A DNA stretch of 64,000 nucleotides from Collinsella sp. BA40 (GTDB lineage: Bacteria > Actinomycetota > Coriobacteriia > Coriobacteriales > Coriobacteriaceae), in contig NZ_VOWY01000002.1 in the NCBI RefSeq assembly GCF_008014645.1, forward strand, positions 1 through 64,000, read 5' to 3'. Under the pieces are notes generated by a model that was not told the DNA's origin, made no database searches, and saw only the letters and a list, made by a program, of their open reading frames with translations. Shown here piece after piece: positions 1 to 64,000 of the stretch. The position numbers and the translations under genes are program-made. Positions within the stretch are counted from its first letter, which is position 1, and every line of letters starts with the position of its first letter.

Positions 1-302
1 TCAAGGTACGCGCCGGGCGGTCCTCCTCGGAGCCGCGCGGCGGGGATTAATAATGCCATAGCGCCCGGGGGCCGTCCAGGGCGGCGGCGCTCCTCCACGA
101 GACGTACACAACTGGGTGCCCGGGCGTCCCGGAGGGGCTGCGCTGGCCGCCCCTCCCATGCCGGGGGCTGTTCACAGACAGGGGATCCCCGCGCCCGCTA
201 AACCTTCCCCGCCTAGGAGGTCCCTGGCGGGGCGCCCCGGTGCACGGCGCGACCGGGCCCACGTCGCCGCAGCCCCCTTTATGGCGGAACGGGCGCCAGC
301 AA
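1..302. other. Left-edge intergenic region, no gene seen
   Basis: About 300 bases at the left edge hold no reading frame that I can support. The frames that are open here are GC-driven and show no recognisable protein. Everything between the edge and the first gene on the minus strand looks like downstream untranslated sequence ending in two hairpins. Confidence 0.5.
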
Positions 303-340
303 ACGAAAGAAAGGGGCCCTCCCGCCAGGAGGACCCCTTC
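303..340 (-). terminator. Second hairpin downstream of the muramidase-like gene
   Basis: Arms at 311-322 and 328-339 pair with one mismatch, and on the minus strand the stem is followed by TTTCTTTCG. It lies about 45 bases beyond a first, better hairpin, so it is probably a back-up terminator for the same minus-strand gene. Confidence 0.55.
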
Positions 341-382
341 CGTGGCACCGATGTCGCCATCAGCCGCCTATCTATATATATG

Positions 383-421
383 AAAAACTCCCGTCTGCGA
401 TATTGCACGCAGACGGGAGTT
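383..421 (-). terminator. Rho-independent terminator
   Basis: A near-perfect stem (AACTCCCGTCTGCG and its complement, with a loop of about 8 bases) is followed by TTTTT on the minus strand. It lies about 35 bases after the stop of the secreted muramidase-like gene. Confidence 0.85.
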
Positions 422-454
422 CACTGTAAAGACCCTGCGGCAGCTGACGCCTTG

Positions 455-2206
455 CTACGAATGGTCGGCATCGCCTTCGTCGCGGCCCAGGGCGACGGCC
501 GCGGTACCCGCAGCAGAGAGAACAGTGGCTGCGATAGCCGCCACGCCTGCCATGTCGAACGTCTGCGGCAGCGCCTCTGCCCTAGCGACGTCGCTGGCGT
601 CCGGGGCGGGCTCGGCCGCGATCTGCTGCTCGACCTTGGTCCACTTGGCCGCCACATATATATCAGTGGTGACGGGAGCGCTCGGATCGAACTGCTCGCC
701 ATAAGTGCGCGTCGCACGGTCGTACAGATACCAGCCATCAAACGCATAGCCCTCATACACCGGAGCCGCAGGCAGCTGATGCGCATCGGCGAACGCGGCA
801 TTGCGTGCAACTACGAACTCGGTATTAGGAGTAAGGGGGTCGTAGTCGTCAAATACCACCGCAAACTGCTGAGCGCTTTCGGGGGCGTCTTCGCCGGACT
901 GTTCGGCTCCCGCACCCGGAACCATCTCGACCTCGGGCGTAGGATCGACTTCGGGCTTCGAGGACCCGGCATCATCGCCTTGGCCCAAGCCCTCGCTCTG
1001 GCCAGGAGCGTCGGCATCTCCCTGGTCCGTGGGTCCATTTTCGATGTCACCCGGCGTTCCCTGCAAGTCGTTGTCGTCCTGGGGAAGCTCGGGGAGCACG
1101 TCGTTTCCGGGGCCGTTTTGCGGACGCTCGGAATCACCCTCGATAGCACCATGATCCTGGCCATCGCCCTCGGGCGCCTCCGTGTCAGTGGAGCCGTTGC
1201 CGGCACCGGCATCCGGGGCCTGATCCGTGGCCCCCTGATCCGTATCGGTATTGGCATCGGGATTCTGGGGCGTCTCCGGCTCATTGGGCGTAGGCGGCAC
1301 GATGGGAGCCTGCTGCTCGGCCTCGTGCTGCTCGACATATCCAAGGCAGACGCGCTTCTCCTGCTTATAGCGATTCACGTAGCCTGCGGCATACGCATGA
1401 TTTTTCCCTGCTCCCGAGGAGAAGTAATCGATCACGGCGTCGCATAGCGCGGTGACCATCTCGCGGTCGCTCATGCCCTCGTTAAGCTTGGCCGCAGTGA
1501 AGAACTTTTGGACGCCGCCCGAGCCATAGAGGTTGCACATACCCCATGCGAGGCCCTTCACGCAGTCCGCACGGCCGCTGATATCGACGCCGTAGGTCGA
1601 AGCGAGCAACCGCTCGACGGGCTTGTAGTAGTTATTGTAGGAATAGCCATCCTGCAGTGCGGCGAATTCCTGGGGGTCCGCGGCATAGGCTGCATGCCAT
1701 GCATCGTTAGCCAAGCGGCCGATCTCTGTAAGGGCCTTGTTCGCGCTGTCGTAGATAGGAGCCGTCTTCAGTTCGTCGCCGCGCTCGACCACGGCTTGGA
1801 ACATGCTGTACTTGACCGGGTCGTAGCTATAGACCGACTCGATGAACGGCACGAGCGCATAACGGCGATCGAACTGGTAGTACCCCATCGCGTTATAGCC
1901 GTCGCCGTATGAAAAGCCCTGATCGTAGTTGCAATTACTCTCGAACCGCGTGAAATACTTCATCTCGTCCGAGATAGCCGCCACGGCGCGGGTGTCCACC
2001 GCGGCGAGCTCTATGGCAACCTGCGACATCGAACCGTTATCGAACTCATCCGTACGATCGAAATCGCTCGGAGCCGGCAGGTTGCGCTGCGCAGCATCCT
2101 CCGCCTGGCCGCTCGCGGTGGTAGCAAGGGCGGGAACGCTCAGGCATCCAAACGTAAGCGTGAGCGTGAGTCCTGCGACGACCGCTTTGTTGCGGGGCTT
2201 TGCCAT
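455..2206 (-). CDS. Secreted muramidase-like protein with InlB B-repeat domain
   Basis: A 583-residue exported protein. It has a signal peptide (basic start, hydrophobic stretch to about residue 30, cleavage near ALA-TTA). A globular domain at about 60-290 contains Glu in FESNCNYDQG, a GDGYNAMGYYQF segment and several Cys, in the style of lysozyme or transglycosylase folds that begin with a Glu and a GxYQ motif; this assignment is tentative. A Pro/Asp/Glu-rich linker (about 295-425) leads to an InlB B-repeat-like domain (about 445-525, with YEGYAFDGWY). The C-terminus has LPQTF, a hydrophobic helix and an acidic tail, which looks like a sortase signal with Gly replaced by Phe. A DasR/NagR-type palindrome lies upstream at 2275-2290. 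Confidence 0.7.
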   Translation of the reverse strand: MAKPRNKAVVAGLTLTLTFGCLSVPALATTASGQAEDAAQRNLPAPSDFDRTDEFDNGSMSQVAIELAAVDTRAVAAISDEMKYFTRFESNCNYDQGFSYGDGYNAMGYYQFDRRYALVPFIESVYSYDPVKYSMFQAVVERGDELKTAPIYDSANKALTEIGRLANDAWHAAYAADPQEFAALQDGYSYNNYYKPVERLLASTYGVDISGRADCVKGLAWGMCNLYGSGGVQKFFTAAKLNEGMSDREMVTALCDAVIDYFSSGAGKNHAYAAGYVNRYKQEKRVCLGYVEQHEAEQQAPIVPPTPNEPETPQNPDANTDTDQGATDQAPDAGAGNGSTDTEAPEGDGQDHGAIEGDSERPQNGPGNDVLPELPQDDNDLQGTPGDIENGPTDQGDADAPGQSEGLGQGDDAGSSKPEVDPTPEVEMVPGAGAEQSGEDAPESAQQFAVVFDDYDPLTPNTEFVVARNAAFADAHQLPAAPVYEGYAFDGWYLYDRATRTYGEQFDPSAPVTTDIYVAAKWTKVEQQIAAEPAPDASDVARAEALPQTFDMAGVAAIAATVLSAAGTAAVALGRDEGDADHS

Positions 2207-2274
2207 GTATCCTCCTTGATCTGATCCCCATGGGATCGAGCGTGCTTAAGAGCGTACCCAGGCCATTTTCCCGG

Positions 2275-2290
2275 ACTGGTGTAGACCAGT
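2275..2290. promoter_or_regulatory. DasR/NagR-like (dre) operator candidate
   Basis: The sequence ACTGGTGTAGACCAGT is an inverted repeat ACTGGT-N4-ACCAGT. It matches the known dre consensus of GntR/HutC regulators such as DasR and NagR (ACTGGTCTAGACCACT-like) at nearly every position. It sits about 70 bases upstream of the start of the secreted muramidase-like gene. Regulation by an amino-sugar phosphate is an inference; no such regulator gene is in the window. Confidence 0.5.
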
Positions 2291-2401
2291 ATGGCAAGAG
2301 GCTCCGTGGCGCACAAGAAACAACCCGGCCCGCTCGAAAAAATCCACGGGCACCTTTCCGAGCGCTGGAACGAGGGGGTTCCGACAGCGGCGTCCAAGCC
2401 G

Positions 2402-2462
2402 GCATGCGAAGCGCGGAGCCTCTTTGAGGCGATGGCCCGAATACCCCGGAACCCCGCATGCC
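2402..2462 (-). other. Structured segment after ilvE
   Basis: An outer 7-bp stem (GCATGCG at 2402-2408 with CGCATGC at 2456-2462) encloses a tight hairpin, GCCTC-TTT-GAGGC, at 2418-2430. There is no long U-tract, so it may be a weak ilvE terminator or part of the leader of the next gene. I could not match it to a known riboswitch. Confidence 0.35.
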
Positions 2463-2489
2463 GGCCGCGCGCAATCGAGGCAAGCGCTC

Positions 2490-3530
2490 TTACGAGCAGA
2501 TGGTGCGGACCCATCCATGCACGTCCTCGATGGTACCCGCCTGAATGCCCGTGAGCGTCTCGCGCAAGCGCCTCATCACCGGACCAGACGACTCGTGCCC
2601 ATCCTCGAACACAACGACCGTATCGCCGTCGTGGATTTCGCCCACGGGACTAATGACCGCCGCCGTACCACACAGACCGCACTCGACGAAGGCGCCCGAA
2701 ACCACCTCGGTCCACGCAACCGGTCGCTCGTCCACCGCGATACCCAGGTCCTGCGCCACCTGCACCAGCGAACGGCGCGTGATGGACGGCAGGATGGAAT
2801 CGGTGTGCGAGACCGGCACCACCAGCACGCCGTCCCTATCCACGAACAGCACGTTCGCTCCGCCGGTCTCCTCCACGTACGTACGGGACTCCGAATCGAG
2901 ATACAGGTTCTCGGCATAGCCGGCCGCATGGGCGTCCATACCGGGCTTGAGGCTCATCGCGTAGTTGAGGCCCGCCTTGATGTTGCCCGTACCATGGGGC
3001 GCCGCGCGATCATAGGGCGATACGCACAGCTTCACCGCCGTGTCACCGCCCTTGAAGTACGGCCCGACCGGCGTCACAAGGATGCGGAACTGGTACTCGG
3101 TCGCGGGTTTGACGCCGATGACGTCGCCCGTGGCGATCATGAGCGGGCGCACGTACAGGGTCGCGCCCGAACCGAACGGCGGAACCCAGGCGGCGTTCGC
3201 GCGCACCACCTGCTCGACCGCCTCGACGAACCGGTCCTGTGGAAAGGCGGGCATGACCAGGCGCTCGGCTGAATCGGCCATGCGCTGGGCATTCATATCC
3301 GGTCGAAAGCACACGATGCGGCCATCTTGCGTCGTATAGGCCTTGAGCCCCTCGAAGACCTCCTGGCAATAGTGAAAGATTCCCGCGCATTCCGAAAGCG
3401 CGATGGTATGGTCGCTCGTCAGGGCCCCTTCGTCCCACGCCCCGTCCTTGTAATTGGACACGTAGCTGTAGTCCGTCTTTCGATAGCTGAAATCCAGGCT
3501 CCCCCAGTCCAAGTCCTTCTTCTCCGTCAT
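2490..3530 (-). CDS. ilvE: Branched-chain amino acid aminotransferase
   Basis: A PLP-dependent fold-type IV aminotransferase that interconverts Leu, Ile and Val with their 2-oxo acids, using glutamate/2-oxoglutarate. About 346 residues is normal for the class with an N-terminal extension. FHYCQEVFEGLKAY, RPDMNAQRM, the PLP-lysine region GNIKAGLNYA (about residue 186), the Glu motif EETGGANVLFV and GTAAVISPV are all visible. The ATG at 3530 is preferred over the adjacent upstream GTG because GGGGAG lies 7 bases before it. It is single-gene, not beside other ilv or leu genes. Confidence 0.93.
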   Translation of the reverse strand: MTEKKDLDWGSLDFSYRKTDYSYVSNYKDGAWDEGALTSDHTIALSECAGIFHYCQEVFEGLKAYTTQDGRIVCFRPDMNAQRMADSAERLVMPAFPQDRFVEAVEQVVRANAAWVPPFGSGATLYVRPLMIATGDVIGVKPATEYQFRILVTPVGPYFKGGDTAVKLCVSPYDRAAPHGTGNIKAGLNYAMSLKPGMDAHAAGYAENLYLDSESRTYVEETGGANVLFVDRDGVLVVPVSHTDSILPSITRRSLVQVAQDLGIAVDERPVAWTEVVSGAFVECGLCGTAAVISPVGEIHDGDTVVVFEDGHESSGPVMRRLRETLTGIQAGTIEDVHGWVRTICS

Positions 3531-3727
3531 CACAGGTCTCCCCTTCTCATATATACGGGTGCACGGAACGCGCGCCGCCCGACCAACCGTTGGTGGCCAT
3601 TCTACCCAGTACGCCCGCGCGCGGCGGCATGCCCTTTATTTTGCTAAAGCTGTTTGCGCACCCGAAACATTCGGCAAGCGCGATGCACGCGGCGCGAGGG
3701 CTGAGTTGTTAAACCCTAGTGATTCTC

Positions 3728-3756
3728 TCGACTTTAGAGACATATGTCGCTACCAT
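3728..3756 (+). promoter_or_regulatory. Possible sigma-70 promoter for cysE
   Basis: TCGACT and TACCAT are 17 bases apart and would place transcription start about 30 bases before the preferred cysE start. The match to TTGACA/TATAAT is moderate. An alternative -10 (TATAGA) lies near 3776. Confidence 0.35.
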
Positions 3757-3793
3757 GGCTTCATTCGAACGAGCCTATAGAAATCGAGACGCG

Positions 3794-4498
3794 ATGAGCT
3801 TTATCACCACCATCCGCGAGGACATCAAGACGGTGCAGTCACACGACCCCGCAGCGCAGAGCGCGCTGGTCATCTTCCTCTCCTATCCCGGCCTGCACGC
3901 AAAGTGGGCCCATACCCCCGAACACTGGCTGTGGAACCACGGCATGTGCGGCCTGGCGCGGGTGATGTCGCAGCTCACGCGATTCTTCACCGGCGTCGAG
4001 ATCCATCCCGCCGCGCAGATCGGGCGCCGCCTCTTCATCGACCACGCCATGGGCGTGGTAATAGGCGAGACCACGGTGGTAGGCGACGACTGCGTTCTAT
4101 ACCAGGGCGTCACGCTGGGAGGCACCGGCAAGGAAACCGGAAAGCGCCATCCCACGCTGGGCGACCGCGTCACGGTGGGCACGGGCGCCAAGGTCCTGGG
4201 CAACATCCAGATCGGTGACGATGTCAAAATCGGCGGCAACTCCGTGGTGGTAAAGGACGTGCCGGCCGAATCCACCGTGGTGGGCGTTCCGGGGCGCGTG
4301 GTGCGCCGCGCCGGCTGCCGCGTGCTGGGCGACACGCTCGACGCGCGCGACCATCGCGAGAGCATGCCCGACCCCGTGCAAGAGCAATCCCTCATCAACC
4401 GCGAGTGCATCGCCGGGAACCAGCGCCGCATCTGCGAACTCGAACGCCAGGTGGCCGAGCTCACCGCGCTCGTGCGGCAGCTCGCCGAAGAGCGATAG
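3794..4498 (+). CDS. cysE: Serine O-acetyltransferase
   Basis: It catalyses the first step of cysteine synthesis, acetyl-CoA plus L-serine to O-acetylserine. About 234 residues from Met at MSFITTIREDI, which matches the usual family N-terminus; in-frame Met codons further upstream would only add an atypical extension. An alpha-helical SATase domain (HPAAQIGRRLFIDHAMGVVI, with catalytic-region His/Asp) precedes the left-handed beta-helix hexapeptide repeats (GDDCVLYQGVTLGGTG). A further 40 residues at the C-terminus, rich in Glu/Arg, look like a short coiled coil, not the usual CysK-binding tail. No cysK is adjacent. The gene is convergent with the ABC exporter genes. Confidence 0.93.
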   Translation: MSFITTIREDIKTVQSHDPAAQSALVIFLSYPGLHAKWAHTPEHWLWNHGMCGLARVMSQLTRFFTGVEIHPAAQIGRRLFIDHAMGVVIGETTVVGDDCVLYQGVTLGGTGKETGKRHPTLGDRVTVGTGAKVLGNIQIGDDVKIGGNSVVVKDVPAESTVVGVPGRVVRRAGCRVLGDTLDARDHRESMPDPVQEQSLINRECIAGNQRRICELERQVAELTALVRQLAEER

Positions 4499-4588
4499 CG
4501 GCGGTCGCGGCGGGCTGCTCGCCCGGCACCTGCATGTCCGGCGCCAGCCACGCAGATAGGCGTATGCGCCAACAACCAACCCATATGC

Positions 4589-4625
4589 AACGACGGCGCC
4601 CGGAATACACCGGGCGCCGTCGTTT
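4589..4625. terminator. Bidirectional terminator between cysE and ABC exporter
   Basis: A perfect 15-bp stem (AACGACGGCGCCCGG and complement) with a short loop, flanked by T-rich sequence on both strands. It lies between two convergent genes. Confidence 0.8.
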
Positions 4626-4662
4626 GATGCGGCAGATTACTGTCTTGAAACTCAGGGCGCGC

Positions 4663-6606
4663 CTACATGAACTGCGAGCGATACAGCTCGGCGTAGGCGC
4701 CGTCGGCCGCAAGCAGCTCGGCATGGGTACCCTGCTCGATGATCGTGCCCGACTCCATCACCAAGATGAGGTCGGCATCCACGATGGTGGACAGGCGATG
4801 TGCGATCACGAAGCTCGTGCGGCCGTGCATGAGCGCCTCCATCGCACGGACAATCGCCTGCTCGGTGCGCGTATCCACGCTCGACGTGGCCTCATCCAAA
4901 ATGAGGATCTTGGGGTCGCACAGCATCGCGCGGGCGATGGTGAGCAGCTGCCGTTGGCCCTGGCTGATGTTCTCGGCATCGTTGGCCACGTGCGTATCGT
5001 AACCGTGCGGCATCGTGCGCACGAAGAAATCCACATGCGCCGCGCGCGCCGCGCATTCGATCTCGTCGCGGGTAGCATCGGGCTTGCCATACGCGATGTT
5101 CTCCGCGATAGTGCCGTCGAACAGCCATGCGTCCTGCAGCACCATACCGAAGTTGCTGCGCAGCTCGCCGCGGTCCATCTGGCGCGTATCGACGCCGTCG
5201 AGCGTGATATGGCCGCCGTCGACCTCGTAGAAGCGCATGAGCAGGTTGATAAGCGTCGTCTTGCCCGCACCCGTAGCACCCACGATCGCGATCTTCTGAC
5301 CAGGCTCCGCCGTGAACGATACGTCGCGCATGAGCGGCTTGTCCGGCGCATAGCCGAAGCGCACATGCTGGAAGTCGATGCGCCCCTGCACCGGGCGGCT
5401 CACGTGTGCCGCCAACGCGGGCGCGGGCTCGGGATCGATCTCGGGCTCGTCGAGAATGTCGAACACGCGCTCCACCGAGGCGAGCGCGCTCTGCAGCGTG
5501 TTGATGGTCATGGACATCTGCGTAAGCGGCTCGGATGCTTGGTTGATGTACTGGAAGAACGCCTGGAAGATGCCGATGGTGATCTGCCCCGCGATAAGCA
5601 TGCCGCAGCCGATAACCGCGATGGCCACCTGCGACAGACGGCCGATGAATCGAATGGCCGGGCCCGTGGCGTTGGTGAGGAAGTCGGCGCGGCGGCTCGA
5701 ATCGGCGAGCTTCTGCGCCAGGTCGTGGATCTCTTCGGAGCTCTGGCGCTCGCGGTTGAACGCACGAATGACCACGCGGCCGCTATAGGCTTCCTCCACG
5801 GCGCCCGTGAGATGACCCACCCACTTCTGGCGCTCAGCCGCGAGCTCGAGGTTGCGGCGCGCCGTGAGCTTGGTCACCAGCACCGAAAGCAGCGAGAACG
5901 CCAGGAAGACGCAGGCCAGCAGCGGACTGTAGACGAACATCATCACCACGGCGCCGGTCACGCCGCCGATAGCCATGAGCAGGCGCAGCAAGCCGGTCTG
6001 CAGCACCTCGGACATCTTATCGAGGTCGTTGGTGGCGCGGCTCACCACCTCGCCGGGACGGTGCGCGTCGAAGAACGCCAACGGCAAGCGGTTCATCTTG
6101 GCCGCGAGCTTGTTGCGCAACGACAGGTTGAGCCGCTCGGCAAAGCCGGCCATCACGAAGCACTGCACGGTATAGAAGACCGCTGCAAGCGTCCAGACCG
6201 CCAGGTAGACCACGATGGCGCGCCCGCCGGTCTCCCAGCCCACGGTAAACGAGCGGCCCTGCGCGAAGGCATCTTGGATGTTCGCCCACAGGATGTCGAT
6301 GACGCGCGCCGAAAACGCCGGCGCCGCTACCGAGAACCCCGTGTACAGCACGATGGAGATAAGTACGAGGACGAAGCGCCAGTGCTGATCTTTGGCCTCG
6401 TGCCACAGCCGGGCCACCGTGCGCTTGATGTCGCGCGGCACCTCGGGCGCATCGTCGTCGGACCGGGCGCCGTCGGCCCCGCCCGTCGACGCGGGCGATG
6501 CCTCCTCGCGGGTCTCCTCCGCATGCGCCGCCGCCTCGCGAACCATCTGCCCTTCCAGTTGCTCGACCTGGTCCAGGCCGTTCATCTTGTCGAATTGCTC
6601 CGCCAC
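4663..6606 (-). CDS. ABC exporter half-transporter, catalytic-Glu subunit
   Basis: A fused membrane and ATPase subunit of a heterodimeric ABC exporter (647 residues). An acidic N-terminal tail of about 60 residues precedes six transmembrane helices (about 75-370). The ATPase domain has Walker A GATGAGKTT, an ISQGQRQ signature, Walker B ILILDEATSSVD with the catalytic Glu, and switch His in AHRLST. The likely start is GTG at 6606, with GGGAGG upstream. It begins one base after the stop of the partner gene, so the two are co-translated. The partner has a degenerate ATP site, so they form an asymmetric pair. The substrate is not evident; MarR control suggests a drug or lipid-like compound. Confidence 0.9.
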   Translation of the reverse strand: MAEQFDKMNGLDQVEQLEGQMVREAAAHAEETREEASPASTGGADGARSDDDAPEVPRDIKRTVARLWHEAKDQHWRFVLVLISIVLYTGFSVAAPAFSARVIDILWANIQDAFAQGRSFTVGWETGGRAIVVYLAVWTLAAVFYTVQCFVMAGFAERLNLSLRNKLAAKMNRLPLAFFDAHRPGEVVSRATNDLDKMSEVLQTGLLRLLMAIGGVTGAVVMMFVYSPLLACVFLAFSLLSVLVTKLTARRNLELAAERQKWVGHLTGAVEEAYSGRVVIRAFNRERQSSEEIHDLAQKLADSSRRADFLTNATGPAIRFIGRLSQVAIAVIGCGMLIAGQITIGIFQAFFQYINQASEPLTQMSMTINTLQSALASVERVFDILDEPEIDPEPAPALAAHVSRPVQGRIDFQHVRFGYAPDKPLMRDVSFTAEPGQKIAIVGATGAGKTTLINLLMRFYEVDGGHITLDGVDTRQMDRGELRSNFGMVLQDAWLFDGTIAENIAYGKPDATRDEIECAARAAHVDFFVRTMPHGYDTHVANDAENISQGQRQLLTIARAMLCDPKILILDEATSSVDTRTEQAIVRAMEALMHGRTSFVIAHRLSTIVDADLILVMESGTIIEQGTHAELLAADGAYAELYRSQFM

Positions 6607-6607
6607 G

Positions 6608-8341
6608 TTACTCGCCTCCCTTCATCTGCGAACGAGCGATATCTTGATACACCGCGCAGGTCTCCATGAGCTCCTCGTGCGTGCCCTTGCCCTCGATATG
6701 GCCGTCCTTCAGCACGATGATCTGATCGGCATGCAGGATGGTTGAGATGCGTTGGGCGATGATGAGCACGGCCGCGTCGCTCGTCTCGGGAACCAAGGCG
6801 CGGCGCAGGGCCGCATCGGTCTTGAAATCCAGCGCGGAAAAGCTGTCATCGAAGATATACAGGTCAGCGCGCTTCATGAGCGCACGGGCGATGGACAGGC
6901 GCTGGCGCTGTCCGCCCGAGAAGTTGGCGCCGCCCTGGGCCACGGGCGACTCGAGTCCCTGGGGCAGATCGAACACGAACTCGCTTTGCGCCACCGTGAG
7001 CGCGTGGCGCATGGCATCCTCGTCGGCATCCTCGTTGCCGTAGCGAAGGTTGCTCGCCACCGTGCCGGAGAACAGCCAGGCTTTCTGCGGCACGTACGAG
7101 ATGGCGCCGCGCAGCTCGTGCTGCGGCAGGTCGCGAACGTCGGCACCGCAGAAGCGCACCGCGCCGCCCGTCACGTCATGCAGGCGCAGCAGCATCTTGG
7201 CGATGGTCGACTTGCCCGAACCGGTCGAGCCGATGATGGCCGTCGTCTGCCCGCGCTTGCAGGCAAAGCTGAGGTCGTGCAGGGTGTCCTCGTCTGCATC
7301 GTCGAAGCGGAAGGAGGCGTGGTCGAACACGGCCACGTCCTCGGACGCGCGGTCCGCCTCCGCAGCACCCGCGCGCTCTCCCGCCCCGTCCACGATCTCG
7401 GGCTCAAGGTCGATAACGGCGGCGGCACGATCCAGGCACGCCTTGGCGCGCGGCAGCGTGAGCGCCACGATCTGCGCCATCATAACGAAGAAGAGGATGA
7501 GCATCGCGTATTCGAGCACCGCCGTGACGCTGGCGATCTGCATCGCATGCGCGCCCACGCGGTTGCCGCCCAGCCACAACAGGGCGACCTCGGCGATGTT
7601 CATGAAGAAGAACGCCGAGCAATCAAGCCCCGCGAACAGCAGGTTCACCTTGATGGCGCGGTCGGCATAGCTCGTGAAGACCTCGTCCAGGCGGCGCTCG
7701 GCATGGCGCTCCTTGTTGAAGGCGCGGATCACGCGGGCGCCAACGATGCTCTCGCGCAGCACCACGTTCATGCGGTCGATGAGCTTTTGCAGGCTCATGA
7801 AGATGGGCGCCGCCTTGGCCACCGTCACCACGGCGATGGCGAGCACGATGGCCACGACCACCGCCAGCAGGATGCCCATCTGGTAGTCGATCATGCACGC
7901 CATGACGATGCCCGCCACCGACAGGAACGGAACGGGCAGCACGAGCTGAATCGTGGCGATGATGGACTGCTGGATCACGTTGGCGTCGTTGAGCGTGCGG
8001 GTGATCATGGAGCCCGTGCCGAAGCGCTCGAAATCGCTGCTCGAGAACTGCAGCGACGCGTCGTAGACGGCGTTGCGGATGTCGCGCGCCACGTTGGACG
8101 CGAGTTTGGCCGCCAGGTACGCTCCGGTCATGGCGCCGCCGCTCGCCAGCAGCGAGGCGCCCAGCATGGCCAGGCCCCCGCGCACGATGTAGTCGAAATC
8201 GCCCGTGCCGATGCCCGTGTTGATCATGTCGGCGAGCATCGTGGGCACCAGCAGCGTGCCCACGTTATCGATGAAGAGCACCAGCAGCGTGACCGCCACC
8301 AGCGCACGATAGGGTTTCATGAATCGAAATAGCAGCTTCAT
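6608..8341 (-). CDS. ABC exporter half-transporter, degenerate-site subunit
   Basis: About 577 residues: six transmembrane helices followed by an ATPase domain with Walker A GSTGSGKST, signature FSGGQRQ, Walker B LYIFDDSFSALD, and AQRIST in the switch region. The catalytic Glu is Asp and the switch His is Gln, the hallmark of the non-hydrolysing site in heterodimeric exporters. The start at 8341 is chosen because AAGGAGG lies 8 bases upstream; the ATG at 8347 would be only 2 bases from it. First of a two-gene exporter unit, with a MarR gene about 125 bases upstream on the same strand. Confidence 0.9.
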   Translation of the reverse strand: MKLLFRFMKPYRALVAVTLLVLFIDNVGTLLVPTMLADMINTGIGTGDFDYIVRGGLAMLGASLLASGGAMTGAYLAAKLASNVARDIRNAVYDASLQFSSSDFERFGTGSMITRTLNDANVIQQSIIATIQLVLPVPFLSVAGIVMACMIDYQMGILLAVVVAIVLAIAVVTVAKAAPIFMSLQKLIDRMNVVLRESIVGARVIRAFNKERHAERRLDEVFTSYADRAIKVNLLFAGLDCSAFFFMNIAEVALLWLGGNRVGAHAMQIASVTAVLEYAMLILFFVMMAQIVALTLPRAKACLDRAAAVIDLEPEIVDGAGERAGAAEADRASEDVAVFDHASFRFDDADEDTLHDLSFACKRGQTTAIIGSTGSGKSTIAKMLLRLHDVTGGAVRFCGADVRDLPQHELRGAISYVPQKAWLFSGTVASNLRYGNEDADEDAMRHALTVAQSEFVFDLPQGLESPVAQGGANFSGGQRQRLSIARALMKRADLYIFDDSFSALDFKTDAALRRALVPETSDAAVLIIAQRISTILHADQIIVLKDGHIEGKGTHEELMETCAVYQDIARSQMKGGE

Positions 8342-8466
8342 ACGCATCTCCTCCTTGCGGCGGCGCCAGGCGCTCGCCCCTCCCTCTACCTGCGGGCCAT
8401 GCCCCGCTGCCGCGCGCGCTGCAGCCGATCGAGCCGAACAGCCCGCAGCCGCGCGGATACGGCGCG

Positions 8467-8922
8467 CTACCCGCGGCCCTCGTTCATGCTCGTGAACTCG
8501 GCGTCGAGCGCCTCGGTGTACTTGTGCGCCAGCTCGAGCAGGGTTGCGCGCTCGTCCGCCGTAAGCGTGCAGAAGGCGCGGCGCTCGGCCTCGATGCCGG
8601 GCACGATGTTCTCCTTCGCAAAGACCACGCCGGCGGGCGTGAGCGACGCCTGCTTGCTCTTGCGGCTGCCGGGCTCGAACGAAAGCTCGATGAGCTCGCG
8701 CGACTCCAGCGACTTGAGCGCCGAGTTGATGGTCTGCTTGCTGTACGACCAGGCGATGGCGATGCTGCGCAGCGATGCCGTACCACCCGCGCACACCAGC
8801 TCGTACAGCATCCAGTACGCGCAGCTCGACAACCCGCAGCTCCGGGCGAACTGCCCGTATAGGCGGTCGGCCGCGTTGTAGAGGTAGTCGAGTTGTGCCG
8901 GGCTATCGATATCTGCAGCCAA
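8467..8922 (-). CDS. MarR-family regulator of the ABC exporter
   Basis: A winged-helix DNA-binding protein of about 151 residues. The recognition region is SLRSIAIAWSYSKQTINSALKSLESRELIEL, followed by the wing (GSRKSKQASLTPAG) and dimerisation helices. TTG at 8922 has GGGGAG 5 bases upstream; a GTG at 8949 in the same frame has no good ribosome site but would also encode a plausible extension. It is the first gene of the exporter unit and probably represses it through the palindrome at 8956-8967. The ligand is unknown. Confidence 0.85.
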   Translation of the reverse strand: MAADIDSPAQLDYLYNAADRLYGQFARSCGLSSCAYWMLYELVCAGGTASLRSIAIAWSYSKQTINSALKSLESRELIELSFEPGSRKSKQASLTPAGVVFAKENIVPGIEAERRAFCTLTADERATLLELAHKYTEALDAEFTSMNEGRG

Positions 8923-8955
8923 GGTGCTCCCCTTCTCCCAAACCTTCACGTTTTA

Positions 8956-8967
8956 TCCGATTTCGGA
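8956..8967. promoter_or_regulatory. Palindrome upstream of marR-exporter operon
   Basis: TCCGATTTCGGA is an inverted repeat with 5-bp arms (TCCGA/TCGGA) and a 2-base centre. It lies just before the marR start and overlaps the expected promoter, where MarR autoregulatory sites usually lie. Binding is inferred. Confidence 0.4.
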
Positions 8968-9031
8968 CATAGAGCAGAATACTACCGCGCAAGAATCTCG
9001 GTCAACAACCTGGCAGAGGTTACGCGACGGC

Positions 9032-9067
9032 AACAAAAACGGCCCCGGTGCCAGGGCACCAGGGCCG
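9032..9067 (-). terminator. Rho-independent terminator
   Basis: A GC stem (CGGCCCNGGTGCC and complement) is followed by TTTTTGTTG on the minus strand. It ends the small conserved gene at 9111-9407. Confidence 0.8.
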
Positions 9068-9110
9068 AAAAGGGGGGACGAAGCATGCGCGGGCGCTACT
9101 CGGGGCGCAC

Positions 9111-9407
9111 TCAGCCTTCCTGGATGGAGGCGTAGAACGTGGCGTCCGGGAAGAGGTCGTGGACGCTCTTGCCGTCGTGCCACGGCAGCTCGATGAGCTC
9201 GGACAGCGTGGTGACGAGCTCGGAGCAATCGCTGAAGCGACCCTTGGGGTTGAGCTTCTCGCAATCCTGCACGCGCCAGTACCCATCGGTGTGGGTGACG
9301 TAATACTCATGGCCGTCGACATCCATGAATACGCGGGTCTTGGAGCGCAGATAAGTCAGCAGCTCCTCAAACGAAAACGCAAGGGTATCGTCTGCTTTCA
9401 ATCCCAT
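9111..9407 (-). CDS. Small conserved protein of unknown function
   Basis: I do not recognise this 98-residue protein. It is acidic, cytoplasmic-looking and compact, with FSFEELLTYLRSKTRVFMDVDGHEYYVTH and a Trp-containing strand (YWRVQDCEKLN). It has no signal peptide or membrane segment. The ATG at 9407 has AAGGAGG 6 bases upstream, which makes it the clear start. It stands alone with its own terminator. A role as a small binding or regulatory protein is only a guess. Confidence 0.7.
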   Translation of the reverse strand: MGLKADDTLAFSFEELLTYLRSKTRVFMDVDGHEYYVTHTDGYWRVQDCEKLNPKGRFSDCSELVTTLSELIELPWHDGKSVHDLFPDATFYASIQEG

Positions 9408-9555
9408 GGCTGCCTCCTTGGCGTCAGACGCCCGCACGGGCGTGTGGGTAACTTTGCTTACCTCACAGTTAACGCCCGCGCGCTTACACAATCATGATGA
9501 AATTGGCAGACGGTATCCCTGTTCGAGCAACGGTAGCAAGACGCCCGCGAACGTA

Positions 9556-9590
9556 GCGAGCGGCGCCGAAATTATTCCGGCGCCGCTCGC
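9556..9590 (-). terminator. Strong hairpin downstream of DedA gene
   Basis: A 13-bp perfect stem (GCGAGCGGCGCCG) with a 9-base loop, placed about 45 bases after the DedA stop. No U-run follows on the minus strand, so it may act with Rho or stabilise the 3' end. Confidence 0.5.
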
Positions 9591-9635
9591 GTAAGGGCAG
9601 CTCATTTAGAGATTTGATGCATGTAGCCGCACGGT

Positions 9636-10274
9636 TTATTTGGTAGTGTCCTTCTCCTTCATGGCGGGAACGATGCGCTTGACGACCCACCAGGCAATAA
9701 CGGCGACCGCCGCGACGATGATGACGATCTTCACCACGTCGGAAACCCACTCGGCCTGCGCGGTGACCTGCTCCCAGGCGCCGCCGGCCCAAAAGCCCAG
9801 CGTGCACAGGATGGCGTTCCACACCAGCGAGCCCGCCAGCGTGTACAGGGCGAAGCGGACCATGTTCATCTTGGCGGTGCCGGCGGGAATGGAGATGAGG
9901 CTGCGTACCACCGGGATGCAACGGCAGATGAGCACGGTGATCTGACCCTTGCGGTCGAACCAGCCGATGGCGCTGGCCACGTCGTCGGACTTGAAGCCCA
10001 GCATGCGCATGGGCTTGGTGTCGAAGAAGCCCTCGAGGCGCTCCTGCGACAGCAAGCGGCCGATGCCGTACAGGAAGTAGGCGCCCACCACCGAACCCAC
10101 GGTGGCGAAGATAATGACACCGGGCAGCGTCATGTCGGTCTGCGTAGCCAGGAAACCCGAAAGCGGCAAGATGAGCTCGCTGGGAATGGGCGGGAAAACG
10201 TTTTCGAACAGGATGAGCGCGGCTACGGCAAGGTAGCCGAACTGGCTGATAAACGAGAAGAATGCCTCTTGCAT
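9636..10274 (-). CDS. DedA-family membrane protein (SNARE-associated fold)
   Basis: About 212 residues with the DedA signature: an N-terminal re-entrant segment FENVFPPIPSELILPLSGF, then GxxxGxxxLYxxG (GSVVGAYFLYGIGR), the conserved Arg motif CRCIPVVRSLISIPAGTAKM, and a C-terminal transmembrane helix. DedA proteins act in undecaprenyl-phosphate or phospholipid flipping and in proton-motive-force homeostasis. The start at 10274 begins directly with the first amphipathic helix (MQEAFFSFISQFG); upstream frames are unrelated. It is a single gene, so the exact substrate cannot be told. Confidence 0.9.
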   Translation of the reverse strand: MQEAFFSFISQFGYLAVAALILFENVFPPIPSELILPLSGFLATQTDMTLPGVIIFATVGSVVGAYFLYGIGRLLSQERLEGFFDTKPMRMLGFKSDDVASAIGWFDRKGQITVLICRCIPVVRSLISIPAGTAKMNMVRFALYTLAGSLVWNAILCTLGFWAGGAWEQVTAQAEWVSDVVKIVIIVAAVAVIAWWVVKRIVPAMKEKDTTK

Positions 10275-10902
10275 GGATGTGCCTTTCGGTCGATGTGCCC
10301 GAAATATGATACGTGCCCCATGCGAAAAGCAGTCCACTTTGACGGAAACATGACAATTCGCCTGCAGACTTACCATATCTGCGACGGTGGCGTTCACCGC
10401 TTCGAACAAGGCCCCGCAACGGCCGTGCCGCCAATTGAAACCGCAGCGATTTTGCTGCGGGCCGCGGCCGGCCTCGCCCCCCGCCCGCGCCGGCATAGGG
10501 GCCAGCGACGCGCCGTTGCCTCAATTTGCATAAGAGTCCAACGTTCGTGCATGCAAAATTCAGCGCTTTGTCCCAGCAGCGCGCATTCTCGCTCGAGAGC
10601 GCAAGGCCATGGCAGCAATTGTCGATTTTGAGTCTTCAAGAGGCCCTGCGGGCGCCGTTCACGAGCGGTGCGAGACGGTTGCGGCCCTCGGCACGGTGGA
10701 AAAGCCTGGCTCAACGGCCGCCGGTCCCATCATTCGCTCCATTTTTGTTGTCATATGTTTCTTATTCCTCAGGTTGAGCTTTATTCATAGCGGTTTTCAC
10801 TCTGCCAAAAGACTCAAAACCTGCATCTAGTGACAACAAGGCCAGAGCCCAATCGAGAACCAGCAAAGACGAGCCGCAATCCGGACCGCTGCAGCACAAA
10901 AA
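10275..10902. other. Long intergenic stretch, no gene seen
   Basis: About 630 bases between the DedA start and the YeiH terminator carry no convincing gene. Short open frames exist but have unlikely compositions and no ribosome sites. The segment at about 10520-10830 is lower in GC than its surroundings, which may mean an old decayed gene or an upstream control region. Confidence 0.45.
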
Positions 10903-10944
10903 CAGAGGGGCGGACGGCGCCTGCCGGCGCCGTCCGCCCCTCTG
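10903..10944 (-). terminator. Very strong rho-independent terminator
   Basis: A perfect 19-bp stem (arms 10903-10921 and 10926-10944) with a 4-base loop, followed by TTTTTGTG on the minus strand. It terminates the YeiH gene about 85 bases upstream. Confidence 0.9.
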
Positions 10945-11027
10945 CTGGAACCAAATCCGCCACGCAAGTCCACCCTATCGGATGAATCCTCGCCGCGGCA
11001 CAGCGGCACGAACCGGTGCGGCCCGCG

Positions 11028-12086
11028 CTACCAGATGCCCAGCATGCTCTGCATGCCCAGGCTTACCAGCGTGATGGCGATCCAACAGCACAGGCCCATG
11101 AAGATGGGCTTGCCGCCGGTCTTTACCAGCTTGACCACGTCGGTGTTGAAGCCGATAGCGGCCATGGCCATGACGATGAAGAACTTCGAGAGCGTCTTGA
11201 TGGGCGCCGTCACCGCAACGGGTAGCGCGAATACCGTGGTGATGATGCTGGCCAGCACGAAGAAGAGGATGAAGAACGGGAAGATCTTCTTGATATCGAA
11301 GGTACCGGCCGCCTGGCCCGTGCCCTCACCTGCCTCTGCGGCGCGCTTGGCCTTACGGACCTGCAGGAACGCAAGTCCCAGCGTGATGGGGATGATGGCG
11401 AGCGTACGCGTGAGCTTCACGATGGTGGCGTGGTCGAGCGCGTTGGATCCGGGATGCATGCCGTCCCATGCCGCCGCGGCGGCCGTCACCGAGGAGGTGT
11501 CGTTGACCGCGGTGCCGGCGAACAGACCGAAGCCCTCGTTGGTCATGCCGAGCATGCTGCCGAGCGTGGGGAAGATGAGCGCTGCGAGAATGTTGAAGAG
11601 GAAGATGACGCTGATGGCCTGCGCGATCTCTTCGTCATCGGCGTCGATGACGGGCGCCGTGGCAGCGATGGCCGAGCCGCCGCAGATGGAGGAGCCCACG
11701 CCCACCAGCGTGGAGATCTTCGTGGGAACCTTCATGGCACGATGCAGCACGTAGGATACGACGAGCGACGTGGTGATGGTGGCTACGATGATGGGCAGCG
11801 ACTTCGCACCGACCTTGGCGATCTCTCCCAAGTTGAGGCCAAAGCCCAGCAGGATGACCGCATACTGGAGAATCTTCTTCGACGTGTACTTGATACCCGC
11901 CGAGGTGGCCTCGGCCACGCCCGGACGACGGCGCAGAAGGGTTGCCAGCACCATGCCGATGAGGATGGCGAACACCGGGCCGCCGATAACCTCGAACTGC
12001 TTACCCAGCAACCATGCCGGCACGGCGATGACCAGCGCCAACGCGACGCCGCGCCACAGGTCTTTGAAATCCTTGATGAGCTCCAT
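11028..12086 (-). CDS. YeiH-family (UPF0324) putative sulfite/sulfate exporter
   Basis: About 352 residues with ten or so hydrophobic helices. Family marks include [56 protein letters not shown] and [13 protein letters not shown]. The family is called putative sulfur-oxyanion exporter, and E. coli YeiH is controlled by the LysR protein YeiE; here too the gene is divergent from a LysR gene. ATG at 12086 starts directly at the first amphipathic helix ([13 protein letters not shown]). Substrate remains inferred. Confidence 0.88.
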
Positions 12087-12302
12087 GTTTCCATACCTTT
12101 CCGGGGCCGCGCCCCCTGCGTTGCGAGATGGGACCCGCCGTCTCGTCATGGCTGCAGCGCCGCCGGGGGATGGGACGGCGGCGCTGCAGCCACGGCGGGC
12201 CACGAGCCGTCTATTCAAGCTAGGCTCTATCGTATGACCACGCTTTATAATGGGAAGTATCGTTTTGATTATCGTTGCATCATGATTTGTTATGAGGCGG
12301 AT
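12087..12302. promoter_or_regulatory. Divergent control region of yeiH-like and lysR genes
   Basis: This 216-base gap holds both promoters. Near 12240-12290 it becomes AT-rich, with TTATAATG and repeated ATCGT/GATTATCG motifs, the kind of place where LysR proteins bind. No exact T-N11-A box can be singled out with confidence. Confidence 0.4.
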
Positions 12303-13235
12303 ATGCTCGACTATCGCACGCATACTTTTTTAGAGGTCTACCGGCAACGGAGCTTCACGCGCGCGGCCGCGGCACTGCTGATCACGCAGCCCGCGGTGTC
12401 GCAGCACATCCGGCAGCTCGAAGCGCACTACGGCTGCGAGCTGTTTTCCAAAACGAGCCGCGGCGTCGAGCCAACGCCTGCGGGCGACCTGCTCTACCAG
12501 CGGCTCCTTACGATCGAAAACGACGAGGCGCGCATGCGCGACGAAGCTGCGGCGCTCGCGGCGGGCACGGCGTGCGAGGTTACCGCGGACGCGCCGCTGC
12601 ACTTCGGCTGCACCCGCACCATCGCCGACTACGTGGCTCCGCGGCTCGTGGCGGCGCACCTGCAGGCGCATCCGCACGCGGAGGTGGCGCTGGTTGCCGG
12701 CAACACGCGCGACCTGGTGGCGGCACTCGATCGAGGAGATATCGACTTCGCCCTGGTGGAGGGATCGTTTGATCGCGACCACTTCGCGTTTGCCACCCTT
12801 TCGAGCGAGCGATACTGCGCCGTGGCGTCGGGTGCGGCAAGCGGGGTCGCCGTCAAGCGGACGTCGATTCGCGACCTGCTGGGCGAGCGCCTCATCCTGC
12901 GTGAAGCGGGGTCGGGTACGCGCGAGATCTTGGAGAAGCACCTGGCGGCACGCGACCTCGCGCTCGGGGATTTCGCGGGCATAGTGGAGCTCGAGAGCAT
13001 TCCCGCCATCAAAGCGTGCGTGCAGGCAGGCGCCGGAATCACGTTTATGTACCGCGTGGCGGTGGAGGACGAGCTGGCCCGCGGCGAGCTTGTTGACATC
13101 ACGCCGCGCGACTTCCATATCGAACACGATTTCTGCCTTATCTGGCAGCGCGGAAGCCTGTATGGCCCGCGCTACCGCTCCCTGTGCGATGGCTGGCGCG
13201 CCGAGCTGACGCAGTCCGATGCGATGCGCGGATAG
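12303..13235 (+). CDS. LysR-family regulator, YeiE-like
   Basis: A 310-residue LysR protein. The N-terminal helix-turn-helix (residues 1-60) reads [27 protein letters not shown]. The periplasmic-binding-like effector domain (about 90-300) follows, with [18 protein letters not shown], typical of the CysB/YeiE/CbbR group. ATG at 12303 follows a short GAGGCGG site. The frame runs open far upstream but that part is not related. It is divergent from the YeiH-type exporter, the same arrangement as yeiE-yeiH, so a sulfite or sulfur-linked signal is likely. Confidence 0.88.
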
Positions 13236-13401
13236 GCGCCGAGGTCCGGGTGTCGAAAACGGGGCGCGCCCGACAGGGCACAGGGTGTGCCGAAACCGCT
13301 CCGCCGGGGCACAAGCGCTCCAAGATAGCGCCAACACGAGGATGCACGCCGACCGCAGGCTGCAGGGCGCTCCGCCCCACCCGTGGTACACTGGATGCGC
13401 T

Positions 13402-13417
13402 ATTGAAACGTATCAAT
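13402..13417. promoter_or_regulatory. LacI-type operator upstream of the LacI gene
   Basis: ATTGAAACGTATCAAT is a 16-bp near-perfect palindrome (7 of 8 positions) centred on CG, the classic LacI/GalR operator style. It ends about 18 bases before the regulator's start and follows a TACACT -10-like element, so it could block its own transcription. Confidence 0.6.
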
Positions 13418-13435
13418 ATGGGAGTCGAACGCCCT

Positions 13436-14560
13436 ATGGCACACGTCACCATCCAAGATGTCGCGCGCGCGGCCCACGTCTCGCTGGGCACGGTTTCGAA
13501 CGCCATCAACCATCCGGGCAAGCTTCGCCCCGAGACCCTCGCGCGCGTACGTGACGCCATGGCCGAGCTGGGCTTTCTACCCAACCAGAGCGCGCGCATG
13601 CTGGCCGGTGGCCGCAACGCGTCCTTCGGTCTGGTGCTCCCCCGCCTCGACCACGGCTTTAGCCTGCAGATCGCCAACGGCGCGCACAGCGAAGCGCGGC
13701 GCCATGGGTACGGCCTGCTCATAGCCAACGCAGACGAGGACCTCGACCTCGAACAGGACTACCTGCGCTACTTCATGGGCACGCAGATGTCGGGCATCCT
13801 CGTGCAACCGCTTACCGGCAAGGACTGGAGCCCACGGGCCGGCGTGCTGCCCATCCCCGTGGTGTACCTCGATACCCATTCCGATCTTCCAGGCTACTTC
13901 GTTGCCGCGGACAACGTCGCCCAGGGGCGCCTCATCGCCGAACACGCCATCTCCCTGCGTGCCCGTCGCATCGCCGTGGTGGGACAGGCCGAGGACCCCG
14001 CCCTCGAGCGACGCATCGAGGGCGTCCGCGAAGTTGCGCGCAAATATCCGGACGTTGACTTTCAGCATCTCGATGAGGGCGCTTGGAACCTCGCGCGCGA
14101 CGGCTACATGATCGGCAGCCGTTTGGCAGCCGATCCGGAGGACACGCGGCCGGACTTCGTGCTCGCGCTCACCGACGTCCTGGCGACGGGCGTGATCGCG
14201 GGCATCCAGGATGCGGGCCTTGCGGTGCCGGACGATATTGCCGTCGCGGGCTGCGACGGCAACCCCCTGGCCTGGAGCGGCGGCGTCCCGCTCACCACGT
14301 GCGCCCCCGCCGGCTACGAGATCGGGCGGCGCGGCGTTCAGTTCCTTATCGAGCAGATCGAGCAGCAGAAGGAGGCGCGGGCCGCCGCGGAACGCGACGC
14401 CGAGGCCGCGGTAGCTACAACCTCGCGCGAATCGACGGAAGACCCTTGTCGCCGTTCGCTCGTCCGCCCCTTCCTCCTTGCGCGGCAAAGCACCGTCCGA
14501 ACGAGCGGCGGCACGAAGCCCGCAGCCCAGCCCGGCCTCGATCTTGGCACGTATCTGTAG
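13436..14560 (+). CDS. LacI-family transcriptional regulator
   Basis: A 374-residue LacI/GalR protein. The N-terminal helix-turn-helix and hinge read VTIQDVARAAHVSLGTVSNAINHPGKL and AELGFLPNQSARMLAGG. The sugar-binding core (about 60-300) has VAADNVAQGRLIAEH, AVVGQ and DIAVAGCDGNPLAW. The C-terminus carries an extra Ala/Glu/Arg-rich tail of about 65 residues, unlike most family members. ATG at 13436 begins exactly at the helix-turn-helix. A palindrome sits just upstream, so it is probably autoregulated. No sugar operon is adjacent; the effector is unknown. Confidence 0.88.
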   Translation: MAHVTIQDVARAAHVSLGTVSNAINHPGKLRPETLARVRDAMAELGFLPNQSARMLAGGRNASFGLVLPRLDHGFSLQIANGAHSEARRHGYGLLIANADEDLDLEQDYLRYFMGTQMSGILVQPLTGKDWSPRAGVLPIPVVYLDTHSDLPGYFVAADNVAQGRLIAEHAISLRARRIAVVGQAEDPALERRIEGVREVARKYPDVDFQHLDEGAWNLARDGYMIGSRLAADPEDTRPDFVLALTDVLATGVIAGIQDAGLAVPDDIAVAGCDGNPLAWSGGVPLTTCAPAGYEIGRRGVQFLIEQIEQQKEARAAAERDAEAAVATTSRESTEDPCRRSLVRPFLLARQSTVRTSGGTKPAAQPGLDLGTYL

Positions 14561-14688
14561 GGAGCGGGGCGCCCGCGATGCGCCATGCGCGCATGCACGT
14601 CCACCCGTATCGGATGTGTGCACCGCCGCCACGCCGGCCGCCTATCATTTTGCTTTTTTCTGCCAGCGTCATCGCGAAGGAACGCACC

Positions 14689-15552
14689 ATGGCGACCCCT
14701 GCATCAACAACAACGCTCCACGACGCCGCGCCCTCCGCGCTCCATCCGAAGCTCGATCGGCTCATGGATCACATCCGGGGCCTTGGATCGATCGGCCTGG
14801 GCTTTTCGGGCGGCGTGGACAGCACGTTCCTCGCCGCGGTCTGCGCGCGCTGCGCGTGCGAACGCACCACGCTCTTTCATCTTGATACGCCGTTCGCCGG
14901 CACGCCCGAAGCCGAGGCGTTCGAACGCTCGCTCGACATGATCGGCCTGCCCGTGGTGCGCATACCGCTCGACCCCCTGGACGACGAGCGCGTCGCACGC
15001 AACGAACACGAACGCTGCTACCACTGCAAGCTGCTCGGCTTTCGCGCCATCGTGCGGGCCGCGGCCGAGCGCGGCATCGACGCCGTGCTCGAGGGCAGCA
15101 ACGCCGACGACATAGAGGAGACGCGACCGGGCACGCGCGCACTGCGCGAACTGGGAGTGCGCGCGCCGCTACGCGAGCTCGGATGGCGCAAGGCCGAAGA
15201 GCGCGCTGTGCTGCGTGCCTGGGAATTCGCAAATTGGGACCTTCCGGCAGGCGCCTGCCTGGCCACGCGCGTGGCGTGCGGAGAGCCGTTGACGCGCGCT
15301 GCCCTCGATATCGTGCGCGCCTGCGAGGACGAGCTGCACGCGCTCGGATGCCAGCAGGTGCGTCTGCGCCTGCACGCGGGGAGCTCGCATGTGGCCGCCA
15401 GCGAGCGCGACCTCGAGCGGCTGCGCGCCACGGGATGCCCGTCCGGAGTCGACGGCGGCGTCGACCTGGCGCCCGGACTGCTCGCGCGCCTGCGCAGCCT
15501 GGGCGCACCCGGCCTCGAGGCGCGCGTCCGCCCGTATCGGTACGGCGCGTAG
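14689..15552 (+). CDS. larE: ATP-dependent sacrificial sulfur transferase LarE
   Basis: A 287-residue PP-loop ATPase. It has SGGVDST (about residue 42), LEGSNADD, and the LarE motif DLPAGACLATRVACGEPLT, whose Cys is the sulfur donor position in the family. RCYHCK supplies further Cys. LarE places sulfur on the pyridinium biscarboxylate to build the nickel-pincer cofactor of lactate racemase and relatives. GAAGGAAC precedes ATG 14689. larA, larB and larC are not in the window, so its partner apoenzyme lies elsewhere. The nickel theme recurs with hypA and hypB at 18.8-23 kb. Confidence 0.85.
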   Translation: MATPASTTTLHDAAPSALHPKLDRLMDHIRGLGSIGLGFSGGVDSTFLAAVCARCACERTTLFHLDTPFAGTPEAEAFERSLDMIGLPVVRIPLDPLDDERVARNEHERCYHCKLLGFRAIVRAAAERGIDAVLEGSNADDIEETRPGTRALRELGVRAPLRELGWRKAEERAVLRAWEFANWDLPAGACLATRVACGEPLTRAALDIVRACEDELHALGCQQVRLRLHAGSSHVAASERDLERLRATGCPSGVDGGVDLAPGLLARLRSLGAPGLEARVRPYRYGA

Positions 15553-15613
15553 CGCGCGACACGGGCTCGGTGCTCGGGGACGGGATGGCACCCGGCGGCG
15601 TGCAATGGCGCTG

Positions 15614-15649
15614 AAAAACGGCCCGACCTCGACATGCGAGACCGGGCCG
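15614..15649 (-). terminator. Terminator after the ROK pseudogene
   Basis: A 13-bp imperfect stem (CGGCCCGACCTCG with CGAGACCGGGCCG) is followed by TTTTTC on the minus strand, between convergent larE and the glucokinase remnant. Confidence 0.75.
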
Positions 15650-15708
15650 CAAACGCGCGATATGAAACCATGGCGCACCAACGCGCCGACGGGTCGATCG
15701 ATTCGAGC

Positions 15709-16662
15709 CTACTCCTCGCCCGCCAGGCTCTCGAGCAGCTGAAACGCCTGGTACGCCGCACCCAGCGCGCCGGCATCGTTGCCCAGCGTGGCACGGCGCA
15801 GCACATAGCGGCCGCGGACCGCCGGGAACACGCGCTCGGCCAGGCGCTCGGCGAGCGGCTCCATAAGCAGGTCGCCCGCGTGCGACAGGCCGCCGCCCAC
15901 GATGACCTCCTGCGGATCAACCACGCACATGATGGATGCCAGGCCGTCCGCCAGATAATCCACCGTGATATCGCGCGCCTGCACCGCGAGGGACTCGCCG
16001 GCAGCCACCAGGTCGAACACCTCTTTGCCCTCGGTAAAGCCGCGCGGATCGCCCGCCGCGTCGTACAGGTCGTTGGCCGTCTTCACGAAGCCGGTTGCCG
16101 AGCAATAGCACTCGAGGCAGTTGGTCTTACCGCAGCCGCACCGGCGCGTGTCGTGGCCCTTCACGGGCATGTGACCCACCTCGCCGGCGCACCCGTGACG
16201 GCCGTTGAGCACGCGGCCGTCCACGATGACTCCGCCGCCCACGCCCGTGCCGAGCGTGACGAACACCGCGGTGCCGTTGCTGCAGGTCTCGTCACCGCCC
16301 ATCCAGGTCTCGCCCAGAGCGGCGGCGTTGGCATCGTTCAGCAGGGTGACCGGCAGTCCCGTGGCCTCGTGCAGGAGCTCGGCCAGCGGCATCTGAGATC
16401 ACCCCAGGTTGACGGCGCGCTCGACCATGCCTTCGCACACCGGACCGGGCACGCCCACGCCGATAGCGAGGGCCGCTTCGCCCGTCTGGGCGAGCTCGGC
16501 GTTCTTCGCCACGAGCTGCGCCGCGATGTCAGCGGGAATCGAGGCGCCGGCGTCCGCCGTGTTCGTGGGGATCGCCCAGTGCTCGCAGATGGTCCCCGCC
16601 TCGTCGATCACCGAGAACTTGATCGTGGTTCCGCCCACGTCGACACCGAACACGCACGCCAT
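15709..16662 (-). pseudogene. ROK-family glucokinase disrupted by one in-frame stop
   Basis: The N-terminal half (MACVFGVDVGGTTIKFSV, then IGVGVPGPV and ERAVNLG) and the C-terminal half (LLNDANAAALGE, CAGEVGHM, the zinc motif CGCGKTNCLECY, and VIVGGGLSHAG) are in the same frame. Codon 88 is TGA (16399-16401), where ROK kinases usually have Trp after VNLG. Without it the protein would be 317 residues, the normal length. RBS AAGGGGAG supports ATG 16662. No other damage is seen, so the change is recent, or a sequencing error. An internal ATG at 16390 could give only the C-terminal half. Confidence 0.88.
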
Positions 16663-16982
16663 GCGTACCATCTCCCCTTTACATGAACGGCCGCGCGCCA
16701 CAGCGGGCAAGCGGCCGTATCGCCGTTGCAGTATGCGCCCCATTGTATCGCCGCCGTTCTTCGATGCGCGCGATGCATGCCGCGGGCGACGATATGCTTC
16801 GGCCAGAGCGCATGGGAACGGACTGCGATCGGTCCCGGCGCCAGGAAAGCGCGCAGAGGAGCCGCGCCGCTCAACGAGGATTCGACCAGTCCATCTGGCC
16901 CACCACGGCAAAGCCAACCTGTCGTTCGTTATTTCTTTCACCCCTTTTCACCCCACCGAGATGAAGGAGGAAGGATGAATAC
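16663..16982. other. Upstream region of the glucokinase remnant, no gene
   Basis: About 320 bases between the glucokinase start and the tRNA-Arg terminator. A likely promoter zone lies near 16730-16745 (CAGTATGCGCC and CATTGTATC on the plus strand). An apparent plus-strand frame after AAGGAGGAAGG at 16966 runs through the tRNA gene antisense and is not credible. Confidence 0.45.
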
Positions 16983-17021
16983 AAAAACAGGCCAGAGGAA
17001 ACACGTCCTCTGGCCTGCGAT
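16983..17021 (-). terminator. Terminator of tRNA-Arg
   Basis: A perfect 12-bp stem (CAGGCCAGAGGA and complement) with a 6-base loop is followed by TTTTTGT on the minus strand, immediately after the tRNA 3' end. Confidence 0.9.
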
Positions 17022-17027
17022 TTTACA

Positions 17028-17103
17028 TGGTGCCCCCGGGCGGATTCGAACCGTCGACACCCGCTTTAGGAGAGCGGTGCTCTATCCCCTGAGCTACGGA
17101 GGC
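17028..17103 (-). tRNA. tRNA-Arg (anticodon CCU)
   Basis: A complete cloverleaf on the minus strand: acceptor GCCTCCG paired with CGGGGGC (one wobble), D-arm GCTCAGGGGATAGAGC, anticodon stem-loop CCGCT-CTCCTAA-AGCGG giving anticodon CCT, and T-loop GGTTCGAATCC. The 3' CCA is encoded (17028-17030). It reads AGG codons, which are rare in such a GC-rich genome. Confidence 0.95.
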
Positions 17104-17283
17104 AACTGCGGCGACGTATGTCGCGGCATCTGTGTATTCTAACCGTTTTTCGCACGCAAGAACAGGGCGCACGTCAATCTCCCGAAAGCTCGACTCGACG
17201 GTAGTCCAGCGGCGACAGGCCGCGCGGACGGCGGCGGCACGCCGGCTCGAAGCGGCCAGACGGCGGGTCGCTGCCGTCCGTCC

Positions 17284-18636
17284 TTACGCGCTCACCAGCT
17301 CGAAGCCATGCGCCCCGTCGATACGGATATCGGTGCCGAAGAACGCCTGCATCGCGCGAATCGTCAGATCGACGTCGCGCGTGCCCGCCGTCTCGTAGGA
17401 CGAGTGCATCGCCAGCTGCGGGCAGCCCATGTCGACCGCGTGCATGCTCGCCTGCATGTTCGACAGGTTGCCCAGCGTGGAGCCGCCGGCCATGTCGCTG
17501 CGGTTCGCGAAGGTCTGGAACGGCACGTCGGCGCGGCGGCACAGAGCCACAAAGACCGCACGGCTGAACGCGTCGCTGCAATAGTGCTGGTTGGCCGCCT
17601 CCTTGATCACCGGGCCGCCGTTGAGGACGCAGCTGTTCTGCGCATCGTGCAGGCTCGGGCTGTTGGGATGCAGCGCATGAGCGTTGTCGCAGCTCACAAG
17701 CATCGAGCGCGACAGTGCGCGGCGGTATTCGCCCTCGTCCATATCGAGCGCCGCCATGAGGCGCACAAGAACGTCGGGCAGGAAGGTGGACATGGCGCCC
17801 TGCTTGGTGTTGGAGCCCACCTCCTCGTTGTCGAAGCAGCAGTACACCGTCACGCACGCGCTGTTCGCCGCCGTGAGGAACCCTTCGAGCGAGGTGTACG
17901 CGCACATGAGGTCGTCGATGCGCGGCGAGGAGACGAACTCGTCGGCCGCGCCCCACACGCGCGCCTGCTGGCGGTTGACGAGGAAGAGGTCGGATGCGAG
18001 CACCTGCTCGGGCTCGGCGCCCACGGCATGGGCCACCAGCGCGTCGAGGCTGCCCTCGCCCAACACGCCGGCAGAGACCAGCGGGCAGAGGTCGCCCGCC
18101 CGATTGGGGGCGAAGCCGCCGTTCACATCCCTGTTGAGGTGGATCGCCACGCTCGGGATGATGGCGATGTCGCGGTCCAGATGGACCAGATGGCTCATCA
18201 CCGCGCCGTCCTCCTCGACCAGCGCTCGGCCAGCGATGCCCAGCGGGCGGTCGAACCAGGTGTAGTCCATCATGCCGCCGTACGCCTCGACGTTGAGGCG
18301 GCGATACTCGGCGGGGCCGGCAAGCTCGCCCGCGCTCTTGATCTTGAACGTGGGCGAATCGCCATGCGACGCGGCGAGCTGGAAATGGAAGCGGTCGCGT
18401 ACGGCGAGCGCGCGGGCGCCCACGCGGAAGGCGATGATGCTCGAACCGTTACGCGTGACGTAATACGAGCCGCCGGGCTCCACCTCCCAAGAGGCGCCTT
18501 CGGGCAGCTCCGTGAAGCCCACGGCCTCAAGGCGCGCAGCGATGGCGGCCGTCGTGTGGAACATGCTGGGACAGCCCTCGATGAACCGCAGCATATCCTG
18601 AGCAGCCTGTACCTCGTGAGCGTCGATGGCCTCCAT
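17284..18636 (-). CDS. M18-family aminopeptidase
   Basis: About 450 residues, the usual length of bacterial M18 dinuclear-metal aminopeptidases, which remove N-terminal residues (often acidic) from peptides. Metal and catalytic motifs: AASHGDSP, SPRIDDLMC, CFDNEEVGS, LVSCDNAHA, and LAMHSSYETAG near the end. AGGAGG lies 5-6 bases before ATG 18636; the longer frame upstream overlaps hypA sequence on the same strand and is not related. It follows hypA but is separated by a hairpin at 18696-18730, so it may have its own promoter. Confidence 0.92.
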   Translation of the reverse strand: MEAIDAHEVQAAQDMLRFIEGCPSMFHTTAAIAARLEAVGFTELPEGASWEVEPGGSYYVTRNGSSIIAFRVGARALAVRDRFHFQLAASHGDSPTFKIKSAGELAGPAEYRRLNVEAYGGMMDYTWFDRPLGIAGRALVEEDGAVMSHLVHLDRDIAIIPSVAIHLNRDVNGGFAPNRAGDLCPLVSAGVLGEGSLDALVAHAVGAEPEQVLASDLFLVNRQQARVWGAADEFVSSPRIDDLMCAYTSLEGFLTAANSACVTVYCCFDNEEVGSNTKQGAMSTFLPDVLVRLMAALDMDEGEYRRALSRSMLVSCDNAHALHPNSPSLHDAQNSCVLNGGPVIKEAANQHYCSDAFSRAVFVALCRRADVPFQTFANRSDMAGGSTLGNLSNMQASMHAVDMGCPQLAMHSSYETAGTRDVDLTIRAMQAFFGTDIRIDGAHGFELVSA

Positions 18637-18695
18637 GCCGTCCTCCTGTCTCGCGCCCGCGCGCGACCCGATGTATGCACCTGGTGCAGTTATAC

Positions 18696-18730
18696 AGCAA
18701 AAGCCGCTCGCGCGGGCGCGGGAGCGGCTG
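18696..18730 (-). terminator. Terminator after hypA
   Basis: An 8-bp stem AGCCGCTC/GAGCGGCT with a 12-base GC loop is followed by TTTTGCTG on the minus strand, about 40 bases after the hypA stop. Confidence 0.65.
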
Positions 18731-18770
18731 AAACGAAGGCCTTCATGCAAGCCGGCGCGCGGCCGGCGCC

Positions 18771-19130
18771 TTAGACGGGTTCCTCGTCCGGGGTGGCGAT
18801 CTCCTTGATCAGGGTCTCGTTGCCCTGGAGCAGGTAGGTGCGGTCGCTGCTGCAGCGCGGGCAGATGCGCCCGTGCTCGACGGTGCCGTACGCGGCGCCG
18901 CACGCCTCGCACCGCGTGATGGCGGGAATCTCCTCGACCACCAGCTCGGCCCCGCGCATAAGGTCCTTCTTATCGCACGCCCAGCGCCAGCAGTCGGCCA
19001 GGTAGTCGGGCAGAATGCCGGACACCTCGCCCAGCTCCAGCGTCACGCTGGACACGCGGTGGATGTTGTTCTGGCGCGCCACGTCCTCGACGCTGCGAAT
19101 GATATGGAAAACGATGCCGAGCTCGTGCAT
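18771..19130 (-). CDS. hypA: Hydrogenase maturation nickel chaperone HypA
   Basis: A 119-residue HypA: MHELGIVFHIIRSVE with the N-terminal Met-His that binds nickel, and a zinc ribbon CEAC-(about 14)-CPRC. It delivers Ni to [NiFe] hydrogenase together with HypB. The start at 19130 gives the essential MHE beginning and has GAGGAG 7 bases upstream. It is the last of three co-oriented genes (hypB, the 938-residue flavoprotein, hypA), each separated by a gap containing palindromic repeats. hypC, D, E and F and the structural genes are not in the window. Confidence 0.95.
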   Translation of the reverse strand: MHELGIVFHIIRSVEDVARQNNIHRVSSVTLELGEVSGILPDYLADCWRWACDKKDLMRGAELVVEEIPAITRCEACGAAYGTVEHGRICPRCSSDRTYLLQGNETLIKEIATPDEEPV

Positions 19131-19220
19131 CAACAACTCCTCGTACAACCTCGCTGCGACGGCATACGCCCAGCCGTCAACTGGCAGATACGCCGGACCG
19201 ACCCGGGCCGGCGGGACGAG

Positions 19221-19255
19221 GGTCTCAGAAAAGTGCCTGTCCCTTTTCTGAGACC
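19221..19255. repeat. Palindromic intergenic repeat (single unit)
   Basis: A perfect 13-bp stem (GGTCTCAGAAAAG with CTTTTCTGAGACC) around the loop TGCCTGTCC. It shares the core AGTGCCTGTCCC with elements at 22145, 22270, 24991, 25063 and 45790. It sits between the 938-residue flavoprotein gene and hypA. Confidence 0.85.
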
Positions 19256-19274
19256 GGGGTCCCGAAACGGCGGG

Positions 19275-22091
19275 TTACTTCGATCCCTTTTTTCCGAAGC
19301 GGATCTTCATCTCGCGCTTGAGGGCATATTTCGCCAGCGACGGAAGCTTCTTCTCGTACTTCACCATGCGGCTGGCCTCGGGATGCTCGCGATGCAGGTG
19401 GATCGCGTCGAACGCGCACTTGGTGGTGCACAGGCCGCAGCCGATGCACTTGTTCTCGTCCACGATGGACGCGCCGCAGCCCAGGCAGCGAGCGGTCTCG
19501 GCGCGCACCTGCTCCTCGGTGAAGGTCTCCAGGTACTCGCGGAACGGCTCGGCCTTCTCGCGGGCGTAGTTGTGCACGGCGTCGCCACGGCTGGCGGTGT
19601 CGTAGCTCTCGAGCTTCACGTCGTCCTTGTTGAGCTCGCGGTAGGCGCGCGGGTTGCGGCCGATGGTGAGCGTGGCGTCCCGCACGAAGCGATGCAGCGA
19701 GACGGCGGCCTCGTGGCCGGCGGCGATGGCGTCGATCGCGAACTTGGGACCGGTGTAGACGTCGCCGCCCACGAAGATATCGGGCTGCGCGGTCTGGTAG
19801 GTCTTGGGGTCGGCGACGGCACCCTGGCCGCGGCCGAGCTCGACGGCCTCGCCGTCCAGCAGGTTGCCCCACACGATGGACTGGCCGATGGAGAACACAA
19901 CGCGGTCGGCCGCGACGGTGCGCAGCTCGCTTTCGTCGTACGTCGGGTCGAAGCGGCCCTCGTCGTTGAAGACGCGCAGGCAGCGCTTGAAGACGATCTC
20001 CTTCACGCGGCCGTCCTCGCCGGCGCGGACCTCGACCGGGCCCCAACCGCAGGAGATGTGCACGCCGTCCTCGTTGGCCTCCATGACCTCCTCCGTGCTG
20101 GCGGGCATGTCTTCGGAGCTCTCGAGGCAGAACATCTCGACGTGCTCGGAGCCCAGGCGTGCGGCGGTGCGGGCCACATCGATGGCCACGTTGCCGCCGC
20201 CCACCACGACGGTGCGGCCGGGCATAGGCTCGGCGGTGCCGCCGTTCTCCTGCTGCTCGGCCACGTGGCGCAGGAAGTCAACGGCCACGGACACGCCCTC
20301 GGCGTCCTGGCCGGCGATGCCGGGCAGGCGGCCGCCCTGGCAGCCGATGGCGACGTAGAAGGCCTTGAAGCCCTCCTCGCGCAGCTGGGCGAGCGTCACA
20401 TCGCGGCCGACCTCGACGCCGTAGCGGAACTCGGCGCCCATCTCGCGGATGATGTCGACCTCGGCCTCGATGACGTCCTTCTCCAGCTTGTAGCTGGGGA
20501 TGCCGTAGGTGAGCATGCCGCCCGGGCGGTTGCTCTTCTCGAAGACCACGGGCTTGTAGCCCTTCTCGGCCAGGTAGAACGCGCAGGACAGGCCGGCGGG
20601 GCCTGCGCCGATGATGGCGATCTTCTCGCCGAAGCCGCCGCTGGTGGACGGCGCCACCACGGGCGGGATGTAGCGGGTCTCGGCGTCCAGGTCGCGCTGG
20701 GCGATGAACTTCTTCACCTCGTCGATGGCGATGGCGGCGTCGATGCGCCCGCGGGTGCAGGCGTCCTCGCAGCGGCGGTTGCAGATGCGGCCGCAGATGG
20801 CCGGCAGCGGGTTCTCGCGCTTGATGAGCGCCAGGGCGTCGGTGTAGCGGCCCTGGGCGGCAAGCTTGAGATAGCCCTGGACGGCGATGTGCGCCGGGCA
20901 GGCCGTCTTGCAGGGCGCGGTACCCGTGTCATAGGTCTCGATTCGGTTCTTGTTGCGGTAGTCCGGGCTCCACTTCTCGGGCCCCCACTTCACCGCGTCC
21001 GGCAGCTCCTGCTTGGGATACTCGGGCACCTCGCCCGTGCTGGCCGCGCAGAGCTTCTGGCCGAGCTTCACCGCGCCGGCGGGGCAGACCTCGACGCAGC
21101 GCCCGCACGCGACGCACTTCTCGGTCTCGGTGCGGGCAACGTAGGCGGAGCGGGACAGGTTGGGCGTGTTGAACAGCTGCGAGGTGCGCAGGGCGTAGCA
21201 CACGTTGACGTTGCAGTTGCAGATGGCGAAGATCTTGTTCTCGCCGTCGATGTTGGTGATCTGGTGCACGAAGCCGTTGTCCTCGGCGCGCTGCAGGATC
21301 TCGTAGACCTCGTCGCGCGTGATGTAGCGGCCGCGGTCGGTCTCGACGATGTAGTCGGCCATGTCGCCCACGGCGATGCACCAGTCGCTGGGGTCGTCGC
21401 CGCAGCCCTGGCCCAGGCGGGCGCGGCTCATGCGGCACGAGCAGGGGCTCGCCGCGTACTTGCCCTCGTACTTATCGAGCCAGTGCTCGATGTGCTCCAC
21501 GGAGACCGACTGGTTCTCGGTCTCGATGGCCTTCTCCACCGGGATGACGTGCAGGCCCACGCCGCCGCCTCCCATGGGCACCATGGGCGCCGCCTTGGCC
21601 AGCGCGTTCTTGGAGGACTGCTCGAAGAACTTGGCCATGACGGGATGCTCGTCGAGCTGGGACTGGCGCATGTTCATGAACTCCGCGGAGCCCGGCACCA
21701 GCATGGGCAGAACCCACTGCTTGGTGCGCGTAGGGTTCTCCCAGTTGTACTCGATCAGGCCGATGTAGCTCATCTCGTCCATGAGCTTCTCGAGCGGCTC
21801 GGCGTCCATGCCGGTGACCTTCACCATGTCGTCGAGCGTATAGGGCTTGCGCATCTTCATCTTGAGCAGGACGTCGGCCATCTCGTCGGTGGCGGCGGCG
21901 TCGAACGCCCAGTACTCGTAGGGCAGCAGCTGGTCGCGCTTGAGCATGCGGTTGGTGCAGTGCTCGCACAGCGCCACGATCTTGGGGCGCGGGTTGTCGG
22001 GCAGCGGCGGGACGAACTCGGCGCCGATATCCGGCTCGCAGCAGCTGATGCCGGGGCCGTTCACCACGATCTTTTCGGGCTCTTGGGACAT
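19275..22091 (-). CDS. Large iron-sulfur flavoprotein, NfnB/GltD-like, linked to Hyp genes
   Basis: A 938-residue cytoplasmic oxidoreductase. Regions in order: a Cys-pair N-terminus (CEHC, 42-45); a winged-helix-like segment (about 80-120); a Cys-rich domain (PCSCR at 216, CGDDPSDWC, and CNCNVNVC at 291-298); a 4Fe-4S motif CVACGRCVEVCP (326-337); the GltD/NfnB-type two-cluster domain (CKTACP at 394, CGRICNRRCEDAC at 433); an FAD site GAGPAG (495-500) and an NAD(P) site VVGGGNVAID (629-638); and a C-terminal ferredoxin (CLGCG, CIGCGLCTTKC, 869-892). It probably moves electrons between NAD(P)H and ferredoxin-like partners. Its place between hypB and hypA suggests a link to hydrogenase, but this is inference. 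Confidence 0.85.
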   Translation of the reverse strand: MSQEPEKIVVNGPGISCCEPDIGAEFVPPLPDNPRPKIVALCEHCTNRMLKRDQLLPYEYWAFDAAATDEMADVLLKMKMRKPYTLDDMVKVTGMDAEPLEKLMDEMSYIGLIEYNWENPTRTKQWVLPMLVPGSAEFMNMRQSQLDEHPVMAKFFEQSSKNALAKAAPMVPMGGGGVGLHVIPVEKAIETENQSVSVEHIEHWLDKYEGKYAASPCSCRMSRARLGQGCGDDPSDWCIAVGDMADYIVETDRGRYITRDEVYEILQRAEDNGFVHQITNIDGENKIFAICNCNVNVCYALRTSQLFNTPNLSRSAYVARTETEKCVACGRCVEVCPAGAVKLGQKLCAASTGEVPEYPKQELPDAVKWGPEKWSPDYRNKNRIETYDTGTAPCKTACPAHIAVQGYLKLAAQGRYTDALALIKRENPLPAICGRICNRRCEDACTRGRIDAAIAIDEVKKFIAQRDLDAETRYIPPVVAPSTSGGFGEKIAIIGAGPAGLSCAFYLAEKGYKPVVFEKSNRPGGMLTYGIPSYKLEKDVIEAEVDIIREMGAEFRYGVEVGRDVTLAQLREEGFKAFYVAIGCQGGRLPGIAGQDAEGVSVAVDFLRHVAEQQENGGTAEPMPGRTVVVGGGNVAIDVARTAARLGSEHVEMFCLESSEDMPASTEEVMEANEDGVHISCGWGPVEVRAGEDGRVKEIVFKRCLRVFNDEGRFDPTYDESELRTVAADRVVFSIGQSIVWGNLLDGEAVELGRGQGAVADPKTYQTAQPDIFVGGDVYTGPKFAIDAIAAGHEAAVSLHRFVRDATLTIGRNPRAYRELNKDDVKLESYDTASRGDAVHNYAREKAEPFREYLETFTEEQVRAETARCLGCGASIVDENKCIGCGLCTTKCAFDAIHLHREHPEASRMVKYEKKLPSLAKYALKREMKIRFGKKGSK

Positions 22092-22144
22092 GTACCTCTC
22101 CTTATGATTCGCGCGCCGCAGGCGTCGGCGCGTTCTGGAACGGG

Positions 22145-22179
22145 GGTCTCGAAAAGGGGACAGGCACGAAATCGAGACC
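22145..22179. repeat. Palindromic repeat, left member of an inverted pair
   Basis: GGTCTCGA (22145-22152) pairs with TCGAGACC (22172-22179); the core is GGGGACAGGCAC. It is oriented opposite to the unit at 22270-22301, about 90 bases away. Confidence 0.8.
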
Positions 22180-22269
22180 TGTCTGCAACGGGTCCGCCGG
22201 GGCGAAGCGTGCTCGCGGCAGCGCCGGCGCGCGGTCGACGCGCATCGACGATGGCGCCCGAATCGCGCG

Positions 22270-22301
22270 CCTCAATTTAGTGCCTGTCCCCTTTTTCGAG
22301 G
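22270..22301. repeat. Palindromic repeat, right member of an inverted pair
   Basis: CCTC at 22270 and GAGG at 22298-22301 bracket the core AGTGCCTGTCCCC. With the unit at 22145-22179 it forms a doublet in the gap between hypB and the flavoprotein gene. Confidence 0.8.
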
Positions 22302-22314
22302 TGCGGTGCGATCG

Positions 22315-23001
22315 CTAGGCGCGCTTCCAGGCGGCCACGCGCTCGCGCAGCCAGCTGGCCCATGCCTCGATGCCCTCGCCCGTCTTGGCGCTGATGGGGA
22401 TGATCGTGGCCTCGGGGTTGCGCATGAGGATGTTCTCGCGCACGCGCTCCATGCTGAAGGTGTCGAACACCGGCAGCGCGTCGATCTTGTTGATGAGCAC
22501 CACGTCGCAGATGCTGAACATGAGCGGGTACTTGAGCGGCTTGTCGTCGCCCTCGGGCACCGAGAGGATCATCGCGTTGGCCGAGGCGCCGGTATCGAAC
22601 TCCGCCGGGCACACCAGGTTGCCAACGTTCTCAAGGATCGCGAGGTCGACCGGGGCGCCATCGCCCTCGGCCAGCAAGCCATCCAGGCCCTGCTCGGTCA
22701 TATAGGCGTCCAGATGGCACATGCCGCCCGTATGGAGCTGGATCGCGCGGGCGCCCGTGCCGGCGATGGTGCGCGCATCCACATCGGAATCGATATCGGC
22801 TTCCATCACCGCGATCGAAAGCTCGTCGCGCAGCGCCTCGATGGTGCGCGTGAGCGTGGTGGTCTTACCCGAACCCGGGCTCGACATGAGGTTGAGCAGG
22901 AAGGTTCCGCGACGCTTGAGGTCGTCGCGCAGTTCGTCTGCCTTGCGATCGTTGTTCGCGAAGACGCTTTCCTTCACTTCGAGAATGCGCACGTCTGCCA
23001 T
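22315..23001 (-). CDS. hypB: Hydrogenase nickel incorporation GTPase HypB
   Basis: A 228-residue SIMIBI GTPase. P-loop SSPGSGKTT, the metal motif GGMCHLDA, the switch segment ENVGNLVCPAEFDTG with its conserved Cys, and the guanine-specificity region LINKIDALP are all present. There is no His-rich N-terminal nickel store, so it is the short type that hands over Ni instead of storing it. ATG 23001 has GGAGAG 7 bases upstream. First of the unit hypB, flavoprotein, hypA. A TetR-type palindrome (23098-23112) lies about 100 bases upstream and might also affect this promoter. Confidence 0.95.
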   Translation of the reverse strand: MADVRILEVKESVFANNDRKADELRDDLKRRGTFLLNLMSSPGSGKTTTLTRTIEALRDELSIAVMEADIDSDVDARTIAGTGARAIQLHTGGMCHLDAYMTEQGLDGLLAEGDGAPVDLAILENVGNLVCPAEFDTGASANAMILSVPEGDDKPLKYPLMFSICDVVLINKIDALPVFDTFSMERVRENILMRNPEATIIPISAKTGEGIEAWASWLRERVAAWKRA

Positions 23002-23097
23002 GCAGGCTCTCCAATCGGCTACACTTTTCACGCGTGCAGCCGCACCGGACCGGCGCCCCGAACGCGCATATCGTCAGCTGTATGTCAGATTAATATA

Positions 23098-23112
23098 TTG
23101 ACGTTTCGTCAA
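23098..23112. promoter_or_regulatory. TetR operator, site 1
   Basis: TTGACGTTTCGTCAA is a perfect 6-3-6 inverted repeat between hypB and tetR, in an AT-rich promoter zone (ATTAATATATTGAC). The same motif recurs three or four times before the downstream membrane-protein gene. Confidence 0.7.
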
Positions 23113-23174
23113 CATAGGTCAAGACTGTATTCAGCAGGTGAGCCGTAAACGTAAAATGAAAGGACGTGACGGGC

Positions 23175-23807
23175 ATGGCACGCGGATCGGAACCCAATCG
23201 CAAGCGCCAGGCGCACGACGCGCGGCGCGAGAAGATCCTGGCCGCCGTCCGGACCGTCTGCGTGCAGGACGGCCTCAGCCGATTGTCGGTTTCCGCCGTC
23301 GCCAAGCACGCAGGCTGCACGCGCTCGCTGTTCTACCACTACTTCCCCACCAAGGAGGACGCGTTCGACGCGCTCATCGACGAAAGCATCGACACGTTCG
23401 TGGAGCAGCTCGTCGAGTGGAACGCGCAGCGCATCGCCGGCGATATCGAGGGGTCGCTCGACAGCGCGGCCGAGCTGCTCAAGCGCCTCATTCTCAAACG
23501 CGACGACGAGTTCTCGCAATCGCTCTTTTCGGGAAGCAACTCGGCGCTGTACGCCAGCTTCGTCCACCGCGTCGCCGACCGCACGGCGCGCTACATCTGC
23601 GAGTCCACGGTAGTTGACTTCGCATCGTCGCACGAGGTGCGCATCGACCACCTATACGAAACGTTCTACGTGCTCATCACCGGGCTCATCATGTACGTGC
23701 GCACGCATCCCGATGTCGATACGGAGACGATCAAGGACATCGTCGCCAGCACGCTGCATATCGAGGGGTACACGAAGAAGTACCCCGACCGCCGGCCCGA
23801 GCGCTAA
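23175..23807 (+). CDS. TetR-family regulator
   Basis: A 210-residue TetR protein. The N-terminal DNA-binding domain reads ARREKILAAVRTVCVQDG, LSVSAVAKHAGCTRSLFYHYFPTKEDAFDALI; the all-helical ligand domain follows. ATG 23175 is preferred over GTG 23166, which would lie almost on the AAAGGA ribosome site. It is flanked by TTGAC-N5-GTCAA palindromes on both sides, so it probably represses itself, the membrane protein at 23945 and possibly the divergent hypB unit. The ligand is not evident. Confidence 0.88.
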   Translation: MARGSEPNRKRQAHDARREKILAAVRTVCVQDGLSRLSVSAVAKHAGCTRSLFYHYFPTKEDAFDALIDESIDTFVEQLVEWNAQRIAGDIEGSLDSAAELLKRLILKRDDEFSQSLFSGSNSALYASFVHRVADRTARYICESTVVDFASSHEVRIDHLYETFYVLITGLIMYVRTHPDVDTETIKDIVASTLHIEGYTKKYPDRRPER

Positions 23808-23851
23808 CAACCTGGCGTGCCCCTTTCCAAGATCGCACAAGGCAGCGGGCG

Positions 23852-23927
23852 CTGACATTTCGTCAACTTTTTGTTGACGGAGTGTCAACGTTGATGGAAA
23901 CTCAACAATGCGTTGACATACCGTCAA
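23852..23927. promoter_or_regulatory. Array of TetR-type operators before the membrane-protein gene
   Basis: Three clear sites lie at 23852-23866 (CTGACATTTCGTCAA), 23874-23888 (TTGACGGAGTGTCAA) and 23913-23927 (TTGACATACCGTCAA), and a weaker one at 23891-23905. Centre spacings are about 22, 17 and 22 bases, close to two turns of DNA. The last overlaps a likely -35 (TTGACA), so the layout fits repression. Confidence 0.7.
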
Positions 23928-23944
23928 ATTAGAAAGGGGAACCC

Positions 23945-24919
23945 ATGTTGTTCCAGGTGTATGGCGAAACCGCCATGTTCCAATGGCTGGGCTGGGTCGC
24001 GGTCTTCGCGTGCCTCATCCTTGCCAACGAGGTCGCGCGCCGTTCCAAGGCCGGCGGCATCTTCTGCTTCCTCGCCCTCCCCGCGGCCCTCACGGTCTAC
24101 TTCATCAGCATCTACGTATGCGCCGGCATGGGCATGGAGTGGGCGCTCAACAACCCCACGTACCTGCATATGAACAGCTGGTTCCACTACGCCAAGCTGT
24201 ACGCCGCCACGGCGGGCTGCATCGGCTTCATGATGATCAAGTACGACTGGGGCAAGCTCGGTCGAGCCGAGTGGTTCAAGGTGTTCCCCTTCGCCATCGT
24301 GGCCATCAACATCCTCATCGCCGTGGTGTCCGATTTCGAAAGCGCCTTCCGCGCGTTCGGCACCACGTGGGTTAGCTCCGAGGGCGTCACGCTCATGGGC
24401 GGCTGGCACAACGTGTTCAACGGCGTGGCCGGCCTCATCAACATCCTGTGCATGACCGGCTGGTGGGGCATCTACCGCTCTAAGAAGGGCGACGACATGC
24501 TGTGGCCAGACATGACCTGGGTCTTCATCATTGCCTATGACCTGTGGAACTTCTGCTACACCTATAACTGCCTGCCCACGCACGCCTGGTACTGCGGCCT
24601 GGCGCTGCTCCTGGCGCCCACGGTGGCCAACTTCTTCTGGAACAAGGGCGGCTGGATTCAGAACCGCGCCAACACGCTGGCCCTGTGGTGCATGTTCGCC
24701 CAGGTGTTCCCGATGTTCCAGGACTACAGCGTGTTCTCGGTCGATTCGGTGAACAACCCCCAGATCAACCTGGTTGTTTCCATCATCGCGCTGGCCGCCA
24801 ACATCGCGGCGTTCGGCTACATCATGTACCGTGCGAAGAAGCTGGGCGTGAACCCGTACAAGCACGAGGTGTTCCGCGGCACGCGCGATTACGAGCAGGC
24901 AATGGCACGCGCGGCATAG
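23945..24919 (+). CDS. Multi-pass membrane protein of unknown function (DUF5692-like?)
   Basis: A 324-residue protein with about nine hydrophobic helices and an unusual wealth of aromatic residues (FVFIIAYDLWNFCYTYNCL, GGWHNVFNGVAGLINILCMTGWWGIY). It has conserved-looking His, Asp and Trp in or near helices. I think it belongs to the DUF5692 group of uncharacterised membrane proteins but cannot confirm this. It follows tetR by about 135 bases filled with operators, and AAAGGGG precedes its ATG, so it is probably the target of TetR. A transporter or membrane-redox role is possible but unproven. Confidence 0.8.
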   Translation: MLFQVYGETAMFQWLGWVAVFACLILANEVARRSKAGGIFCFLALPAALTVYFISIYVCAGMGMEWALNNPTYLHMNSWFHYAKLYAATAGCIGFMMIKYDWGKLGRAEWFKVFPFAIVAINILIAVVSDFESAFRAFGTTWVSSEGVTLMGGWHNVFNGVAGLINILCMTGWWGIYRSKKGDDMLWPDMTWVFIIAYDLWNFCYTYNCLPTHAWYCGLALLLAPTVANFFWNKGGWIQNRANTLALWCMFAQVFPMFQDYSVFSVDSVNNPQINLVVSIIALAANIAAFGYIMYRAKKLGVNPYKHEVFRGTRDYEQAMARAA

Positions 24920-24933
24920 GCCGCCCCTCGCCC

Positions 24934-24962
24934 GCGCGGGCAGCCCCGAAAGCTGCCCGCGC
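24934..24962 (+). terminator. Hairpin after the membrane-protein gene
   Basis: An 11-bp stem GCGCGGGCAGC/GCTGCCCGCGC with a 7-base loop, 15 bases after the stop. No T-run follows, so termination is uncertain. Confidence 0.45.
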
Positions 24963-24990
24963 CCTCGGATTGGCCCCTCTCAGACCAGCT

Positions 24991-25091
24991 CTCGGATTAG
25001 GGACAGGCACTTTTCCGAGCAGACCGCCGGGGCACTCCGGAACGCGCCCGCAGTCCCCCCCTCTCAGATTAGTGCCTGTCCCTTTTCTGAG
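24991..25091. repeat. Inverted pair of palindromic intergenic repeats
   Basis: Two 29-bp units face each other. Unit one (24991-25019) has CTCGGA and TCCGAG ends around GGGACAGGCAC. Unit two (25063-25091) has CTCAGA and TCTGAG ends around GTGCCTGTCCC. The spacer is about 43 bases. They belong to the same family as 19221, 22145/22270 and 45790. Confidence 0.85.
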
Positions 25092-25112
25092 CACGTGTGG
25101 GGATGAAATGAC

Positions 25113-25146
25113 GAAGAGGCCCCGACGGAACCGTCGGGGCCTCTTC
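25113..25146. terminator. Terminator between convergent genes
   Basis: A perfect 16-bp stem (GAAGAGGCCCCGACGG and complement) with a 2-base loop, between the membrane-protein gene and the GH84 gene. Confidence 0.8.
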
Positions 25147-25225
25147 TTGTTACCGGGTGCGCTGGACGGATGATGCCAGCGCACCCACCACGTTGCCGCG
25201 GGGATCGAACGTGATCCCGGCAGTC

Positions 25226-28200
25226 TTACACGAGGTTCTTGTCGGCCATACGATGCAGGAACGCAGCCATGTCGCAGCGGGCGATCTGGTCGTACGGACG
25301 ATACGTCTTGGAGCCGTCGGCCTCATCGAAGCCGGTGGACACGCCGGAAGCGGCGAGCCACAGCACGGCCTCGCGATGCGGGGTGTCGGCCACGATGTCG
25401 GCGAACGAGACGTCGGAGGCATCGTAGGCGGGCTCGCCGGCCATGCGATAGAGGAACGCGGCCATGTCGTTACGGGTGACCTCGGCATAGGGACGGAACT
25501 CCGCCGTGCCATCGGCGCCCTTGAAGCCGGTGGAGATGCCCTCGGCGGCAAGCCAGAGGATGGCCTTGCTGTGCGGGGTGCTCTCGTCGACATCGGAGAA
25601 TGCCGGGGCGCTCTCGACGTCGTACTCGGGCTCGCCGGCCATGCGATAGAGGAACGCGGCCATGTCGTTACGGGTGACCTTCGCATAGGGGCGGAAGCTG
25701 AGGGTGCCGTCCTCGTTCTTGAAGCCGGTGGAGATGCCGTTGGCAGCCAGCCAGGCGATGTGCTCGGCGTGATCGGTGTTGTCGTCAACGTCGATGAAGT
25801 CGATGGGGTTGACCTTCACGAGCGAGGCAAAGGCCTCGGAGAGCGCCTTCACGGCGTCATCGACCTGCTGCTGCGTGGCGTTCTCGGTGTCGAGCACCTT
25901 CTGGGCGTCGGCGCGGACGGCGTCGAACGCCTTCCAGGACGCGCTGGTGTAGTCGGCCTTGTTGAGGTCGGCGCACTTGGCCAGCTCGGCCACAAGCTTG
26001 GTGACGTTCACGAGCTTGGCGGCGGCGTCATCGAGCTTGGCGATGGCGGCGGCCACCTTCTCCTGGGTCGCGCCGGCACCGTCGACGAGCGCCTGGGCCT
26101 CGTCGCGGGCGGTCTTGAAGGCGGTCCAGCTGGCCTTGGTGTAGTCGGCCTCGTTCAGGCCGGCGTGCTTCTCGAGGGCGGCCTTGAGGTCGGCAACCTT
26201 CACGAGCGCGGCAGCCTTGTCGGCGACGCGCTTGGCGGCGGCGTCGACCTGGTCCTGGGAGGCGCGGCCGTTATCGAGCAGCTGCTGGGCCTCGTCGCGG
26301 GCCGTCTTGAAGGCGGCCCAGGTTGCCTTGTTGTAGTCGCCCTCGACCAGGCCCTCGTGCTTGGCCAGCTCGGCCTTGAGGGCAGCGGTGTTCACCAGGG
26401 CGTCGCGGGCTGCGACGAGCGCGGTGTGGGCGGCGTCGACCTCGTCCTGGGTCTTGTCGCCGCGAGTGAGCAGCTCGGTGGCTGCATCGCGGGCCTCAAC
26501 GAGCTTGCCCCAGGTGGTGGCGGTGTGGTCGGCCTCGGCCAGGCCGGAGACCTCCTCGAGCAGAGCCTCGAGGTCAGCGGTGTTGGGAGCTACGTACTCG
26601 GGCAGCTGCGACACGTCGCCGGTGATGCCGTATGCCTCGAACTCGAAGATACGGGCGGCGGGCCACTGGGTACCCGGGGACACGGCGCGGCGGATGTCGA
26701 GCTTGACGTAGCGACCGGCCGTAGGCGTGATGGCATGCTCGGTCACGCCCTTGGTGTTGTTGTCGACATCGACGACCTTGGTGTAGTTACGGCCATCGGT
26801 GCTGACGGAGATGGTGAACGAGTGGGTGTTGGCGGATGCGCCCTCGCCACCGGCCTCGGCATGATGGATGCGGAAGCTCGACAGCGTGTAGGTGTCCTTC
26901 AGGTCAACGGTCAGCCACTGGCCGCTGTTGCCGGTGGCGCACCACTTGCTGCCCGTGACCAAACCGTCGACGGCCTTCTCGGCGCCCTCGGTAGGAGCTG
27001 CGGAGCCGCTCGCCGTCGCATGCTTCTTCAGCGCGAGGTTGTCCATCTTCTCGGGCATGGAATCGACGACGTAAACGACGCTCTTCTTGGACACGGTATC
27101 CTCGCCGAAGCGGTTGCGGACCGTAAGCGTCACGTCATAGCGACCGGGCTTCGTGTAGACCACGGTGGGCTCAGCCTCGTTCGAGATGGCCTTGGTGGCA
27201 CCGGGGAAGCTCCACTCGTACTCGGCAGCAGACGTCGAGCTGGTGTTCGTAAAGGTCACCTCGGTGCCCTTCTGGACCAGCGAGGCGGAGACCTCGAACC
27301 CGGCCTTGGGCTCGATCTGGTATGCCAGGGCGTCCTTGATGAAGTAGACCATGCTGCGCTCGGAGACGAGCTTGCCCGCCTCAAGGGCCGACACGGTGCG
27401 GTTGAGCTCGGAGGTAAGGCTGTTCACCTTGTCCTGCTCGCCCTTAACCTTGGCGATGACCAGGTCGATGGCCTTGTCGCCCGCCTGGCCCACCTGGCCG
27501 AGCTTAGCGACAAAGGAGCTGATGGGGCCGAAGTCGCCACCCGTAAGGGCGTTGGAGGCATCGACCATGGCCTTCATGTCGGCGCGCAGGGCGAGGACGT
27601 TCTTGTCCTGGGCGGGATCCTCGGAAACAACCACGGACTTCAGCAGGGCGTCGGCATGTGCCTTGGCCTCCGGGGCGTCGGGGCGACCGCAGGAGAAGGA
27701 GCCGCCGAACACCTGCGAGGAATGAAGGGCCAGCGTGCGAACGTGCTCGGCGTGCTCGGGATAGGAGAGCTCGCAGGACGCCTCAAGGGAGGCATCCTCG
27801 TCGTAGGCCTGAACGTTCCATGAATAGTCGGCGCCCGTGCCCAGCGTGACGCGGGACAGGCTGGCGCGGCCCATGGGGTTCATGACGAAGTAGCCGATCT
27901 TATCGAAGACGGCCTTGTCGATGCCGTGGATGGGGCCCATGGCAAGCTTATCGAGCTGATAGTCGTTGCAGGGATAGTTCCACCAGATAGCAGCGCGGTC
28001 TCCGTAGACGCTCGTCATGAACTCGGCGTCCTTGACCGTGATGCCGTCGGGAACGACGGAGCTGCCCGTCCACATCACCTTGATGTCGGGGTCGATCGTC
28101 TTGGCGAAGTTGGCGGTATAGGGCTTGGTGCTGGCGCCGTCGAGCATGGCGTTGGAGTCGTACTCGGTGGGAACCGTAGCCAGGGTGCAGGGCTCGGCCT

Positions 28201-29164
28201 GCTTCTTGATGAACTCCTTGTTGAAACGGTTGAGGAGCTTGGCCTGGCCCACGCCGTCCTTATTGCTGATGTCGTCGAAGAAGATGGCGAAGTCGCGCAC
28301 GCCGTTGTCGTACATGAGCTTGCACTTGTTGACGAGCGCCTGGAAATCGGACTCGCTCGTGAGGTTGATGGAGTTGCCCGGCGACAGCGCGAACACGAAA
28401 TCGACCTTGTTGGCCTTGGCCTCCTTGACAAGGGCGACCATCTTGTCCATCTGGTCCTGCGGATAGGGCTCGCGCCAACGATCGCGGTGGAACGGATCCT
28501 CCTTCGGCGCGTAGATATAGGTGTTCATCTTGGTCTTGCCGTAGAAGCGCACCTGATTCATGCGGTCCTCCCACGACCAGTCCTCCTTGCCGCGGGCGTA
28601 GAAGCCCTCGATGGTGCCGCGGACGGGCAGCGAAGGCTCGTCGGAGATGCGCGCGTTGGGTACGTCCTTGCCCTCGATGAGCTGAGCGAGCGTCTGCGCA
28701 GCATAATAGCTGCCGTCGCCGCCGGCACCCGTGAGGACGATGGCCTTGCGCGCGGCGTCGACGCCGAGGACGTAGCCCTCTTCATCGAGCTCGGCCGCGT
28801 TGGCCAGACCCATAGCGGTTGCAAGCGCGTCGCGCGCCGAGCAGGCATCGTCGGCCTCGGTGAGGTAGATGGCGGTAGCGCCCTCGGTTGCGCCCTGGGC
28901 GGCGGTGCGCTCGGTCACCGTGATGCCCGCATCCTTAAGCAGCTGCTTCACGACGCGCACGGCGTCGGCGTCGGCGACATCAGCGCCGACCAGCTCTACG
29001 TTGGAAAGCGACAGGGCGCCATCCTGGTAGGTTGCAGACTTGGGTACCGGGAGCAGCTCCGGCGTGGCACCCGCCGCGTACGCAGCTTCGGCGCCGGCGC
29101 CCGAAACCGCTGCAGCGACTGCCAGCGTGAGCGCACCCAGGCCCATGGCCCGTTTGAATCCCAT
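25226..29164 (-). CDS. Secreted GH84 beta-N-acetylglucosaminidase with PKD, CBM32, FIVAR and SLH modules
   Basis: A 1312-residue exported enzyme. Signal peptide 1-30; GH84 N-terminal domain (about 35-175); catalytic GH84 domain (about 178-480) with RGTIEGFYARG and the paired catalytic acids in FFDDIS (D297, D298); a helical linker; a PKD domain (about 625-700); a CBM32/F5-8C carbohydrate-binding module (about 707-848); four FIVAR repeats (about 862-1118); and three SLH repeats (about 1122-1312) for attachment to secondary wall polymer. Clostridial homologues remove terminal GlcNAc from mucin and hyaluronan. Here the enzyme would stay on the cell surface and feed GlcNAc. The last two SLH DNA copies share 54 identical bases. 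Confidence 0.93.
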   Translation of the reverse strand: MGFKRAMGLGALTLAVAAAVSGAGAEAAYAAGATPELLPVPKSATYQDGALSLSNVELVGADVADADAVRVVKQLLKDAGITVTERTAAQGATEGATAIYLTEADDACSARDALATAMGLANAAELDEEGYVLGVDAARKAIVLTGAGGDGSYYAAQTLAQLIEGKDVPNARISDEPSLPVRGTIEGFYARGKEDWSWEDRMNQVRFYGKTKMNTYIYAPKEDPFHRDRWREPYPQDQMDKMVALVKEAKANKVDFVFALSPGNSINLTSESDFQALVNKCKLMYDNGVRDFAIFFDDISNKDGVGQAKLLNRFNKEFIKKQAEPCTLATVPTEYDSNAMLDGASTKPYTANFAKTIDPDIKVMWTGSSVVPDGITVKDAEFMTSVYGDRAAIWWNYPCNDYQLDKLAMGPIHGIDKAVFDKIGYFVMNPMGRASLSRVTLGTGADYSWNVQAYDEDASLEASCELSYPEHAEHVRTLALHSSQVFGGSFSCGRPDAPEAKAHADALLKSVVVSEDPAQDKNVLALRADMKAMVDASNALTGGDFGPISSFVAKLGQVGQAGDKAIDLVIAKVKGEQDKVNSLTSELNRTVSALEAGKLVSERSMVYFIKDALAYQIEPKAGFEVSASLVQKGTEVTFTNTSSTSAAEYEWSFPGATKAISNEAEPTVVYTKPGRYDVTLTVRNRFGEDTVSKKSVVYVVDSMPEKMDNLALKKHATASGSAAPTEGAEKAVDGLVTGSKWCATGNSGQWLTVDLKDTYTLSSFRIHHAEAGGEGASANTHSFTISVSTDGRNYTKVVDVDNNTKGVTEHAITPTAGRYVKLDIRRAVSPGTQWPAARIFEFEAYGITGDVSQLPEYVAPNTADLEALLEEVSGLAEADHTATTWGKLVEARDAATELLTRGDKTQDEVDAAHTALVAARDALVNTAALKAELAKHEGLVEGDYNKATWAAFKTARDEAQQLLDNGRASQDQVDAAAKRVADKAAALVKVADLKAALEKHAGLNEADYTKASWTAFKTARDEAQALVDGAGATQEKVAAAIAKLDDAAAKLVNVTKLVAELAKCADLNKADYTSASWKAFDAVRADAQKVLDTENATQQQVDDAVKALSEAFASLVKVNPIDFIDVDDNTDHAEHIAWLAANGISTGFKNEDGTLSFRPYAKVTRNDMAAFLYRMAGEPEYDVESAPAFSDVDESTPHSKAILWLAAEGISTGFKGADGTAEFRPYAEVTRNDMAAFLYRMAGEPAYDASDVSFADIVADTPHREAVLWLAASGVSTGFDEADGSKTYRPYDQIARCDMAAFLHRMADKNLV

Positions 29165-29375
29165 GCCTTCTCCTTTCTGAAAGGTTTACAGACTGTATGC
29201 AATGGTAGGTCTGTATGCATGGGAAGCCGTCCGCTTTTAGCGGTACGGCGGCCGTTTGTCGATAAACGGCGAGCGGTGGCTTTCAGGCTCAAAACCACAT
29301 TAGAGCAGGTCGCTGCCGCAAAATTCAGTCCACACAGGCATGATGGCGGCAAGCTGGCAGCCGCGGCGGCGCACG
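29165..29375. promoter_or_regulatory. Upstream region of the GH84 gene
   Basis: A TTTCTCCTT-like anti-RBS complement (AAGGAGAAGG on the minus strand) abuts the start. Nearby ACAGAC (about 29188) and GTCTGT (about 29208) form an inverted repeat around TGTATGCAATGG, with TGTATGCA twice. This may be an operator, but it is not of the dre type. Nothing else is seen. Confidence 0.35.
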
Positions 29376-29406
29376 TCGCCGGATGCATGCGGTATGCATC
29401 CGGCGA
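29376..29406 (-). terminator. Perfect hairpin downstream of the OYE-like gene
   Basis: A 13-bp stem TCGCCGGATGCAT/ATGCATCCGGCGA with loop GCGGT, 12 bases after the stop codon. No U-run follows on the minus strand. Confidence 0.55.
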
Positions 29407-29417
29407 CATATTAGAAC

Positions 29418-31367
29418 CTACAGCGCGCAGGCGGCCTCGTAGCCGGCCTCGATGGCGTCGCGCAGGTTGCCGCACTGCTTGGAGTCGCCCAGCACGTGGC
29501 AGGTGAAACCCGCCTCGGCCAGCGCGTCGGCGAGCGCGGCGTTAGGGCGATAGCCCAGCGCCAGGACCAGGGTGTCGGCGCCCTCGATCACATGCTCCTC
29601 GCCGTCCTTCTCGTAGGAGATGGTGTCCTCGGTCACGCCCGTGAGCTTGGCCTCGGTGAGCACGTGGACGCCCTTGTCGAGGATGCGGGTCACGAGCACC
29701 GCGCGGCCGGCGCCGCCCTCGTTGGCGGCGAGCGTGCGGGTCATCTCGATGAGCGTGACGTCGCGGTTGGACGGTGCCAGGTCGTTGACCAGCGGAGCCA
29801 GGTAGTCGGCCGTCTCGCAGCCCACGGAGCCGCCGCCCACGATGACAATCTTCTTGCCCGGGAACGCGCGGCCTGCCAGCAGGTCGTCGGCGGTCATGAC
29901 CTGCTTGAAGCCCGTCATGAAGCCGGGGACGATGGGCTCGGCGCCGTAGGCCAGGACCACCTCGTAGCCCGCGAAGTCGCGCTGGATGTCCTCGGCCGTG
30001 AGCTCGACGCCCATGCGGACGTCCACCCCGGCGTCGGCCAGACGGCTGAACTGGTACTTGATGACGCGGGTGAGCTCCTGCTTCGCCGGCGGGACCGACG
30101 CGATGCGCAGCTGGCCGCCGGGCTCCTCCTGCTTATCCACGAGCACCACGTGGTGACCGCGGCGCGCGGCGATGTACGCAGCCTCCATACCGGTAGGGCC
30201 GGCGCCGACCACCAGCACGTTCTTCTTCTCGGCAGCCGGCTCGAAGCCCGCCTCGTCGTGCTCGACGTCCGGGTTGACCGTGCAGGCGATGGGCTTGCCG
30301 AACATGATGCCGTTCAGGCAGCGCAGGCAGCCGATGCACGGGCGGACCTCCTCGGCGCGCCCCGCAGCGGCCTTGTTGCAGAACTCGGCGTCGCACAGGT
30401 TGGCGCGGCCCATCATGCAGATGTCGGCGGCACCGTCCTCGATGAGCTCCTCGGCGATCCACGCCTCGTTGATACGTCCCACGGTGGCCACGGGGATGGT
30501 CACGTGCTTCTTGATCTCGCGCGAGAGGGCGGCGTGGCTGGCCTGCTTGGTGCCCGCGGCGGGGATAGCCGAGCCGCGCTTGATGGTGGTGCCGCCGGAG
30601 ACGTGGATCATGTCGACGCCGGCCTTCTCCAGGCGGCGGGACACGTAGATCATGTCGTTGAGCGTGAGGCCGCCATCGGTGTACTCGTCACCGGAGATGC
30701 GCACGTCGATGATGAAGTCCTTGCCGCAGCGCTCGCGGATCTCGGCGATGACCTCCAGCAGGAAGCGCATGCGCGCGTCCAGGCTGCCGCCGTACTCGTC
30801 GGTGCGCTTGTTGTACTGGGGCGAGAGGAATCCTCCGAGCATGCCGTGGGCATGGGCGGCGTGGACCTCGACGCCGTCGACGCCGGCCTTCTGCATGCGC
30901 TCGGCCGCGTCGCCGAACTGGCGGGTGAGCTCGTGGATCTCGTCGATGGTGATGGGACGCGGCGCCTCGCGGGCGTAGGACGGGCCCACGAAGGACGGGG
31001 CGATCAGGCGCGGCGTACCCGGAACGTTGAACGCCATGTACGCAGGATGGAACAGCTGCGGCATGATCTTGGCGCCGTACTGGTGAACCGCGGCGGCGAG
31101 CTTTTCCCAGCCGGGGATGAAGGTGTCGTCATAGCAGCACATATCGCCAGGCAGATAGGTATACGTGGGCTCGACGGTCACGACCTCGGTGATGATGAGG
31201 CCCACGCCGCCCTTGGCACGCGCCGTGTAGTGATCGATCAGCGCGTCGGTAACATAGCCGTGGTCGGCCAGGTTCGTGGATACGGGCGGCATGAACACGC
31301 GGTTCTTAACCTCTTGCGTGCCCACCTTGATGGGGCTGAACAGCATCGGATAGGCCTGGGATTCCAT
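29418..31367 (-). CDS. OYE-like FMN / FAD / 4Fe-4S oxidoreductase
   Basis: A 649-residue enzyme of the 2,4-dienoyl-CoA reductase / BaiCD-BaiH type. The N-terminal old-yellow-enzyme TIM barrel (1-350) has NRVFMPPVSTNLA, EVHAAHAHGMLGGFLSPQYNKR and DVRISGDEY. A 4Fe-4S loop CIGCLRCLNG follows with a downstream Cys. Then an FAD/NAD domain has GAGPTGMEAA and GGGSVGCETA. Such enzymes reduce alpha,beta-unsaturated compounds with NAD(P)H; in gut bacteria the substrates include bile acids and plant phenolics. GAGGGGAG precedes ATG 31367. It is a single gene, so the substrate cannot be named. Confidence 0.88.
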   Translation of the reverse strand: MESQAYPMLFSPIKVGTQEVKNRVFMPPVSTNLADHGYVTDALIDHYTARAKGGVGLIITEVVTVEPTYTYLPGDMCCYDDTFIPGWEKLAAAVHQYGAKIMPQLFHPAYMAFNVPGTPRLIAPSFVGPSYAREAPRPITIDEIHELTRQFGDAAERMQKAGVDGVEVHAAHAHGMLGGFLSPQYNKRTDEYGGSLDARMRFLLEVIAEIRERCGKDFIIDVRISGDEYTDGGLTLNDMIYVSRRLEKAGVDMIHVSGGTTIKRGSAIPAAGTKQASHAALSREIKKHVTIPVATVGRINEAWIAEELIEDGAADICMMGRANLCDAEFCNKAAAGRAEEVRPCIGCLRCLNGIMFGKPIACTVNPDVEHDEAGFEPAAEKKNVLVVGAGPTGMEAAYIAARRGHHVVLVDKQEEPGGQLRIASVPPAKQELTRVIKYQFSRLADAGVDVRMGVELTAEDIQRDFAGYEVVLAYGAEPIVPGFMTGFKQVMTADDLLAGRAFPGKKIVIVGGGSVGCETADYLAPLVNDLAPSNRDVTLIEMTRTLAANEGGAGRAVLVTRILDKGVHVLTEAKLTGVTEDTISYEKDGEEHVIEGADTLVLALGYRPNAALADALAEAGFTCHVLGDSKQCGNLRDAIEAGYEAACAL

Positions 31368-31567
31368 GAATCTCCCCTCTTTCGCAAAGCGAAAACGACA
31401 AATGTGCATTTACACACTCAAATACTGTAGCGCAAAAGGGGGAAAGGCGCGGGCGGCCTTCCCTTCCAAGCTGCTCCCAAGGCCGGCAAGGCGCCCCACA
31501 TGCCGCAGGCCGCAACGGCGGGCGAACGGCGCCAGATGGCGCGACCCGGCGCCGCCGCCCCGCGGCC

Positions 31568-32524
31568 CTACTCCGCGAGCTTCAGGAAGTGCGGCCCCAT
31601 AGCGCTCACCTGCATGGGGCGCACGTCGGAAAAGCCACGCAGGTCGTCGACGGCGATAACGACGCGCTGGCCGTCATATTGCTGCCAGGGCACGGACTCT
31701 TCCCCGTATCCCAGCACCATGTTCTCGATGGGCAACGCAAAGCGCTCGTGGCTCGTGGGGTCGCCCGATATTCCGGTGCCCTGCGGGCTGCCCTCGACAT
31801 ACAACATCGCAACGCCGCGGGCGCCATACGGAGACGTGCCGTCGGGGTCGTTGGGATCGTAGCCGTGCAGCTCCATCCAGATACCGTGCTCGCGGTCGTA
31901 CATGCGCACGGTTCCCGTAAACACCTGCTTTCCCTGCGCCTGTGCCTGCGCTGCGGGGTCGTTGCGGCGCTCCGCCTCGGCGACGGCGCCCTCGCGGCGC
32001 TTCACGGCCGCGTACCTGAGGCTCGCGGCGCGCGCGGCGTCCATGCCGTCCAGCCCCTTCACGCCGTCGTATGCCGCCGCGATAGCATCGTCATCTGCCT
32101 CCAGCGCGGCGACGGGCGCCAAGACGAGCTCGCTTCCAAGCTCGAGACCGCCCTCGGCATCCACCGTCGCGGCGGCGAGGGCCCCCACGATGGAGTAGAT
32201 CGTGCCATCGGCCGCGATGGGCGAGGACGTCACCGAAATCGAATACGAGCCTTCGGGCAACTGGGCTCCCGAGCCGTCGCCCTGGATCGCATATACCTGG
32301 TCGATCGGTACGCCGCTCGCATCGACGCCCTGGACGCGCACGGGCACCGGGGTGCCCGAAGACGTATCCAGGCCCTCGGCGGCAATGGGAATCGACACGG
32401 GATGCGCCGGCAGCGATGCCGGGGCGGGGCGCAGCGCGAACACCACCGCGCCCACGGCGAGCATCACCGCGGCGAAGACGGCAACCTGGCCGCCCGATAT
32501 CTTCATACCCTGCTTCTTTTCCAT
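31568..32524 (-). CDS. Membrane-anchored protein of unknown function
   Basis: A 318-residue protein with one N-terminal transmembrane helix (GGQVAVFAAVMLAVGAVVF) and an outside domain of beta-strand character. A first part (SIPIAAEGLDTSSGTPVPVRV) looks like an Ig-like or carboxypeptidase-regulatory fold. A later part (FTGTVRMYDREHGIWMELHGYDPNDPDG) looks like an OB-like domain. No family is recognised. AAGGAG lies 6 bases before ATG 32524. It is the third of three membrane-anchored genes in a row on this strand; the two upstream ones begin with zinc ribbons. Confidence 0.75.
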   Translation of the reverse strand: MEKKQGMKISGGQVAVFAAVMLAVGAVVFALRPAPASLPAHPVSIPIAAEGLDTSSGTPVPVRVQGVDASGVPIDQVYAIQGDGSGAQLPEGSYSISVTSSPIAADGTIYSIVGALAAATVDAEGGLELGSELVLAPVAALEADDDAIAAAYDGVKGLDGMDAARAASLRYAAVKRREGAVAEAERRNDPAAQAQAQGKQVFTGTVRMYDREHGIWMELHGYDPNDPDGTSPYGARGVAMLYVEGSPQGTGISGDPTSHERFALPIENMVLGYGEESVPWQQYDGQRVVIAVDDLRGFSDVRPMQVSAMGPHFLKLAE

Positions 32525-32626
32525 GGCATTCTCCTTCTCCAACAGCTTTGCGACGATCCAACGAAGCGCGGCCGCGCGCCGGGAGCCAACCGGCTTCGCA
32601 TGCCCCGGCGAGCCGCGCCGGACGCG

Positions 32627-33769
32627 CTACCCGTTATAGCCCATGATGTTGCGCGCCGGCGTGCCATCGTCCTTGCACAAGGCGGACGCGATCTGCGCCC
32701 CGTTGCGATAGAAGGCAACCGGGTACAGGTACATCCCGCCGCCTTCCCACCACGAGGCACCGCCGACCTCCGGGGTCACGCAATCCAGGCTATCCGGAAT
32801 GCCAAGAGCCCGGCGCGCCGCCTGCACCGCCGCGTCGCTCAAGCCGGCGGGCGCCGATGAAGAAGCACCGCCGTACTTCTTGTCCTTCTCGACCTTGAGG
32901 AGCAGCGCGGCGTTGGCCCGTTCCACGTCGTTGAGCGGGCTGGGCGAAAGCGCGTCGAACTGCTCCGGCGTGTACTGCTGCCGGTACCACGACTGGCTGG
33001 CAAAGTACGCCGCGAGCTCCTGATCGGCAAAGCCGCGACCATGGCGCGCGTAGATCTCGTTGCGCGCGATGGAGAGGTCCCACTCGCTCAATCCGGATAC
33101 CTCGGCCTCGCTGTACAGATGGGTTGCCGACTCGGGCAGCACGTAGTTGTCGGGCGTCGGCTGCTGCGGCGCCGGAGCAACCTCCTGCGGGACGGGCGCG
33201 GCGGGTTCATCCTTGGGAGCCGGGCCCTTGGAAATCGTGAGGTCGACCTCGGAGCCCGCGGCGGCCTTCTCGCCGGGCACGGGCGATGCCAGGCTCACCT
33301 GGCCCGCCGGATAGTCGTCGCTATACGCCACGGCCACCGCCCCGAGCTTCAGGTTGGCATCGGCAAGCATGCCGGCCGCATCCTCTTGCGTGCTCCCCAG
33401 CAATTCGGGCACGGACACCTCGCCCGCAGCAGAGCCCATCGGGGAAGGCGACACGGCCATTCCCACGCCAATGGCGAGCACCAGGCCAGCCGCGGCCCCG
33501 AGCACCGCGGGCACGGCGTATTTCCTACGGCCCCCTTTGGCCGCGGGGGCCGCCTCGTCACCGTCCGCGATGGAGCCGTCGTCACCTGCAGCCCCGGAAT
33601 CATCCGGCGCCGAAGCCGGGGCTTCGGACGCACCGTCCTGCAGAACCTCGCCCGCGGCCTCGCGCTCCTCCCCGCATTCGCCGGCCTCGCATGCGGACGC
33701 GCCGCACTTGATACAGAACTTGTCATCGGGCTGAAGCTGCGCGCCGCATTTGATACAGAAGCGTGCCAC
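32627..33769 (-). CDS. Zinc-ribbon, transmembrane, PASTA and YARHG protein
   Basis: About 380 residues. An N-terminal zinc ribbon (FCIKCGAQLQPDDKFCIKCG) lies in the cytoplasm, followed by an acidic linker, one transmembrane helix (about 85-107), a PASTA domain (VPELLGSTQEDAAGMLADANLKLG to VDLTISKGP), a Pro-rich linker, and a YARHG domain (SEWDLSIARNEIYARHG to LNDVERANAALL). PASTA domains bind peptidoglycan stems; YARHG domains are cell-wall associated. GTG 33769 starts directly at the zinc ribbon; upstream residues are Arg-rich and unlikely. It probably senses or binds the wall and belongs to the same envelope unit as its neighbours. Confidence 0.82.
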   Translation of the reverse strand: MARFCIKCGAQLQPDDKFCIKCGASACEAGECGEEREAAGEVLQDGASEAPASAPDDSGAAGDDGSIADGDEAAPAAKGGRRKYAVPAVLGAAAGLVLAIGVGMAVSPSPMGSAAGEVSVPELLGSTQEDAAGMLADANLKLGAVAVAYSDDYPAGQVSLASPVPGEKAAAGSEVDLTISKGPAPKDEPAAPVPQEVAPAPQQPTPDNYVLPESATHLYSEAEVSGLSEWDLSIARNEIYARHGRGFADQELAAYFASQSWYRQQYTPEQFDALSPSPLNDVERANAALLLKVEKDKKYGGASSSAPAGLSDAAVQAARRALGIPDSLDCVTPEVGGASWWEGGGMYLYPVAFYRNGAQIASALCKDDGTPARNIMGYNG

Positions 33770-33834
33770 GCCTACCACCTTTCCTCTACGCCGCCGGCAC
33801 CGCCGGGGCCTCTTCCACACATCTCGACTCAACA

Positions 33835-33863
33835 GCGAAAGGGGCCGCGCGGGCCCCTTTCGC
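33835..33863 (-). terminator. Hairpin between zinc-ribbon genes
   Basis: A 12-bp stem GCGAAAGGGGCC/GGCCCCTTTCGC with a 5-base loop, 11 bases after the stop of the upstream gene. The minus-strand tail is TGTTGAG, so termination is probably partial. Confidence 0.5.
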
Positions 33864-33873
33864 CACGTAGGCG

Positions 33874-34962
33874 CTAGTCCTCGGACTCGCTGCCCAGTTC
33901 CTTTTCCACAACCACGCGCGTTACCTCGAAATGATCGACATCGAGGTCGCCGTGATATGAGACCTCAACCTCTTTCGACTCGCCCGGATTGAGATACTCG
34001 AAGAGCCGGTCGGTGCAATCGTAGGCAGACGCGACACCGGAGGACCCGCTGCGGCGCGCGATCGAGCCGTCGGCGGCAACGCCGACTGTATACACGCGGG
34101 CCATGCGCCACTTGTAGTTGGTCTGGTTGGTGATCCTCACCTTGAGCAGCGGGTTGTTGTAGTCGTTGACCATCATCGTCAGATCGACCTTGTAGTCGTC
34201 CTTCTTCAGCTCGGGATATTCCTCGCTGCCGGTACGACTGGCAAAGGCGACCTCGACCCTCACGCTCTCCATATCCTCAAGGCGATACTGCTGCTCGTCG
34301 CCGGTGTACGTGCTCTTGTGCGTTCCCACGACCCCGTCGACATCGCAGGGGATGAGCTCGACGGTGCTCTCTCCCGGCAGGACGCGCGGAATGTTGGTCG
34401 AGCCGGTCTCGGCGACAACCATGCTGATCTCGTCTTCCTTCAGCTGCTCATCGCCATAGCTGTCAAGCACCTTGTAGGTGCCGTACACCCTGACGATGGC
34501 ATCCTTCAAAACCTCCCCCGTGTTGTTCTTCATCTTGAAGCGAACACCGGGACGGGCGTACACATCGTCCGCGATAACGACGTCGTCGGCTTCGAGGTCC
34601 TCATAGCGAGTCTTAACAAGGTGGTCGCCCCTCGTCTCGTCGCTCGACGCCTTCGAGCCATCTGCCACGTCCTGTTTGGCAGGCGGCTCCTTGGGAGCCA
34701 GCGCGCCCGATGCGAAGACCGCGGCACCGCCGCCCACCACGAGCACCAATGCGGCGGCCGCGATCAGCTTGCCCTTACCGCCCTTGCGCGGAGCAGGCTG
34801 GGCCTCGTTGTCCCGCACGGCGACATCGGTCTTAGCGTCGACGGGGAGCGTCGGCTCAGACGGAGCGGCATCCTCGGCCACCGGTTCGTTCTTCGTGCCG
34901 CACGATGGGCAGAAGAAGGCGTCCTCGGGCAGCTTCTTCCCGCAGTTCTTGCAAAATGCCAT
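33874..34962 (-). CDS. Zinc-ribbon membrane protein of unknown function
   Basis: A 362-residue protein. The N-terminal zinc ribbon (MAFCKNCGKKLPEDAFFCPSCG) is cytoplasmic, then comes an acidic linker, a transmembrane helix (about 68-90) and an outside beta-rich domain with FKMKNNTGEVLKDAIVRVYGTY and LLKVRITNQTNYKWRMARVY. The two segments look like repeated Ig-like FxxxN folds. GGGAG precedes ATG 34962. Its general plan matches that of the next gene downstream, suggesting a family of envelope sensors. No enzyme motif is visible. Confidence 0.75.
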   Translation of the reverse strand: MAFCKNCGKKLPEDAFFCPSCGTKNEPVAEDAAPSEPTLPVDAKTDVAVRDNEAQPAPRKGGKGKLIAAAALVLVVGGGAAVFASGALAPKEPPAKQDVADGSKASSDETRGDHLVKTRYEDLEADDVVIADDVYARPGVRFKMKNNTGEVLKDAIVRVYGTYKVLDSYGDEQLKEDEISMVVAETGSTNIPRVLPGESTVELIPCDVDGVVGTHKSTYTGDEQQYRLEDMESVRVEVAFASRTGSEEYPELKKDDYKVDLTMMVNDYNNPLLKVRITNQTNYKWRMARVYTVGVAADGSIARRSGSSGVASAYDCTDRLFEYLNPGESKEVEVSYHGDLDVDHFEVTRVVVEKELGSESED

Positions 34963-35044
34963 GAGTATCTCCCTTCATTGCGGAGGGCTCGACCGCGCTG
35001 CAAACGCCATCGGGCCCCTCCGATGATTCCCGTAAAAGCGAGTG

Positions 35045-37813
35045 CTATCCCTGGCGCTCGCGACGACGATACGCCCCTGCAGCGCCAAGGACCCCCAGAC
35101 CGGCTGCGGCCATGGCGGCGGCGATGGCAGCATCAAGGTCGCCGGTTGCCGGAATCCTATCCTTGGAGGTATCCGAAGACGCCGCCTCGGCATCTCCCTT
35201 GGACTCTTCGGGCTTCTTGGCCGGAGCGTCGGCGTCCGCCGCGCGCGCGGCGTCGCGGGCGGCCTCGAGACGGGCGCGCTCTGCCGTCGCCGCATCGAGC
35301 TGCTCTTTAGCCTCGGCAAGCCGGCGCTCCTTGGACTCCAGATCCGCCTCGGCGTCGTCTACGGCGGCCTCGCAGAGACTCAGCGCGGAACGAGCCTCGG
35401 ACAGCGTTGCCGAAAGATTCCTGACGGCCTTCATGGATTGCTCGACCTCGGCCTTCTTTGCCGCATAAGCAGCCTGGGCCGCATCGAGGTCCGCCTTGGC
35501 GCGGTCGTACCTCGTACCCGAATCGGTGATGGCGGCGTATCGGGTCCGAACGGCATCGAGCTCGGACGCCGCCTGGTTCTTGGCGGCCTCGAGCGCGGGC
35601 AACTGGGCGCGAGCGTCGGCGAGCTGGGCGCGCTTGGATGCGAGCTGCTGGTTGATGCGGGCCTTCTCGGCTTCGACCGCGCTGCGCACGCGCGCAAGCT
35701 CCGCTTCGGCGGCGCGCTTCGACTCGGCGGCACGGGCCTCCTCGGCCTTCGCGGCATCGAGCTTGGCCTTTGCCTCAGCGGTGCCGATATTGGTCTTGGC
35801 ATGGTCGTCCACGGCCTTGTCCGCCGCAGCCTTGGCGCGGTCGGCGGCGTCGCGGGCGGCCTTCTTGCCCGCCAGGTCCTGGGCCGCGATGCGCGCGTCG
35901 ACATCGTCGATCTCTTTCAGGAGCTGGTCGATCCGCGCCTGCAGCTGGCTATTGCCGCCACCCTGCTCGATAGCCTTAAGCAGACGGGCGCGGTAGGCGT
36001 CGACCGTGTAGATGTTCTCGAGGAGGTTATAGTAAACGGGACGACCATCGAGACCACCGTAGGGGCCGACCTTGTTCTCATCGCGGAACTCCTGGCCCAT
36101 GACGGGACGGCCGTTGAAGCCGGTCGCGTTCCACGCGGCGCCGGTGACGGTGTAGGAGCCCTCGACGATGTTCTCGTAGTGACCGGTCTGGCCGCCGGAG
36201 CCGCCGGGCTGGTAGACCTTGCCCGTGGCGGGGTCGGTCACGGCGTGTCCGAGGGCGTTGGCCTTCTCGTTCCAGTACCAACCCTCGTAGGCGGTGTGGG
36301 CGTCGGTGTAGCCGGCATTGATGTTCTCGGCCCAGCCCTGAGCGCCGTGGCTGTGGCTGGCGACGTGCTCGAGCTTGCCGGTCTTCTTGAGGTTGGCCGC
36401 AGACCAGTTCGTGTTCATGATGGCGATCGCCATAGCCACGTCGGAGACGTAGAGCTCGGGCAGGCCCTCAGCCTTGCGCAAGGCGTTGCACTCGGCGATG
36501 AGGTCGAGAGCCTTCAGCATGTTGCCGATGGCGGATGCGTCATTGGGATCGTTCAGGTTGGTGTACTTGGACAGGACGTCGGACTTGTCACCGTCGATGT
36601 ATACGTCGCGCCAACCATTGAGAATGTTCTGGGCCATAGCGCCAGGTGCAACATTGTCGACGTAATCAGGCTTGATGCCCCCGTCGTCAACAACACCCTG
36701 GTTCTTGATGAACTCGAAGAAGTCGTTAGCGTTCTTGATGGTGCTCTGGCCACCGGTCTCCATCTGCTTGCGCAGCTCGTCGACCTTCTTCTGCTTCTCG
36801 GCCTTCTGCGACTCGAGGTCCTTCACCGTCTGGCTCGCGGTCTCGTACGCCGAACGCGCGTTGTCTGCCGCGCGCTTGGCATCGGCCGCGGCCTTCACCA
36901 ACCGGTCGTACTCGGCCGCCCAGGCCTCATGCCCGCGCAAAGCGTCGTCGTAGACCCGCTGGGCCGCGTCCACGGCGGCATGCGCATCGTCGTGCGCCGT
37001 ACGCGCATCGGCGGCTTTCTTCTGGGCCGCCGAGAGCTTGTTGTCCTGCACGGCCAAGCGCCCCTCGAGGTCGGTCACCTCGCCGGCCAGGCGGTCCGCC
37101 AGGCGCTTGCGTCCGCTATACGCCGAAGCAGCCGCATCGTAGGCGGACTGCTTGCCCGCGATGGCGGCGTCGGCCTGGGCGCGCGCCGTGGATCCCGAGC
37201 GCTCGACGGTCTTGTTATAGGCTTTCCGGGCTGCGATAAGACACTGCCGAGCCTGCTCTTTCTCCTCGGTCTGCCACTCTTCGATGGCATCGTATTCGGT
37301 CTGCGCGCGCTGCAGCTCGGCGCGGGAGGCGGCGATAGCGCCTCCATCCACGAGCTCCGCAGCAGCCGCATAAGCGTCGCGCGCGCGGCCGTACTCGGTC
37401 TTGGCCGCGTCGAGCGTAGATGAAAGCGAAGGCAGGGCGGCGCTGGCAGCGTCAAACACGACCTTTTCCTCATCGAGCCGCACCTGAGCTCGATCCGCCT
37501 GGCGCTTGGCCTCGTCATATTCCCGATCGGCCGCGCGCTTGGCGGCAAGCGCTTCATCGTACGCCGCCTGTGCCTCGCGCTTGGCAGCCTCGAGGCCATC
37601 GAAATCGGTTGCCGCAAGGAACGCGTCCAGCTCCGCCTGCGCTTTCGCCAAGGCGTCATTCGCTTTCGAAGCACGTGTAGCGGCGGCGCGCACCGCGGCA
37701 TCCGCGCTGGTCTGCGCCAGGGCCGTTGCCGGGGACAGCACCGAAGGGGCCGCCATAGCGGCGGCCAGCATCACGGCAACCGCGGTCTTCGGGTTCGTCC
37801 GCTTGGTGGGCAT
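35045..37813 (-). CDS. Surface coiled-coil protein with CAP domain and sortase-like tail
   Basis: A 922-residue exported protein. Signal peptide about 1-34 (VAVMLAAAMAAPSVLSPATALA). Ala/Lys/Glu-rich coiled coils occupy about 40-360 and 640-880. Between them is a CAP/SCP domain (about 400-620) with ECNALRKAEGLPEL, HSHGAQGWAENI and GHYENIVEGSYTVTG. The C-terminus has IPATGD, a hydrophobic helix and RRRERQG, a variant LPxTG sorting signal. CAP domains are common in wall-associated and host-interaction proteins. ATG 37813 follows AAAGGGG; upstream in-frame Met codons lack ribosome sites. A short ORF lies upstream at 37902-38006. Confidence 0.88.
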   Translation of the reverse strand: MPTKRTNPKTAVAVMLAAAMAAPSVLSPATALAQTSADAAVRAAATRASKANDALAKAQAELDAFLAATDFDGLEAAKREAQAAYDEALAAKRAADREYDEAKRQADRAQVRLDEEKVVFDAASAALPSLSSTLDAAKTEYGRARDAYAAAAELVDGGAIAASRAELQRAQTEYDAIEEWQTEEKEQARQCLIAARKAYNKTVERSGSTARAQADAAIAGKQSAYDAAASAYSGRKRLADRLAGEVTDLEGRLAVQDNKLSAAQKKAADARTAHDDAHAAVDAAQRVYDDALRGHEAWAAEYDRLVKAAADAKRAADNARSAYETASQTVKDLESQKAEKQKKVDELRKQMETGGQSTIKNANDFFEFIKNQGVVDDGGIKPDYVDNVAPGAMAQNILNGWRDVYIDGDKSDVLSKYTNLNDPNDASAIGNMLKALDLIAECNALRKAEGLPELYVSDVAMAIAIMNTNWSAANLKKTGKLEHVASHSHGAQGWAENINAGYTDAHTAYEGWYWNEKANALGHAVTDPATGKVYQPGGSGGQTGHYENIVEGSYTVTGAAWNATGFNGRPVMGQEFRDENKVGPYGGLDGRPVYYNLLENIYTVDAYRARLLKAIEQGGGNSQLQARIDQLLKEIDDVDARIAAQDLAGKKAARDAADRAKAAADKAVDDHAKTNIGTAEAKAKLDAAKAEEARAAESKRAAEAELARVRSAVEAEKARINQQLASKRAQLADARAQLPALEAAKNQAASELDAVRTRYAAITDSGTRYDRAKADLDAAQAAYAAKKAEVEQSMKAVRNLSATLSEARSALSLCEAAVDDAEADLESKERRLAEAKEQLDAATAERARLEAARDAARAADADAPAKKPEESKGDAEAASSDTSKDRIPATGDLDAAIAAAMAAAGLGVLGAAGAYRRRERQG

Positions 37814-37901
37814 GGATATCACGTCCCCTTTCATTGATGTGGCGTTCTTGCTCGTCGGCATAGACCTGTTAACCTGTGATTTCGATAGGAAATACACAGT
37901 A

Positions 37902-38006
37902 CTATCCTCTAACAGATGTTAACCCTGCATCATTTATCGGGCAACCCACGCGGCGGCCGTTGGGCGAGGCGCCCGCGACGGAGCCCTTGTCTTCGATCTT
38001 GCTCAT
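37902..38006 (-). CDS. Possible 34-residue peptide upstream of the CAP-domain gene
   Basis: A small reading frame with a good ribosome site (GGAGGG, 8 bases before ATG 38006): MSKIEDKGSVAGASPNGRRV, then GCPINDAGLTSVRG. It ends about 90 bases before the surface-protein start and is preceded by a hairpin with a T-run on the same strand. It could be a leader peptide, a secreted peptide or a decayed gene fragment. No homologue is recognised. Confidence 0.35.
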   Translation of the reverse strand: MSKIEDKGSVAGASPNGRRVGCPINDAGLTSVRG

Positions 38007-38020
38007 AGATGCTTCCCTCC

Positions 38021-38048
38021 GAAAACAGCCCGCCCATCCGACGGGCTG
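38021..38048 (-). terminator. Hairpin before the small ORF (terminator or attenuator)
   Basis: A 7-bp stem CAGCCCG/CGGGCTG with a 9-base loop, then TTTTC on the minus strand, placed a few bases before the ribosome site of the 34-residue ORF. It could attenuate transcription into the small ORF and the surface-protein gene. Confidence 0.5.
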
Positions 38049-38235
38049 CCCACTTTATGTGCTTGTCTATGCATATCAATTGTATAGGACTTGCCTACAG
38101 CCTCCATGAGCAAAACCGCCGTCCGCCTGGACTTTTGCGCGGCAGACCGTGAAACTTACTGCGAAGTTGAGGAAGCGCCGTCTCGAGCGCGCCTGAAAAA
38201 GGCGTCGAAAGCTTGAGCGCCGATCGCCCTCGATA

Positions 38236-38267
38236 ACAAAAAAGCTCGCCGGCAAAGCCGACGAGCT
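38236..38267 (-). terminator. Terminator of tRNA-fMet
   Basis: An 11-bp stem AGCTCGTCGGC/GCCGGCGAGCT with a 3-base loop is followed by TTTTTTGTTA on the minus strand, 10 bases after the tRNA. Confidence 0.9.
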
Positions 38268-38276
38268 GCAAGTTCT

Positions 38277-38353
38277 TGGTCGCGGGGGCAGGATTTGAAC
38301 CTACGACCTCCGGGTTATGAGCCCGGCGAGCTACCAGACTGCTCCACCCCGCA
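38277..38353 (-). tRNA. Initiator tRNA-fMet (anticodon CAU)
   Basis: A 77-base minus-strand tRNA with encoded CCA. The anticodon stem-loop CCGGG-CTCATAA-CCCGG has the three G-C pairs of initiator tRNA. D-arm GGAGCAGTCTGGTAGCTC and T-arm AGGTTCAAATCCT fit the initiator pattern. The first acceptor pair is U1-G72, not the common C1-A72 mismatch, so position 1-72 is still weak. A strong promoter lies upstream and a terminator follows. Confidence 0.93.
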
Positions 38354-38384
38354 ATGTCTGGACGCACTGTGTGCGCAAGTAAAT

Positions 38385-38413
38385 ATAATAGGGTGATCCA
38401 CGATCTAATGCAA
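38385..38413 (-). promoter_or_regulatory. Sigma-70 promoter of tRNA-fMet
   Basis: On the minus strand TTGCAT (38413-38408) and TATTAT (38390-38385) are separated by exactly 17 bases. Transcription would start about 25 bases before the tRNA. The best sigma-70-like promoter in the window. Confidence 0.75.
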
Positions 38414-38592
38414 GCACTTTTTCAAACTTTTTTTCGCCTGTGTCAAATTCGGCCAAACTTTTATCATTTTTCGATAAAGTGTTACTGTTTTGGCAGCTTA
38501 CTCTTTATACAAGGGGCGAAGGCGTATACAATCAAAAACCAATTGTGTTTATATGCAATCATTTTTAATCTGTTAGCTATCTTGGAGGAGCC
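38414..38592. other. AT-rich control region before marR gene
   Basis: About 180 bases are markedly AT-rich compared with the rest of the window. They contain a dyad CTTTTATC/GATAAAG near 38456-38478 and TATACAA/AATTGTG motifs near 38506-38555, suitable for a promoter and operator of the downstream MarR gene. No gene is seen. Confidence 0.4.
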
Positions 38593-39081
38593 TTGCCCGT
38601 CCAGCCGACCGCGAACGCCACTGCCGACGCTCTGCATCGCGAGGTAATCGAAAAGCTCATCAGCACCCAGCGGTGCTTGCAAAAGTGGCACGCTGCAGTC
38701 CAGCAATCGGCCGGATCGCCCGCGTTCAGCCCGCTCCGAGGGCAAGGGCGCGTCCTCTCCCTTCTTGCTCGCAAGACCGAGATGCGCCAGCGCGATATGT
38801 GCGAACAGCTGGGCATCCGTCCGCAATCGCTCGGCGAGATGCTCTTCAAGCTTGAAAAGAACGGCCTCATCGAGCGGCGCGCGCTCGATACGGGCAACCA
38901 TGCGCTATCCGTCCGAATCACCGATAAGGGTCTGGCTCTTGCCACCGACACCGCCGTCGTCCCCAACTTCGACTCGTTCACCGACGACGAGCTGCGCTCC
39001 TACATCACGTTTCTGGACCGCACGATGATCGAGCTCAACCGCCATCGCGAGCTGCTCACGAAAACCGAAGCGGCCGAGTAG
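38593..39081 (+). CDS. MarR-family regulator
   Basis: A 162-residue winged-helix protein: EMRQRDMCEQLGIRPQSLGEMLFKLEKNGLIERRALDTGNHALSVRITDKG is the recognition helix and wing, with flanking dimerisation helices. The start is TTG at 38593 with GGAGGAG 2-4 bases upstream, an arrangement identical to that of the sirtuin gene at 49360. It stands alone in front of a strong bidirectional terminator and converges on the ccm operon. Its target is unknown; the AT-rich region upstream probably contains its own site. Confidence 0.85.
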   Translation: MPVQPTANATADALHREVIEKLISTQRCLQKWHAAVQQSAGSPAFSPLRGQGRVLSLLARKTEMRQRDMCEQLGIRPQSLGEMLFKLEKNGLIERRALDTGNHALSVRITDKGLALATDTAVVPNFDSFTDDELRSYITFLDRTMIELNRHRELLTKTEAAE

Positions 39082-39098
39082 CCCGCACCCGCCATCCA

Positions 39099-39144
39099 CG
39101 AAAGCGCCCGTCGGCAGATAGACCCCTGCCGACGGGCGCTTTCG
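39099..39144. terminator. Bidirectional terminator
   Basis: A perfect 19-bp stem (CGAAAGCGCCCGTCGGCAG and complement) with an 8-base loop after the marR gene. Confidence 0.85.
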
Positions 39145-39169
39145 TAGGCACGCTCATGCATCCACATGA

Positions 39170-39202
39170 CAAAGGGCGCCGCCCCTTTTTGAGGCGACGC
39201 CC
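39170..39202 (-). terminator. Terminator of the ccm operon
   Basis: A 10-bp stem with one mismatch (GGGCGTCGCC/GGCGGCGCCC) is followed by TTTGTC on the minus strand, about 20 bases after the last ccm gene. Confidence 0.65.
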
Positions 39203-39223
39203 GGGAACTACCGTAGGGGCTTC

Positions 39224-39412
39224 CTACTCCTTGCGCTCGCGCTCTTCCAACGCGCGCTTCAGCGCCTCGATGTCCTCGCTCGTGTGCTTGGATTTCTTCC
39301 ACAGCGAGAACACGTACACGAACAGCGTGAGCCAGATGCCCACATACGCGGCGAGCACGAACGGAGCCGCCGGCAATACGGTCGAATAGACCTCGGAAAG
39401 AATCGCATCCAT
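39224..39412 (-). CDS. CcmD-like small membrane protein
   Basis: A 62-residue protein with one transmembrane helix (FVLAAYVGIWLTLFVYVFSLW) and a basic, then charged, cytoplasmic tail (KKSKHTSEDIEALKRALEERERKE). Size, topology and place immediately after ccmC fit CcmD, the small subunit that helps release holo-CcmE from the CcmABC complex. Sequence identity in this family is always low, so the call rests mainly on context. AAGGAGG overlaps the end of ccmC. Confidence 0.75.
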   Translation of the reverse strand: MDAILSEVYSTVLPAAPFVLAAYVGIWLTLFVYVFSLWKKSKHTSEDIEALKRALEERERKE

Positions 39413-39414
39413 GG

Positions 39415-40299
39415 TTAGTCCTCCTTGCTCGGGTTCTCGTCATCGGCGCGGGCGGCGACAGCCGACGCGTCGCAGGCAGCTTCGCGCACCACCTCGACCG
39501 CGTGCCGCGCGCTCAGGCGCTCGAGCGCCGCGGCCGCCGCGCGCTCGTTCGCACGGGCATCCAGCTCTTCCAGCTGCTCTTTCAGCTCCTCGACCGCCTG
39601 GGCATCGCCATGTACGCGCAGCGCATAGCGGTACAGCGCGAAACCGATCATGAGCATGCCGAACAAGCCCAGCAAAAACGGGATCAGCATCATGGGCGGC
39701 AGGCCGCTATCGGTGCGGAACACCACCGGATGGATCGACGAGGGCACCAAGCGCGTGATGAAGAACGAGATGGGCGCGTCGATGAACGCGATGATTCCGA
39801 AGACCGCGCAGAACCGCGCGCGCTTCTCGGGGTCGTCGATGGCGTTGCGCAGGATGAAGTACCCGATCACCAGCAGCATCAAGATGAAGTACGTGGTAAG
39901 CCGCGGCTCCCACACCCACCACACGCCCCACTCGAAGCAGGTCCACAGGTCGCCCGAAATCATGGTTGCCACGATGAAGACGAGCGCGACCTGGGCCGCG
40001 ACATAGGCGCGCAGGTCGTACGCACGGTCCTTGGTCATGAGGAAGCGCACGCCGTAGTACGCCAGAAACGCCATCACGACGAACGAGGCGATGGCCACCG
40101 GAACGTGCAGGTAGAAGATCTTCTGGCTGAGCAGAAGCTTGGTGGTGACCATCTGGCCGGCAATCACCACGGGCTCGGAAAGCTGGGCGCCCTGGACCAG
40201 CGGAGCCAGCGTGAACGTCCATACCACGTCCACCGCGGTGAGCACCGCGCCCAGAAGCAGCAACAGCGGAACAAGTCGATCGGCTTTCGATTGCACCAT
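39415..40299 (-). CDS. ccmC: Haem-handling protein CcmC
   Basis: A 294-residue six-helix membrane protein. It presents haem to CcmE through its Trp-rich motif, here WTCFEWGVWWVWEPRLTTYF, flanked by His residues (LHVPVA and SSIHPVVF). The N-terminal 230 residues match CcmC. The last 60 residues are a charged helical tail rich in Glu and Ala, longer than usual. It is fifth in the unit ccmE-F-A-B-C-D. A 132-base gap separates it from ccmB. Confidence 0.92.
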   Translation of the reverse strand: MVQSKADRLVPLLLLLGAVLTAVDVVWTFTLAPLVQGAQLSEPVVIAGQMVTTKLLLSQKIFYLHVPVAIASFVVMAFLAYYGVRFLMTKDRAYDLRAYVAAQVALVFIVATMISGDLWTCFEWGVWWVWEPRLTTYFILMLLVIGYFILRNAIDDPEKRARFCAVFGIIAFIDAPISFFITRLVPSSIHPVVFRTDSGLPPMMLIPFLLGLFGMLMIGFALYRYALRVHGDAQAVEELKEQLEELDARANERAAAAALERLSARHAVEVVREAACDASAVAARADDENPSKED

Positions 40300-40431
40300 G
40301 CTCCCCTTTCTCCTTATAGAACGAAAACGTGCCGCCCGCCCGCGCGAACGGCACGCCCATAGTACCCGAACTCGGCTCGCGCGACCTACCCTGCAAGAGG
40401 GTATATCGCCCGCCCGGAGCCTCGCGGCGCG

Positions 40432-41181
40432 CTAGGCGTCCACCACGAACTCGTAAAGGCCCCAGGCCGCGGCGATCATGACGACGTCGTAGACGAGCGC
40501 CACGCCGCACGAGGTCCAGAAGGTCCCCATAGTGCCCTCCACACCCAGAAACGCGCAGGTGGTCGCCGAAACGCAGGCGTAGAGCAGCGGAAAGGCCACG
40601 GGAATGAACAGGATGGCCAGCAGCACGTCGCGACCGCGCGTTTCGATGGTCATGGTGGACAGCAGGGTGCCCACGCCGGCGACGCCCACCGTGCCGACAA
40701 GCAACGGCACCGCGATGAGCGGGGTCGTTGCCGCGAGCTCGGCGCCCGAGAGGAAGAACAGGAAGAACAGCGGAACGACGACGACCTCTACCGCCAGCAA
40801 GAACAGCAGGTTGCTAGTTGCCTTGGCCAAAAAGATCACCGCGCGGTCCACGGGCGCCAGCAGGATGCCCTCCAGGCAGCCCGACTCCGTCTCGTGCCCG
40901 AAGCTGCGGTTGAGACCTAGCAGGCTCGTGAAGATCACAAGCGCCCACAGCAGGCCGCCGGCAAACGACACCACCTGGAGCTTATCGCCCACCTGCGCGA
41001 GCGCGGCGCCGTAGATGGTGAGCACCAGCAGCGCGTACACGCCCATGGAGGTGAGCATCTCGCGCGTGCGAAGCTCCTGGCGCACATCCTTTGCAAGCAA
41101 GGCGCGATACTGGGCCAGCGCACGCGGCGCCCGGCCGCCGGAACCTTTCGCGCAGACGCGCTCGTTCTCGATACGGGACAC
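40432..41181 (-). CDS. ccmB: Cytochrome c maturation ABC permease CcmB
   Basis: A 249-residue six-helix permease subunit of the CcmABCD complex. It has the family segments YRALLAKDVRQELRTREML, LNRSFGHETESGCLEGILLAPVDR and the Pro/Gly-rich middle helices. The complex uses ATP to release haem-loaded CcmE. GTG 41181 follows the ccmA stop by two bases, which implies translational coupling; the frame remains open upstream into ccmA sequence but is not real there. Confidence 0.92.
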   Translation of the reverse strand: MSRIENERVCAKGSGGRAPRALAQYRALLAKDVRQELRTREMLTSMGVYALLVLTIYGAALAQVGDKLQVVSFAGGLLWALVIFTSLLGLNRSFGHETESGCLEGILLAPVDRAVIFLAKATSNLLFLLAVEVVVVPLFFLFFLSGAELAATTPLIAVPLLVGTVGVAGVGTLLSTMTIETRGRDVLLAILFIPVAFPLLYACVSATTCAFLGVEGTMGTFWTSCGVALVYDVVMIAAAWGLYEFVVDA

Positions 41182-41183
41182 GG

Positions 41184-41921
41184 TTACGACACCCCCGTTC
41201 CAACGGTTGCGAGGTACAGGTCGCGGAAGGCCGCGGCGTCGACGCGCTCTTTCTCGGCGCACACCACCACGCGGCCGCGCGCCAGGATGAGCGCGTGCGA
41301 GCACATGGCGAAGCCCTTCTCGAGGTCATGGCTCACCATTACGAAGGTGCGGCCGTCGCGCACGCGCCCGATGAGCTCGTCGAAGAGCTCGGCCGCGTGC
41401 GGGTCGAGGCCCGAATACGGCTCGTCCAGCAAGACGAGCTCGGGGTCGTTCACCAGCGCGCGGGCAATGGAGAGCCGCTGCTGCATGCCGCGCGAGAAGG
41501 TGCGCGCGCAGTCGTTGCACCGATGGTCGAGCTCGACCAGGCGCAGCAGCTCGTCGATGCGCGCCTCGTCGACGTCGCCGTACAGCGAGGCGAAGAACCG
41601 CAGGTTCTCGCGGGCCGTGAGGTCGCCGTAGAGCATCGGCTTATGCGAGATAAGGCCGATGCGGGAGCGCAGCGAGTCCGGCTCCTCGAGCGCATCGACG
41701 CCCAGCAGCGACAGCTCGCCGCGCGTGGGGCGCGAGAGCAGCGCCAGCATGCGCAGGAGCGTGGTCTTTCCGGCGCCGTTGGGACCGAAGATCGACAGGA
41801 AGGCGCCGGACGGCACCTCCAGGTCCACGCCATCCAGTCCGCGACGACGGCCGAACTGCTTCACCAGGCCGCGGGCGCTCACCGCGAGCGGGGCCGCGGA
41901 ACCGTCATGCGCGCTAGCCAC
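41184..41921 (-). CDS. ccmA: Cytochrome c maturation ATPase CcmA
   Basis: A 245-residue ABC ATPase. Walker A GPNGAGKTT, the Q/H-loop segment ISHKPMLYGDLTARENL typical of CcmA, signature FSRGMQQRLSIARAL, and Walker B ELVLLDEPYSGLD. It powers the CcmABCD complex. The GTG start at 41921 overlaps the end of ccmF by 8 bases and has AAGGG upstream; the ATG further up lies inside ccmF. Confidence 0.93.
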   Translation of the reverse strand: MASAHDGSAAPLAVSARGLVKQFGRRRGLDGVDLEVPSGAFLSIFGPNGAGKTTLLRMLALLSRPTRGELSLLGVDALEEPDSLRSRIGLISHKPMLYGDLTARENLRFFASLYGDVDEARIDELLRLVELDHRCNDCARTFSRGMQQRLSIARALVNDPELVLLDEPYSGLDPHAAELFDELIGRVRDGRTFVMVSHDLEKGFAMCSHALILARGRVVVCAEKERVDAAAFRDLYLATVGTGVS

Positions 41922-44085
41922 GGCGGTCGCCCTTCGCCGATGCGGCAACCGGCTCGGACGATGCGCCCGCTGCGGCGCGCTCGTCGGCTGCCAGCAGCGG
42001 CGTGGCGCGGCGCGGCGCGAACGCCAGCACGATGCCCAGCACCGTCACGCCCGCGCCGATCCAGTTGAACAGGATCAACGGGTTGATCTTCACGTTGACG
42101 GACAGCGCGCCGTTCGCATTCAGGCCCTGGAACGCCACGAACAGGTCCTCCATGGGGAAGGTGAGCACGCCGGCGTGCAGCGTCTGCTGACCCGTGTTGG
42201 AAGCCCTCACCTCCATGGACGGCGCGAGCGTGCCCAGCTGGGCGCCGGTCGACGCGTCCGTCACGGTTAGCGTGACCTCCTTGATGAGGTCGTCGTTCGA
42301 ATCGGTGTATTCGCGCTGGCCCGCAAACGTCAGCTCGTACGCGCCCACGCGGCCGCTCGTGCCGGGCTTCGCCTCGAGGTCGAGCGTCTGCTCCTGGACG
42401 TACATGGACGAGCCAACCAGACCCACCAGCACGATGGCGACGCCCAGATGCGTGAGGTAGCCGCCGGCCTGGGCCGGGGAGCGGCGGAACAGGTTGCAGG
42501 TTGCCAGCACCGGGTTCTCGCCCTTGTTGCGCATACGGGCTCGCACGCCGCGCGACAGCAGGTACAGCGAGGACGTGAACAGCAGCGCCGCCGCAGCGAA
42601 GCCCAGCACCGTGAGCGCGAAGTAGTACAGCTTGGGACCCTGCTCGACCAGCGCCCGGGCGGCCGGGCCGCCCGCCGCCACGATGGCATCGTACTCGGGC
42701 ATGAACTTCGTCACGAACAGCGCCATCAGCCCGGCGAACAGCACGGCGCCCGAGACGAGCGGCACGCGCATGGTACGGGCGAACGCCGCACCGTCGGTCT
42801 TGCGCCAGCCCAGCATGGGGCAAACGGCCATGAGCAGGCACAGCAGCGTGCCCACCGGACGCGCCACCGCGCTGTAGGCGCCGGCGGGAATCACCTTGCC
42901 GCCCAGCGGCATCCACGTGGGCAGCGCGCTGCAGATGGTGAGGTAGGCCACGAGAACGGCGGACACGATCATGACCAGGTTGGTGATGTAGTAGGAACCG
43001 TTCTTGGAGACGAGGGACTCGATCTCGTCGTCATCGTCCATCTGGCCGTGGCGATAGAGCAGGCCGATGAGGAAGGCCATGCCCGCCGCAACCATGATGC
43101 CCAGGAAGAAATACGTGGACACGGGGTCCTCGGCGAAGGCATGCACCGACTGCACCAGGCCGGAACGCGTGATGAACGTGCCCAGCACCACGAAGATGAA
43201 GGTGATGGTGGCGCTGAACATGCTCCAGCGCTTGAAGCAGCCGCGCTTGCGGTAGAGCGTGAAGCTGTGGATGAGCGCCACGCCGGTGAGCCAGCTCATG
43301 AGGCTGGCGTTCTCCACGGCGTCCCATGCCCAGAAGCCGCCCCAGCCCAGCACCACATAGGCCCACACGGCGCCCAGCGCCATGCCGATGGTAAGGAAGA
43401 TGAAGCTGAAGACGGCGTAGCGGTCGCACAGCTCGACCCAGCGGGCGGACAGGTCGCCCGTGATGAGGGCCGCCATGGCGTAGGCGAACGGGATGGTCAT
43501 GCCGGCGTAGCCGATGAACGTCGCCGGCGGATGCAAGATCATGGCCCAATGCATGAGCAGCGGGTTCATGCCGCCGATCTTGCCGGCCAGCGTGCCGTCG
43601 GCGTTGAGGAACTCGGGCGCGGTGGCCATGAACGGGTTGTTGGACTCCGAGAAAACGAGGGTGGCCGCGAACAGCGCCACGATGATCTGCGCGACGGCGA
43701 GGGCGCTGCTGGACAGGCCGTCCGTGGCGCGCATGCGCTTCCACGCCACGACGCTGCCGAACAGCGAGATGAGCCAGGTCCACAGCAGCAGCGAGCCCTG
43801 GCGGCCCGCCCACACGGCCGATACCTCGTACAGCGGCTTGAGTGCGCTATCGGTATTGGGATAGTTCGACACCACATAGGCCAGGCTGTAGTTCTCCGTC
43901 ACGAAGCAGGCCAAGATGATGGCGATGCACAGCGTGAGGGCGATGGTGGTGCCGAACACCATGAGGTAGCCGGCGTTGACCAGGCGCTCGCGGCGCCCCT
44001 TCACGCCGACCAGCAGCACCGCGGCGCTCAACAGCGCCGCCAGCATGGCAAAGACCTGCAGGCCGTTTCCCAGCATGGAAACCAT
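41914..44085 (-). CDS. ccmF: Cytochrome c haem lyase subunit CcmF
   Basis: A 723-residue multi-pass membrane protein with about 14 helices. It carries the CcmF Trp-rich haem motif WGGFWAWDAVENASLMSWL, GRQGSLLLW and HPPATFIGY, with conserved His residues. It transfers haem from CcmE to apocytochrome Cys pairs on the outer face of the membrane. AAGGAG lies 8 bases before ATG 44085. It follows ccmE by about 145 bases. No CcmH or CcmI gene accompanies it, although these usually assist CcmF in proteobacterial system I. Confidence 0.95.
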   Translation of the reverse strand: MVSMLGNGLQVFAMLAALLSAAVLLVGVKGRRERLVNAGYLMVFGTTIALTLCIAIILACFVTENYSLAYVVSNYPNTDSALKPLYEVSAVWAGRQGSLLLWTWLISLFGSVVAWKRMRATDGLSSSALAVAQIIVALFAATLVFSESNNPFMATAPEFLNADGTLAGKIGGMNPLLMHWAMILHPPATFIGYAGMTIPFAYAMAALITGDLSARWVELCDRYAVFSFIFLTIGMALGAVWAYVVLGWGGFWAWDAVENASLMSWLTGVALIHSFTLYRKRGCFKRWSMFSATITFIFVVLGTFITRSGLVQSVHAFAEDPVSTYFFLGIMVAAGMAFLIGLLYRHGQMDDDDEIESLVSKNGSYYITNLVMIVSAVLVAYLTICSALPTWMPLGGKVIPAGAYSAVARPVGTLLCLLMAVCPMLGWRKTDGAAFARTMRVPLVSGAVLFAGLMALFVTKFMPEYDAIVAAGGPAARALVEQGPKLYYFALTVLGFAAAALLFTSSLYLLSRGVRARMRNKGENPVLATCNLFRRSPAQAGGYLTHLGVAIVLVGLVGSSMYVQEQTLDLEAKPGTSGRVGAYELTFAGQREYTDSNDDLIKEVTLTVTDASTGAQLGTLAPSMEVRASNTGQQTLHAGVLTFPMEDLFVAFQGLNANGALSVNVKINPLILFNWIGAGVTVLGIVLAFAPRRATPLLAADERAAAGASSEPVAASAKGDRRG

Positions 44086-44230
44086 AGACGTTTCTCCTTG
44101 TAGATCGTATGCCGGGTGCACGGGCTCCCGGCGCGGTCACAACGCGGGCGCTTACGGCCCGTCCTGGTATGGAAAGCGCCCGCCGCCGGCATCATCCGGC
44201 GCGCGGGCGCGCGAAAGGCGTCGGGCGGGC

Positions 44231-44902
44231 CTAAGCCTTGATAGACGAATCGATCGAGGGCTGCTCGGTGGCGATGAAGGAGCCGTCGGAATCCAGGTGG
44301 CCGGAGATGACCACCGCCGTGCCGTCCTTGATCTGCTCGTCCAAGCCGCCGTCGTACACCACGTCGAGCGTGGCGCCCTGCGACTCGATGGTGAAGCGGT
44401 ACGCAGCCTGGGCATCGTTGACGGGCCCCTGGACGTAGCCGCACACCTTGGTGTCCTTGAAGAGCATGGTGTCGGCCTGGTCGAACAGGCCCTTCACGGT
44501 GAGGGAGCCCTCGGCGCTCTCGTACTTGGAGGGGCATTTGGTCACCATCTCGGTTGCAAGCAGGGTCTTTCCCTCAACGGTGCCGGTGCAGATGGCCACC
44601 ACGCCCGTACCGAAGGTCGCGGGAAGCGCGCCGTTGTACTGGACCTCGAGCTGATCGGCCCCGGCGTCGTCGCCCTCGGGCTCGATCTTGAAGATGGCCG
44701 TAGCCCCCTCGCTGGCAAGCGAGTCCGCCACCACCGAGCCGGAAACCTGGACCTTCTTGCCCTCGTACGAACCGCCCAGGACGTCGGCGATGGAAAGCGA
44801 CGACGCCGCTCCGCCGGAACCGGCCACGGCGACGATCACGAGCATGGCGATGACCACGATGCCGCCCACGACGACCAGGCGGCGCTTTGCCTTTTTATTC
44901 AT
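44231..44902 (-). CDS. ccmE: CcmE haem chaperone with CxxxY motif and duplicated OB fold
   Basis: A 223-residue protein with an N-terminal anchor helix (10-28) and two OB-like halves outside. The first (about 37-128) ends ...TLLATEMVTKCPSKY; C123 and Y127 form the CxxxY motif that replaces the His-binding HxxxY of classical CcmE. The second half (about 136-216) repeats the same pattern (LDVVYDGGLDEQIKDGTAVVISG, then FIATEQ) but lacks the Cys. Family members are normally about 150 residues with one OB fold. It is first in the ccm unit. GGAG precedes ATG 44902 by about 9 bases; a GTG at 44920 is less likely. Confidence 0.82.
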   Translation of the reverse strand: MNKKAKRRLVVVGGIVVIAMLVIVAVAGSGGAASSLSIADVLGGSYEGKKVQVSGSVVADSLASEGATAIFKIEPEGDDAGADQLEVQYNGALPATFGTGVVAICTGTVEGKTLLATEMVTKCPSKYESAEGSLTVKGLFDQADTMLFKDTKVCGYVQGPVNDAQAAYRFTIESQGATLDVVYDGGLDEQIKDGTAVVISGHLDSDGSFIATEQPSIDSSIKA

Positions 44903-45013
44903 TTTGCGTCTACTCCGCACCTAGATAGAGGGTCGAATGCAATGATTCAGTATACAATGAGCGCTCGCACTTACCGCAAATCATAAGCAATTGCGACCCA
45001 AAATGGAGACACC

Positions 45014-45781
45014 ATGCTGCTTGCCGTAGATATGGGCAACACCCACACCGCGCTGGGCCTTTTCGATGGCGACGACCTCGTTGCCTCGTGGCGCATGCCC
45101 ACGGACCGCACGTTCACCAAAGACGAGATCCACGTGCGTCTGCAGGGGTATTTCCGTATGTACGAACAGGACCTCGCAAACGTGACGGCCATCGCCTTCG
45201 CCGGCGTGGTCCCGCAGCTCGTACGCGAATGGCAGGGCGTGGCCGCGCAGCTGGGCGTCTCCATGCTGCAGGTGGGGGCCGACACTGCCGCGGTCACCCG
45301 CATCGACGCGCCGCGCCCCGCCGAGGTGGGCGCCGACCGCGTCGCCAACGCCACCGCGGCCGTGGCGCTCTACGGGGCGCCGAGCATCGTGGTTGATTTT
45401 GGCACCGCCACCAACATCGACGTCATCGACGAGCGCGGATACTACATCGGCGGCGCCATCGCGCCCGGTATCCGCATCTCCATGGACGCGCTCACGGCGC
45501 GCGCGGCGCGCTTGGCAAGCATCCCGCTCGAGGCGCCCGCGACCACTATCGGCCGCACCACCGTGGAAGCCGTGCAAAGCGGCGCCGTATGCGGAGCCGC
45601 CGCTATGGCCGAGGGCCTGGTCGCGCGCATCAAGCGCGAGCTCGGCGCGAGCGACGCGCGCGTCATCGCCACGGGCGGGCTCGCCGCGATGGTCGCAACG
45701 TGCACCGACGTCTTCGACGTGCTGGACCAGCAGCTCACCCTGAAGGGCATCCGCGAGATCTACCGCCGCATGCAGGCCTAA
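45014..45781 (+). CDS. coaX: Type III pantothenate kinase
   Basis: A 255-residue ASKHA-fold kinase that phosphorylates pantothenate in the first step of CoA synthesis. LLAVDMGNTHTALGLFDG is the phosphate loop; GADRVANATAA, VVDFGTATNIDVID and YIGGAIAPGIRISMDALTARAARL are the family motifs. GGAG lies 5 bases before ATG 45014. It is divergent from ccmE and single-gene; the 3' side ends in a palindromic repeat cluster. Confidence 0.95.
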   Translation: MLLAVDMGNTHTALGLFDGDDLVASWRMPTDRTFTKDEIHVRLQGYFRMYEQDLANVTAIAFAGVVPQLVREWQGVAAQLGVSMLQVGADTAAVTRIDAPRPAEVGADRVANATAAVALYGAPSIVVDFGTATNIDVIDERGYYIGGAIAPGIRISMDALTARAARLASIPLEAPATTIGRTTVEAVQSGAVCGAAAMAEGLVARIKRELGASDARVIATGGLAAMVATCTDVFDVLDQQLTLKGIREIYRRMQA

Positions 45782-45789
45782 CCGGCCAC

Positions 45790-45874
45790 CTCGGAAAAGT
45801 GCCTGTCCCTAATCTGAGCCTGTCCCCAATCTGAGCAGAGCAATGCTCAGATTGGGGACAGGCACTTTTCCGAG
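45790..45874. repeat. Compound inverted repeat of the GTGCCTGTCCC family
   Basis: An outer pair CTCGGAAAAGTG (45790-45801) and CACTTTTCCGAG (45863-45874) encloses an inner 17-bp pair, CCTGTCCCCAATCTGAG (45819-45835) with CTCAGATTGGGGACAGG (45846-45862). Between them, 45802-45818 is a near-identical extra copy of the inner arm, a tandem duplication. Located between convergent coaX and the biotin-ligase-like gene. Confidence 0.85.
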
Positions 45875-45904
45875 CACGTTGCCAAGCTATGGGATTGCGC
45901 GGGC

Positions 45905-46573
45905 CTAGATGGCGCGGACGATCACGGCCTCGGACGGCAGCTCCTGCTCGGAGCCGTCCGCGGCGGTAATGCAGGCGCGACCCCAGATATCCAGGCCGGT
46001 GAACGTGCCCACCGCCACGGGCAAGCCGTTGGGCGAAAGCGCCGCGGCCTTATGGCCCAGCAGCGGAACCAAGTCGAAATAATCGGACAGCACCGGAGCC
46101 ATAGGGCCGGGCGAGGGGCGCGTTGCAAGCAGCTGCTCCCATGCGGCCACCTTGTGCTCGATGGCGGCAGCCAGCTGAACCCGCAGCTCATCGCGTACCG
46201 GCAGCTCCACGCCGGACCGCTCGGCGGCACCGGCGAGCACGGGCATGTCCACGCTCAGCGTCACGCTGGCCGCCGGCCCCGCCTCTCCCGCATGCGCGTG
46301 CACGCCCACCTTGCCCATGAACAGGTCGAAGTCGAACGAAGCGGTGTCGGCGCTCATCGCCTCGCGCGGCTTCTCGCCACCCGGCTCGGGCGCCTGGGCG
46401 CGGCGCGCCACCAGATCCGCCGGCCAACCGATGCCCACCTGCTTACCCATGCCCAGGCCGTGCAGGTACTCCACCACGCCCATCGCGCACACCTGCGACA
46501 GCGCGATGAACTCCATCATCTTCACCTTGGGCGTGAGTTCGAGCTCCACGCACAGCTGGTCGACCTCGGCCAT
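45905..46573 (-). CDS. Biotin-protein-ligase-like protein lacking the N-terminal catalytic part
   Basis: About 222 residues. VGIGWPADLV matches the KWPNDLV motif of BirA/LplA-type ligases, and the end GTFTGLDIWGRACITAADGSEQELPSEAVIVRAI matches the C-terminal SH3-like domain of biotin ligases. The preceding STN and GRGR adenylate-binding loop is absent: the protein begins at what is normally the middle strand. The gene follows folP-folK by about 110 bases with no room for the missing part. It may be a non-catalytic relative that binds biotin or a carrier protein, or a truncated gene. Confidence 0.65.
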   Translation of the reverse strand: MAEVDQLCVELELTPKVKMMEFIALSQVCAMGVVEYLHGLGMGKQVGIGWPADLVARRAQAPEPGGEKPREAMSADTASFDFDLFMGKVGVHAHAGEAGPAASVTLSVDMPVLAGAAERSGVELPVRDELRVQLAAAIEHKVAAWEQLLATRPSPGPMAPVLSDYFDLVPLLGHKAAALSPNGLPVAVGTFTGLDIWGRACITAADGSEQELPSEAVIVRAI

Positions 46574-46684
46574 CTTGCACCAACCTTTCCATAGGGCTCC
46601 GTCGCCCAACAAATCAGGGCGACCCGCTTGACGCCGGGCCGCCCCTTCGTTTCCAATCGAATGCCGCTCCAACCGGCCGGCGCG

Positions 46685-48436
46685 CTACATAGAGCCGAGC
46701 TCGCCCACCACGTGGCCCACGCGGTCCTCGGGCTCCTTCACGTCAACGCCCTCGTAGCGGAAGAAACGCGCCGGGTCATGCATGAGGTCCTCGAGCGGCA
46801 CGAGCACGAAGTCGCGCTCGCCCAGATACGGATGGGGCAGACGCAGGCGGTCGCCGCCGTGCACCTCGCCGTCCATCCAGAGCAGATCCAGGTCGATGAT
46901 GCGCGGGCCGTTGGCGCGCGCGGCGTCCGAACGGTCGCGCCCCATGCGCTCCTCGATCTTGAGCAGCTCGTCCAGCAGGATGAGCGGCGCCAACTCGGTC
47001 TTGATCTCTATGACGGCGTTGGCGAAGGCGTCCTGGTCCTCCTCGTACGCGGGCTCGCTCTCGTAGATGCGCGAGCAGCTCGATACGCAGGTCATGGGGA
47101 TTGCCGCGATGAGCTCCTTAGCGGCGCGGATATTGTCGGTGCGCTTGCCCAGGTTCGACCCGATGGCCACGAACGCGCGGCGCGGCTGCGGACGGGCGAT
47201 GGCCCAGAAGCCGTTGAGGAACTGCGAGAAGCCCCGTACGTCGTGGACGCGCACGATGTTGGCGCCCAGCTGGATGGCGCCCAGGCACACGCCGTACGTG
47301 GCGGCGTCGCGCTCGCGCGCATCGGCCACGCCCGAGACGGCGCCCACGAAGCGCTTGCGGGAGACGGCGCACAGCAACGGATAGCCCAGCGAAGCGAGCT
47401 TGGCGGTCTCGCGCTGGATCACGATGTCCTCGTTTGCCTCCTTGCCGAAACCCGGACCCGGATCGATGCAGATGCGCTCGCGCGCCACGCCCGCGTGCAT
47501 GAGGGCGCGCGCCTGGTCGGACAGGAAGCCCATGACGCGGCGCATGATGGGGGCGGAATCGGGCAGGGTGAAACGCCGGAGCTGCGAGGTGGCGCCGGTT
47601 GCGGCGTCGCGGCGGGCCGAGCGCGCCATGATGGCGGCCAGCTCGTCGTTCGCATAGACGCCGCGCTTCTGCTCCTCGGTCTGAGCGGCGGCAGCGGCTA
47701 CGGCGGCGCGGGCGCTCGACGCGGACGTATCCCGCGGCTCGGCCTCGGGCGCGGACTCGGATGCAGCGGCCTCGGAGCCGTTGGGCACGTCGGAGAACGG
47801 AAGCTGGGGCTGCACCAAACCGCCCAGCACGCCGCCCTTGCGGCGCGGGTGGGCGCTCTTGGCAGCGGCGGCAGCCTTCGCGGCGGCCGCGGCCTCGGCC
47901 GCTTCGGCGGCGGCGCGGGCCTTTTCGGCAACGAACGCGGCGGCGGAGGTGTCGAGCTGCACGGGCGTATGGCGGCGCTTGGGCTCCTCGGTGAGGTCGC
48001 CCGCGTGCATGACGATCACGCCGCAGTCGCTCGAAGCCACGAACTCGACCATCTTGGGATCGGTGAATCCCGTCACATCGTTGACGATGGACGCGCCCAC
48101 GCGAACGGCGGCCTTGGCCACGTCCACATGGCGCGTATCGATGGAGACGATGGCGCCCTTCTGCGCCAGGGCGCGCACGACGGGCAGCACGCGCTTTGCC
48201 TCTTCATCGGCGCTCACCGGGGTGAAGCCCGGGCGCGTGGACTCCCCGCCCACGTCGATGATGTCGGCGCCCTCGTCGAGCATCTTCAGGCCGTGCGCGA
48301 TGGCGGCATCGGTATCGAAATGCTCGCCGCCGTCGCTAAAGGAATCCGGCGTAACGTTGAGAACACCCATGATGCGGGGACGGTCGAACCGAAGCTCGAA
48401 CTTTCCGCAACGCCATGTCTTGGTATCGTTTGCCAT
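46685..48436 (-). CDS. folP-folK: Fused dihydropteroate synthase - HPPK (FolP-FolK) with Ala-rich insert
   Basis: A 583-residue bifunctional folate enzyme. The DHPS TIM barrel starts at GVLNVTPDSFSDGG (residue about 25) and continues IIDVGGESTRPG, SIDTRHVDVA and NDVTGF; it resumes with ICIDPGPGFGK and AVSRKRFVGAVSG. A long insert of about 147 residues (149-295), Ala/Glu/Ser-rich, splits the barrel after VIVMHAGD. The HPPK domain (about 421-583) has AFVAIGSNLGKR, CSRIYESEPAY and GPRIIDLDLLWMDG. HPPK activates the pterin and DHPS joins it to p-aminobenzoate. AAAGGA precedes ATG 48436. Transcribed before the biotin-ligase-like gene. Confidence 0.9.
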   Translation of the reverse strand: MANDTKTWRCGKFELRFDRPRIMGVLNVTPDSFSDGGEHFDTDAAIAHGLKMLDEGADIIDVGGESTRPGFTPVSADEEAKRVLPVVRALAQKGAIVSIDTRHVDVAKAAVRVGASIVNDVTGFTDPKMVEFVASSDCGVIVMHAGDLTEEPKRRHTPVQLDTSAAAFVAEKARAAAEAAEAAAAAKAAAAAKSAHPRRKGGVLGGLVQPQLPFSDVPNGSEAAASESAPEAEPRDTSASSARAAVAAAAAQTEEQKRGVYANDELAAIMARSARRDAATGATSQLRRFTLPDSAPIMRRVMGFLSDQARALMHAGVARERICIDPGPGFGKEANEDIVIQRETAKLASLGYPLLCAVSRKRFVGAVSGVADARERDAATYGVCLGAIQLGANIVRVHDVRGFSQFLNGFWAIARPQPRRAFVAIGSNLGKRTDNIRAAKELIAAIPMTCVSSCSRIYESEPAYEEDQDAFANAVIEIKTELAPLILLDELLKIEERMGRDRSDAARANGPRIIDLDLLWMDGEVHGGDRLRLPHPYLGERDFVLVPLEDLMHDPARFFRYEGVDVKEPEDRVGHVVGELGSM

Positions 48437-48520
48437 GAACATCCTTTCGCCTTCATAAAAACTCACTCTATTGTATCCAGCTTCGGCGCCTTACCCCCGA
48501 ATCAATGAAAACACTGGCGA

Positions 48521-48555
48521 AAAACGAAGCCGGCCGCCGCGAACGGCAGCCGGCT
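48521..48555 (-). terminator. Terminator of the sirtuin gene
   Basis: A 12-bp stem (AGCCGGCTGCCG with one mismatch) capped by a TTCG tetraloop on the minus strand, then TCGTTTTTC. Confidence 0.85.
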
Positions 48556-48607
48556 GCAACGACAGGCGGTTGTGCATCAACCCGAACGGCCGGGGACAAA
48601 AAGCGCG

Positions 48608-49360
48608 CTAGAAGTCGAACGCCTGCGCGATGTCGCACGAGATGAGCACGTCGGCGCGGCCGTCCTGCGCCGTCGCATCGCGATTGACGATCGCAAGGGC
48701 GTCTCCCCCGAAATACCGCGTCAGCCCCGCAGCGGGATACACCACCAGCGACGTGCCCCCGATCACGAGCGCGTCCGCCCGGGAGATCTCCTCGATCGCA
48801 CCTGTAAGCACGCCTTCGTCGAGCGGCTCCTCGTACAGCACCACATCGGGCTTGATCGAGCCGCCGCACACGGGACACGTCGGCACGCCGCGCGCATCCT
48901 CGTGCCCGCGCGCCATGATCCACGCGGCGTCGTAGACCGCCCCGCAGGAACGGCAGATGTTGCGGTGCACCGAGCCGTGCAGCTCGTAGACGCGCTGCGA
49001 ACCGGCCGCCTGATGCAGGCCATCGATATTCTGCGTCACCACCGCGGAGAGCACGCCGGCGCGCTCGAGCTCGGCGAGCTTGACATGGCACCGGTTGGGC
49101 CGCGCGTCCGGCGCGATCATCTTCTTCCGATAGAACGCGAAGAACTCCGCTGGATGCGCGTCGTAGAAGGTGCGGGAGAGAATCGTCTCGGGCGGATAGG
49201 AAAACTGCTGGTTATAAAGGCCATCCTGGCTGCGGAAATCGGGAATGCCGCTGGCCGTGGACACGCCGGCGCCGCCGAAGAACACCACGCGCTCGTGCGT
49301 ATCGAACAGGCGCGCCAGCGCCTGCCGCGCCTCGCAGGCATCTGATATGGGTCGGGTCAA
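48608..49360 (-). CDS. cobB: Sir2-family NAD-dependent protein deacylase
   Basis: A 250-residue sirtuin. The NAD site reads VFFGGAGVSTASGIPDFRSQDGLY; TQNIDGLHQAAG and the catalytic His in ELHGS follow; a zinc module is formed by CRSC and CPVC; the distal NAD loop is GGTSLVVYPA. It removes acyl groups from lysines in metabolic enzymes. The TTG start at 49360 follows GGAGGAGCC, identical in spacing to the marR gene at 38593. The upstream gene ends 12 bases before, so the two may be transcribed together. Confidence 0.92.
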   Translation of the reverse strand: MTRPISDACEARQALARLFDTHERVVFFGGAGVSTASGIPDFRSQDGLYNQQFSYPPETILSRTFYDAHPAEFFAFYRKKMIAPDARPNRCHVKLAELERAGVLSAVVTQNIDGLHQAAGSQRVYELHGSVHRNICRSCGAVYDAAWIMARGHEDARGVPTCPVCGGSIKPDVVLYEEPLDEGVLTGAIEEISRADALVIGGTSLVVYPAAGLTRYFGGDALAIVNRDATAQDGRADVLISCDIAQAFDF

Positions 49361-49372
49361 GGCTCCTCCTTG

Positions 49373-50257
49373 TTACCACTCGCGGGGCGAAGCATTTGAG
49401 AAGAGATACTCCTCGGGGTCGGCGGTCATGCTCGGCAGCCGCGCCCACGGATCGTCGGCCAGGTCGGTATCGACCGGCCCGTCGACCGGTTCGTCCGCCG
49501 GTTCTCCGGCCGGTTCGTCCGCCGGCTCGTCCACAGGTTCCCCAGCTGGTTCGTCGGCTGGTTCGCCGGCCGGTTCGTCCGCCGGTTCTCCAGCTGGTTC
49601 GTCAGCTGGTTCGCCAGCCGGTTCGTCGCCCGGGTCGTCGGCCGGTTCTCCATCCAACACGTCATCGGACTCGTCGGCGGGCTCGACATCGGGCTCGTCG
49701 GCGTCGTCGAAACAGGCCGTATCATCGTCGAGACCAGCATCCTCGCCGCACGCGCGCTCGTCGGCACCACGGTCCAGGTCGCCTTGATCGTCGGAGGCCG
49801 CCTCGGCGCGCGCGGCCAGACGCCACACCGCCGCTGCCGCCGCGCTCAACACAAGCGCGAGCACGCCGAAAAACAAGTCGAACGCCTTGATGAAACCGGC
49901 GTCGAACGCGCTATCCGCAACGCCGAACGTCGAGGTTGCGACCCCTGCGAAGATGGCGGCCGCGGGCGCCAGGGCCGCTGCGGCGAAAGCGGACATACGG
50001 CGCGGGGCGATGCACGCCCACAGGCCCAGCACCCCCGCCGCCAGGAACAGACCGAACAGCGCCAGGGCGTAGGCGATGATGACGCGCGTCCCATGGACCT
50101 CGGCCTCGCTGAACAAGCCGCTGATAACCGCATAATGAATCCCGGCAAGCGCCAGGTACACCAAGCTGGCAGCGATAAGGCACGCGCAGCCCATCTTGAT
50201 AAGAAACGTCAGACACCGTGTCCAAAGCGCAGCGTCATCCTCGTGCGCCAAACCCAT
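49373..50257 (-). CDS. Four-helix membrane protein with acidic Pro-Ala repeat tail
   Basis: A 294-residue protein of unknown function. Four transmembrane helices fill residues about 14-145 (LIAASLVYLALAGIHYAVIS is the first). A long acidic cytoplasmic or external tail follows: Asp/Glu-rich, then tetrapeptide-based repeats EPADEPAG about nine times, VDTD, and a folded-looking end (TADPEEYLFSNASPREW). At the DNA level the repeat is a 12-base tandem array with drift. ATG 50257 has GGGGGATGG upstream. The gene probably shares a transcript with the sirtuin gene that follows. Confidence 0.7.
   Translation of the reverse strand: MGLAHEDDAALWTRCLTFLIKMGCACLIAASLVYLALAGIHYAVISGLFSEAEVHGTRVIIAYALALFGLFLAAGVLGLWACIAPRRMSAFAAAALAPAAAIFAGVATSTFGVADSAFDAGFIKAFDLFFGVLALVLSAAAAAVWRLAARAEAASDDQGDLDRGADERACGEDAGLDDDTACFDDADEPDVEPADESDDVLDGEPADDPGDEPAGEPADEPAGEPADEPAGEPADEPAGEPVDEPADEPAGEPADEPVDGPVDTDLADDPWARLPSMTADPEEYLFSNASPREW
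49486..49660. repeat. 12-bp tandem repeat array within the membrane-protein gene
   Basis: Degenerate tandem copies of a unit such as CCGGTTCGTCCG (12 bases, encoding about four residues) run for roughly 175 bases in frame. Copies vary at third positions, e.g. GGTTCTCCAGCT beside GGTTCGTCGGCT, so length change would keep the frame. Confidence 0.75.
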
Positions 50258-50379
50258 GCGACCATCCCCCGATCGTGCGGTAGCCACTGGTAACGAATCC
50301 CGTCGCGCCCCCTGAGGCGCGCGGTTATTCAAGTATAGATGCCGCCCCTTGGGAATAGTCAACAAACTTGCTTGCAATT

Positions 50380-50408
50380 TTGTCATTTACAGCAAGCCGT
50401 TCTATCGT
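50380..50408 (+). promoter_or_regulatory. Sigma-70 promoter of xthA
   Basis: TTGTCA and TATCGT are 17 bases apart, which puts transcription start about 70 bases before the xthA ATG. It lies in a locally AT-rich stretch. Confidence 0.65.
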
Positions 50409-50483
50409 AAGCTATGGCTAACAAAAAACGCCGCGCACCCTGCAACCGCAGGATGCGCCCCTTCGATCTATACGGGAGAACCC

Positions 50484-51323
50484 ATGAGCACCCCCACCCG
50501 CACGTACAAGCTCGCCTCGTGGAACGTCAACGGCCTGCGAGCCGTCCTCAAGAAGGATCCGAGCTTCACCGATATCGTCGCCCAGCTCGACGCCGACATC
50601 CTGGGTCTGCAGGAAACCAAGCTGCAGGAGGGCCAAGTCGAACTCGATCTGCCCGGATACCACCAGGTTTGGAGCTACGCCGAGCGCAAGGGCTATTCGG
50701 GCACCGCGGTGTTCACGCGCGAGGAGCCGCTGTCGGTGCGCCATGCCGACGACGTCCTGCGCGCCGGCCGTCTCGCCGGCCTCTCCGACGACGCCCTCGA
50801 GCTGGTAGCCGTCGCCGCCACCGAGGGGCGCGTCTGCGCGCTGGAGTTCGACCGCTTCTGGTACGTGGACGTCTACACCCCCAACGCCCAGAACGAGCTC
50901 GCCCGCATCGACACGCGCATGGCCTGGGACGACGCCTACCGCGCGTTCCTCAAAAGCCTCGAGGACGAGACCGGAAAGCCCGTGATCACCTGCGGGGACT
51001 TCAACGTGGCGCATGAGGAGATCGACCTTAAGAACCCCAAGAGCAACCGGGGCAACGCGGGCTTCTCGGACGAGGAGCGCGGCAAGTTCTCCGAGCTTCT
51101 CGACGCCGGCTTCACCGACACCTGGCGCTCCCTCAACCCCGGCGTGGAGGGCGCGTACAGCTGGTGGAGCTACCGCTTCAACGCGCGCAAGAACAACGCG
51201 GGCTGGCGCATCGACTACTTCCTGGTGAGCGACGCCATCGCGTCCAACATCCGCGACGCGCGCATCCGCAACGATATCTTTGGATCCGATCACTGCCCCG
51301 TAGAGCTCGAGATCGAACTCTAG
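50484..51323 (+). CDS. xthA: Exodeoxyribonuclease III
   Basis: A 279-residue AP endonuclease / 3'-5' exonuclease of the EEP family used in base excision repair. Motifs: KLASWNVNGLRAVL, LQETKLQEGQ (metal-binding Glu), WSYAERKGYSGTAVFTR, YTPNAQNELARIDTRMAW, CGDFNVAHEEIDLKNPKSNRGNAGF, and the C-terminal RIDYFLVSD and GSDHCPVELE with catalytic His. GGGAG precedes ATG 50484; a longer frame upstream lies in the promoter region. Single gene with a strong terminator. Confidence 0.95.
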   Translation: MSTPTRTYKLASWNVNGLRAVLKKDPSFTDIVAQLDADILGLQETKLQEGQVELDLPGYHQVWSYAERKGYSGTAVFTREEPLSVRHADDVLRAGRLAGLSDDALELVAVAATEGRVCALEFDRFWYVDVYTPNAQNELARIDTRMAWDDAYRAFLKSLEDETGKPVITCGDFNVAHEEIDLKNPKSNRGNAGFSDEERGKFSELLDAGFTDTWRSLNPGVEGAYSWWSYRFNARKNNAGWRIDYFLVSDAIASNIRDARIRNDIFGSDHCPVELEIEL

Positions 51324-51373
51324 CCGCGCAGCCTTGGGCGGAACGCCCGCTGCACCCAGCCTCGCCGAGCAAC

Positions 51374-51417
51374 GCGAAACGCGGCCGCGCACCATCATGG
51401 GCGCGGCCGCGTTTCGC
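51374..51417. terminator. Terminator between xthA and the ECF cluster
   Basis: A perfect 17-bp stem (GCGAAACGCGGCCGCGC and complement) with a 10-base loop, between convergent genes. Confidence 0.8.
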
Positions 51418-51456
51418 AAACGGGCCCACGCGACGCGGGCCGAACCACCATTCCCG

Positions 51457-52185
51457 TCAGATGCCGTATTTGCGCACGACCCGGCCGATACGCCGGGTCC
51501 ACGGCGCATAGAGCGCCGCCAGGAACACCGAGGTGGCGAAACCGTGCATGAGGTCGAACGGCAGCGCCATGGCCACGCGCGCCAGCGCGCCCGGCCAGGT
51601 AAGCGGGCGGACGTAGGCAACCACGTCGAACGCGTTGATGATCACGCCGTAGAACAGACCCGACAGGAAGCCGAACGGGACGAGCACCGCATAGCGCACG
51701 CCGCCATCCGGCTTCTGGAACAACCGCAGGCGCGCCAGAACGCCGCCCAGATAGCCCACGGCTCCCCAGGCATACATCTGCCATGGGGTCCACATACCCT
51801 GCCCAAAAAAGAAGTTGCTGGTAAACGCCGCAAGCGCGCCAACCATGAACCCGCTGCGCGGACCCAATGCGGCGCCGGCGATGATGGCTATGGCCGACAC
51901 GGGCTTGAAATCGGGAATAGCGCCGAACAGGATGCGCCCCGCCGCCGCGAGGCTCGCCAGCACGAGCGTGGGCATGATCTGGCGCAGCGCCGGCTTGCCC
52001 GCCTCGTAACCGGCGAAGAACAGCGCGAGCACCAGGCCAACAACGAGCAGCATGACGAGGCCCGCCTGGTCGATACCGCTCAGGCCGGCGGCGACCATGC
52101 ATCCCGGCACCGCCAGGAGCAGCGGCAGCTCGAGCACCTGAAGGGCCCGCGACGCCCCGCGGGCGAGGCGGGCGGATGCGGGCAT
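51457..52185 (-). CDS. ECF transporter substrate-binding (S) component
   Basis: A 242-residue membrane protein with about six helices. Conserved ECF-S segments include GRILFGAIPDFKPVSAIAIIAG, GPRSGFMVGALAAFTSNFFFG and WTPWQMYAWGAVGYLGG, followed by a cytoplasmic loop and PFDLMHGFATSVF. The aromatic WTPWQM motif resembles the cobalamin/cobamide type (CbrT-like), but substrate assignment within this family is unreliable from sequence. It is the last gene of a four-gene unit: beta-propeller, EcfT, fused EcfA, S component. ATG 52185 overlaps the ATPase stop by one base gap. Confidence 0.88.
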   Translation of the reverse strand: MPASARLARGASRALQVLELPLLLAVPGCMVAAGLSGIDQAGLVMLLVVGLVLALFFAGYEAGKPALRQIMPTLVLASLAAAGRILFGAIPDFKPVSAIAIIAGAALGPRSGFMVGALAAFTSNFFFGQGMWTPWQMYAWGAVGYLGGVLARLRLFQKPDGGVRYAVLVPFGFLSGLFYGVIINAFDVVAYVRPLTWPGALARVAMALPFDLMHGFATSVFLAALYAPWTRRIGRVVRKYGI

Positions 52186-52186
52186 G

Positions 52187-53689
52187 CTAGGGTCGGTAGT
52201 AGACATTTCCGGTAAAGAACTCCCCACTCGGTTGCGTACAGGCGATCTGGCCGTCGAACACCATCGACACGTCGTCGGCGACCTGGTTCACGAAGTCGAG
52301 GTCGTGCGTGGCCATGAGCACGGTCACACCATGGTCGCGGCACCAGACCAACGCGCGGGCCATCAGCCGGCGCGAAGCCGTGTCGAGCCCCTTGGTGGGC
52401 TCGTCCAACAGCAGCAGCTCGGGCTTCACCAGCAAGAGCTTGCCCAACGCCAGCAACTGCTGCTGGCCTCCCGACAAGTCGTACGGATGCAGCGCGGCCG
52501 CATGGACGAGCCCCAGGTGCGCGAGCATATCGTCCACGTCCGCGCGACCATAGCGCCCACCGCCCGACCACTCCATAAGCTCGTCGTCCACCGTCTCCTC
52601 GGCAAACAGCGCGCGGGGATCCTGCGGCAGCAGCGCCTTGGCCTCCGTGAAGCGCGCCACGGCGCCGCGCTGGAGCCGGCGCGTGCCCGCCAGGAGCGAC
52701 AGCAGCGTGGACTTGCCGCAGCCGTTGCCACCCACCAGCGCGTGGATCGCACCCGGGCGCACCACGAGGTCGATGCCGCGAAGCACCCATGCGGCATCGC
52801 GCCCGTAGCGAAACCACCCGCGAGACACGCTCGCCGCCGGCTGCTCCGCGCGGGCGCGGCGGCTGCCACGTCCAGCGGGGGCACCGGCGGCCGCCCGTTC
52901 GAGCTCCGCGCGGACGCCCGGGCGGCCGCCGTCGACGGATTCGAGGAGCCGCGGGCGAACATCGAGCTCGGGCAGGTCCTCGACGGGTGCCAGCGAACCG
53001 TCGCGCAGCCGAAACGCGCAGGTCGCGTAATCCAGCATCGCGCGGGGCTGGTGCGTGGCCACCACCACCGTGCAGCCCAGCTCGCGGTTCACGCGGAACA
53101 GCGCGTGCAGGAAGTTCTTCTCGGCGATCGGGTCGAGCTGGGCCGTGGGCTCGTCGAGCAGCAGCAGCTCGGGCTTCATAACCAGCGTGGACGCGAGCGC
53201 GAGCAACTGCTTGCGCCCGCCCGACAGCGTGTCCGTCTCGCACCGAAACCAATCCTCGATACCGAAGAAATAGCTCGTCTCCGCCACCAGGCGGCGCATC
53301 TCGTCCTGCGGCGTGCCCAGATTCTCCAGGCCGAACGCCATCTCGTGCCACACGCTCTCGCAGACGATCTGGTTGTCGGGGTTCTGGAACACATAGCCCA
53401 CGGTGCGCGCGGACTCCGCCGCATCCATGCCGCACGCGGGGCGCCCGTTCACCAGCACCTCGCCCTCCCGCTCGCCGGCGGGCGCGATCTGCGGCTTGGC
53501 CAGGCTCAGCAACGTGGACTTACCCGAACCCGTATCCCCCACCAGTAACGCGAACGAGCCGCGCGGCACCCGCCAGCTCACGTCGCGCAGGACCGGCTCC
53601 TCGGCACCGGCGTAGGTGAAGGAGAGGTCGCGTACCTCGAGCGCGCATTCCGCCGCTTCCTCGAACCCCCTCCGGGTTGGCTCGCTCAT
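52187..53689 (-). CDS. Fused double ATPase of an ECF transporter (EcfA-EcfA')
   Basis: A 500-residue protein with two ABC domains in one chain. The first (about 15-235) has GDTGSGKST, FQNPDNQIVCESVWHEMAFGLENLG, LSGGRKQLLALA and LLLLDEPTAQLD. The second (about 290-480) has GGNGCGKST, LLPQDPRALFAEETVDDEL, LSGGQQQLLALG and LLLLDEPTKGLD. ECF transporters normally use two separate ATPases; the fusion gives a fixed heterodimer. AAAGGAGG precedes ATG 53689, which overlaps the EcfT stop (ATGA). Confidence 0.92.
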   Translation of the reverse strand: MSEPTRRGFEEAAECALEVRDLSFTYAGAEEPVLRDVSWRVPRGSFALLVGDTGSGKSTLLSLAKPQIAPAGEREGEVLVNGRPACGMDAAESARTVGYVFQNPDNQIVCESVWHEMAFGLENLGTPQDEMRRLVAETSYFFGIEDWFRCETDTLSGGRKQLLALASTLVMKPELLLLDEPTAQLDPIAEKNFLHALFRVNRELGCTVVVATHQPRAMLDYATCAFRLRDGSLAPVEDLPELDVRPRLLESVDGGRPGVRAELERAAAGAPAGRGSRRARAEQPAASVSRGWFRYGRDAAWVLRGIDLVVRPGAIHALVGGNGCGKSTLLSLLAGTRRLQRGAVARFTEAKALLPQDPRALFAEETVDDELMEWSGGGRYGRADVDDMLAHLGLVHAAALHPYDLSGGQQQLLALGKLLLVKPELLLLDEPTKGLDTASRRLMARALVWCRDHGVTVLMATHDLDFVNQVADDVSMVFDGQIACTQPSGEFFTGNVYYRP

Positions 53690-54582
53690 GCGAACCGCCT
53701 CCTTTCGCACAGATGGAGCGCTGCGGGCAGCAGCATCCAAGCGGCATACGGCACGTATCCCCACCAGGGCACCAGCCGACTCATCACGGGAAAAAACGAA
53801 TACTGCGACGTGGCCGCCCAGGCCAGAAGGCCCACGGCCGCGCCGCCCGCCAGCAAGCCCGCCAGCGCCCAGGCGTCGGCCCGGGTGAAGCGATACCGCG
53901 AGAACGTGGTGCGGCGGGGGGCGCCGCCCCATCCGCGGGCCCGCATGGCATCGGCCGTCTCGAGCGAATCCTCCATGCCCCAGCCCATCAACACGCTCGA
54001 CAGGCGCAGGCGCTCGCGCACCAGCTCCCCACGGGTGCGACCCGGAACGGCCACGGCGCGCTGCGCGGCAAGCACCGCGTCGCCGCGTCGCAGGAACCGC
54101 GGGATCAGGCGCATGGTCATCGAGGCCATAAGCGCGATCACGGGTGCTGCGTTGCCGAACAGCGCCATCACCTTATCGAACGACAGCAGCGACGCGGCCG
54201 CGCGCAGCCACGACGCGCTCGCGATGAACAGGGCACCCATGGCGGCGCCGTAGCAGAGGCTCTCCAGGTACACCGCGCGCACCCCCAGGCGGAACAGCTC
54301 CGTGGAGCCCGACGCCGAGAAGATGGGGTTGAGCAACGCGATCACCGCCACCACGGGCAGCTGCCAGCGCAAGCCCGCCAGCGTCTCGCGCACGCCGCGC
54401 GCGCAGCAGCCGTAGGCCAGCGCACCCGCCAGCGAGAGCGCGATGAGGACCGGCTGGAACGAGAACATGGTGAACGCCAGCGTGAACGCCAGGTAGACCG
54501 CCGGCACCGCCGGGTGCGCCGTGTCGAACGCGGTGTGCTCGTCCGCCGGCGGCACCGCGTATCCCTCCTCGGACCCTACCAT
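53686..54582 (-). CDS. ecfT: ECF transporter scaffold (T) component
   Basis: A 298-residue membrane protein with about five to six helices. The two Ala-Arg-Gly coupling helices appear as RLSSVLMGWGMEDSLETADAMRARGWG; this group touches both ATPase domains and the S component. ATG 54582 overlaps the beta-propeller gene stop (ATGGTAG), so translation is coupled. The first 20 residues are acidic and loop-like. Confidence 0.9.
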   Translation of the reverse strand: MVGSEEGYAVPPADEHTAFDTAHPAVPAVYLAFTLAFTMFSFQPVLIALSLAGALAYGCCARGVRETLAGLRWQLPVVAVIALLNPIFSASGSTELFRLGVRAVYLESLCYGAAMGALFIASASWLRAAASLLSFDKVMALFGNAAPVIALMASMTMRLIPRFLRRGDAVLAAQRAVAVPGRTRGELVRERLRLSSVLMGWGMEDSLETADAMRARGWGGAPRRTTFSRYRFTRADAWALAGLLAGGAAVGLLAWAATSQYSFFPVMSRLVPWWGYVPYAAWMLLPAALHLCERRRFA

Positions 54583-56303
54583 GCGGCGCCGGACCCGCGG
54601 TCGAGGTCGTCCCCGTCGTCCTCGCCACGCTGCTCGCGCCACTCGTCCACGCCCTCGTCACGGCGCTGCCTGCCACCGCGGTTGCGGATGAACGCATAGA
54701 GGCCGAACGTGGCGGCCAGGAACAGCGCGCCCACGCCCACGCCGGCGCCGTTCGGCAGCGTTATGCCCGCGAGCGCCGATCCCAGGGTGTCGATTCCCTC
54801 GCTGCCCCCCACGGGCGTCGCGGCGGAACGGGCCTCGTCGGGAGCGAGGGCCGTAAGCAAGCCGCCCTTCGACCCGTTCGAGGGAGCCGTCGCCAAAAAG
54901 AGCGTGCCATCGCGGTTGATCAGCGGCTCCGTGCGCGGTATGGCGCCGGACGGGTTCCACAGCTCAGACGCCGCACACGCCGCATCGGCGCCGTCGACGC
55001 CCTCGATCGCCGTAACCGCCCCCGACGCGGCGATGGCGTACAGCGTCACGACCGCATCGCTCGCTCCGCACACCACCGCCAGCAGCGGAGCCGCCGGCGT
55101 CGGCAGCTCGCCGCCCACCGGCTCACCAACCTCGCCGGCGCCGATCCGATCTAGCGCAACGTCCAAACAGACCGCCGCGTCCACCGGATCGCCCGGGCGC
55201 CGAGCCCAGAAATACGCATGCCCGCGCGCCACCGCCGGGGCGAACGACAGCAGGCGCCAGGGAGCGCTAGCGACGACGAGCGCCGACGTCCCGTCCAGCT
55301 CCAGCCGTCCATCGACGGCCCGCAGCAGCGAAACCGATCCCGACGCGTCGCCTACAACCCAGGACGCGGCGACGCGCGGCTCCACGGACAGTCCCGTTCC
55401 GCATTCCGCGACGCGGCCCTCGATCGCCCCCGCGAGCATCACCTCGTCCAAAACCTCGCCGGACGCGATGTCAACCAGGCGCGCCGTCGAGCCCCCGTCG
55501 AGCAAGAGCAGCCCCTCCCCTGCGGCCATGAGGCGCGGCACGGGCGATGCGGGAGCCCCGGCGCCCACGGGAAGGCGCGCGTTCCAGAAGAGGGAGCCGT
55601 CGATGCCGGCGAGCGAGAACAGCTCGATGCCGAGCGCGGCGCCGGATGCATCCAGCGCGACGAGCGCCGCGTGAAGCGCGCCGCCCAAGCTCACCACCTG
55701 GGATGACATGCCCCACGACGCGGCGCCCGCGGGAAGGGCGGGTGCCGCGGAGACCCAGGCCGGCGCGAGCTCCTCGTCGAACACCGCCACCTGGCCCGTC
55801 TCGAGCACCACCGCCAGGGAGGCCTCCGCGAACACCGGCTGCGCGGCGGCGCAGGCGGGCGCGGGAAGCTCCGCGGCGCCCAGCAGGTCGCCCGTCGCGG
55901 CATCGCGGCGCTCGATGGCCGCGCCCGCAAGCACATAGAGCATGGTCTTCTGACCAGATTGGCGCAGGGCGAGCGCATCGGTCGGGGCCGCCAGCCCCGC
56001 GGTCCAGGCGACCTCCGGCGAAGCGGGCGCCTTCACGGGCACGGCCCCCGACGCGATGCTATGGCGCGCGGTGCTGGCATAGCCCGCCCACGCGGTATAG
56101 GGGCCGTTGAACTCGGCCGAGGTCTCCATCGTCTCGGGCAGCTCCTCGACGGCGGAAGCCGCCTGGGCGCGAGCGGGGGCCGCGAGCATCGAGCCCACCG
56201 CCGTCGCAGCGCCCGCCAGGACCGCGCGACGCGTCATGCCGCCATCCACCGCCGCGCAGCCGCCTGCGCGGCGGTCCGCCCGATGCTCCTTCGGATATGC
56301 CAT
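54576..56303 (-). CDS. Tat-exported beta-propeller-like protein beside ECF genes
   Basis: A 575-residue protein. An N-terminal twin-arginine signal (MTRRAVLAGAATAVGSML, then APARAQA) starts near residue 23. About 400 residues of repeated short strands, with GDLLGAAELPAP, GTARLVDIASGEVLDEV and LVVASAPWRLLSFAPAV, suggest a PQQ-like or YVTN beta-propeller. A C-terminal hydrophobic helix (GVGALFLAATFGLYAFI) with a basic tail anchors it. Export is probably through Tat, so it may fold or bind cofactor first. First gene of the ECF unit; it may present the vitamin-like substrate. ATG 56303 has GGAGGGGG upstream. Confidence 0.78.
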   Translation of the reverse strand: MAYPKEHRADRRAGGCAAVDGGMTRRAVLAGAATAVGSMLAAPARAQAASAVEELPETMETSAEFNGPYTAWAGYASTARHSIASGAVPVKAPASPEVAWTAGLAAPTDALALRQSGQKTMLYVLAGAAIERRDAATGDLLGAAELPAPACAAAQPVFAEASLAVVLETGQVAVFDEELAPAWVSAAPALPAGAASWGMSSQVVSLGGALHAALVALDASGAALGIELFSLAGIDGSLFWNARLPVGAGAPASPVPRLMAAGEGLLLLDGGSTARLVDIASGEVLDEVMLAGAIEGRVAECGTGLSVEPRVAASWVVGDASGSVSLLRAVDGRLELDGTSALVVASAPWRLLSFAPAVARGHAYFWARRPGDPVDAAVCLDVALDRIGAGEVGEPVGGELPTPAAPLLAVVCGASDAVVTLYAIAASGAVTAIEGVDGADAACAASELWNPSGAIPRTEPLINRDGTLFLATAPSNGSKGGLLTALAPDEARSAATPVGGSEGIDTLGSALAGITLPNGAGVGVGALFLAATFGLYAFIRNRGGRQRRDEGVDEWREQRGEDDGDDLDRGSGAAW

Positions 56304-56549
56304 GGAGCGACCCCCTCCATCTCCCTGCAAGCGCCGACCGGCGCCCATAGCTTTCTCGTCCCACCATTGTATCCACCGCCGGGCCGCGGCCCGGCCGCGC
56401 GGCGCGCCCCGGCCCCGCACGCCGCCAAATCCCTATTGTTTGCGAACGCGCGGCATATGCCGTCCGCGCCACGCGGGCTGCGCTATCATCGAATCGACGT
56501 GGCGCTTTCGCGCCGCACGCATTTCCGCACGCCATACGAAGGAGTACGC

Positions 56550-57944
56550 ATGAACGCAACCGCGATCGTTCTCGCTGCCGGCGAGGGTACTCGCATGAAG
56601 TCGAACCACGCCAAGGTCTCCCACCAGATCCTCGGCAAGCCCATGATCCGCTGGGTCGTCGACGCCACCATCGCCGCTGGGTGCGAGCGCGTCGTCGTGG
56701 TCGTCGGCAGCCACGCCGACGAGGTCCGCGCCATCCTGGCCGACGCCTACGCCGACAGCCCCGTGAGCGTCGAGACGGTCGAGCAGACCGAGCGCCTGGG
56801 CACCGGCCACGCCGTGCGCGTCGCGCTCGAGGCAACCGGCATCTCCGACGGCCCCGTGGTGGTCCTCAACGGCGACCTGCCGCTCATCCAGGCCGACACC
56901 GTGCGCCTGTTCGCCGAAACGGTGGCAACCGGCGAGCTCGCCGCCACCGTCCTCACCATGACGCCGCCCGATCCCTTCGGCTACGGCCGCATCCAGCTGG
57001 ATGCCGACGGCGCCGTCGAGCGCATCATCGAGCAGAAGGACTGCACACCCGAGCAGGACGCCGAGCTGCTGGAATGCAACGCCGGCTGCTACGCCTTCGA
57101 CGGCGCGCTGCTGGCCGCCCACATCGGCGAGGTCACCAACGACAACGCGCAGGCCGAGTACTACCTGCCCGACATGCTCGAGATCCTCAAGCGCCACGGC
57201 CACGCCGTGAGCATCTTCCACTGCGAGGACTACCGCGACGGCCTGGGCGTCAACTCCCGCGTCCAGCTCGCCGAGCTCACCGCCATCGCGCGCGACCGCA
57301 TCAACGAGCGCCTCATGACGGAGGGCGTCACGTTCATCGACCCCGCGCAGGCCTGGATCGGCCCGGACGCGACCATCGGCCGCGACACCGTGGTGTGGCC
57401 GCAGACCCACCTCATCGGCACCTGCTCCGTGGGCGAAAGCTGCCAGCTGGGCCCCAACACCCGCCTCACCAACACCCGCGCCGGCAACGGCTGCGTGATC
57501 GACGAGACCATCGCCGTCGACGCCGTCCTCGAGAACGATGTCGAGTGCGGACCGCGCGCCTACCTGCGCCCCGGCACGCACATGCTCGACGGCTCCAAGG
57601 CCGGCACGCACGTGGAGATCAAGAAGTCCACCATCGGCGAGGGCTCCAAGGTCCCGCATCTCTCCTATATCGGCGATACAACCATGGGCGCTGGCGTAAA
57701 TGTCGGCGCTGGTTCCATCACATGCAACTATGATGGTAAGAACAAGCACGCAACCGTCATCGGCGACCGCACCTTCATCGGGTCGGATACCATGATGGTC
57801 GCGCCGGTTCGCATCGGGTCCGACGCCATCACCGGCGCGGGCGGCACCATCACCAAGGATGTTCCGGACGGCGCCCTCGCACTCGAGCGCACCGACCAGC
57901 GCGTCCTGGAGGGTTACACCGAGCGCAGGCGCGCTCGTCTGTAA
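56550..57944 (+). CDS. glmU: Bifunctional N-acetylglucosamine-1-phosphate uridyltransferase / acetyltransferase
   Basis: A 464-residue enzyme that makes UDP-GlcNAc for peptidoglycan. The N-terminal uridyltransferase (1-225) has IVLAAGEGTRMKS, GTGHAV, LNGDLPLI, and GYGRI. The C-terminal left-handed beta-helix acetyltransferase (about 250-455) has PRAYLRPGT, KAGTHVEIKKSTIG, HLSYIGDTTMGAGVNVGAGSITCNYDG and TFIGSDTMMVAPV. GAAGGAG lies before ATG 56550. It pairs with prs 46 bases downstream, a common glmU-prs operon. Confidence 0.97.
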   Translation: MNATAIVLAAGEGTRMKSNHAKVSHQILGKPMIRWVVDATIAAGCERVVVVVGSHADEVRAILADAYADSPVSVETVEQTERLGTGHAVRVALEATGISDGPVVVLNGDLPLIQADTVRLFAETVATGELAATVLTMTPPDPFGYGRIQLDADGAVERIIEQKDCTPEQDAELLECNAGCYAFDGALLAAHIGEVTNDNAQAEYYLPDMLEILKRHGHAVSIFHCEDYRDGLGVNSRVQLAELTAIARDRINERLMTEGVTFIDPAQAWIGPDATIGRDTVVWPQTHLIGTCSVGESCQLGPNTRLTNTRAGNGCVIDETIAVDAVLENDVECGPRAYLRPGTHMLDGSKAGTHVEIKKSTIGEGSKVPHLSYIGDTTMGAGVNVGAGSITCNYDGKNKHATVIGDRTFIGSDTMMVAPVRIGSDAITGAGGTITKDVPDGALALERTDQRVLEGYTERRRARL

Positions 57945-57990
57945 TACGTTTAGGCAGTCAAGGCAGCAACTACAAAAAGGAGCAAGGGAA

Positions 57991-58977
57991 ATGCCGACAA
58001 CCGATCCCAAGAAGACGGTGGATATGAACAAGATCCTCCGCGTCTATTCGGGCTCTTCCAACCGTCCGCTCGCAGAGAAGATCGCCGGCCTGCTGGGCGT
58101 CGAGCTCTCGGGTCTCACCCTGAAGCAGTTCGCCAACGGCGAGATCTACGCGCGCTACGACGAGACCGTCCGCGGCGCCGACGTGTTCCTGATCCAGTCC
58201 GTTGCCGGCGCCAACGTCAACGACATGCTCATGGAGCTCCTCATCGCAACGGATGCCGCTAAGCGCGCCTCCGCCCGCTCCATCACCGCCGTCATCACGC
58301 ACTACGGCTACGCCCGCCAGGACCGCAAGGCCGGCCCGCGCGAGCCCATCACCGCCCGCCTCGTGGCCAACCTGCTCGAGTGCGCCGGCGTCGACCGCAT
58401 CATCACGCTCGACCTGCACCAGGGCCAGATCCAGGGCTTCTTCGACATCCCGGTGAACCATCTCTCCGCGCTGCCGCTGTTTGCCGACTACTACGACGCC
58501 ATGGGCTTCGACACCGACAACCTCGTGGTCGTCTCCCCCGACGTGGGCCGCGCCAAGGCCGCCAAGAAGCTCTCCGACATGCTGGGCTGCAGCCTGGCCA
58601 TCGCCCACAAGGGCCGTCCGCGCCACAACGCCGCCGAGGTCATGGGCATCATCGGTGACATCAAGGGTAAGACCTGCATCATCAACGACGACATGATCGA
58701 CACCGCGGGCACCCTGTGCGCCAACGTGAAGGAGCTCAAGGCCCTGGGCGCCGGCGACATCTACGTGTGCGCCACCCACGGCATCTTCTCCGGCCCCGCC
58801 ATCGAGCGCCTGAACGACGCCCCCATCGTCGAGTGCGTCGTCACCGACGCGATCCCCGTCGAGGAGACCGGCAAGATCAAGACCATCTCCGTGGCCGGCG
58901 AGTTCGCCGAGACCATCAAGGCCGTGTACCACGAGCGCTCCGTCTCCACCCTGGTGGGCGGCGACTTCGCCCTGTAG
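57991..58977 (+). CDS. prs: Ribose-phosphate pyrophosphokinase
   Basis: A 328-residue enzyme converting ribose 5-phosphate and ATP to PRPP for nucleotide, His and Trp synthesis. Motifs: GSSNRPLAEKIAG, FANGEIYARYDETVRGADVFLIQS, YGYARQDRKAGPREPITARL, DLHQGQIQGFFDIPVNHL, and the PRPP loop TCIINDDMIDTAGTLC. AAGGAG is placed about 8 bases before ATG 57991. Second gene of the glmU-prs unit, followed by a strong terminator. Confidence 0.97.
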   Translation: MPTTDPKKTVDMNKILRVYSGSSNRPLAEKIAGLLGVELSGLTLKQFANGEIYARYDETVRGADVFLIQSVAGANVNDMLMELLIATDAAKRASARSITAVITHYGYARQDRKAGPREPITARLVANLLECAGVDRIITLDLHQGQIQGFFDIPVNHLSALPLFADYYDAMGFDTDNLVVVSPDVGRAKAAKKLSDMLGCSLAIAHKGRPRHNAAEVMGIIGDIKGKTCIINDDMIDTAGTLCANVKELKALGAGDIYVCATHGIFSGPAIERLNDAPIVECVVTDAIPVEETGKIKTISVAGEFAETIKAVYHERSVSTLVGGDFAL

Positions 58978-59010
58978 GCACGACACGCCGACGCATCGCG
59001 CGCCATGCGA

Positions 59011-59050
59011 AGAGGCTCGAACGACCACGCGTCGTCCGAGCCTCTTTTTC
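59011..59050 (+). terminator. Terminator of glmU-prs
   Basis: A stem AGAGGCTCG/CGAGCCTCT with an inner GACGAC/GTCGTC-like extension, followed by TTTTTCATT on the plus strand, 34 bases after the prs stop. Confidence 0.85.
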
Positions 59051-59070
59051 ATTCCGTTGATACGGGCGCG

Positions 59071-59601
59071 CTACAGCACGTACTCCAGCTGGCAATCGGC
59101 CGGCGCCTGATGCACGTGGTCGTCGCTGTACTCCGTTGCCTCGACGCAGCCCATGGCCTTGTAGAACGCCTGCGTCTCCACCGCCGAATGCGAGGAGATA
59201 TAGAGCTTCTTGATACCCAGGTTGCGCACGAAATCGGCGCTGAGCAAGAAGAGCACGGCACCGATACCGCATCGGCGCACATCGTTGGAAACGTGCAGGC
59301 TGGTGAGTTCCATGTACTGCGATTCGCTGCCGAACGCCTTGCGCTCGACCGAAGCGAAGCCCTTCAGGACGCCGTCGACGAACGCGCCCCACACCACGCC
59401 GCCGGTCTCGACGGTGCGCTTGAGGCAGGAAACCAGGAACTCGTAATCCTCGGGCGTCCAATCGTCCACGCCCGGATCGGCCAGGACCCTCCATTCGCCA
59501 TCCACCTTGCGGCGGCAATCGGTCACGACCTGCTTGCGCTCAAATTGATCAAACAACTCAACGCTAAGCTCGCTTTCGGTGAGCTCGCGATACTGCGGCA
59601 T
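59071..59601 (-). CDS. GNAT-family acetyltransferase
   Basis: A 176-residue acetyl-CoA-dependent N-acetyltransferase. The central motif A is YMELTSLHVSNDVRRCGIGAVLFLLSADFVR (Arg/Gln-x-x-Gly-x-Gly/Ala pyrophosphate loop as RRCGIG), then LYISSHSAVETQAFYKAMGC, the usual end of GNAT enzymes. The substrate is unknown; the family acetylates amines, antibiotics or protein termini. ATG 59601 has AAAGGA about 9 bases upstream. Single gene, convergent with prs. Confidence 0.88.
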   Translation of the reverse strand: MPQYRELTESELSVELFDQFERKQVVTDCRRKVDGEWRVLADPGVDDWTPEDYEFLVSCLKRTVETGGVVWGAFVDGVLKGFASVERKAFGSESQYMELTSLHVSNDVRRCGIGAVLFLLSADFVRNLGIKKLYISSHSAVETQAFYKAMGCVEATEYSDDHVHQAPADCQLEYVL

Positions 59602-59746
59602 AGCGCGCATCCTTTCGAATCTGTGCAACGTCTGTTCACTATAGTACGGTGGATTGCATGATTTGGCAAAACGAATCCAATCAGCTTGATGCTATCGCCC
59701 GCGATCGAAGCGTGCGCATTATCAGCGCATTTTGGCAACGCGAACT

Positions 59747-59774
59747 TTGACAGCCGCGCGCCAGGCGTCACAAT
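59747..59774 (+). promoter_or_regulatory. Possible promoter of pth
   Basis: TTGACA (59747-59752) is followed after 16 bases by CACAAT. Transcription would start roughly 30 bases before ATG 59809. The -10 match is modest. Confidence 0.4.
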
Positions 59775-59808
59775 GGATAGCGGAATGAACGCGTACGAAG
59801 GAGAATCA

Positions 59809-60438
59809 ATGGCAGCAGCCGCCCCCAAGAAGATCTGCATGGTTGCCGGTTTGGGCAACCCCGGCGACGAATACGAGCACACCCGCCACAATGCCGGCTT
59901 CAAGGCTATAGACGAGCTGGCGCGCCAGGCAGGCGTCTCGTACTGGAAGACGCAGCTGGGCGCCGAGGTCGCCGTCATAGCCGTCCACGACCCCGAGGCC
60001 GAGGGACAGCGCCGTGAAGTCGTGCTGGTGAAACCCCAGTCCTACATGAACACGAGCGGTGGCCCCATCTCCAAGCTCTGCGCGCAGTACAAGGTGGGGG
60101 TCGAGGAGCTGCTGGTCATCCATGACGAGCTCGACATCCCCGAAGGCGACGTGCGCGTGAAGGTGGGCGGCGGGCACGCCGGGCACAACGGCCTGCGTTC
60201 CATCATCGACAAGATGGGCGGCCGGGACTTCAGCCGCATCCGCGTGGGCATCGGCAATCCTCCCGGCCGCATGCCCGTAGCCGATTTCGTCCTCAAGCAG
60301 TTCCGCCCCAGGGAACTCGACGAGTTCGAGGCCACTTGCGCCCGCGCGGCGGACGCCGCCGGCCTGGCCCTCACCCAGGGCGTCGTCTACGCGCGCGACC
60401 ACGTGAACGGCGGAGCGGCTTCAAACGGCAAGCATTAG
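59809..60438 (+). CDS. pth: Peptidyl-tRNA hydrolase
   Basis: A 209-residue enzyme that recycles peptidyl-tRNA. Motifs: MVAGLGNPGDEYEHTRHNAGF (catalytic His), LVKPQSYMNTSGG, VIHDELDIPEGDVRVKVGGGHAGHNGLRSI and RIRVGIGNPPGRMPVADFVL. GAAGGAG precedes ATG 59809. The family is about 190-200 residues, so this is full length with a short tail. It is probably single-gene, with a likely promoter overlapping 59747-59774. Confidence 0.96.
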   Translation: MAAAAPKKICMVAGLGNPGDEYEHTRHNAGFKAIDELARQAGVSYWKTQLGAEVAVIAVHDPEAEGQRREVVLVKPQSYMNTSGGPISKLCAQYKVGVEELLVIHDELDIPEGDVRVKVGGGHAGHNGLRSIIDKMGGRDFSRIRVGIGNPPGRMPVADFVLKQFRPRELDEFEATCARAADAAGLALTQGVVYARDHVNGGAASNGKH

Positions 60439-60644
60439 CCCGGCAGCTCCGCCTGCCGCCGAATGACGGGGCGTCGTTGACCAGTTTTCGACTCGCTCGG
60501 TAGGTAACCCCTGCTACCACGGGGGTATACTTGATACTGTATGCGCGTTCGCACATACGACGCCGCATACGGACACAAGTGCCTGCAACATGGGCCGCCT
60601 GGGAGCGCCTGCCCCATTCGGTCCAAAAGGTAGAGAGGGGTTCT

Positions 60645-61481
60645 ATGTTTGAAATCCTGAAGAAGACGCAGTTCTCGGAGAAGGTCTTCGAGTTCCGCGT
60701 CCACGCCCCGAGGATGGCCAAGAAGGCGCACGCCGGCCAGTTCCTCATGGTGCGCATCGACGAGACGGGCGAGCGCGTGCCGTTCACCTTCGCCAACTGG
60801 AATCCGGAGGAGGGCTGGATCGAGTTCATCTTCATGGTCGTCGGTAAGACCACCGAGTGCCTCTCCCAGCTCAACGAGGGCGATTTCATCCGCGATATCA
60901 CCGGTCCACTGGGTCAGCCCACCGAGGTCGAGGGCGACTCCGTGGCCGTTATCGGCGGCGGCGTGGGCCTGGCCATCGCCTACCCCGTTGCACGCATGCT
61001 GTGCGAGCAGGGCAAGAACGTCTACGTGATCATGGGCGCCCGCACCAAGGACCTGCTCATCCTGCACGAGCAGTTCGACGCGTTGCCGCTCGCCGGCCTG
61101 TTCGTCACCACCGACGACGGCTCCATGGGCGAGAAGGGCGTCGTGACCCTGCCGCTCGCGCGCCTGTGCGAGACCGACTCGATCGATCACGCCTTCTGCG
61201 TGGGCCCCGTTCCCATGATGAAGTTCTCCTCCCTCACCTGCCACGAGCACAAGATTCCCATCATCGCCAGCCTCAACCCCATCATGGTCGACGGCACGGG
61301 CATGTGCGGATGCTGCCGCGTCGAAGTTGGCGGCGAGACCAAGTTCGCCTGCGTCGACGGACCCGACTTCGATGCCAGCGCGGTCGACTGGGATGACCTT
61401 GCCGCGCGCCAGGCTAGCTACCGCGGCGAAGAGGCCGTATCCACCAAGCGTCACCAGGAGGCCTGCGCATGCCAGAAGTAA
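60645..61481 (+). CDS. nfnA: NADH-dependent ferredoxin:NADP+ reductase alpha subunit
   Basis: A 278-residue FAD and 2Fe-2S protein of the DHOD electron-transfer / FNR-like type. It has the flavin segment RVPFTFANWNPEEG, an NAD-binding IGGGVGLAIAYPVAR, and the 2Fe-2S cysteines in MCGCCRVEVGGETKFACVDG. With NfnB it couples NADPH oxidation to NAD+ and ferredoxin reduction by flavin-based bifurcation. GAGAGGGG precedes ATG 60645. The 3' end overlaps nfnB by 13 bases. Confidence 0.9.
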   Translation: MFEILKKTQFSEKVFEFRVHAPRMAKKAHAGQFLMVRIDETGERVPFTFANWNPEEGWIEFIFMVVGKTTECLSQLNEGDFIRDITGPLGQPTEVEGDSVAVIGGGVGLAIAYPVARMLCEQGKNVYVIMGARTKDLLILHEQFDALPLAGLFVTTDDGSMGEKGVVTLPLARLCETDSIDHAFCVGPVPMMKFSSLTCHEHKIPIIASLNPIMVDGTGMCGCCRVEVGGETKFACVDGPDFDASAVDWDDLAARQASYRGEEAVSTKRHQEACACQK

Positions 61482-62875
61482 AGAAGTATCGCCCGAACAT
61501 CGGCGCTCCCCGCACCGCTCCCAACGAGGAGCCGGCCGCCGAGCGCGCGTGCGATTTCCGCCCGGTCGACACGGGCTTCACCAAGGAAGACGCCATCGCC
61601 GAGGCCAACCGCTGCCTCGACTGCAAGAAGCCCCTGTGCATGCAGGGCTGCCCCGTCGGCGTGAACATCCCCGGCTTCATCGCGCGCATCCGCGAAGAGG
61701 ACTGGGGCGGAGCGCTCGAGACCATCAAGGGCGACAACCTGCTGCCCTCCGTCTGCGGCCGCGTGTGCCCGCAGGAGAACCAGTGCGAGGGTAAGTGCAT
61801 CCTCGGCCGCAAGGGCGAGGCCGTGGCCATCGGCCAGCTCGAGCGCATGGTTGGCGACATGGCCGGCGAGGTGGGCCGCGCTCCGGTGTGCAAGCCCAAG
61901 AACGGCAAGAAGGTCGCCATCGTGGGCTCCGGCCCCTCCGGCATCGCCTGCGCCGGCGAGCTCGCCCGCGAGGGCTTCGACGTCACCGTCTTCGAGGCCT
62001 TCTTCACCGGCGGCGGCGTGCTGACCTACGGCATCCCCGAGTTCCGCCTGCCCAAGGCCATCGTCAAGCGCGAGATCGACGGCCTGGAGCAGCTGGGTGT
62101 CCACTTCGAGTACAACTCCGTTGCCGGCCGCCTGTTCGACGCCGACGAGCTCTTCAACGAAGAGGGCTTCGACGCCCTGTACCTCGCCGTGGGCGCCGGT
62201 CTCCCCCGCTTCCTCAAGGTCCCGGGCGAGAACCTCCCCGGCGTGTACTGCGCCAACGAGTACCTCACGCGTACCAACCTCATGCATGCCTACGACTTCC
62301 CCGTCTACGACACCCCGATCCGCCAGGGCAAGAACGTCGTGGTGTTCGGCGGCGGCAACGTCGCCATGGACGCCGCCCGCACCGCCCTGCGCCTGGGCGC
62401 CGACAGCGTGACGCTGGCATACCGCCGCACCGAGGCCGAGATGCCCGCGCGCCTGGCCGAGGTCCATCACGCCAAGGAAGAGGGCGTCAAGATCCTCGAG
62501 CTGGTCAACCCGCTCGAGTTCATCAAGGGTGAGGACGGCTTCGTCTCCGCGGTCGAGCTTGAGCGCATGGAGCTCGGCGAGCCCGACGCCTCCGGCCGCC
62601 GCCGCCCCGTTCCCATCCAGGACTCCGCGTATCAGATCCCCTGCGATGTTGCCATCACCGCCATCGGCACCATGGCAAACCCGTTTGCCAAGCTCTGCGC
62701 CGATGTCGAGCTCAACCGCTGGGGCCTCATCGAGGCCGATGAGGACGGCCGTACGTCCAACCCCAAGGTGTGGGCCGGCGGTGACATCGTAACCGGTGCC
62801 GCTACCGTCATCCTCGCCATGGGTGCCGGCAAGAAGGCCGCCGCTTCCATGAAGAAGGCGCTGCTGGGCGAGTAG
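61469..62875 (+). CDS. nfnB: NADH-dependent ferredoxin:NADP+ reductase beta subunit
   Basis: A 468-residue glutamate-synthase-beta-like flavoprotein. The N-terminus binds two 4Fe-4S clusters (CLDCKKPLCMQGCPVGVNIPGF and CGRVCPQENQCEGKC). FAD lies in VGSGPSGIACAGELAREG; NADPH in FGGGNVAMDAARTALRLGA; and WAGGDIVTGAATV completes the FAD site. It is the bifurcating half of NfnAB. AGGAGG precedes ATG 61469, inside nfnA. Its fold is the same as the central part of the 938-residue flavoprotein at 19-22 kb. Confidence 0.93.
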   Translation: MPEVKKYRPNIGAPRTAPNEEPAAERACDFRPVDTGFTKEDAIAEANRCLDCKKPLCMQGCPVGVNIPGFIARIREEDWGGALETIKGDNLLPSVCGRVCPQENQCEGKCILGRKGEAVAIGQLERMVGDMAGEVGRAPVCKPKNGKKVAIVGSGPSGIACAGELAREGFDVTVFEAFFTGGGVLTYGIPEFRLPKAIVKREIDGLEQLGVHFEYNSVAGRLFDADELFNEEGFDALYLAVGAGLPRFLKVPGENLPGVYCANEYLTRTNLMHAYDFPVYDTPIRQGKNVVVFGGGNVAMDAARTALRLGADSVTLAYRRTEAEMPARLAEVHHAKEEGVKILELVNPLEFIKGEDGFVSAVELERMELGEPDASGRRRPVPIQDSAYQIPCDVAITAIGTMANPFAKLCADVELNRWGLIEADEDGRTSNPKVWAGGDIVTGAATVILAMGAGKKAAASMKKALLGE

Positions 62876-62908
62876 TCGCACATCGAGCCCTCTCGAGCCC
62901 CTCATTTG

Positions 62909-62945
62909 AGACGTCCGCTGGTTTTCCCAGCGGACGTCTTTTGTT
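62909..62945 (+). terminator. Terminator of nfnAB
   Basis: A perfect 12-13-bp stem (AGACGTCCGCTGG and complement) with a T-rich loop is followed by TTTTGTTT on the plus strand. Confidence 0.88.
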
Positions 62946-62985
62946 TCCGCGGGCCGGCGCATCAATCCGGCGCGCATCCGGGCCC

Positions 62986-63134
62986 CTCCCCCCCCCGATG
63001 TGAGTGGAAAATTACGAAACCCGCGTTACCAGGCCAAAATCGGCGTCTGGAGAGCACTAAAAGACCAGGTAAACAGCTGATGCAAAAACGTATATCGACC
63101 CCCTTCGCAAAAATCCACTCACTTCGAGGGGGAG
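62986..63134. mobile_element. MITE-like inverted-repeat element
   Basis: Long terminal inverted repeats face each other: the left arm includes CTCCCC...CGATGTGAGTGG and AAAATTACGAA, and the right arm (read on the other strand) includes CTCCCCCTCGAAGTGAGTGG and ATTTTTGCGAA. The best 19-base part (63000-63018 and 63104-63122) matches at about 15 positions. The 85-base centre has no gene. Size and shape fit a non-autonomous insertion element or a large structured RNA; no transposase is here. Confidence 0.5.
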
Positions 63135-63265
63135 AGCCCTACGAAGCGCGATGAGCGTCCGTTTTTCAGGCCCCAACGAGCCTCGGCGCTGCGCGCCGAT
63201 ACCGTCTCGGCAAGGCACGCACGACCGCAAGCGGGATACACCCGCCCGTCCCCCGCTCGACGCAC
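63135..63265. other. Intergenic remainder, nothing recognised
   Basis: Sequence between the inverted-repeat element and the terminator of the last gene. No reading frame, RNA or clear motif is supported. Confidence 0.4.
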
Positions 63266-63298
63266 AAAAAACGGGAGGTCGCCCGACCTCCCGTTTTG
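63266..63298 (-). terminator. Terminator of the cytidylate-kinase-like gene
   Basis: A perfect 11-bp stem ACGGGAGGTCG/CGACCTCCCGT with a 2-base loop, followed by TTTTTTGTG on the minus strand. Confidence 0.85.
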
Positions 63299-63381
63299 CA
63301 CCATGAGCTTCACAGAGCTCCATATATTTTGAACGGAACGAACCACGCCTCGATGCGGCTAGCGCCGGGCGTTCGCGTGCC

Positions 63382-64000
63382 CTACTCTTCCAGACCAGCC
63401 TCATGGAGTTTGGCATTATAGGCGGCGGCGATCACGTCCACGCAGCCCTCGCGGCCGAGCTTGGCGCGGTTGACCACGATGTCCTTGCCGTCGCTCATCT
63501 TCCATTTGCCGGCAGAATAGCGCTTGTAGAACAGCTCGCGGGCGCGCTGCATCTCGCGCACCAGCTTGGCACCCTGCTTCTTATTGAGGCCGCGCTTGGC
63601 GCGTACGATCTCGACGCGGTCGTCGAACGGCGCGGTTACCAACACGGCGATGTGGTTGGGGTTATGGCGCAGCAGGTAATCCGACAGACGGCCCTCGATG
63701 ATGCAGCTCTGCGTGGCACCCAGGTCGAGAATGACCTGCGACATATTGCGGAACAGCCTATCCGAAAGCGTGCGCGAGTCCACGCGGTCGGGCAGAAACG
63801 CCATGAACTCCGCGGCCATCTGCTCGTCGTAAGCGGCCATCTTGTCCACCGAGTCGCCCGAGCGCGATGCTGAGCGCACCAGCAGCTCGTTGTCGTACAG
63901 CGGAATACCCAGGCGCGTCGACAGCATCTTGCCGATCTCGTGTCCCTCGGCGCCGAAATCGCGCGCGATGGTGATCACGACCGGCTGGCCGGCTCGCTCG
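63382..64000 (-). CDS. Cytidylate-kinase-like protein (5' end beyond the window)
   Basis: About 205 residues are visible. ITIARDFGAEGHEIGKMLSTRLGIPLYDNELL is the family's P-loop region (GxxG-type), CIIEGRLSDYLLRHNPNHIAVLV and VTAPFDDRVEIVRAKRGLNKK are the middle strands and lid region. The family resembles cytidylate kinase but usually lacks a proven nucleoside-monophosphate role. The frame stays open to base 64000 with the usual preceding residues (QPVV), so the true start lies outside the window and the GTG at 63978 is probably internal. Confidence 0.75.
   Translation of the reverse strand, partial: ERAGQPVVITIARDFGAEGHEIGKMLSTRLGIPLYDNELLVRSASRSGDSVDKMAAYDEQMAAEFMAFLPDRVDSRTLSDRLFRNMSQVILDLGATQSCIIEGRLSDYLLRHNPNHIAVLVTAPFDDRVEIVRAKRGLNKKQGAKLVREMQRARELFYKRYSAGKWKMSDGKDIVVNRAKLGREGCVDVIAAAYNAKLHEAGLEE

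Follow-up and report, generated by a model that had tools for sequence, protein, structure and literature searches.

The haem chaperone CcmE is encoded at the head of a ccm operon in the 64,000-nucleotide stretch of Collinsella sp. BA40 DNA analysed here (hereafter the window), and in this protein the haem-attachment motif is followed, after a short strap, by a second OB domain. The gene lies on the minus strand, where its start codon (M1) stands at 44902 and the reading frame comprises 223 codons; the plus-strand reading of 44231-44902 is not CcmE. An earlier sequence-only reading of this DNA had named no strand and had placed CPSKY at residues 123-127, and in the minus-strand frame the motif is found at exactly these residues. 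The gene and its parts are as follows:

44231-44902, minus strand: ccmE, 223-residue tandem-OB haem chaperone (reading frame; PF03100 matched twice over cut-off)
44819-44896, minus strand: N-terminal membrane-anchor helix, residues 3-28 (AlphaFold2 secondary structure)
44537-44803, minus strand: OB1, residues 34-122 (PF03100, 55.5 bits; alignment to E. coli CcmE 1sr3)
44522-44542, minus strand: haem-attachment motif TKCPSKY, residues 121-127 (58/58 species; C123 codon at 44534-44536)
44504-44521, minus strand: six-residue strap from Y127 to OB2, residues 128-133 (length six in 58/58 species)
44264-44503, minus strand: OB2, residues 134-213, a CcmE-type barrel without a haem motif (PF03100; independent fold; Foldseek)
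44396-44398, minus strand: R169, invariant OB2 arginine (58/58 species)

Both halves of the protein matched the Pfam CcmE model PF03100 (cut-off 24.6 bits) in the same open frame, with 86.7 bits for the whole protein, 55.5 bits for OB1 and 33.6 bits for OB2 in situ. When scored alone, OB2 reached 35.2 bits, and all 56 of the homologous OB2 domains scanned also matched CcmE. Profile-profile comparison of OB1, with its tail removed, against OB2 gave a probability of 98.9% (E 1.5e-17, 77 columns, 26% identity). AlphaFold2, run with 58 sequences, predicted the membrane helix at residues 3-28 and two separate OB barrels with a mean pLDDT of 89.8, the placement of the barrels relative to each other being unsure (pTM 0.53, linker pLDDT about 71). 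OB2 predicted on its own was again an OB barrel (pLDDT 89.8, pTM 0.80). The top Foldseek match of OB2 in the PDB was 8ce8_E, the CcmE of the E. coli CcmABCDE complex, a protein that likewise begins with a transmembrane helix (PMC10457321), and OB1 was superimposed on E. coli CcmE 1sr3 over 88 residues (Z 13.0, rmsd 2.4) and could be aligned to 8ce8_E as well. Many nucleic-acid-binding OB proteins were also among the fold-search matches, which is uninformative on function.

The Collinsella protein shows the features of the CcmE family, namely the PF03100 match, an N-terminal anchor followed by an OB barrel, and CXXXY just after that barrel. A chance or frame artefact was rejected because both halves lie in one open frame and the homologues are conserved. 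The tandem two-barrel anatomy is firmly supported: the internal duplication into two OB halves proposed by the sequence-only reading is borne out by the domain scores, the OB1-OB2 comparison and the predicted structure, and the fold has two OB domains in place of the single OB domain with an unrelated tail that was considered as the opposing outcome.

ccmE is the first gene of a minus-strand operon, ccmE-F-A-B-C, with coaX divergent upstream. The remaining genes of the operon are:

41914-44085, minus strand: ccmF, haem lyase with intact WGGFWAWD motif (PF01578 and PF16327 over cut-off)
41184-41948, minus strand: ccmA, ABC ATPase (PF00005, 109 bits; TIGR01189 ccmA, 125.5 bits of a 131.6 cut-off)
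40432-41187, minus strand: ccmB, start codon uncertain (PF03379, 85.9 bits)
39415-40299, minus strand: ccmC, WWD motif WGVWWVWEPRL (PF01578, 78.3 bits; motif)
39224-39412, minus strand: ccmD-like gene for a 62-residue single-TM protein, directly after ccmC (hydrophobic small ORF)

The sequence-only reading had missed the small ccmD-like gene at 39224-39412. No Pfam model matches its 62-residue product; the label reflects the presence of a protein of like make-up after ccmC in 57 of 60 related loci. The gene order ccmE-F-A-B-C is kept in most loci of the class Coriobacteriia that are long enough to show it. Opposite directions of ccmE and ccmF-A-B-C were seen at one locus only, L142. In Collinsella vaginalis (L070) ccmE adjoins coaX, and none of ccmF, A, B and C was detected in the next 8 kb downstream; this ccmE may be an orphan, or the assembly may be broken here. 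About three quarters of the class members have Glu in place of Asp in the WWD motif of CcmC, which then reads WWxWE (window 39415-40299, loci L066-L145). A scan for sigma-70 promoters around the gap 44903-45013 found none. Elsewhere in the window, a predicted protein at 49373-50386 (minus strand) has an acidic repeat of the type DEPAGEPA in its C-terminal part.

The genome (1.93 Mb, 99.99% complete) was searched with family models and with one CxxCH-pair pattern. PF03100 identified no second CcmE. For CcmH (PF03918) there was no match at all in this genome and none over cut-off in 67 genomes of the bacterial family; CcmI and ResB (PF05140) were not found in the genome, and nothing in it scored over the dsbE/CcmG cut-off. 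Since ResB is absent, the pathway does not classify as System II (CcsBA/ResBC). The genome does show features of System I*: Cys for His in the sole CcmE, with CcmA, CcmB, CcmC and CcmF present and CcmH absent. CcmH absence is not universal, as about one third of Cys-type systems have CcmH (PMC3601427). The sequence-only reading had assigned the locus to System I* and had noted CcmG, CcmH and CcmI to be outside the window; both points hold, and neither an HxxxY CcmE nor a CcmH, which would have spoken for a classical system, was found elsewhere in the genome. A role of the protein as haem chaperone in a System I*-like pathway is well supported. On contig C8 a CcdA-like protein adjoins a TlpA-like thioredoxin that scores 43.3 bits, against the 123 needed for CcmG, and this pair could supply reductant.

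The codon search for CxxCH pairs, which is independent of protein families, pointed to one place in the genome, which shares its contig with ccmE at a distance of about 122 kb (L148:1012-1692, plus strand; contig C12 near 166558). The cytochrome encoded there has 226 residues, a membrane anchor and five haem motifs, one of them CX3CH and another CX4CH, and adjoins an AFOR-type (aldehyde-ferredoxin-oxidoreductase-type) oxidoreductase. The search for multihaem c-type cytochromes suggested by the sequence-only reading thus yields a client gene for the Ccm system. Within the bacterial family a CxxCH pair was present in 23/23 genomes with CcmE and in 14/31 without (p 1e-5); the 14 CcmE-negative genomes may represent false positives or cytochromes matured otherwise.

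The nearest named relatives are Collinsella species, at about 75-77% identity. CcmE was found in 170 of 298 genomes of Coriobacteriia, and at least two CcmE matches in 166 of these 170, the tandem state being read from an alignment for 31 of these proteins and for 57 from named records, and from match counts for the rest. The four exceptions comprise a tandem protein whose OB2 is divergent (L155), two genes truncated where their contigs end (L156 and L158) and a genome in which only an insert in CcmF, described below, was seen (L159). OB2 is kept in frame in every intact class member seen, about 85 genera. On these alignments and counts, every CcmE seen whole in Coriobacteriia is tandem, and the form is a class-wide fixed trait. 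An oddity of one strain was rejected as an explanation because the tandem form was found throughout the class. One genome (G129) has an extra 141-residue CcmE-like frame apart from its tandem ccmE (L168:1447-1869, minus strand), which matches the OB1 profile only.

Outside the class, two matches in one frame occurred in 0/145 CcmE-bearing genomes of the phylum sample; the eleven genomes with two CcmE matches have them in separate genes. CcmE is single-OB in the nearest class found (three genomes), and the single-OB CcmEs of neighbouring classes carry CPSKY in some cases and HXXXY in others. Two plasmid matches, from Metabacillus and Cytobacillus, cover OB1 only. A search of PubMed Central, whose coverage mostly excludes subscription papers, found no paper on CcmE in Coriobacteria, Eggerthella CcmE being mentioned only in passing, and, among the matches listed, no description of a duplicated, fused or tandem-OB CcmE; with this coverage, absence from the papers is not proof of novelty. 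The tandem-OB CcmE appears to be new, though sequence databases will contain such proteins. CXXXY CcmEs and System I* are already known (PMC3601427, PMC9084895).

In a domain tree built from an alignment of 98 columns only, OB1 (97/88), OB2 (100/97) and OB1 together with OB2 (97/82) were each supported as groups among single-OB Cys-type CcmEs. The tree fits one duplication or fusion before the Coriobacteriia diversified, with OB1 and OB2 as probable ancient sister copies. Five loci of other Actinomycetota (L057, L058, L064, L151 and L162) have a pair of adjacent but separate ccmE genes, both single-OB. Like the tandem form, such pairs encode two CcmE OB units in one locus; unlike it, the two units are distinct proteins, and each of them has a membrane anchor. 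In the pairs of L057, L058 and L064 both proteins have a Cys motif, one CPENY or CPDNY and the other CPSKY. The tandem form may have arisen by fusion of two such neighbours, as a tree that groups OB2 with the second genes of adjacent pairs was not rejected (AU p 0.22).

The stretch between the barrels is fixed in its motif and in its length. TKCPSKY is invariant in 58/58 species (the window CcmE and 57 proteins from named records); a further 31 class proteins that were aligned are all tandem and carry TKCPSKY in all but one, which has CPTKY. From Y127 to L134, the first conserved hydrophobic residue of OB2, the strap measures six residues in 58/58 species, and almost every other measured segment varies in length. 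In E. coli the haem-bearing residue stands in a flexible C-terminal tail (PMC10457321, PMC6204919); compared with that free tail, the haem-bearing segment of the tandem CcmE would be tied at both ends. This clamped arrangement is read from strap length only, because the placement of the barrels in the model is unsure.

An OB domain of this kind was also found outside CcmE. In two genomes of one family (G109 and G133), CcmF contains an additional OB domain, about 80 residues long, inserted in a periplasmic loop; the other CcmFs compared have only a short loop at this place. The two frames are:

L167:214-2667, plus strand: ccmF with OB insert (G109)
L159:565-2730, minus strand: ccmF with OB insert (G133)

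The insert scored over the Pfam CcmE cut-off, and the OB2 profile scored better on it than the OB1 profile. In a tree it was placed beside OB2 of the same family (99/94), and grouping with OB1 was rejected (AU p 0.036). It is without an equivalent of R169. No OB insert beyond those of G109 and G133 was found in the 130 CcmF frames searched. A copy of OB2 that moved from CcmE into CcmF suggests that OB2 may work at the contact between the two proteins.

The reading that we prefer, with a probability of about 0.5, is that this is a System I*-type CcmE in which the barrel was doubled in an ancestor of the Coriobacteriia, haem is held between OB1 and OB2, and OB2 acts as a platform at CcmF. Haem would be delivered by CcmABC(D) and bound covalently by C123 of CcmE, with Y127 the likely axial ligand. 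This step is presumed by analogy with relatives for which it is established: the Cys of CXXXY is the residue by which Cys-type CcmEs bind haem in Desulfovibrio and Methanosarcina, and CcmABCEF is sufficient in Methanosarcina (PMC3601427, PMC9084895). The haem may then be held between OB1 and OB2, because the segment that bears it does not end freely at the C-terminus but runs on, as a short strap, into a second barrel. OB2 itself attaches no haem and would dock and shield at the hand-over to the lyase CcmF, without CcmH or CcmI. CcmF would then attach haem to multihaem cytochromes c, the five-motif cytochrome by the AFOR-type enzyme being one example. The whole role given to OB2 here is putative. 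In general the chemistry does not depend on OB2, as Desulfovibrio and Methanosarcina have working single-OB Cys-type CcmEs (PMC3601427, PMC9084895). We infer that the tandem CcmE may handle haem or partners differently, and the constant strap length and the CcmF insert lend this some support. More tentatively, it is possible that in Coriobacteriia the haem is caged between the two barrels and that OB2 replaces CcmH and CcmI as a dedicated CcmF docking module, which was copied into CcmF in one lineage.

OB2 is the less conserved barrel, with a mean entropy of 1.79 bits versus 1.52 for OB1, and has no conserved Cys or His. The sequence-only reading had stated that the second half has no Cys; C154 is in fact present, though in just 13/58 species and outside any haem motif. 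Most of the conserved residues of OB2 are Gly or core positions, G155 and G201 being invariant. Such a pattern would suit a domain that is mainly a structural stabiliser, or a spacer suited to a Gram-positive envelope, and does not specifically touch haem, CcmC or CcmF. We consider this doubtful, since R169 is invariant (58/58; F170 nearly so) and the strap is of constant length, both of which exceed the needs of a spacer, other Actinomycetota classes have single-OB CcmEs, and a copy of OB2 has been inserted into CcmF.

OB2 could also provide a second docking surface for CcmC or CcmB while haem is loaded, with OB1 and the motif kept free for a later step. In E. coli, D101 and E105 of CcmE are part of the CcmC-binding surface (PMC6204919). 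Aligned by eye, OB2 has E189 and D193 at these positions, each acidic in 53/58 species, where OB1 has A/S and N/D/T. The loops were aligned at 22-26% identity, however, so the residue mapping is only suggestive; the E. coli CcmC partner residues D47 and Q50 were not seen on inspection of the window CcmC sequence, and the single-OB Cys-type CcmEs of the phylum are mostly without the first acid too, which makes this docking role unlikely. That OB2 is a decaying, functionless duplicate would agree with its lower conservation and lack of a haem motif but is highly improbable for a domain that is in frame and folded in all intact class members, across about 85 genera, with R169, G155 and G201 invariant.

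Among the Coriobacteriia are the gut bacteria Eggerthella and Gordonibacter, whose reductases linked to multihaem cytochromes act on drugs and dietary compounds. Vectors and a transformation method are available for E. lenta (PMC9734109). Koppel et al. could not obtain haem c in the Cgr1 protein of E. lenta when other hosts were used, and they suspected that maturation factors were incompatible (PMC5953540); a class-specific maturation system with a tandem CcmE would be a concrete candidate for this incompatibility. How CcmE releases covalent haem to CcmF is a long-standing question, and a haem segment tied at both ends would restrict the possible mechanisms and give clean mutants.

Among the known systems close to the Collinsella protein are the System I* CcmEs of Desulfovibrio and archaea, represented by the D. 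vulgaris OB domain (PDB 2kct), its best sequence match among solved structures (39.7 bits). They share with it the membrane-anchored OB domain, the CPSKY-type motif and the lack of CcmH; they also work without classical CcmG, as the Collinsella system may. CPSKY is the commonest Cys-type form of CcmE, found in 25/36 bacterial genomes (PMC3601427), and also occurs in single-OB CcmEs, so the motif itself is not new and the tandem OB is the new part. E. coli System I CcmE (1sr3; 8ce8 chain E) shares the TM helix and OB fold but has HXXXY, with the covalent His in a flexible tail, and one OB, and needs CcmG and CcmH. The Desulfovibrio and archaeal proteins also have one OB, with their Cys in a short free tail, whereas in Collinsella a second OB follows after a six-residue strap. 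By its domain sequence, the Collinsella CcmE is a tandem-OB variant, distinct from the single-OB subtype of Desulfovibrio and archaea.
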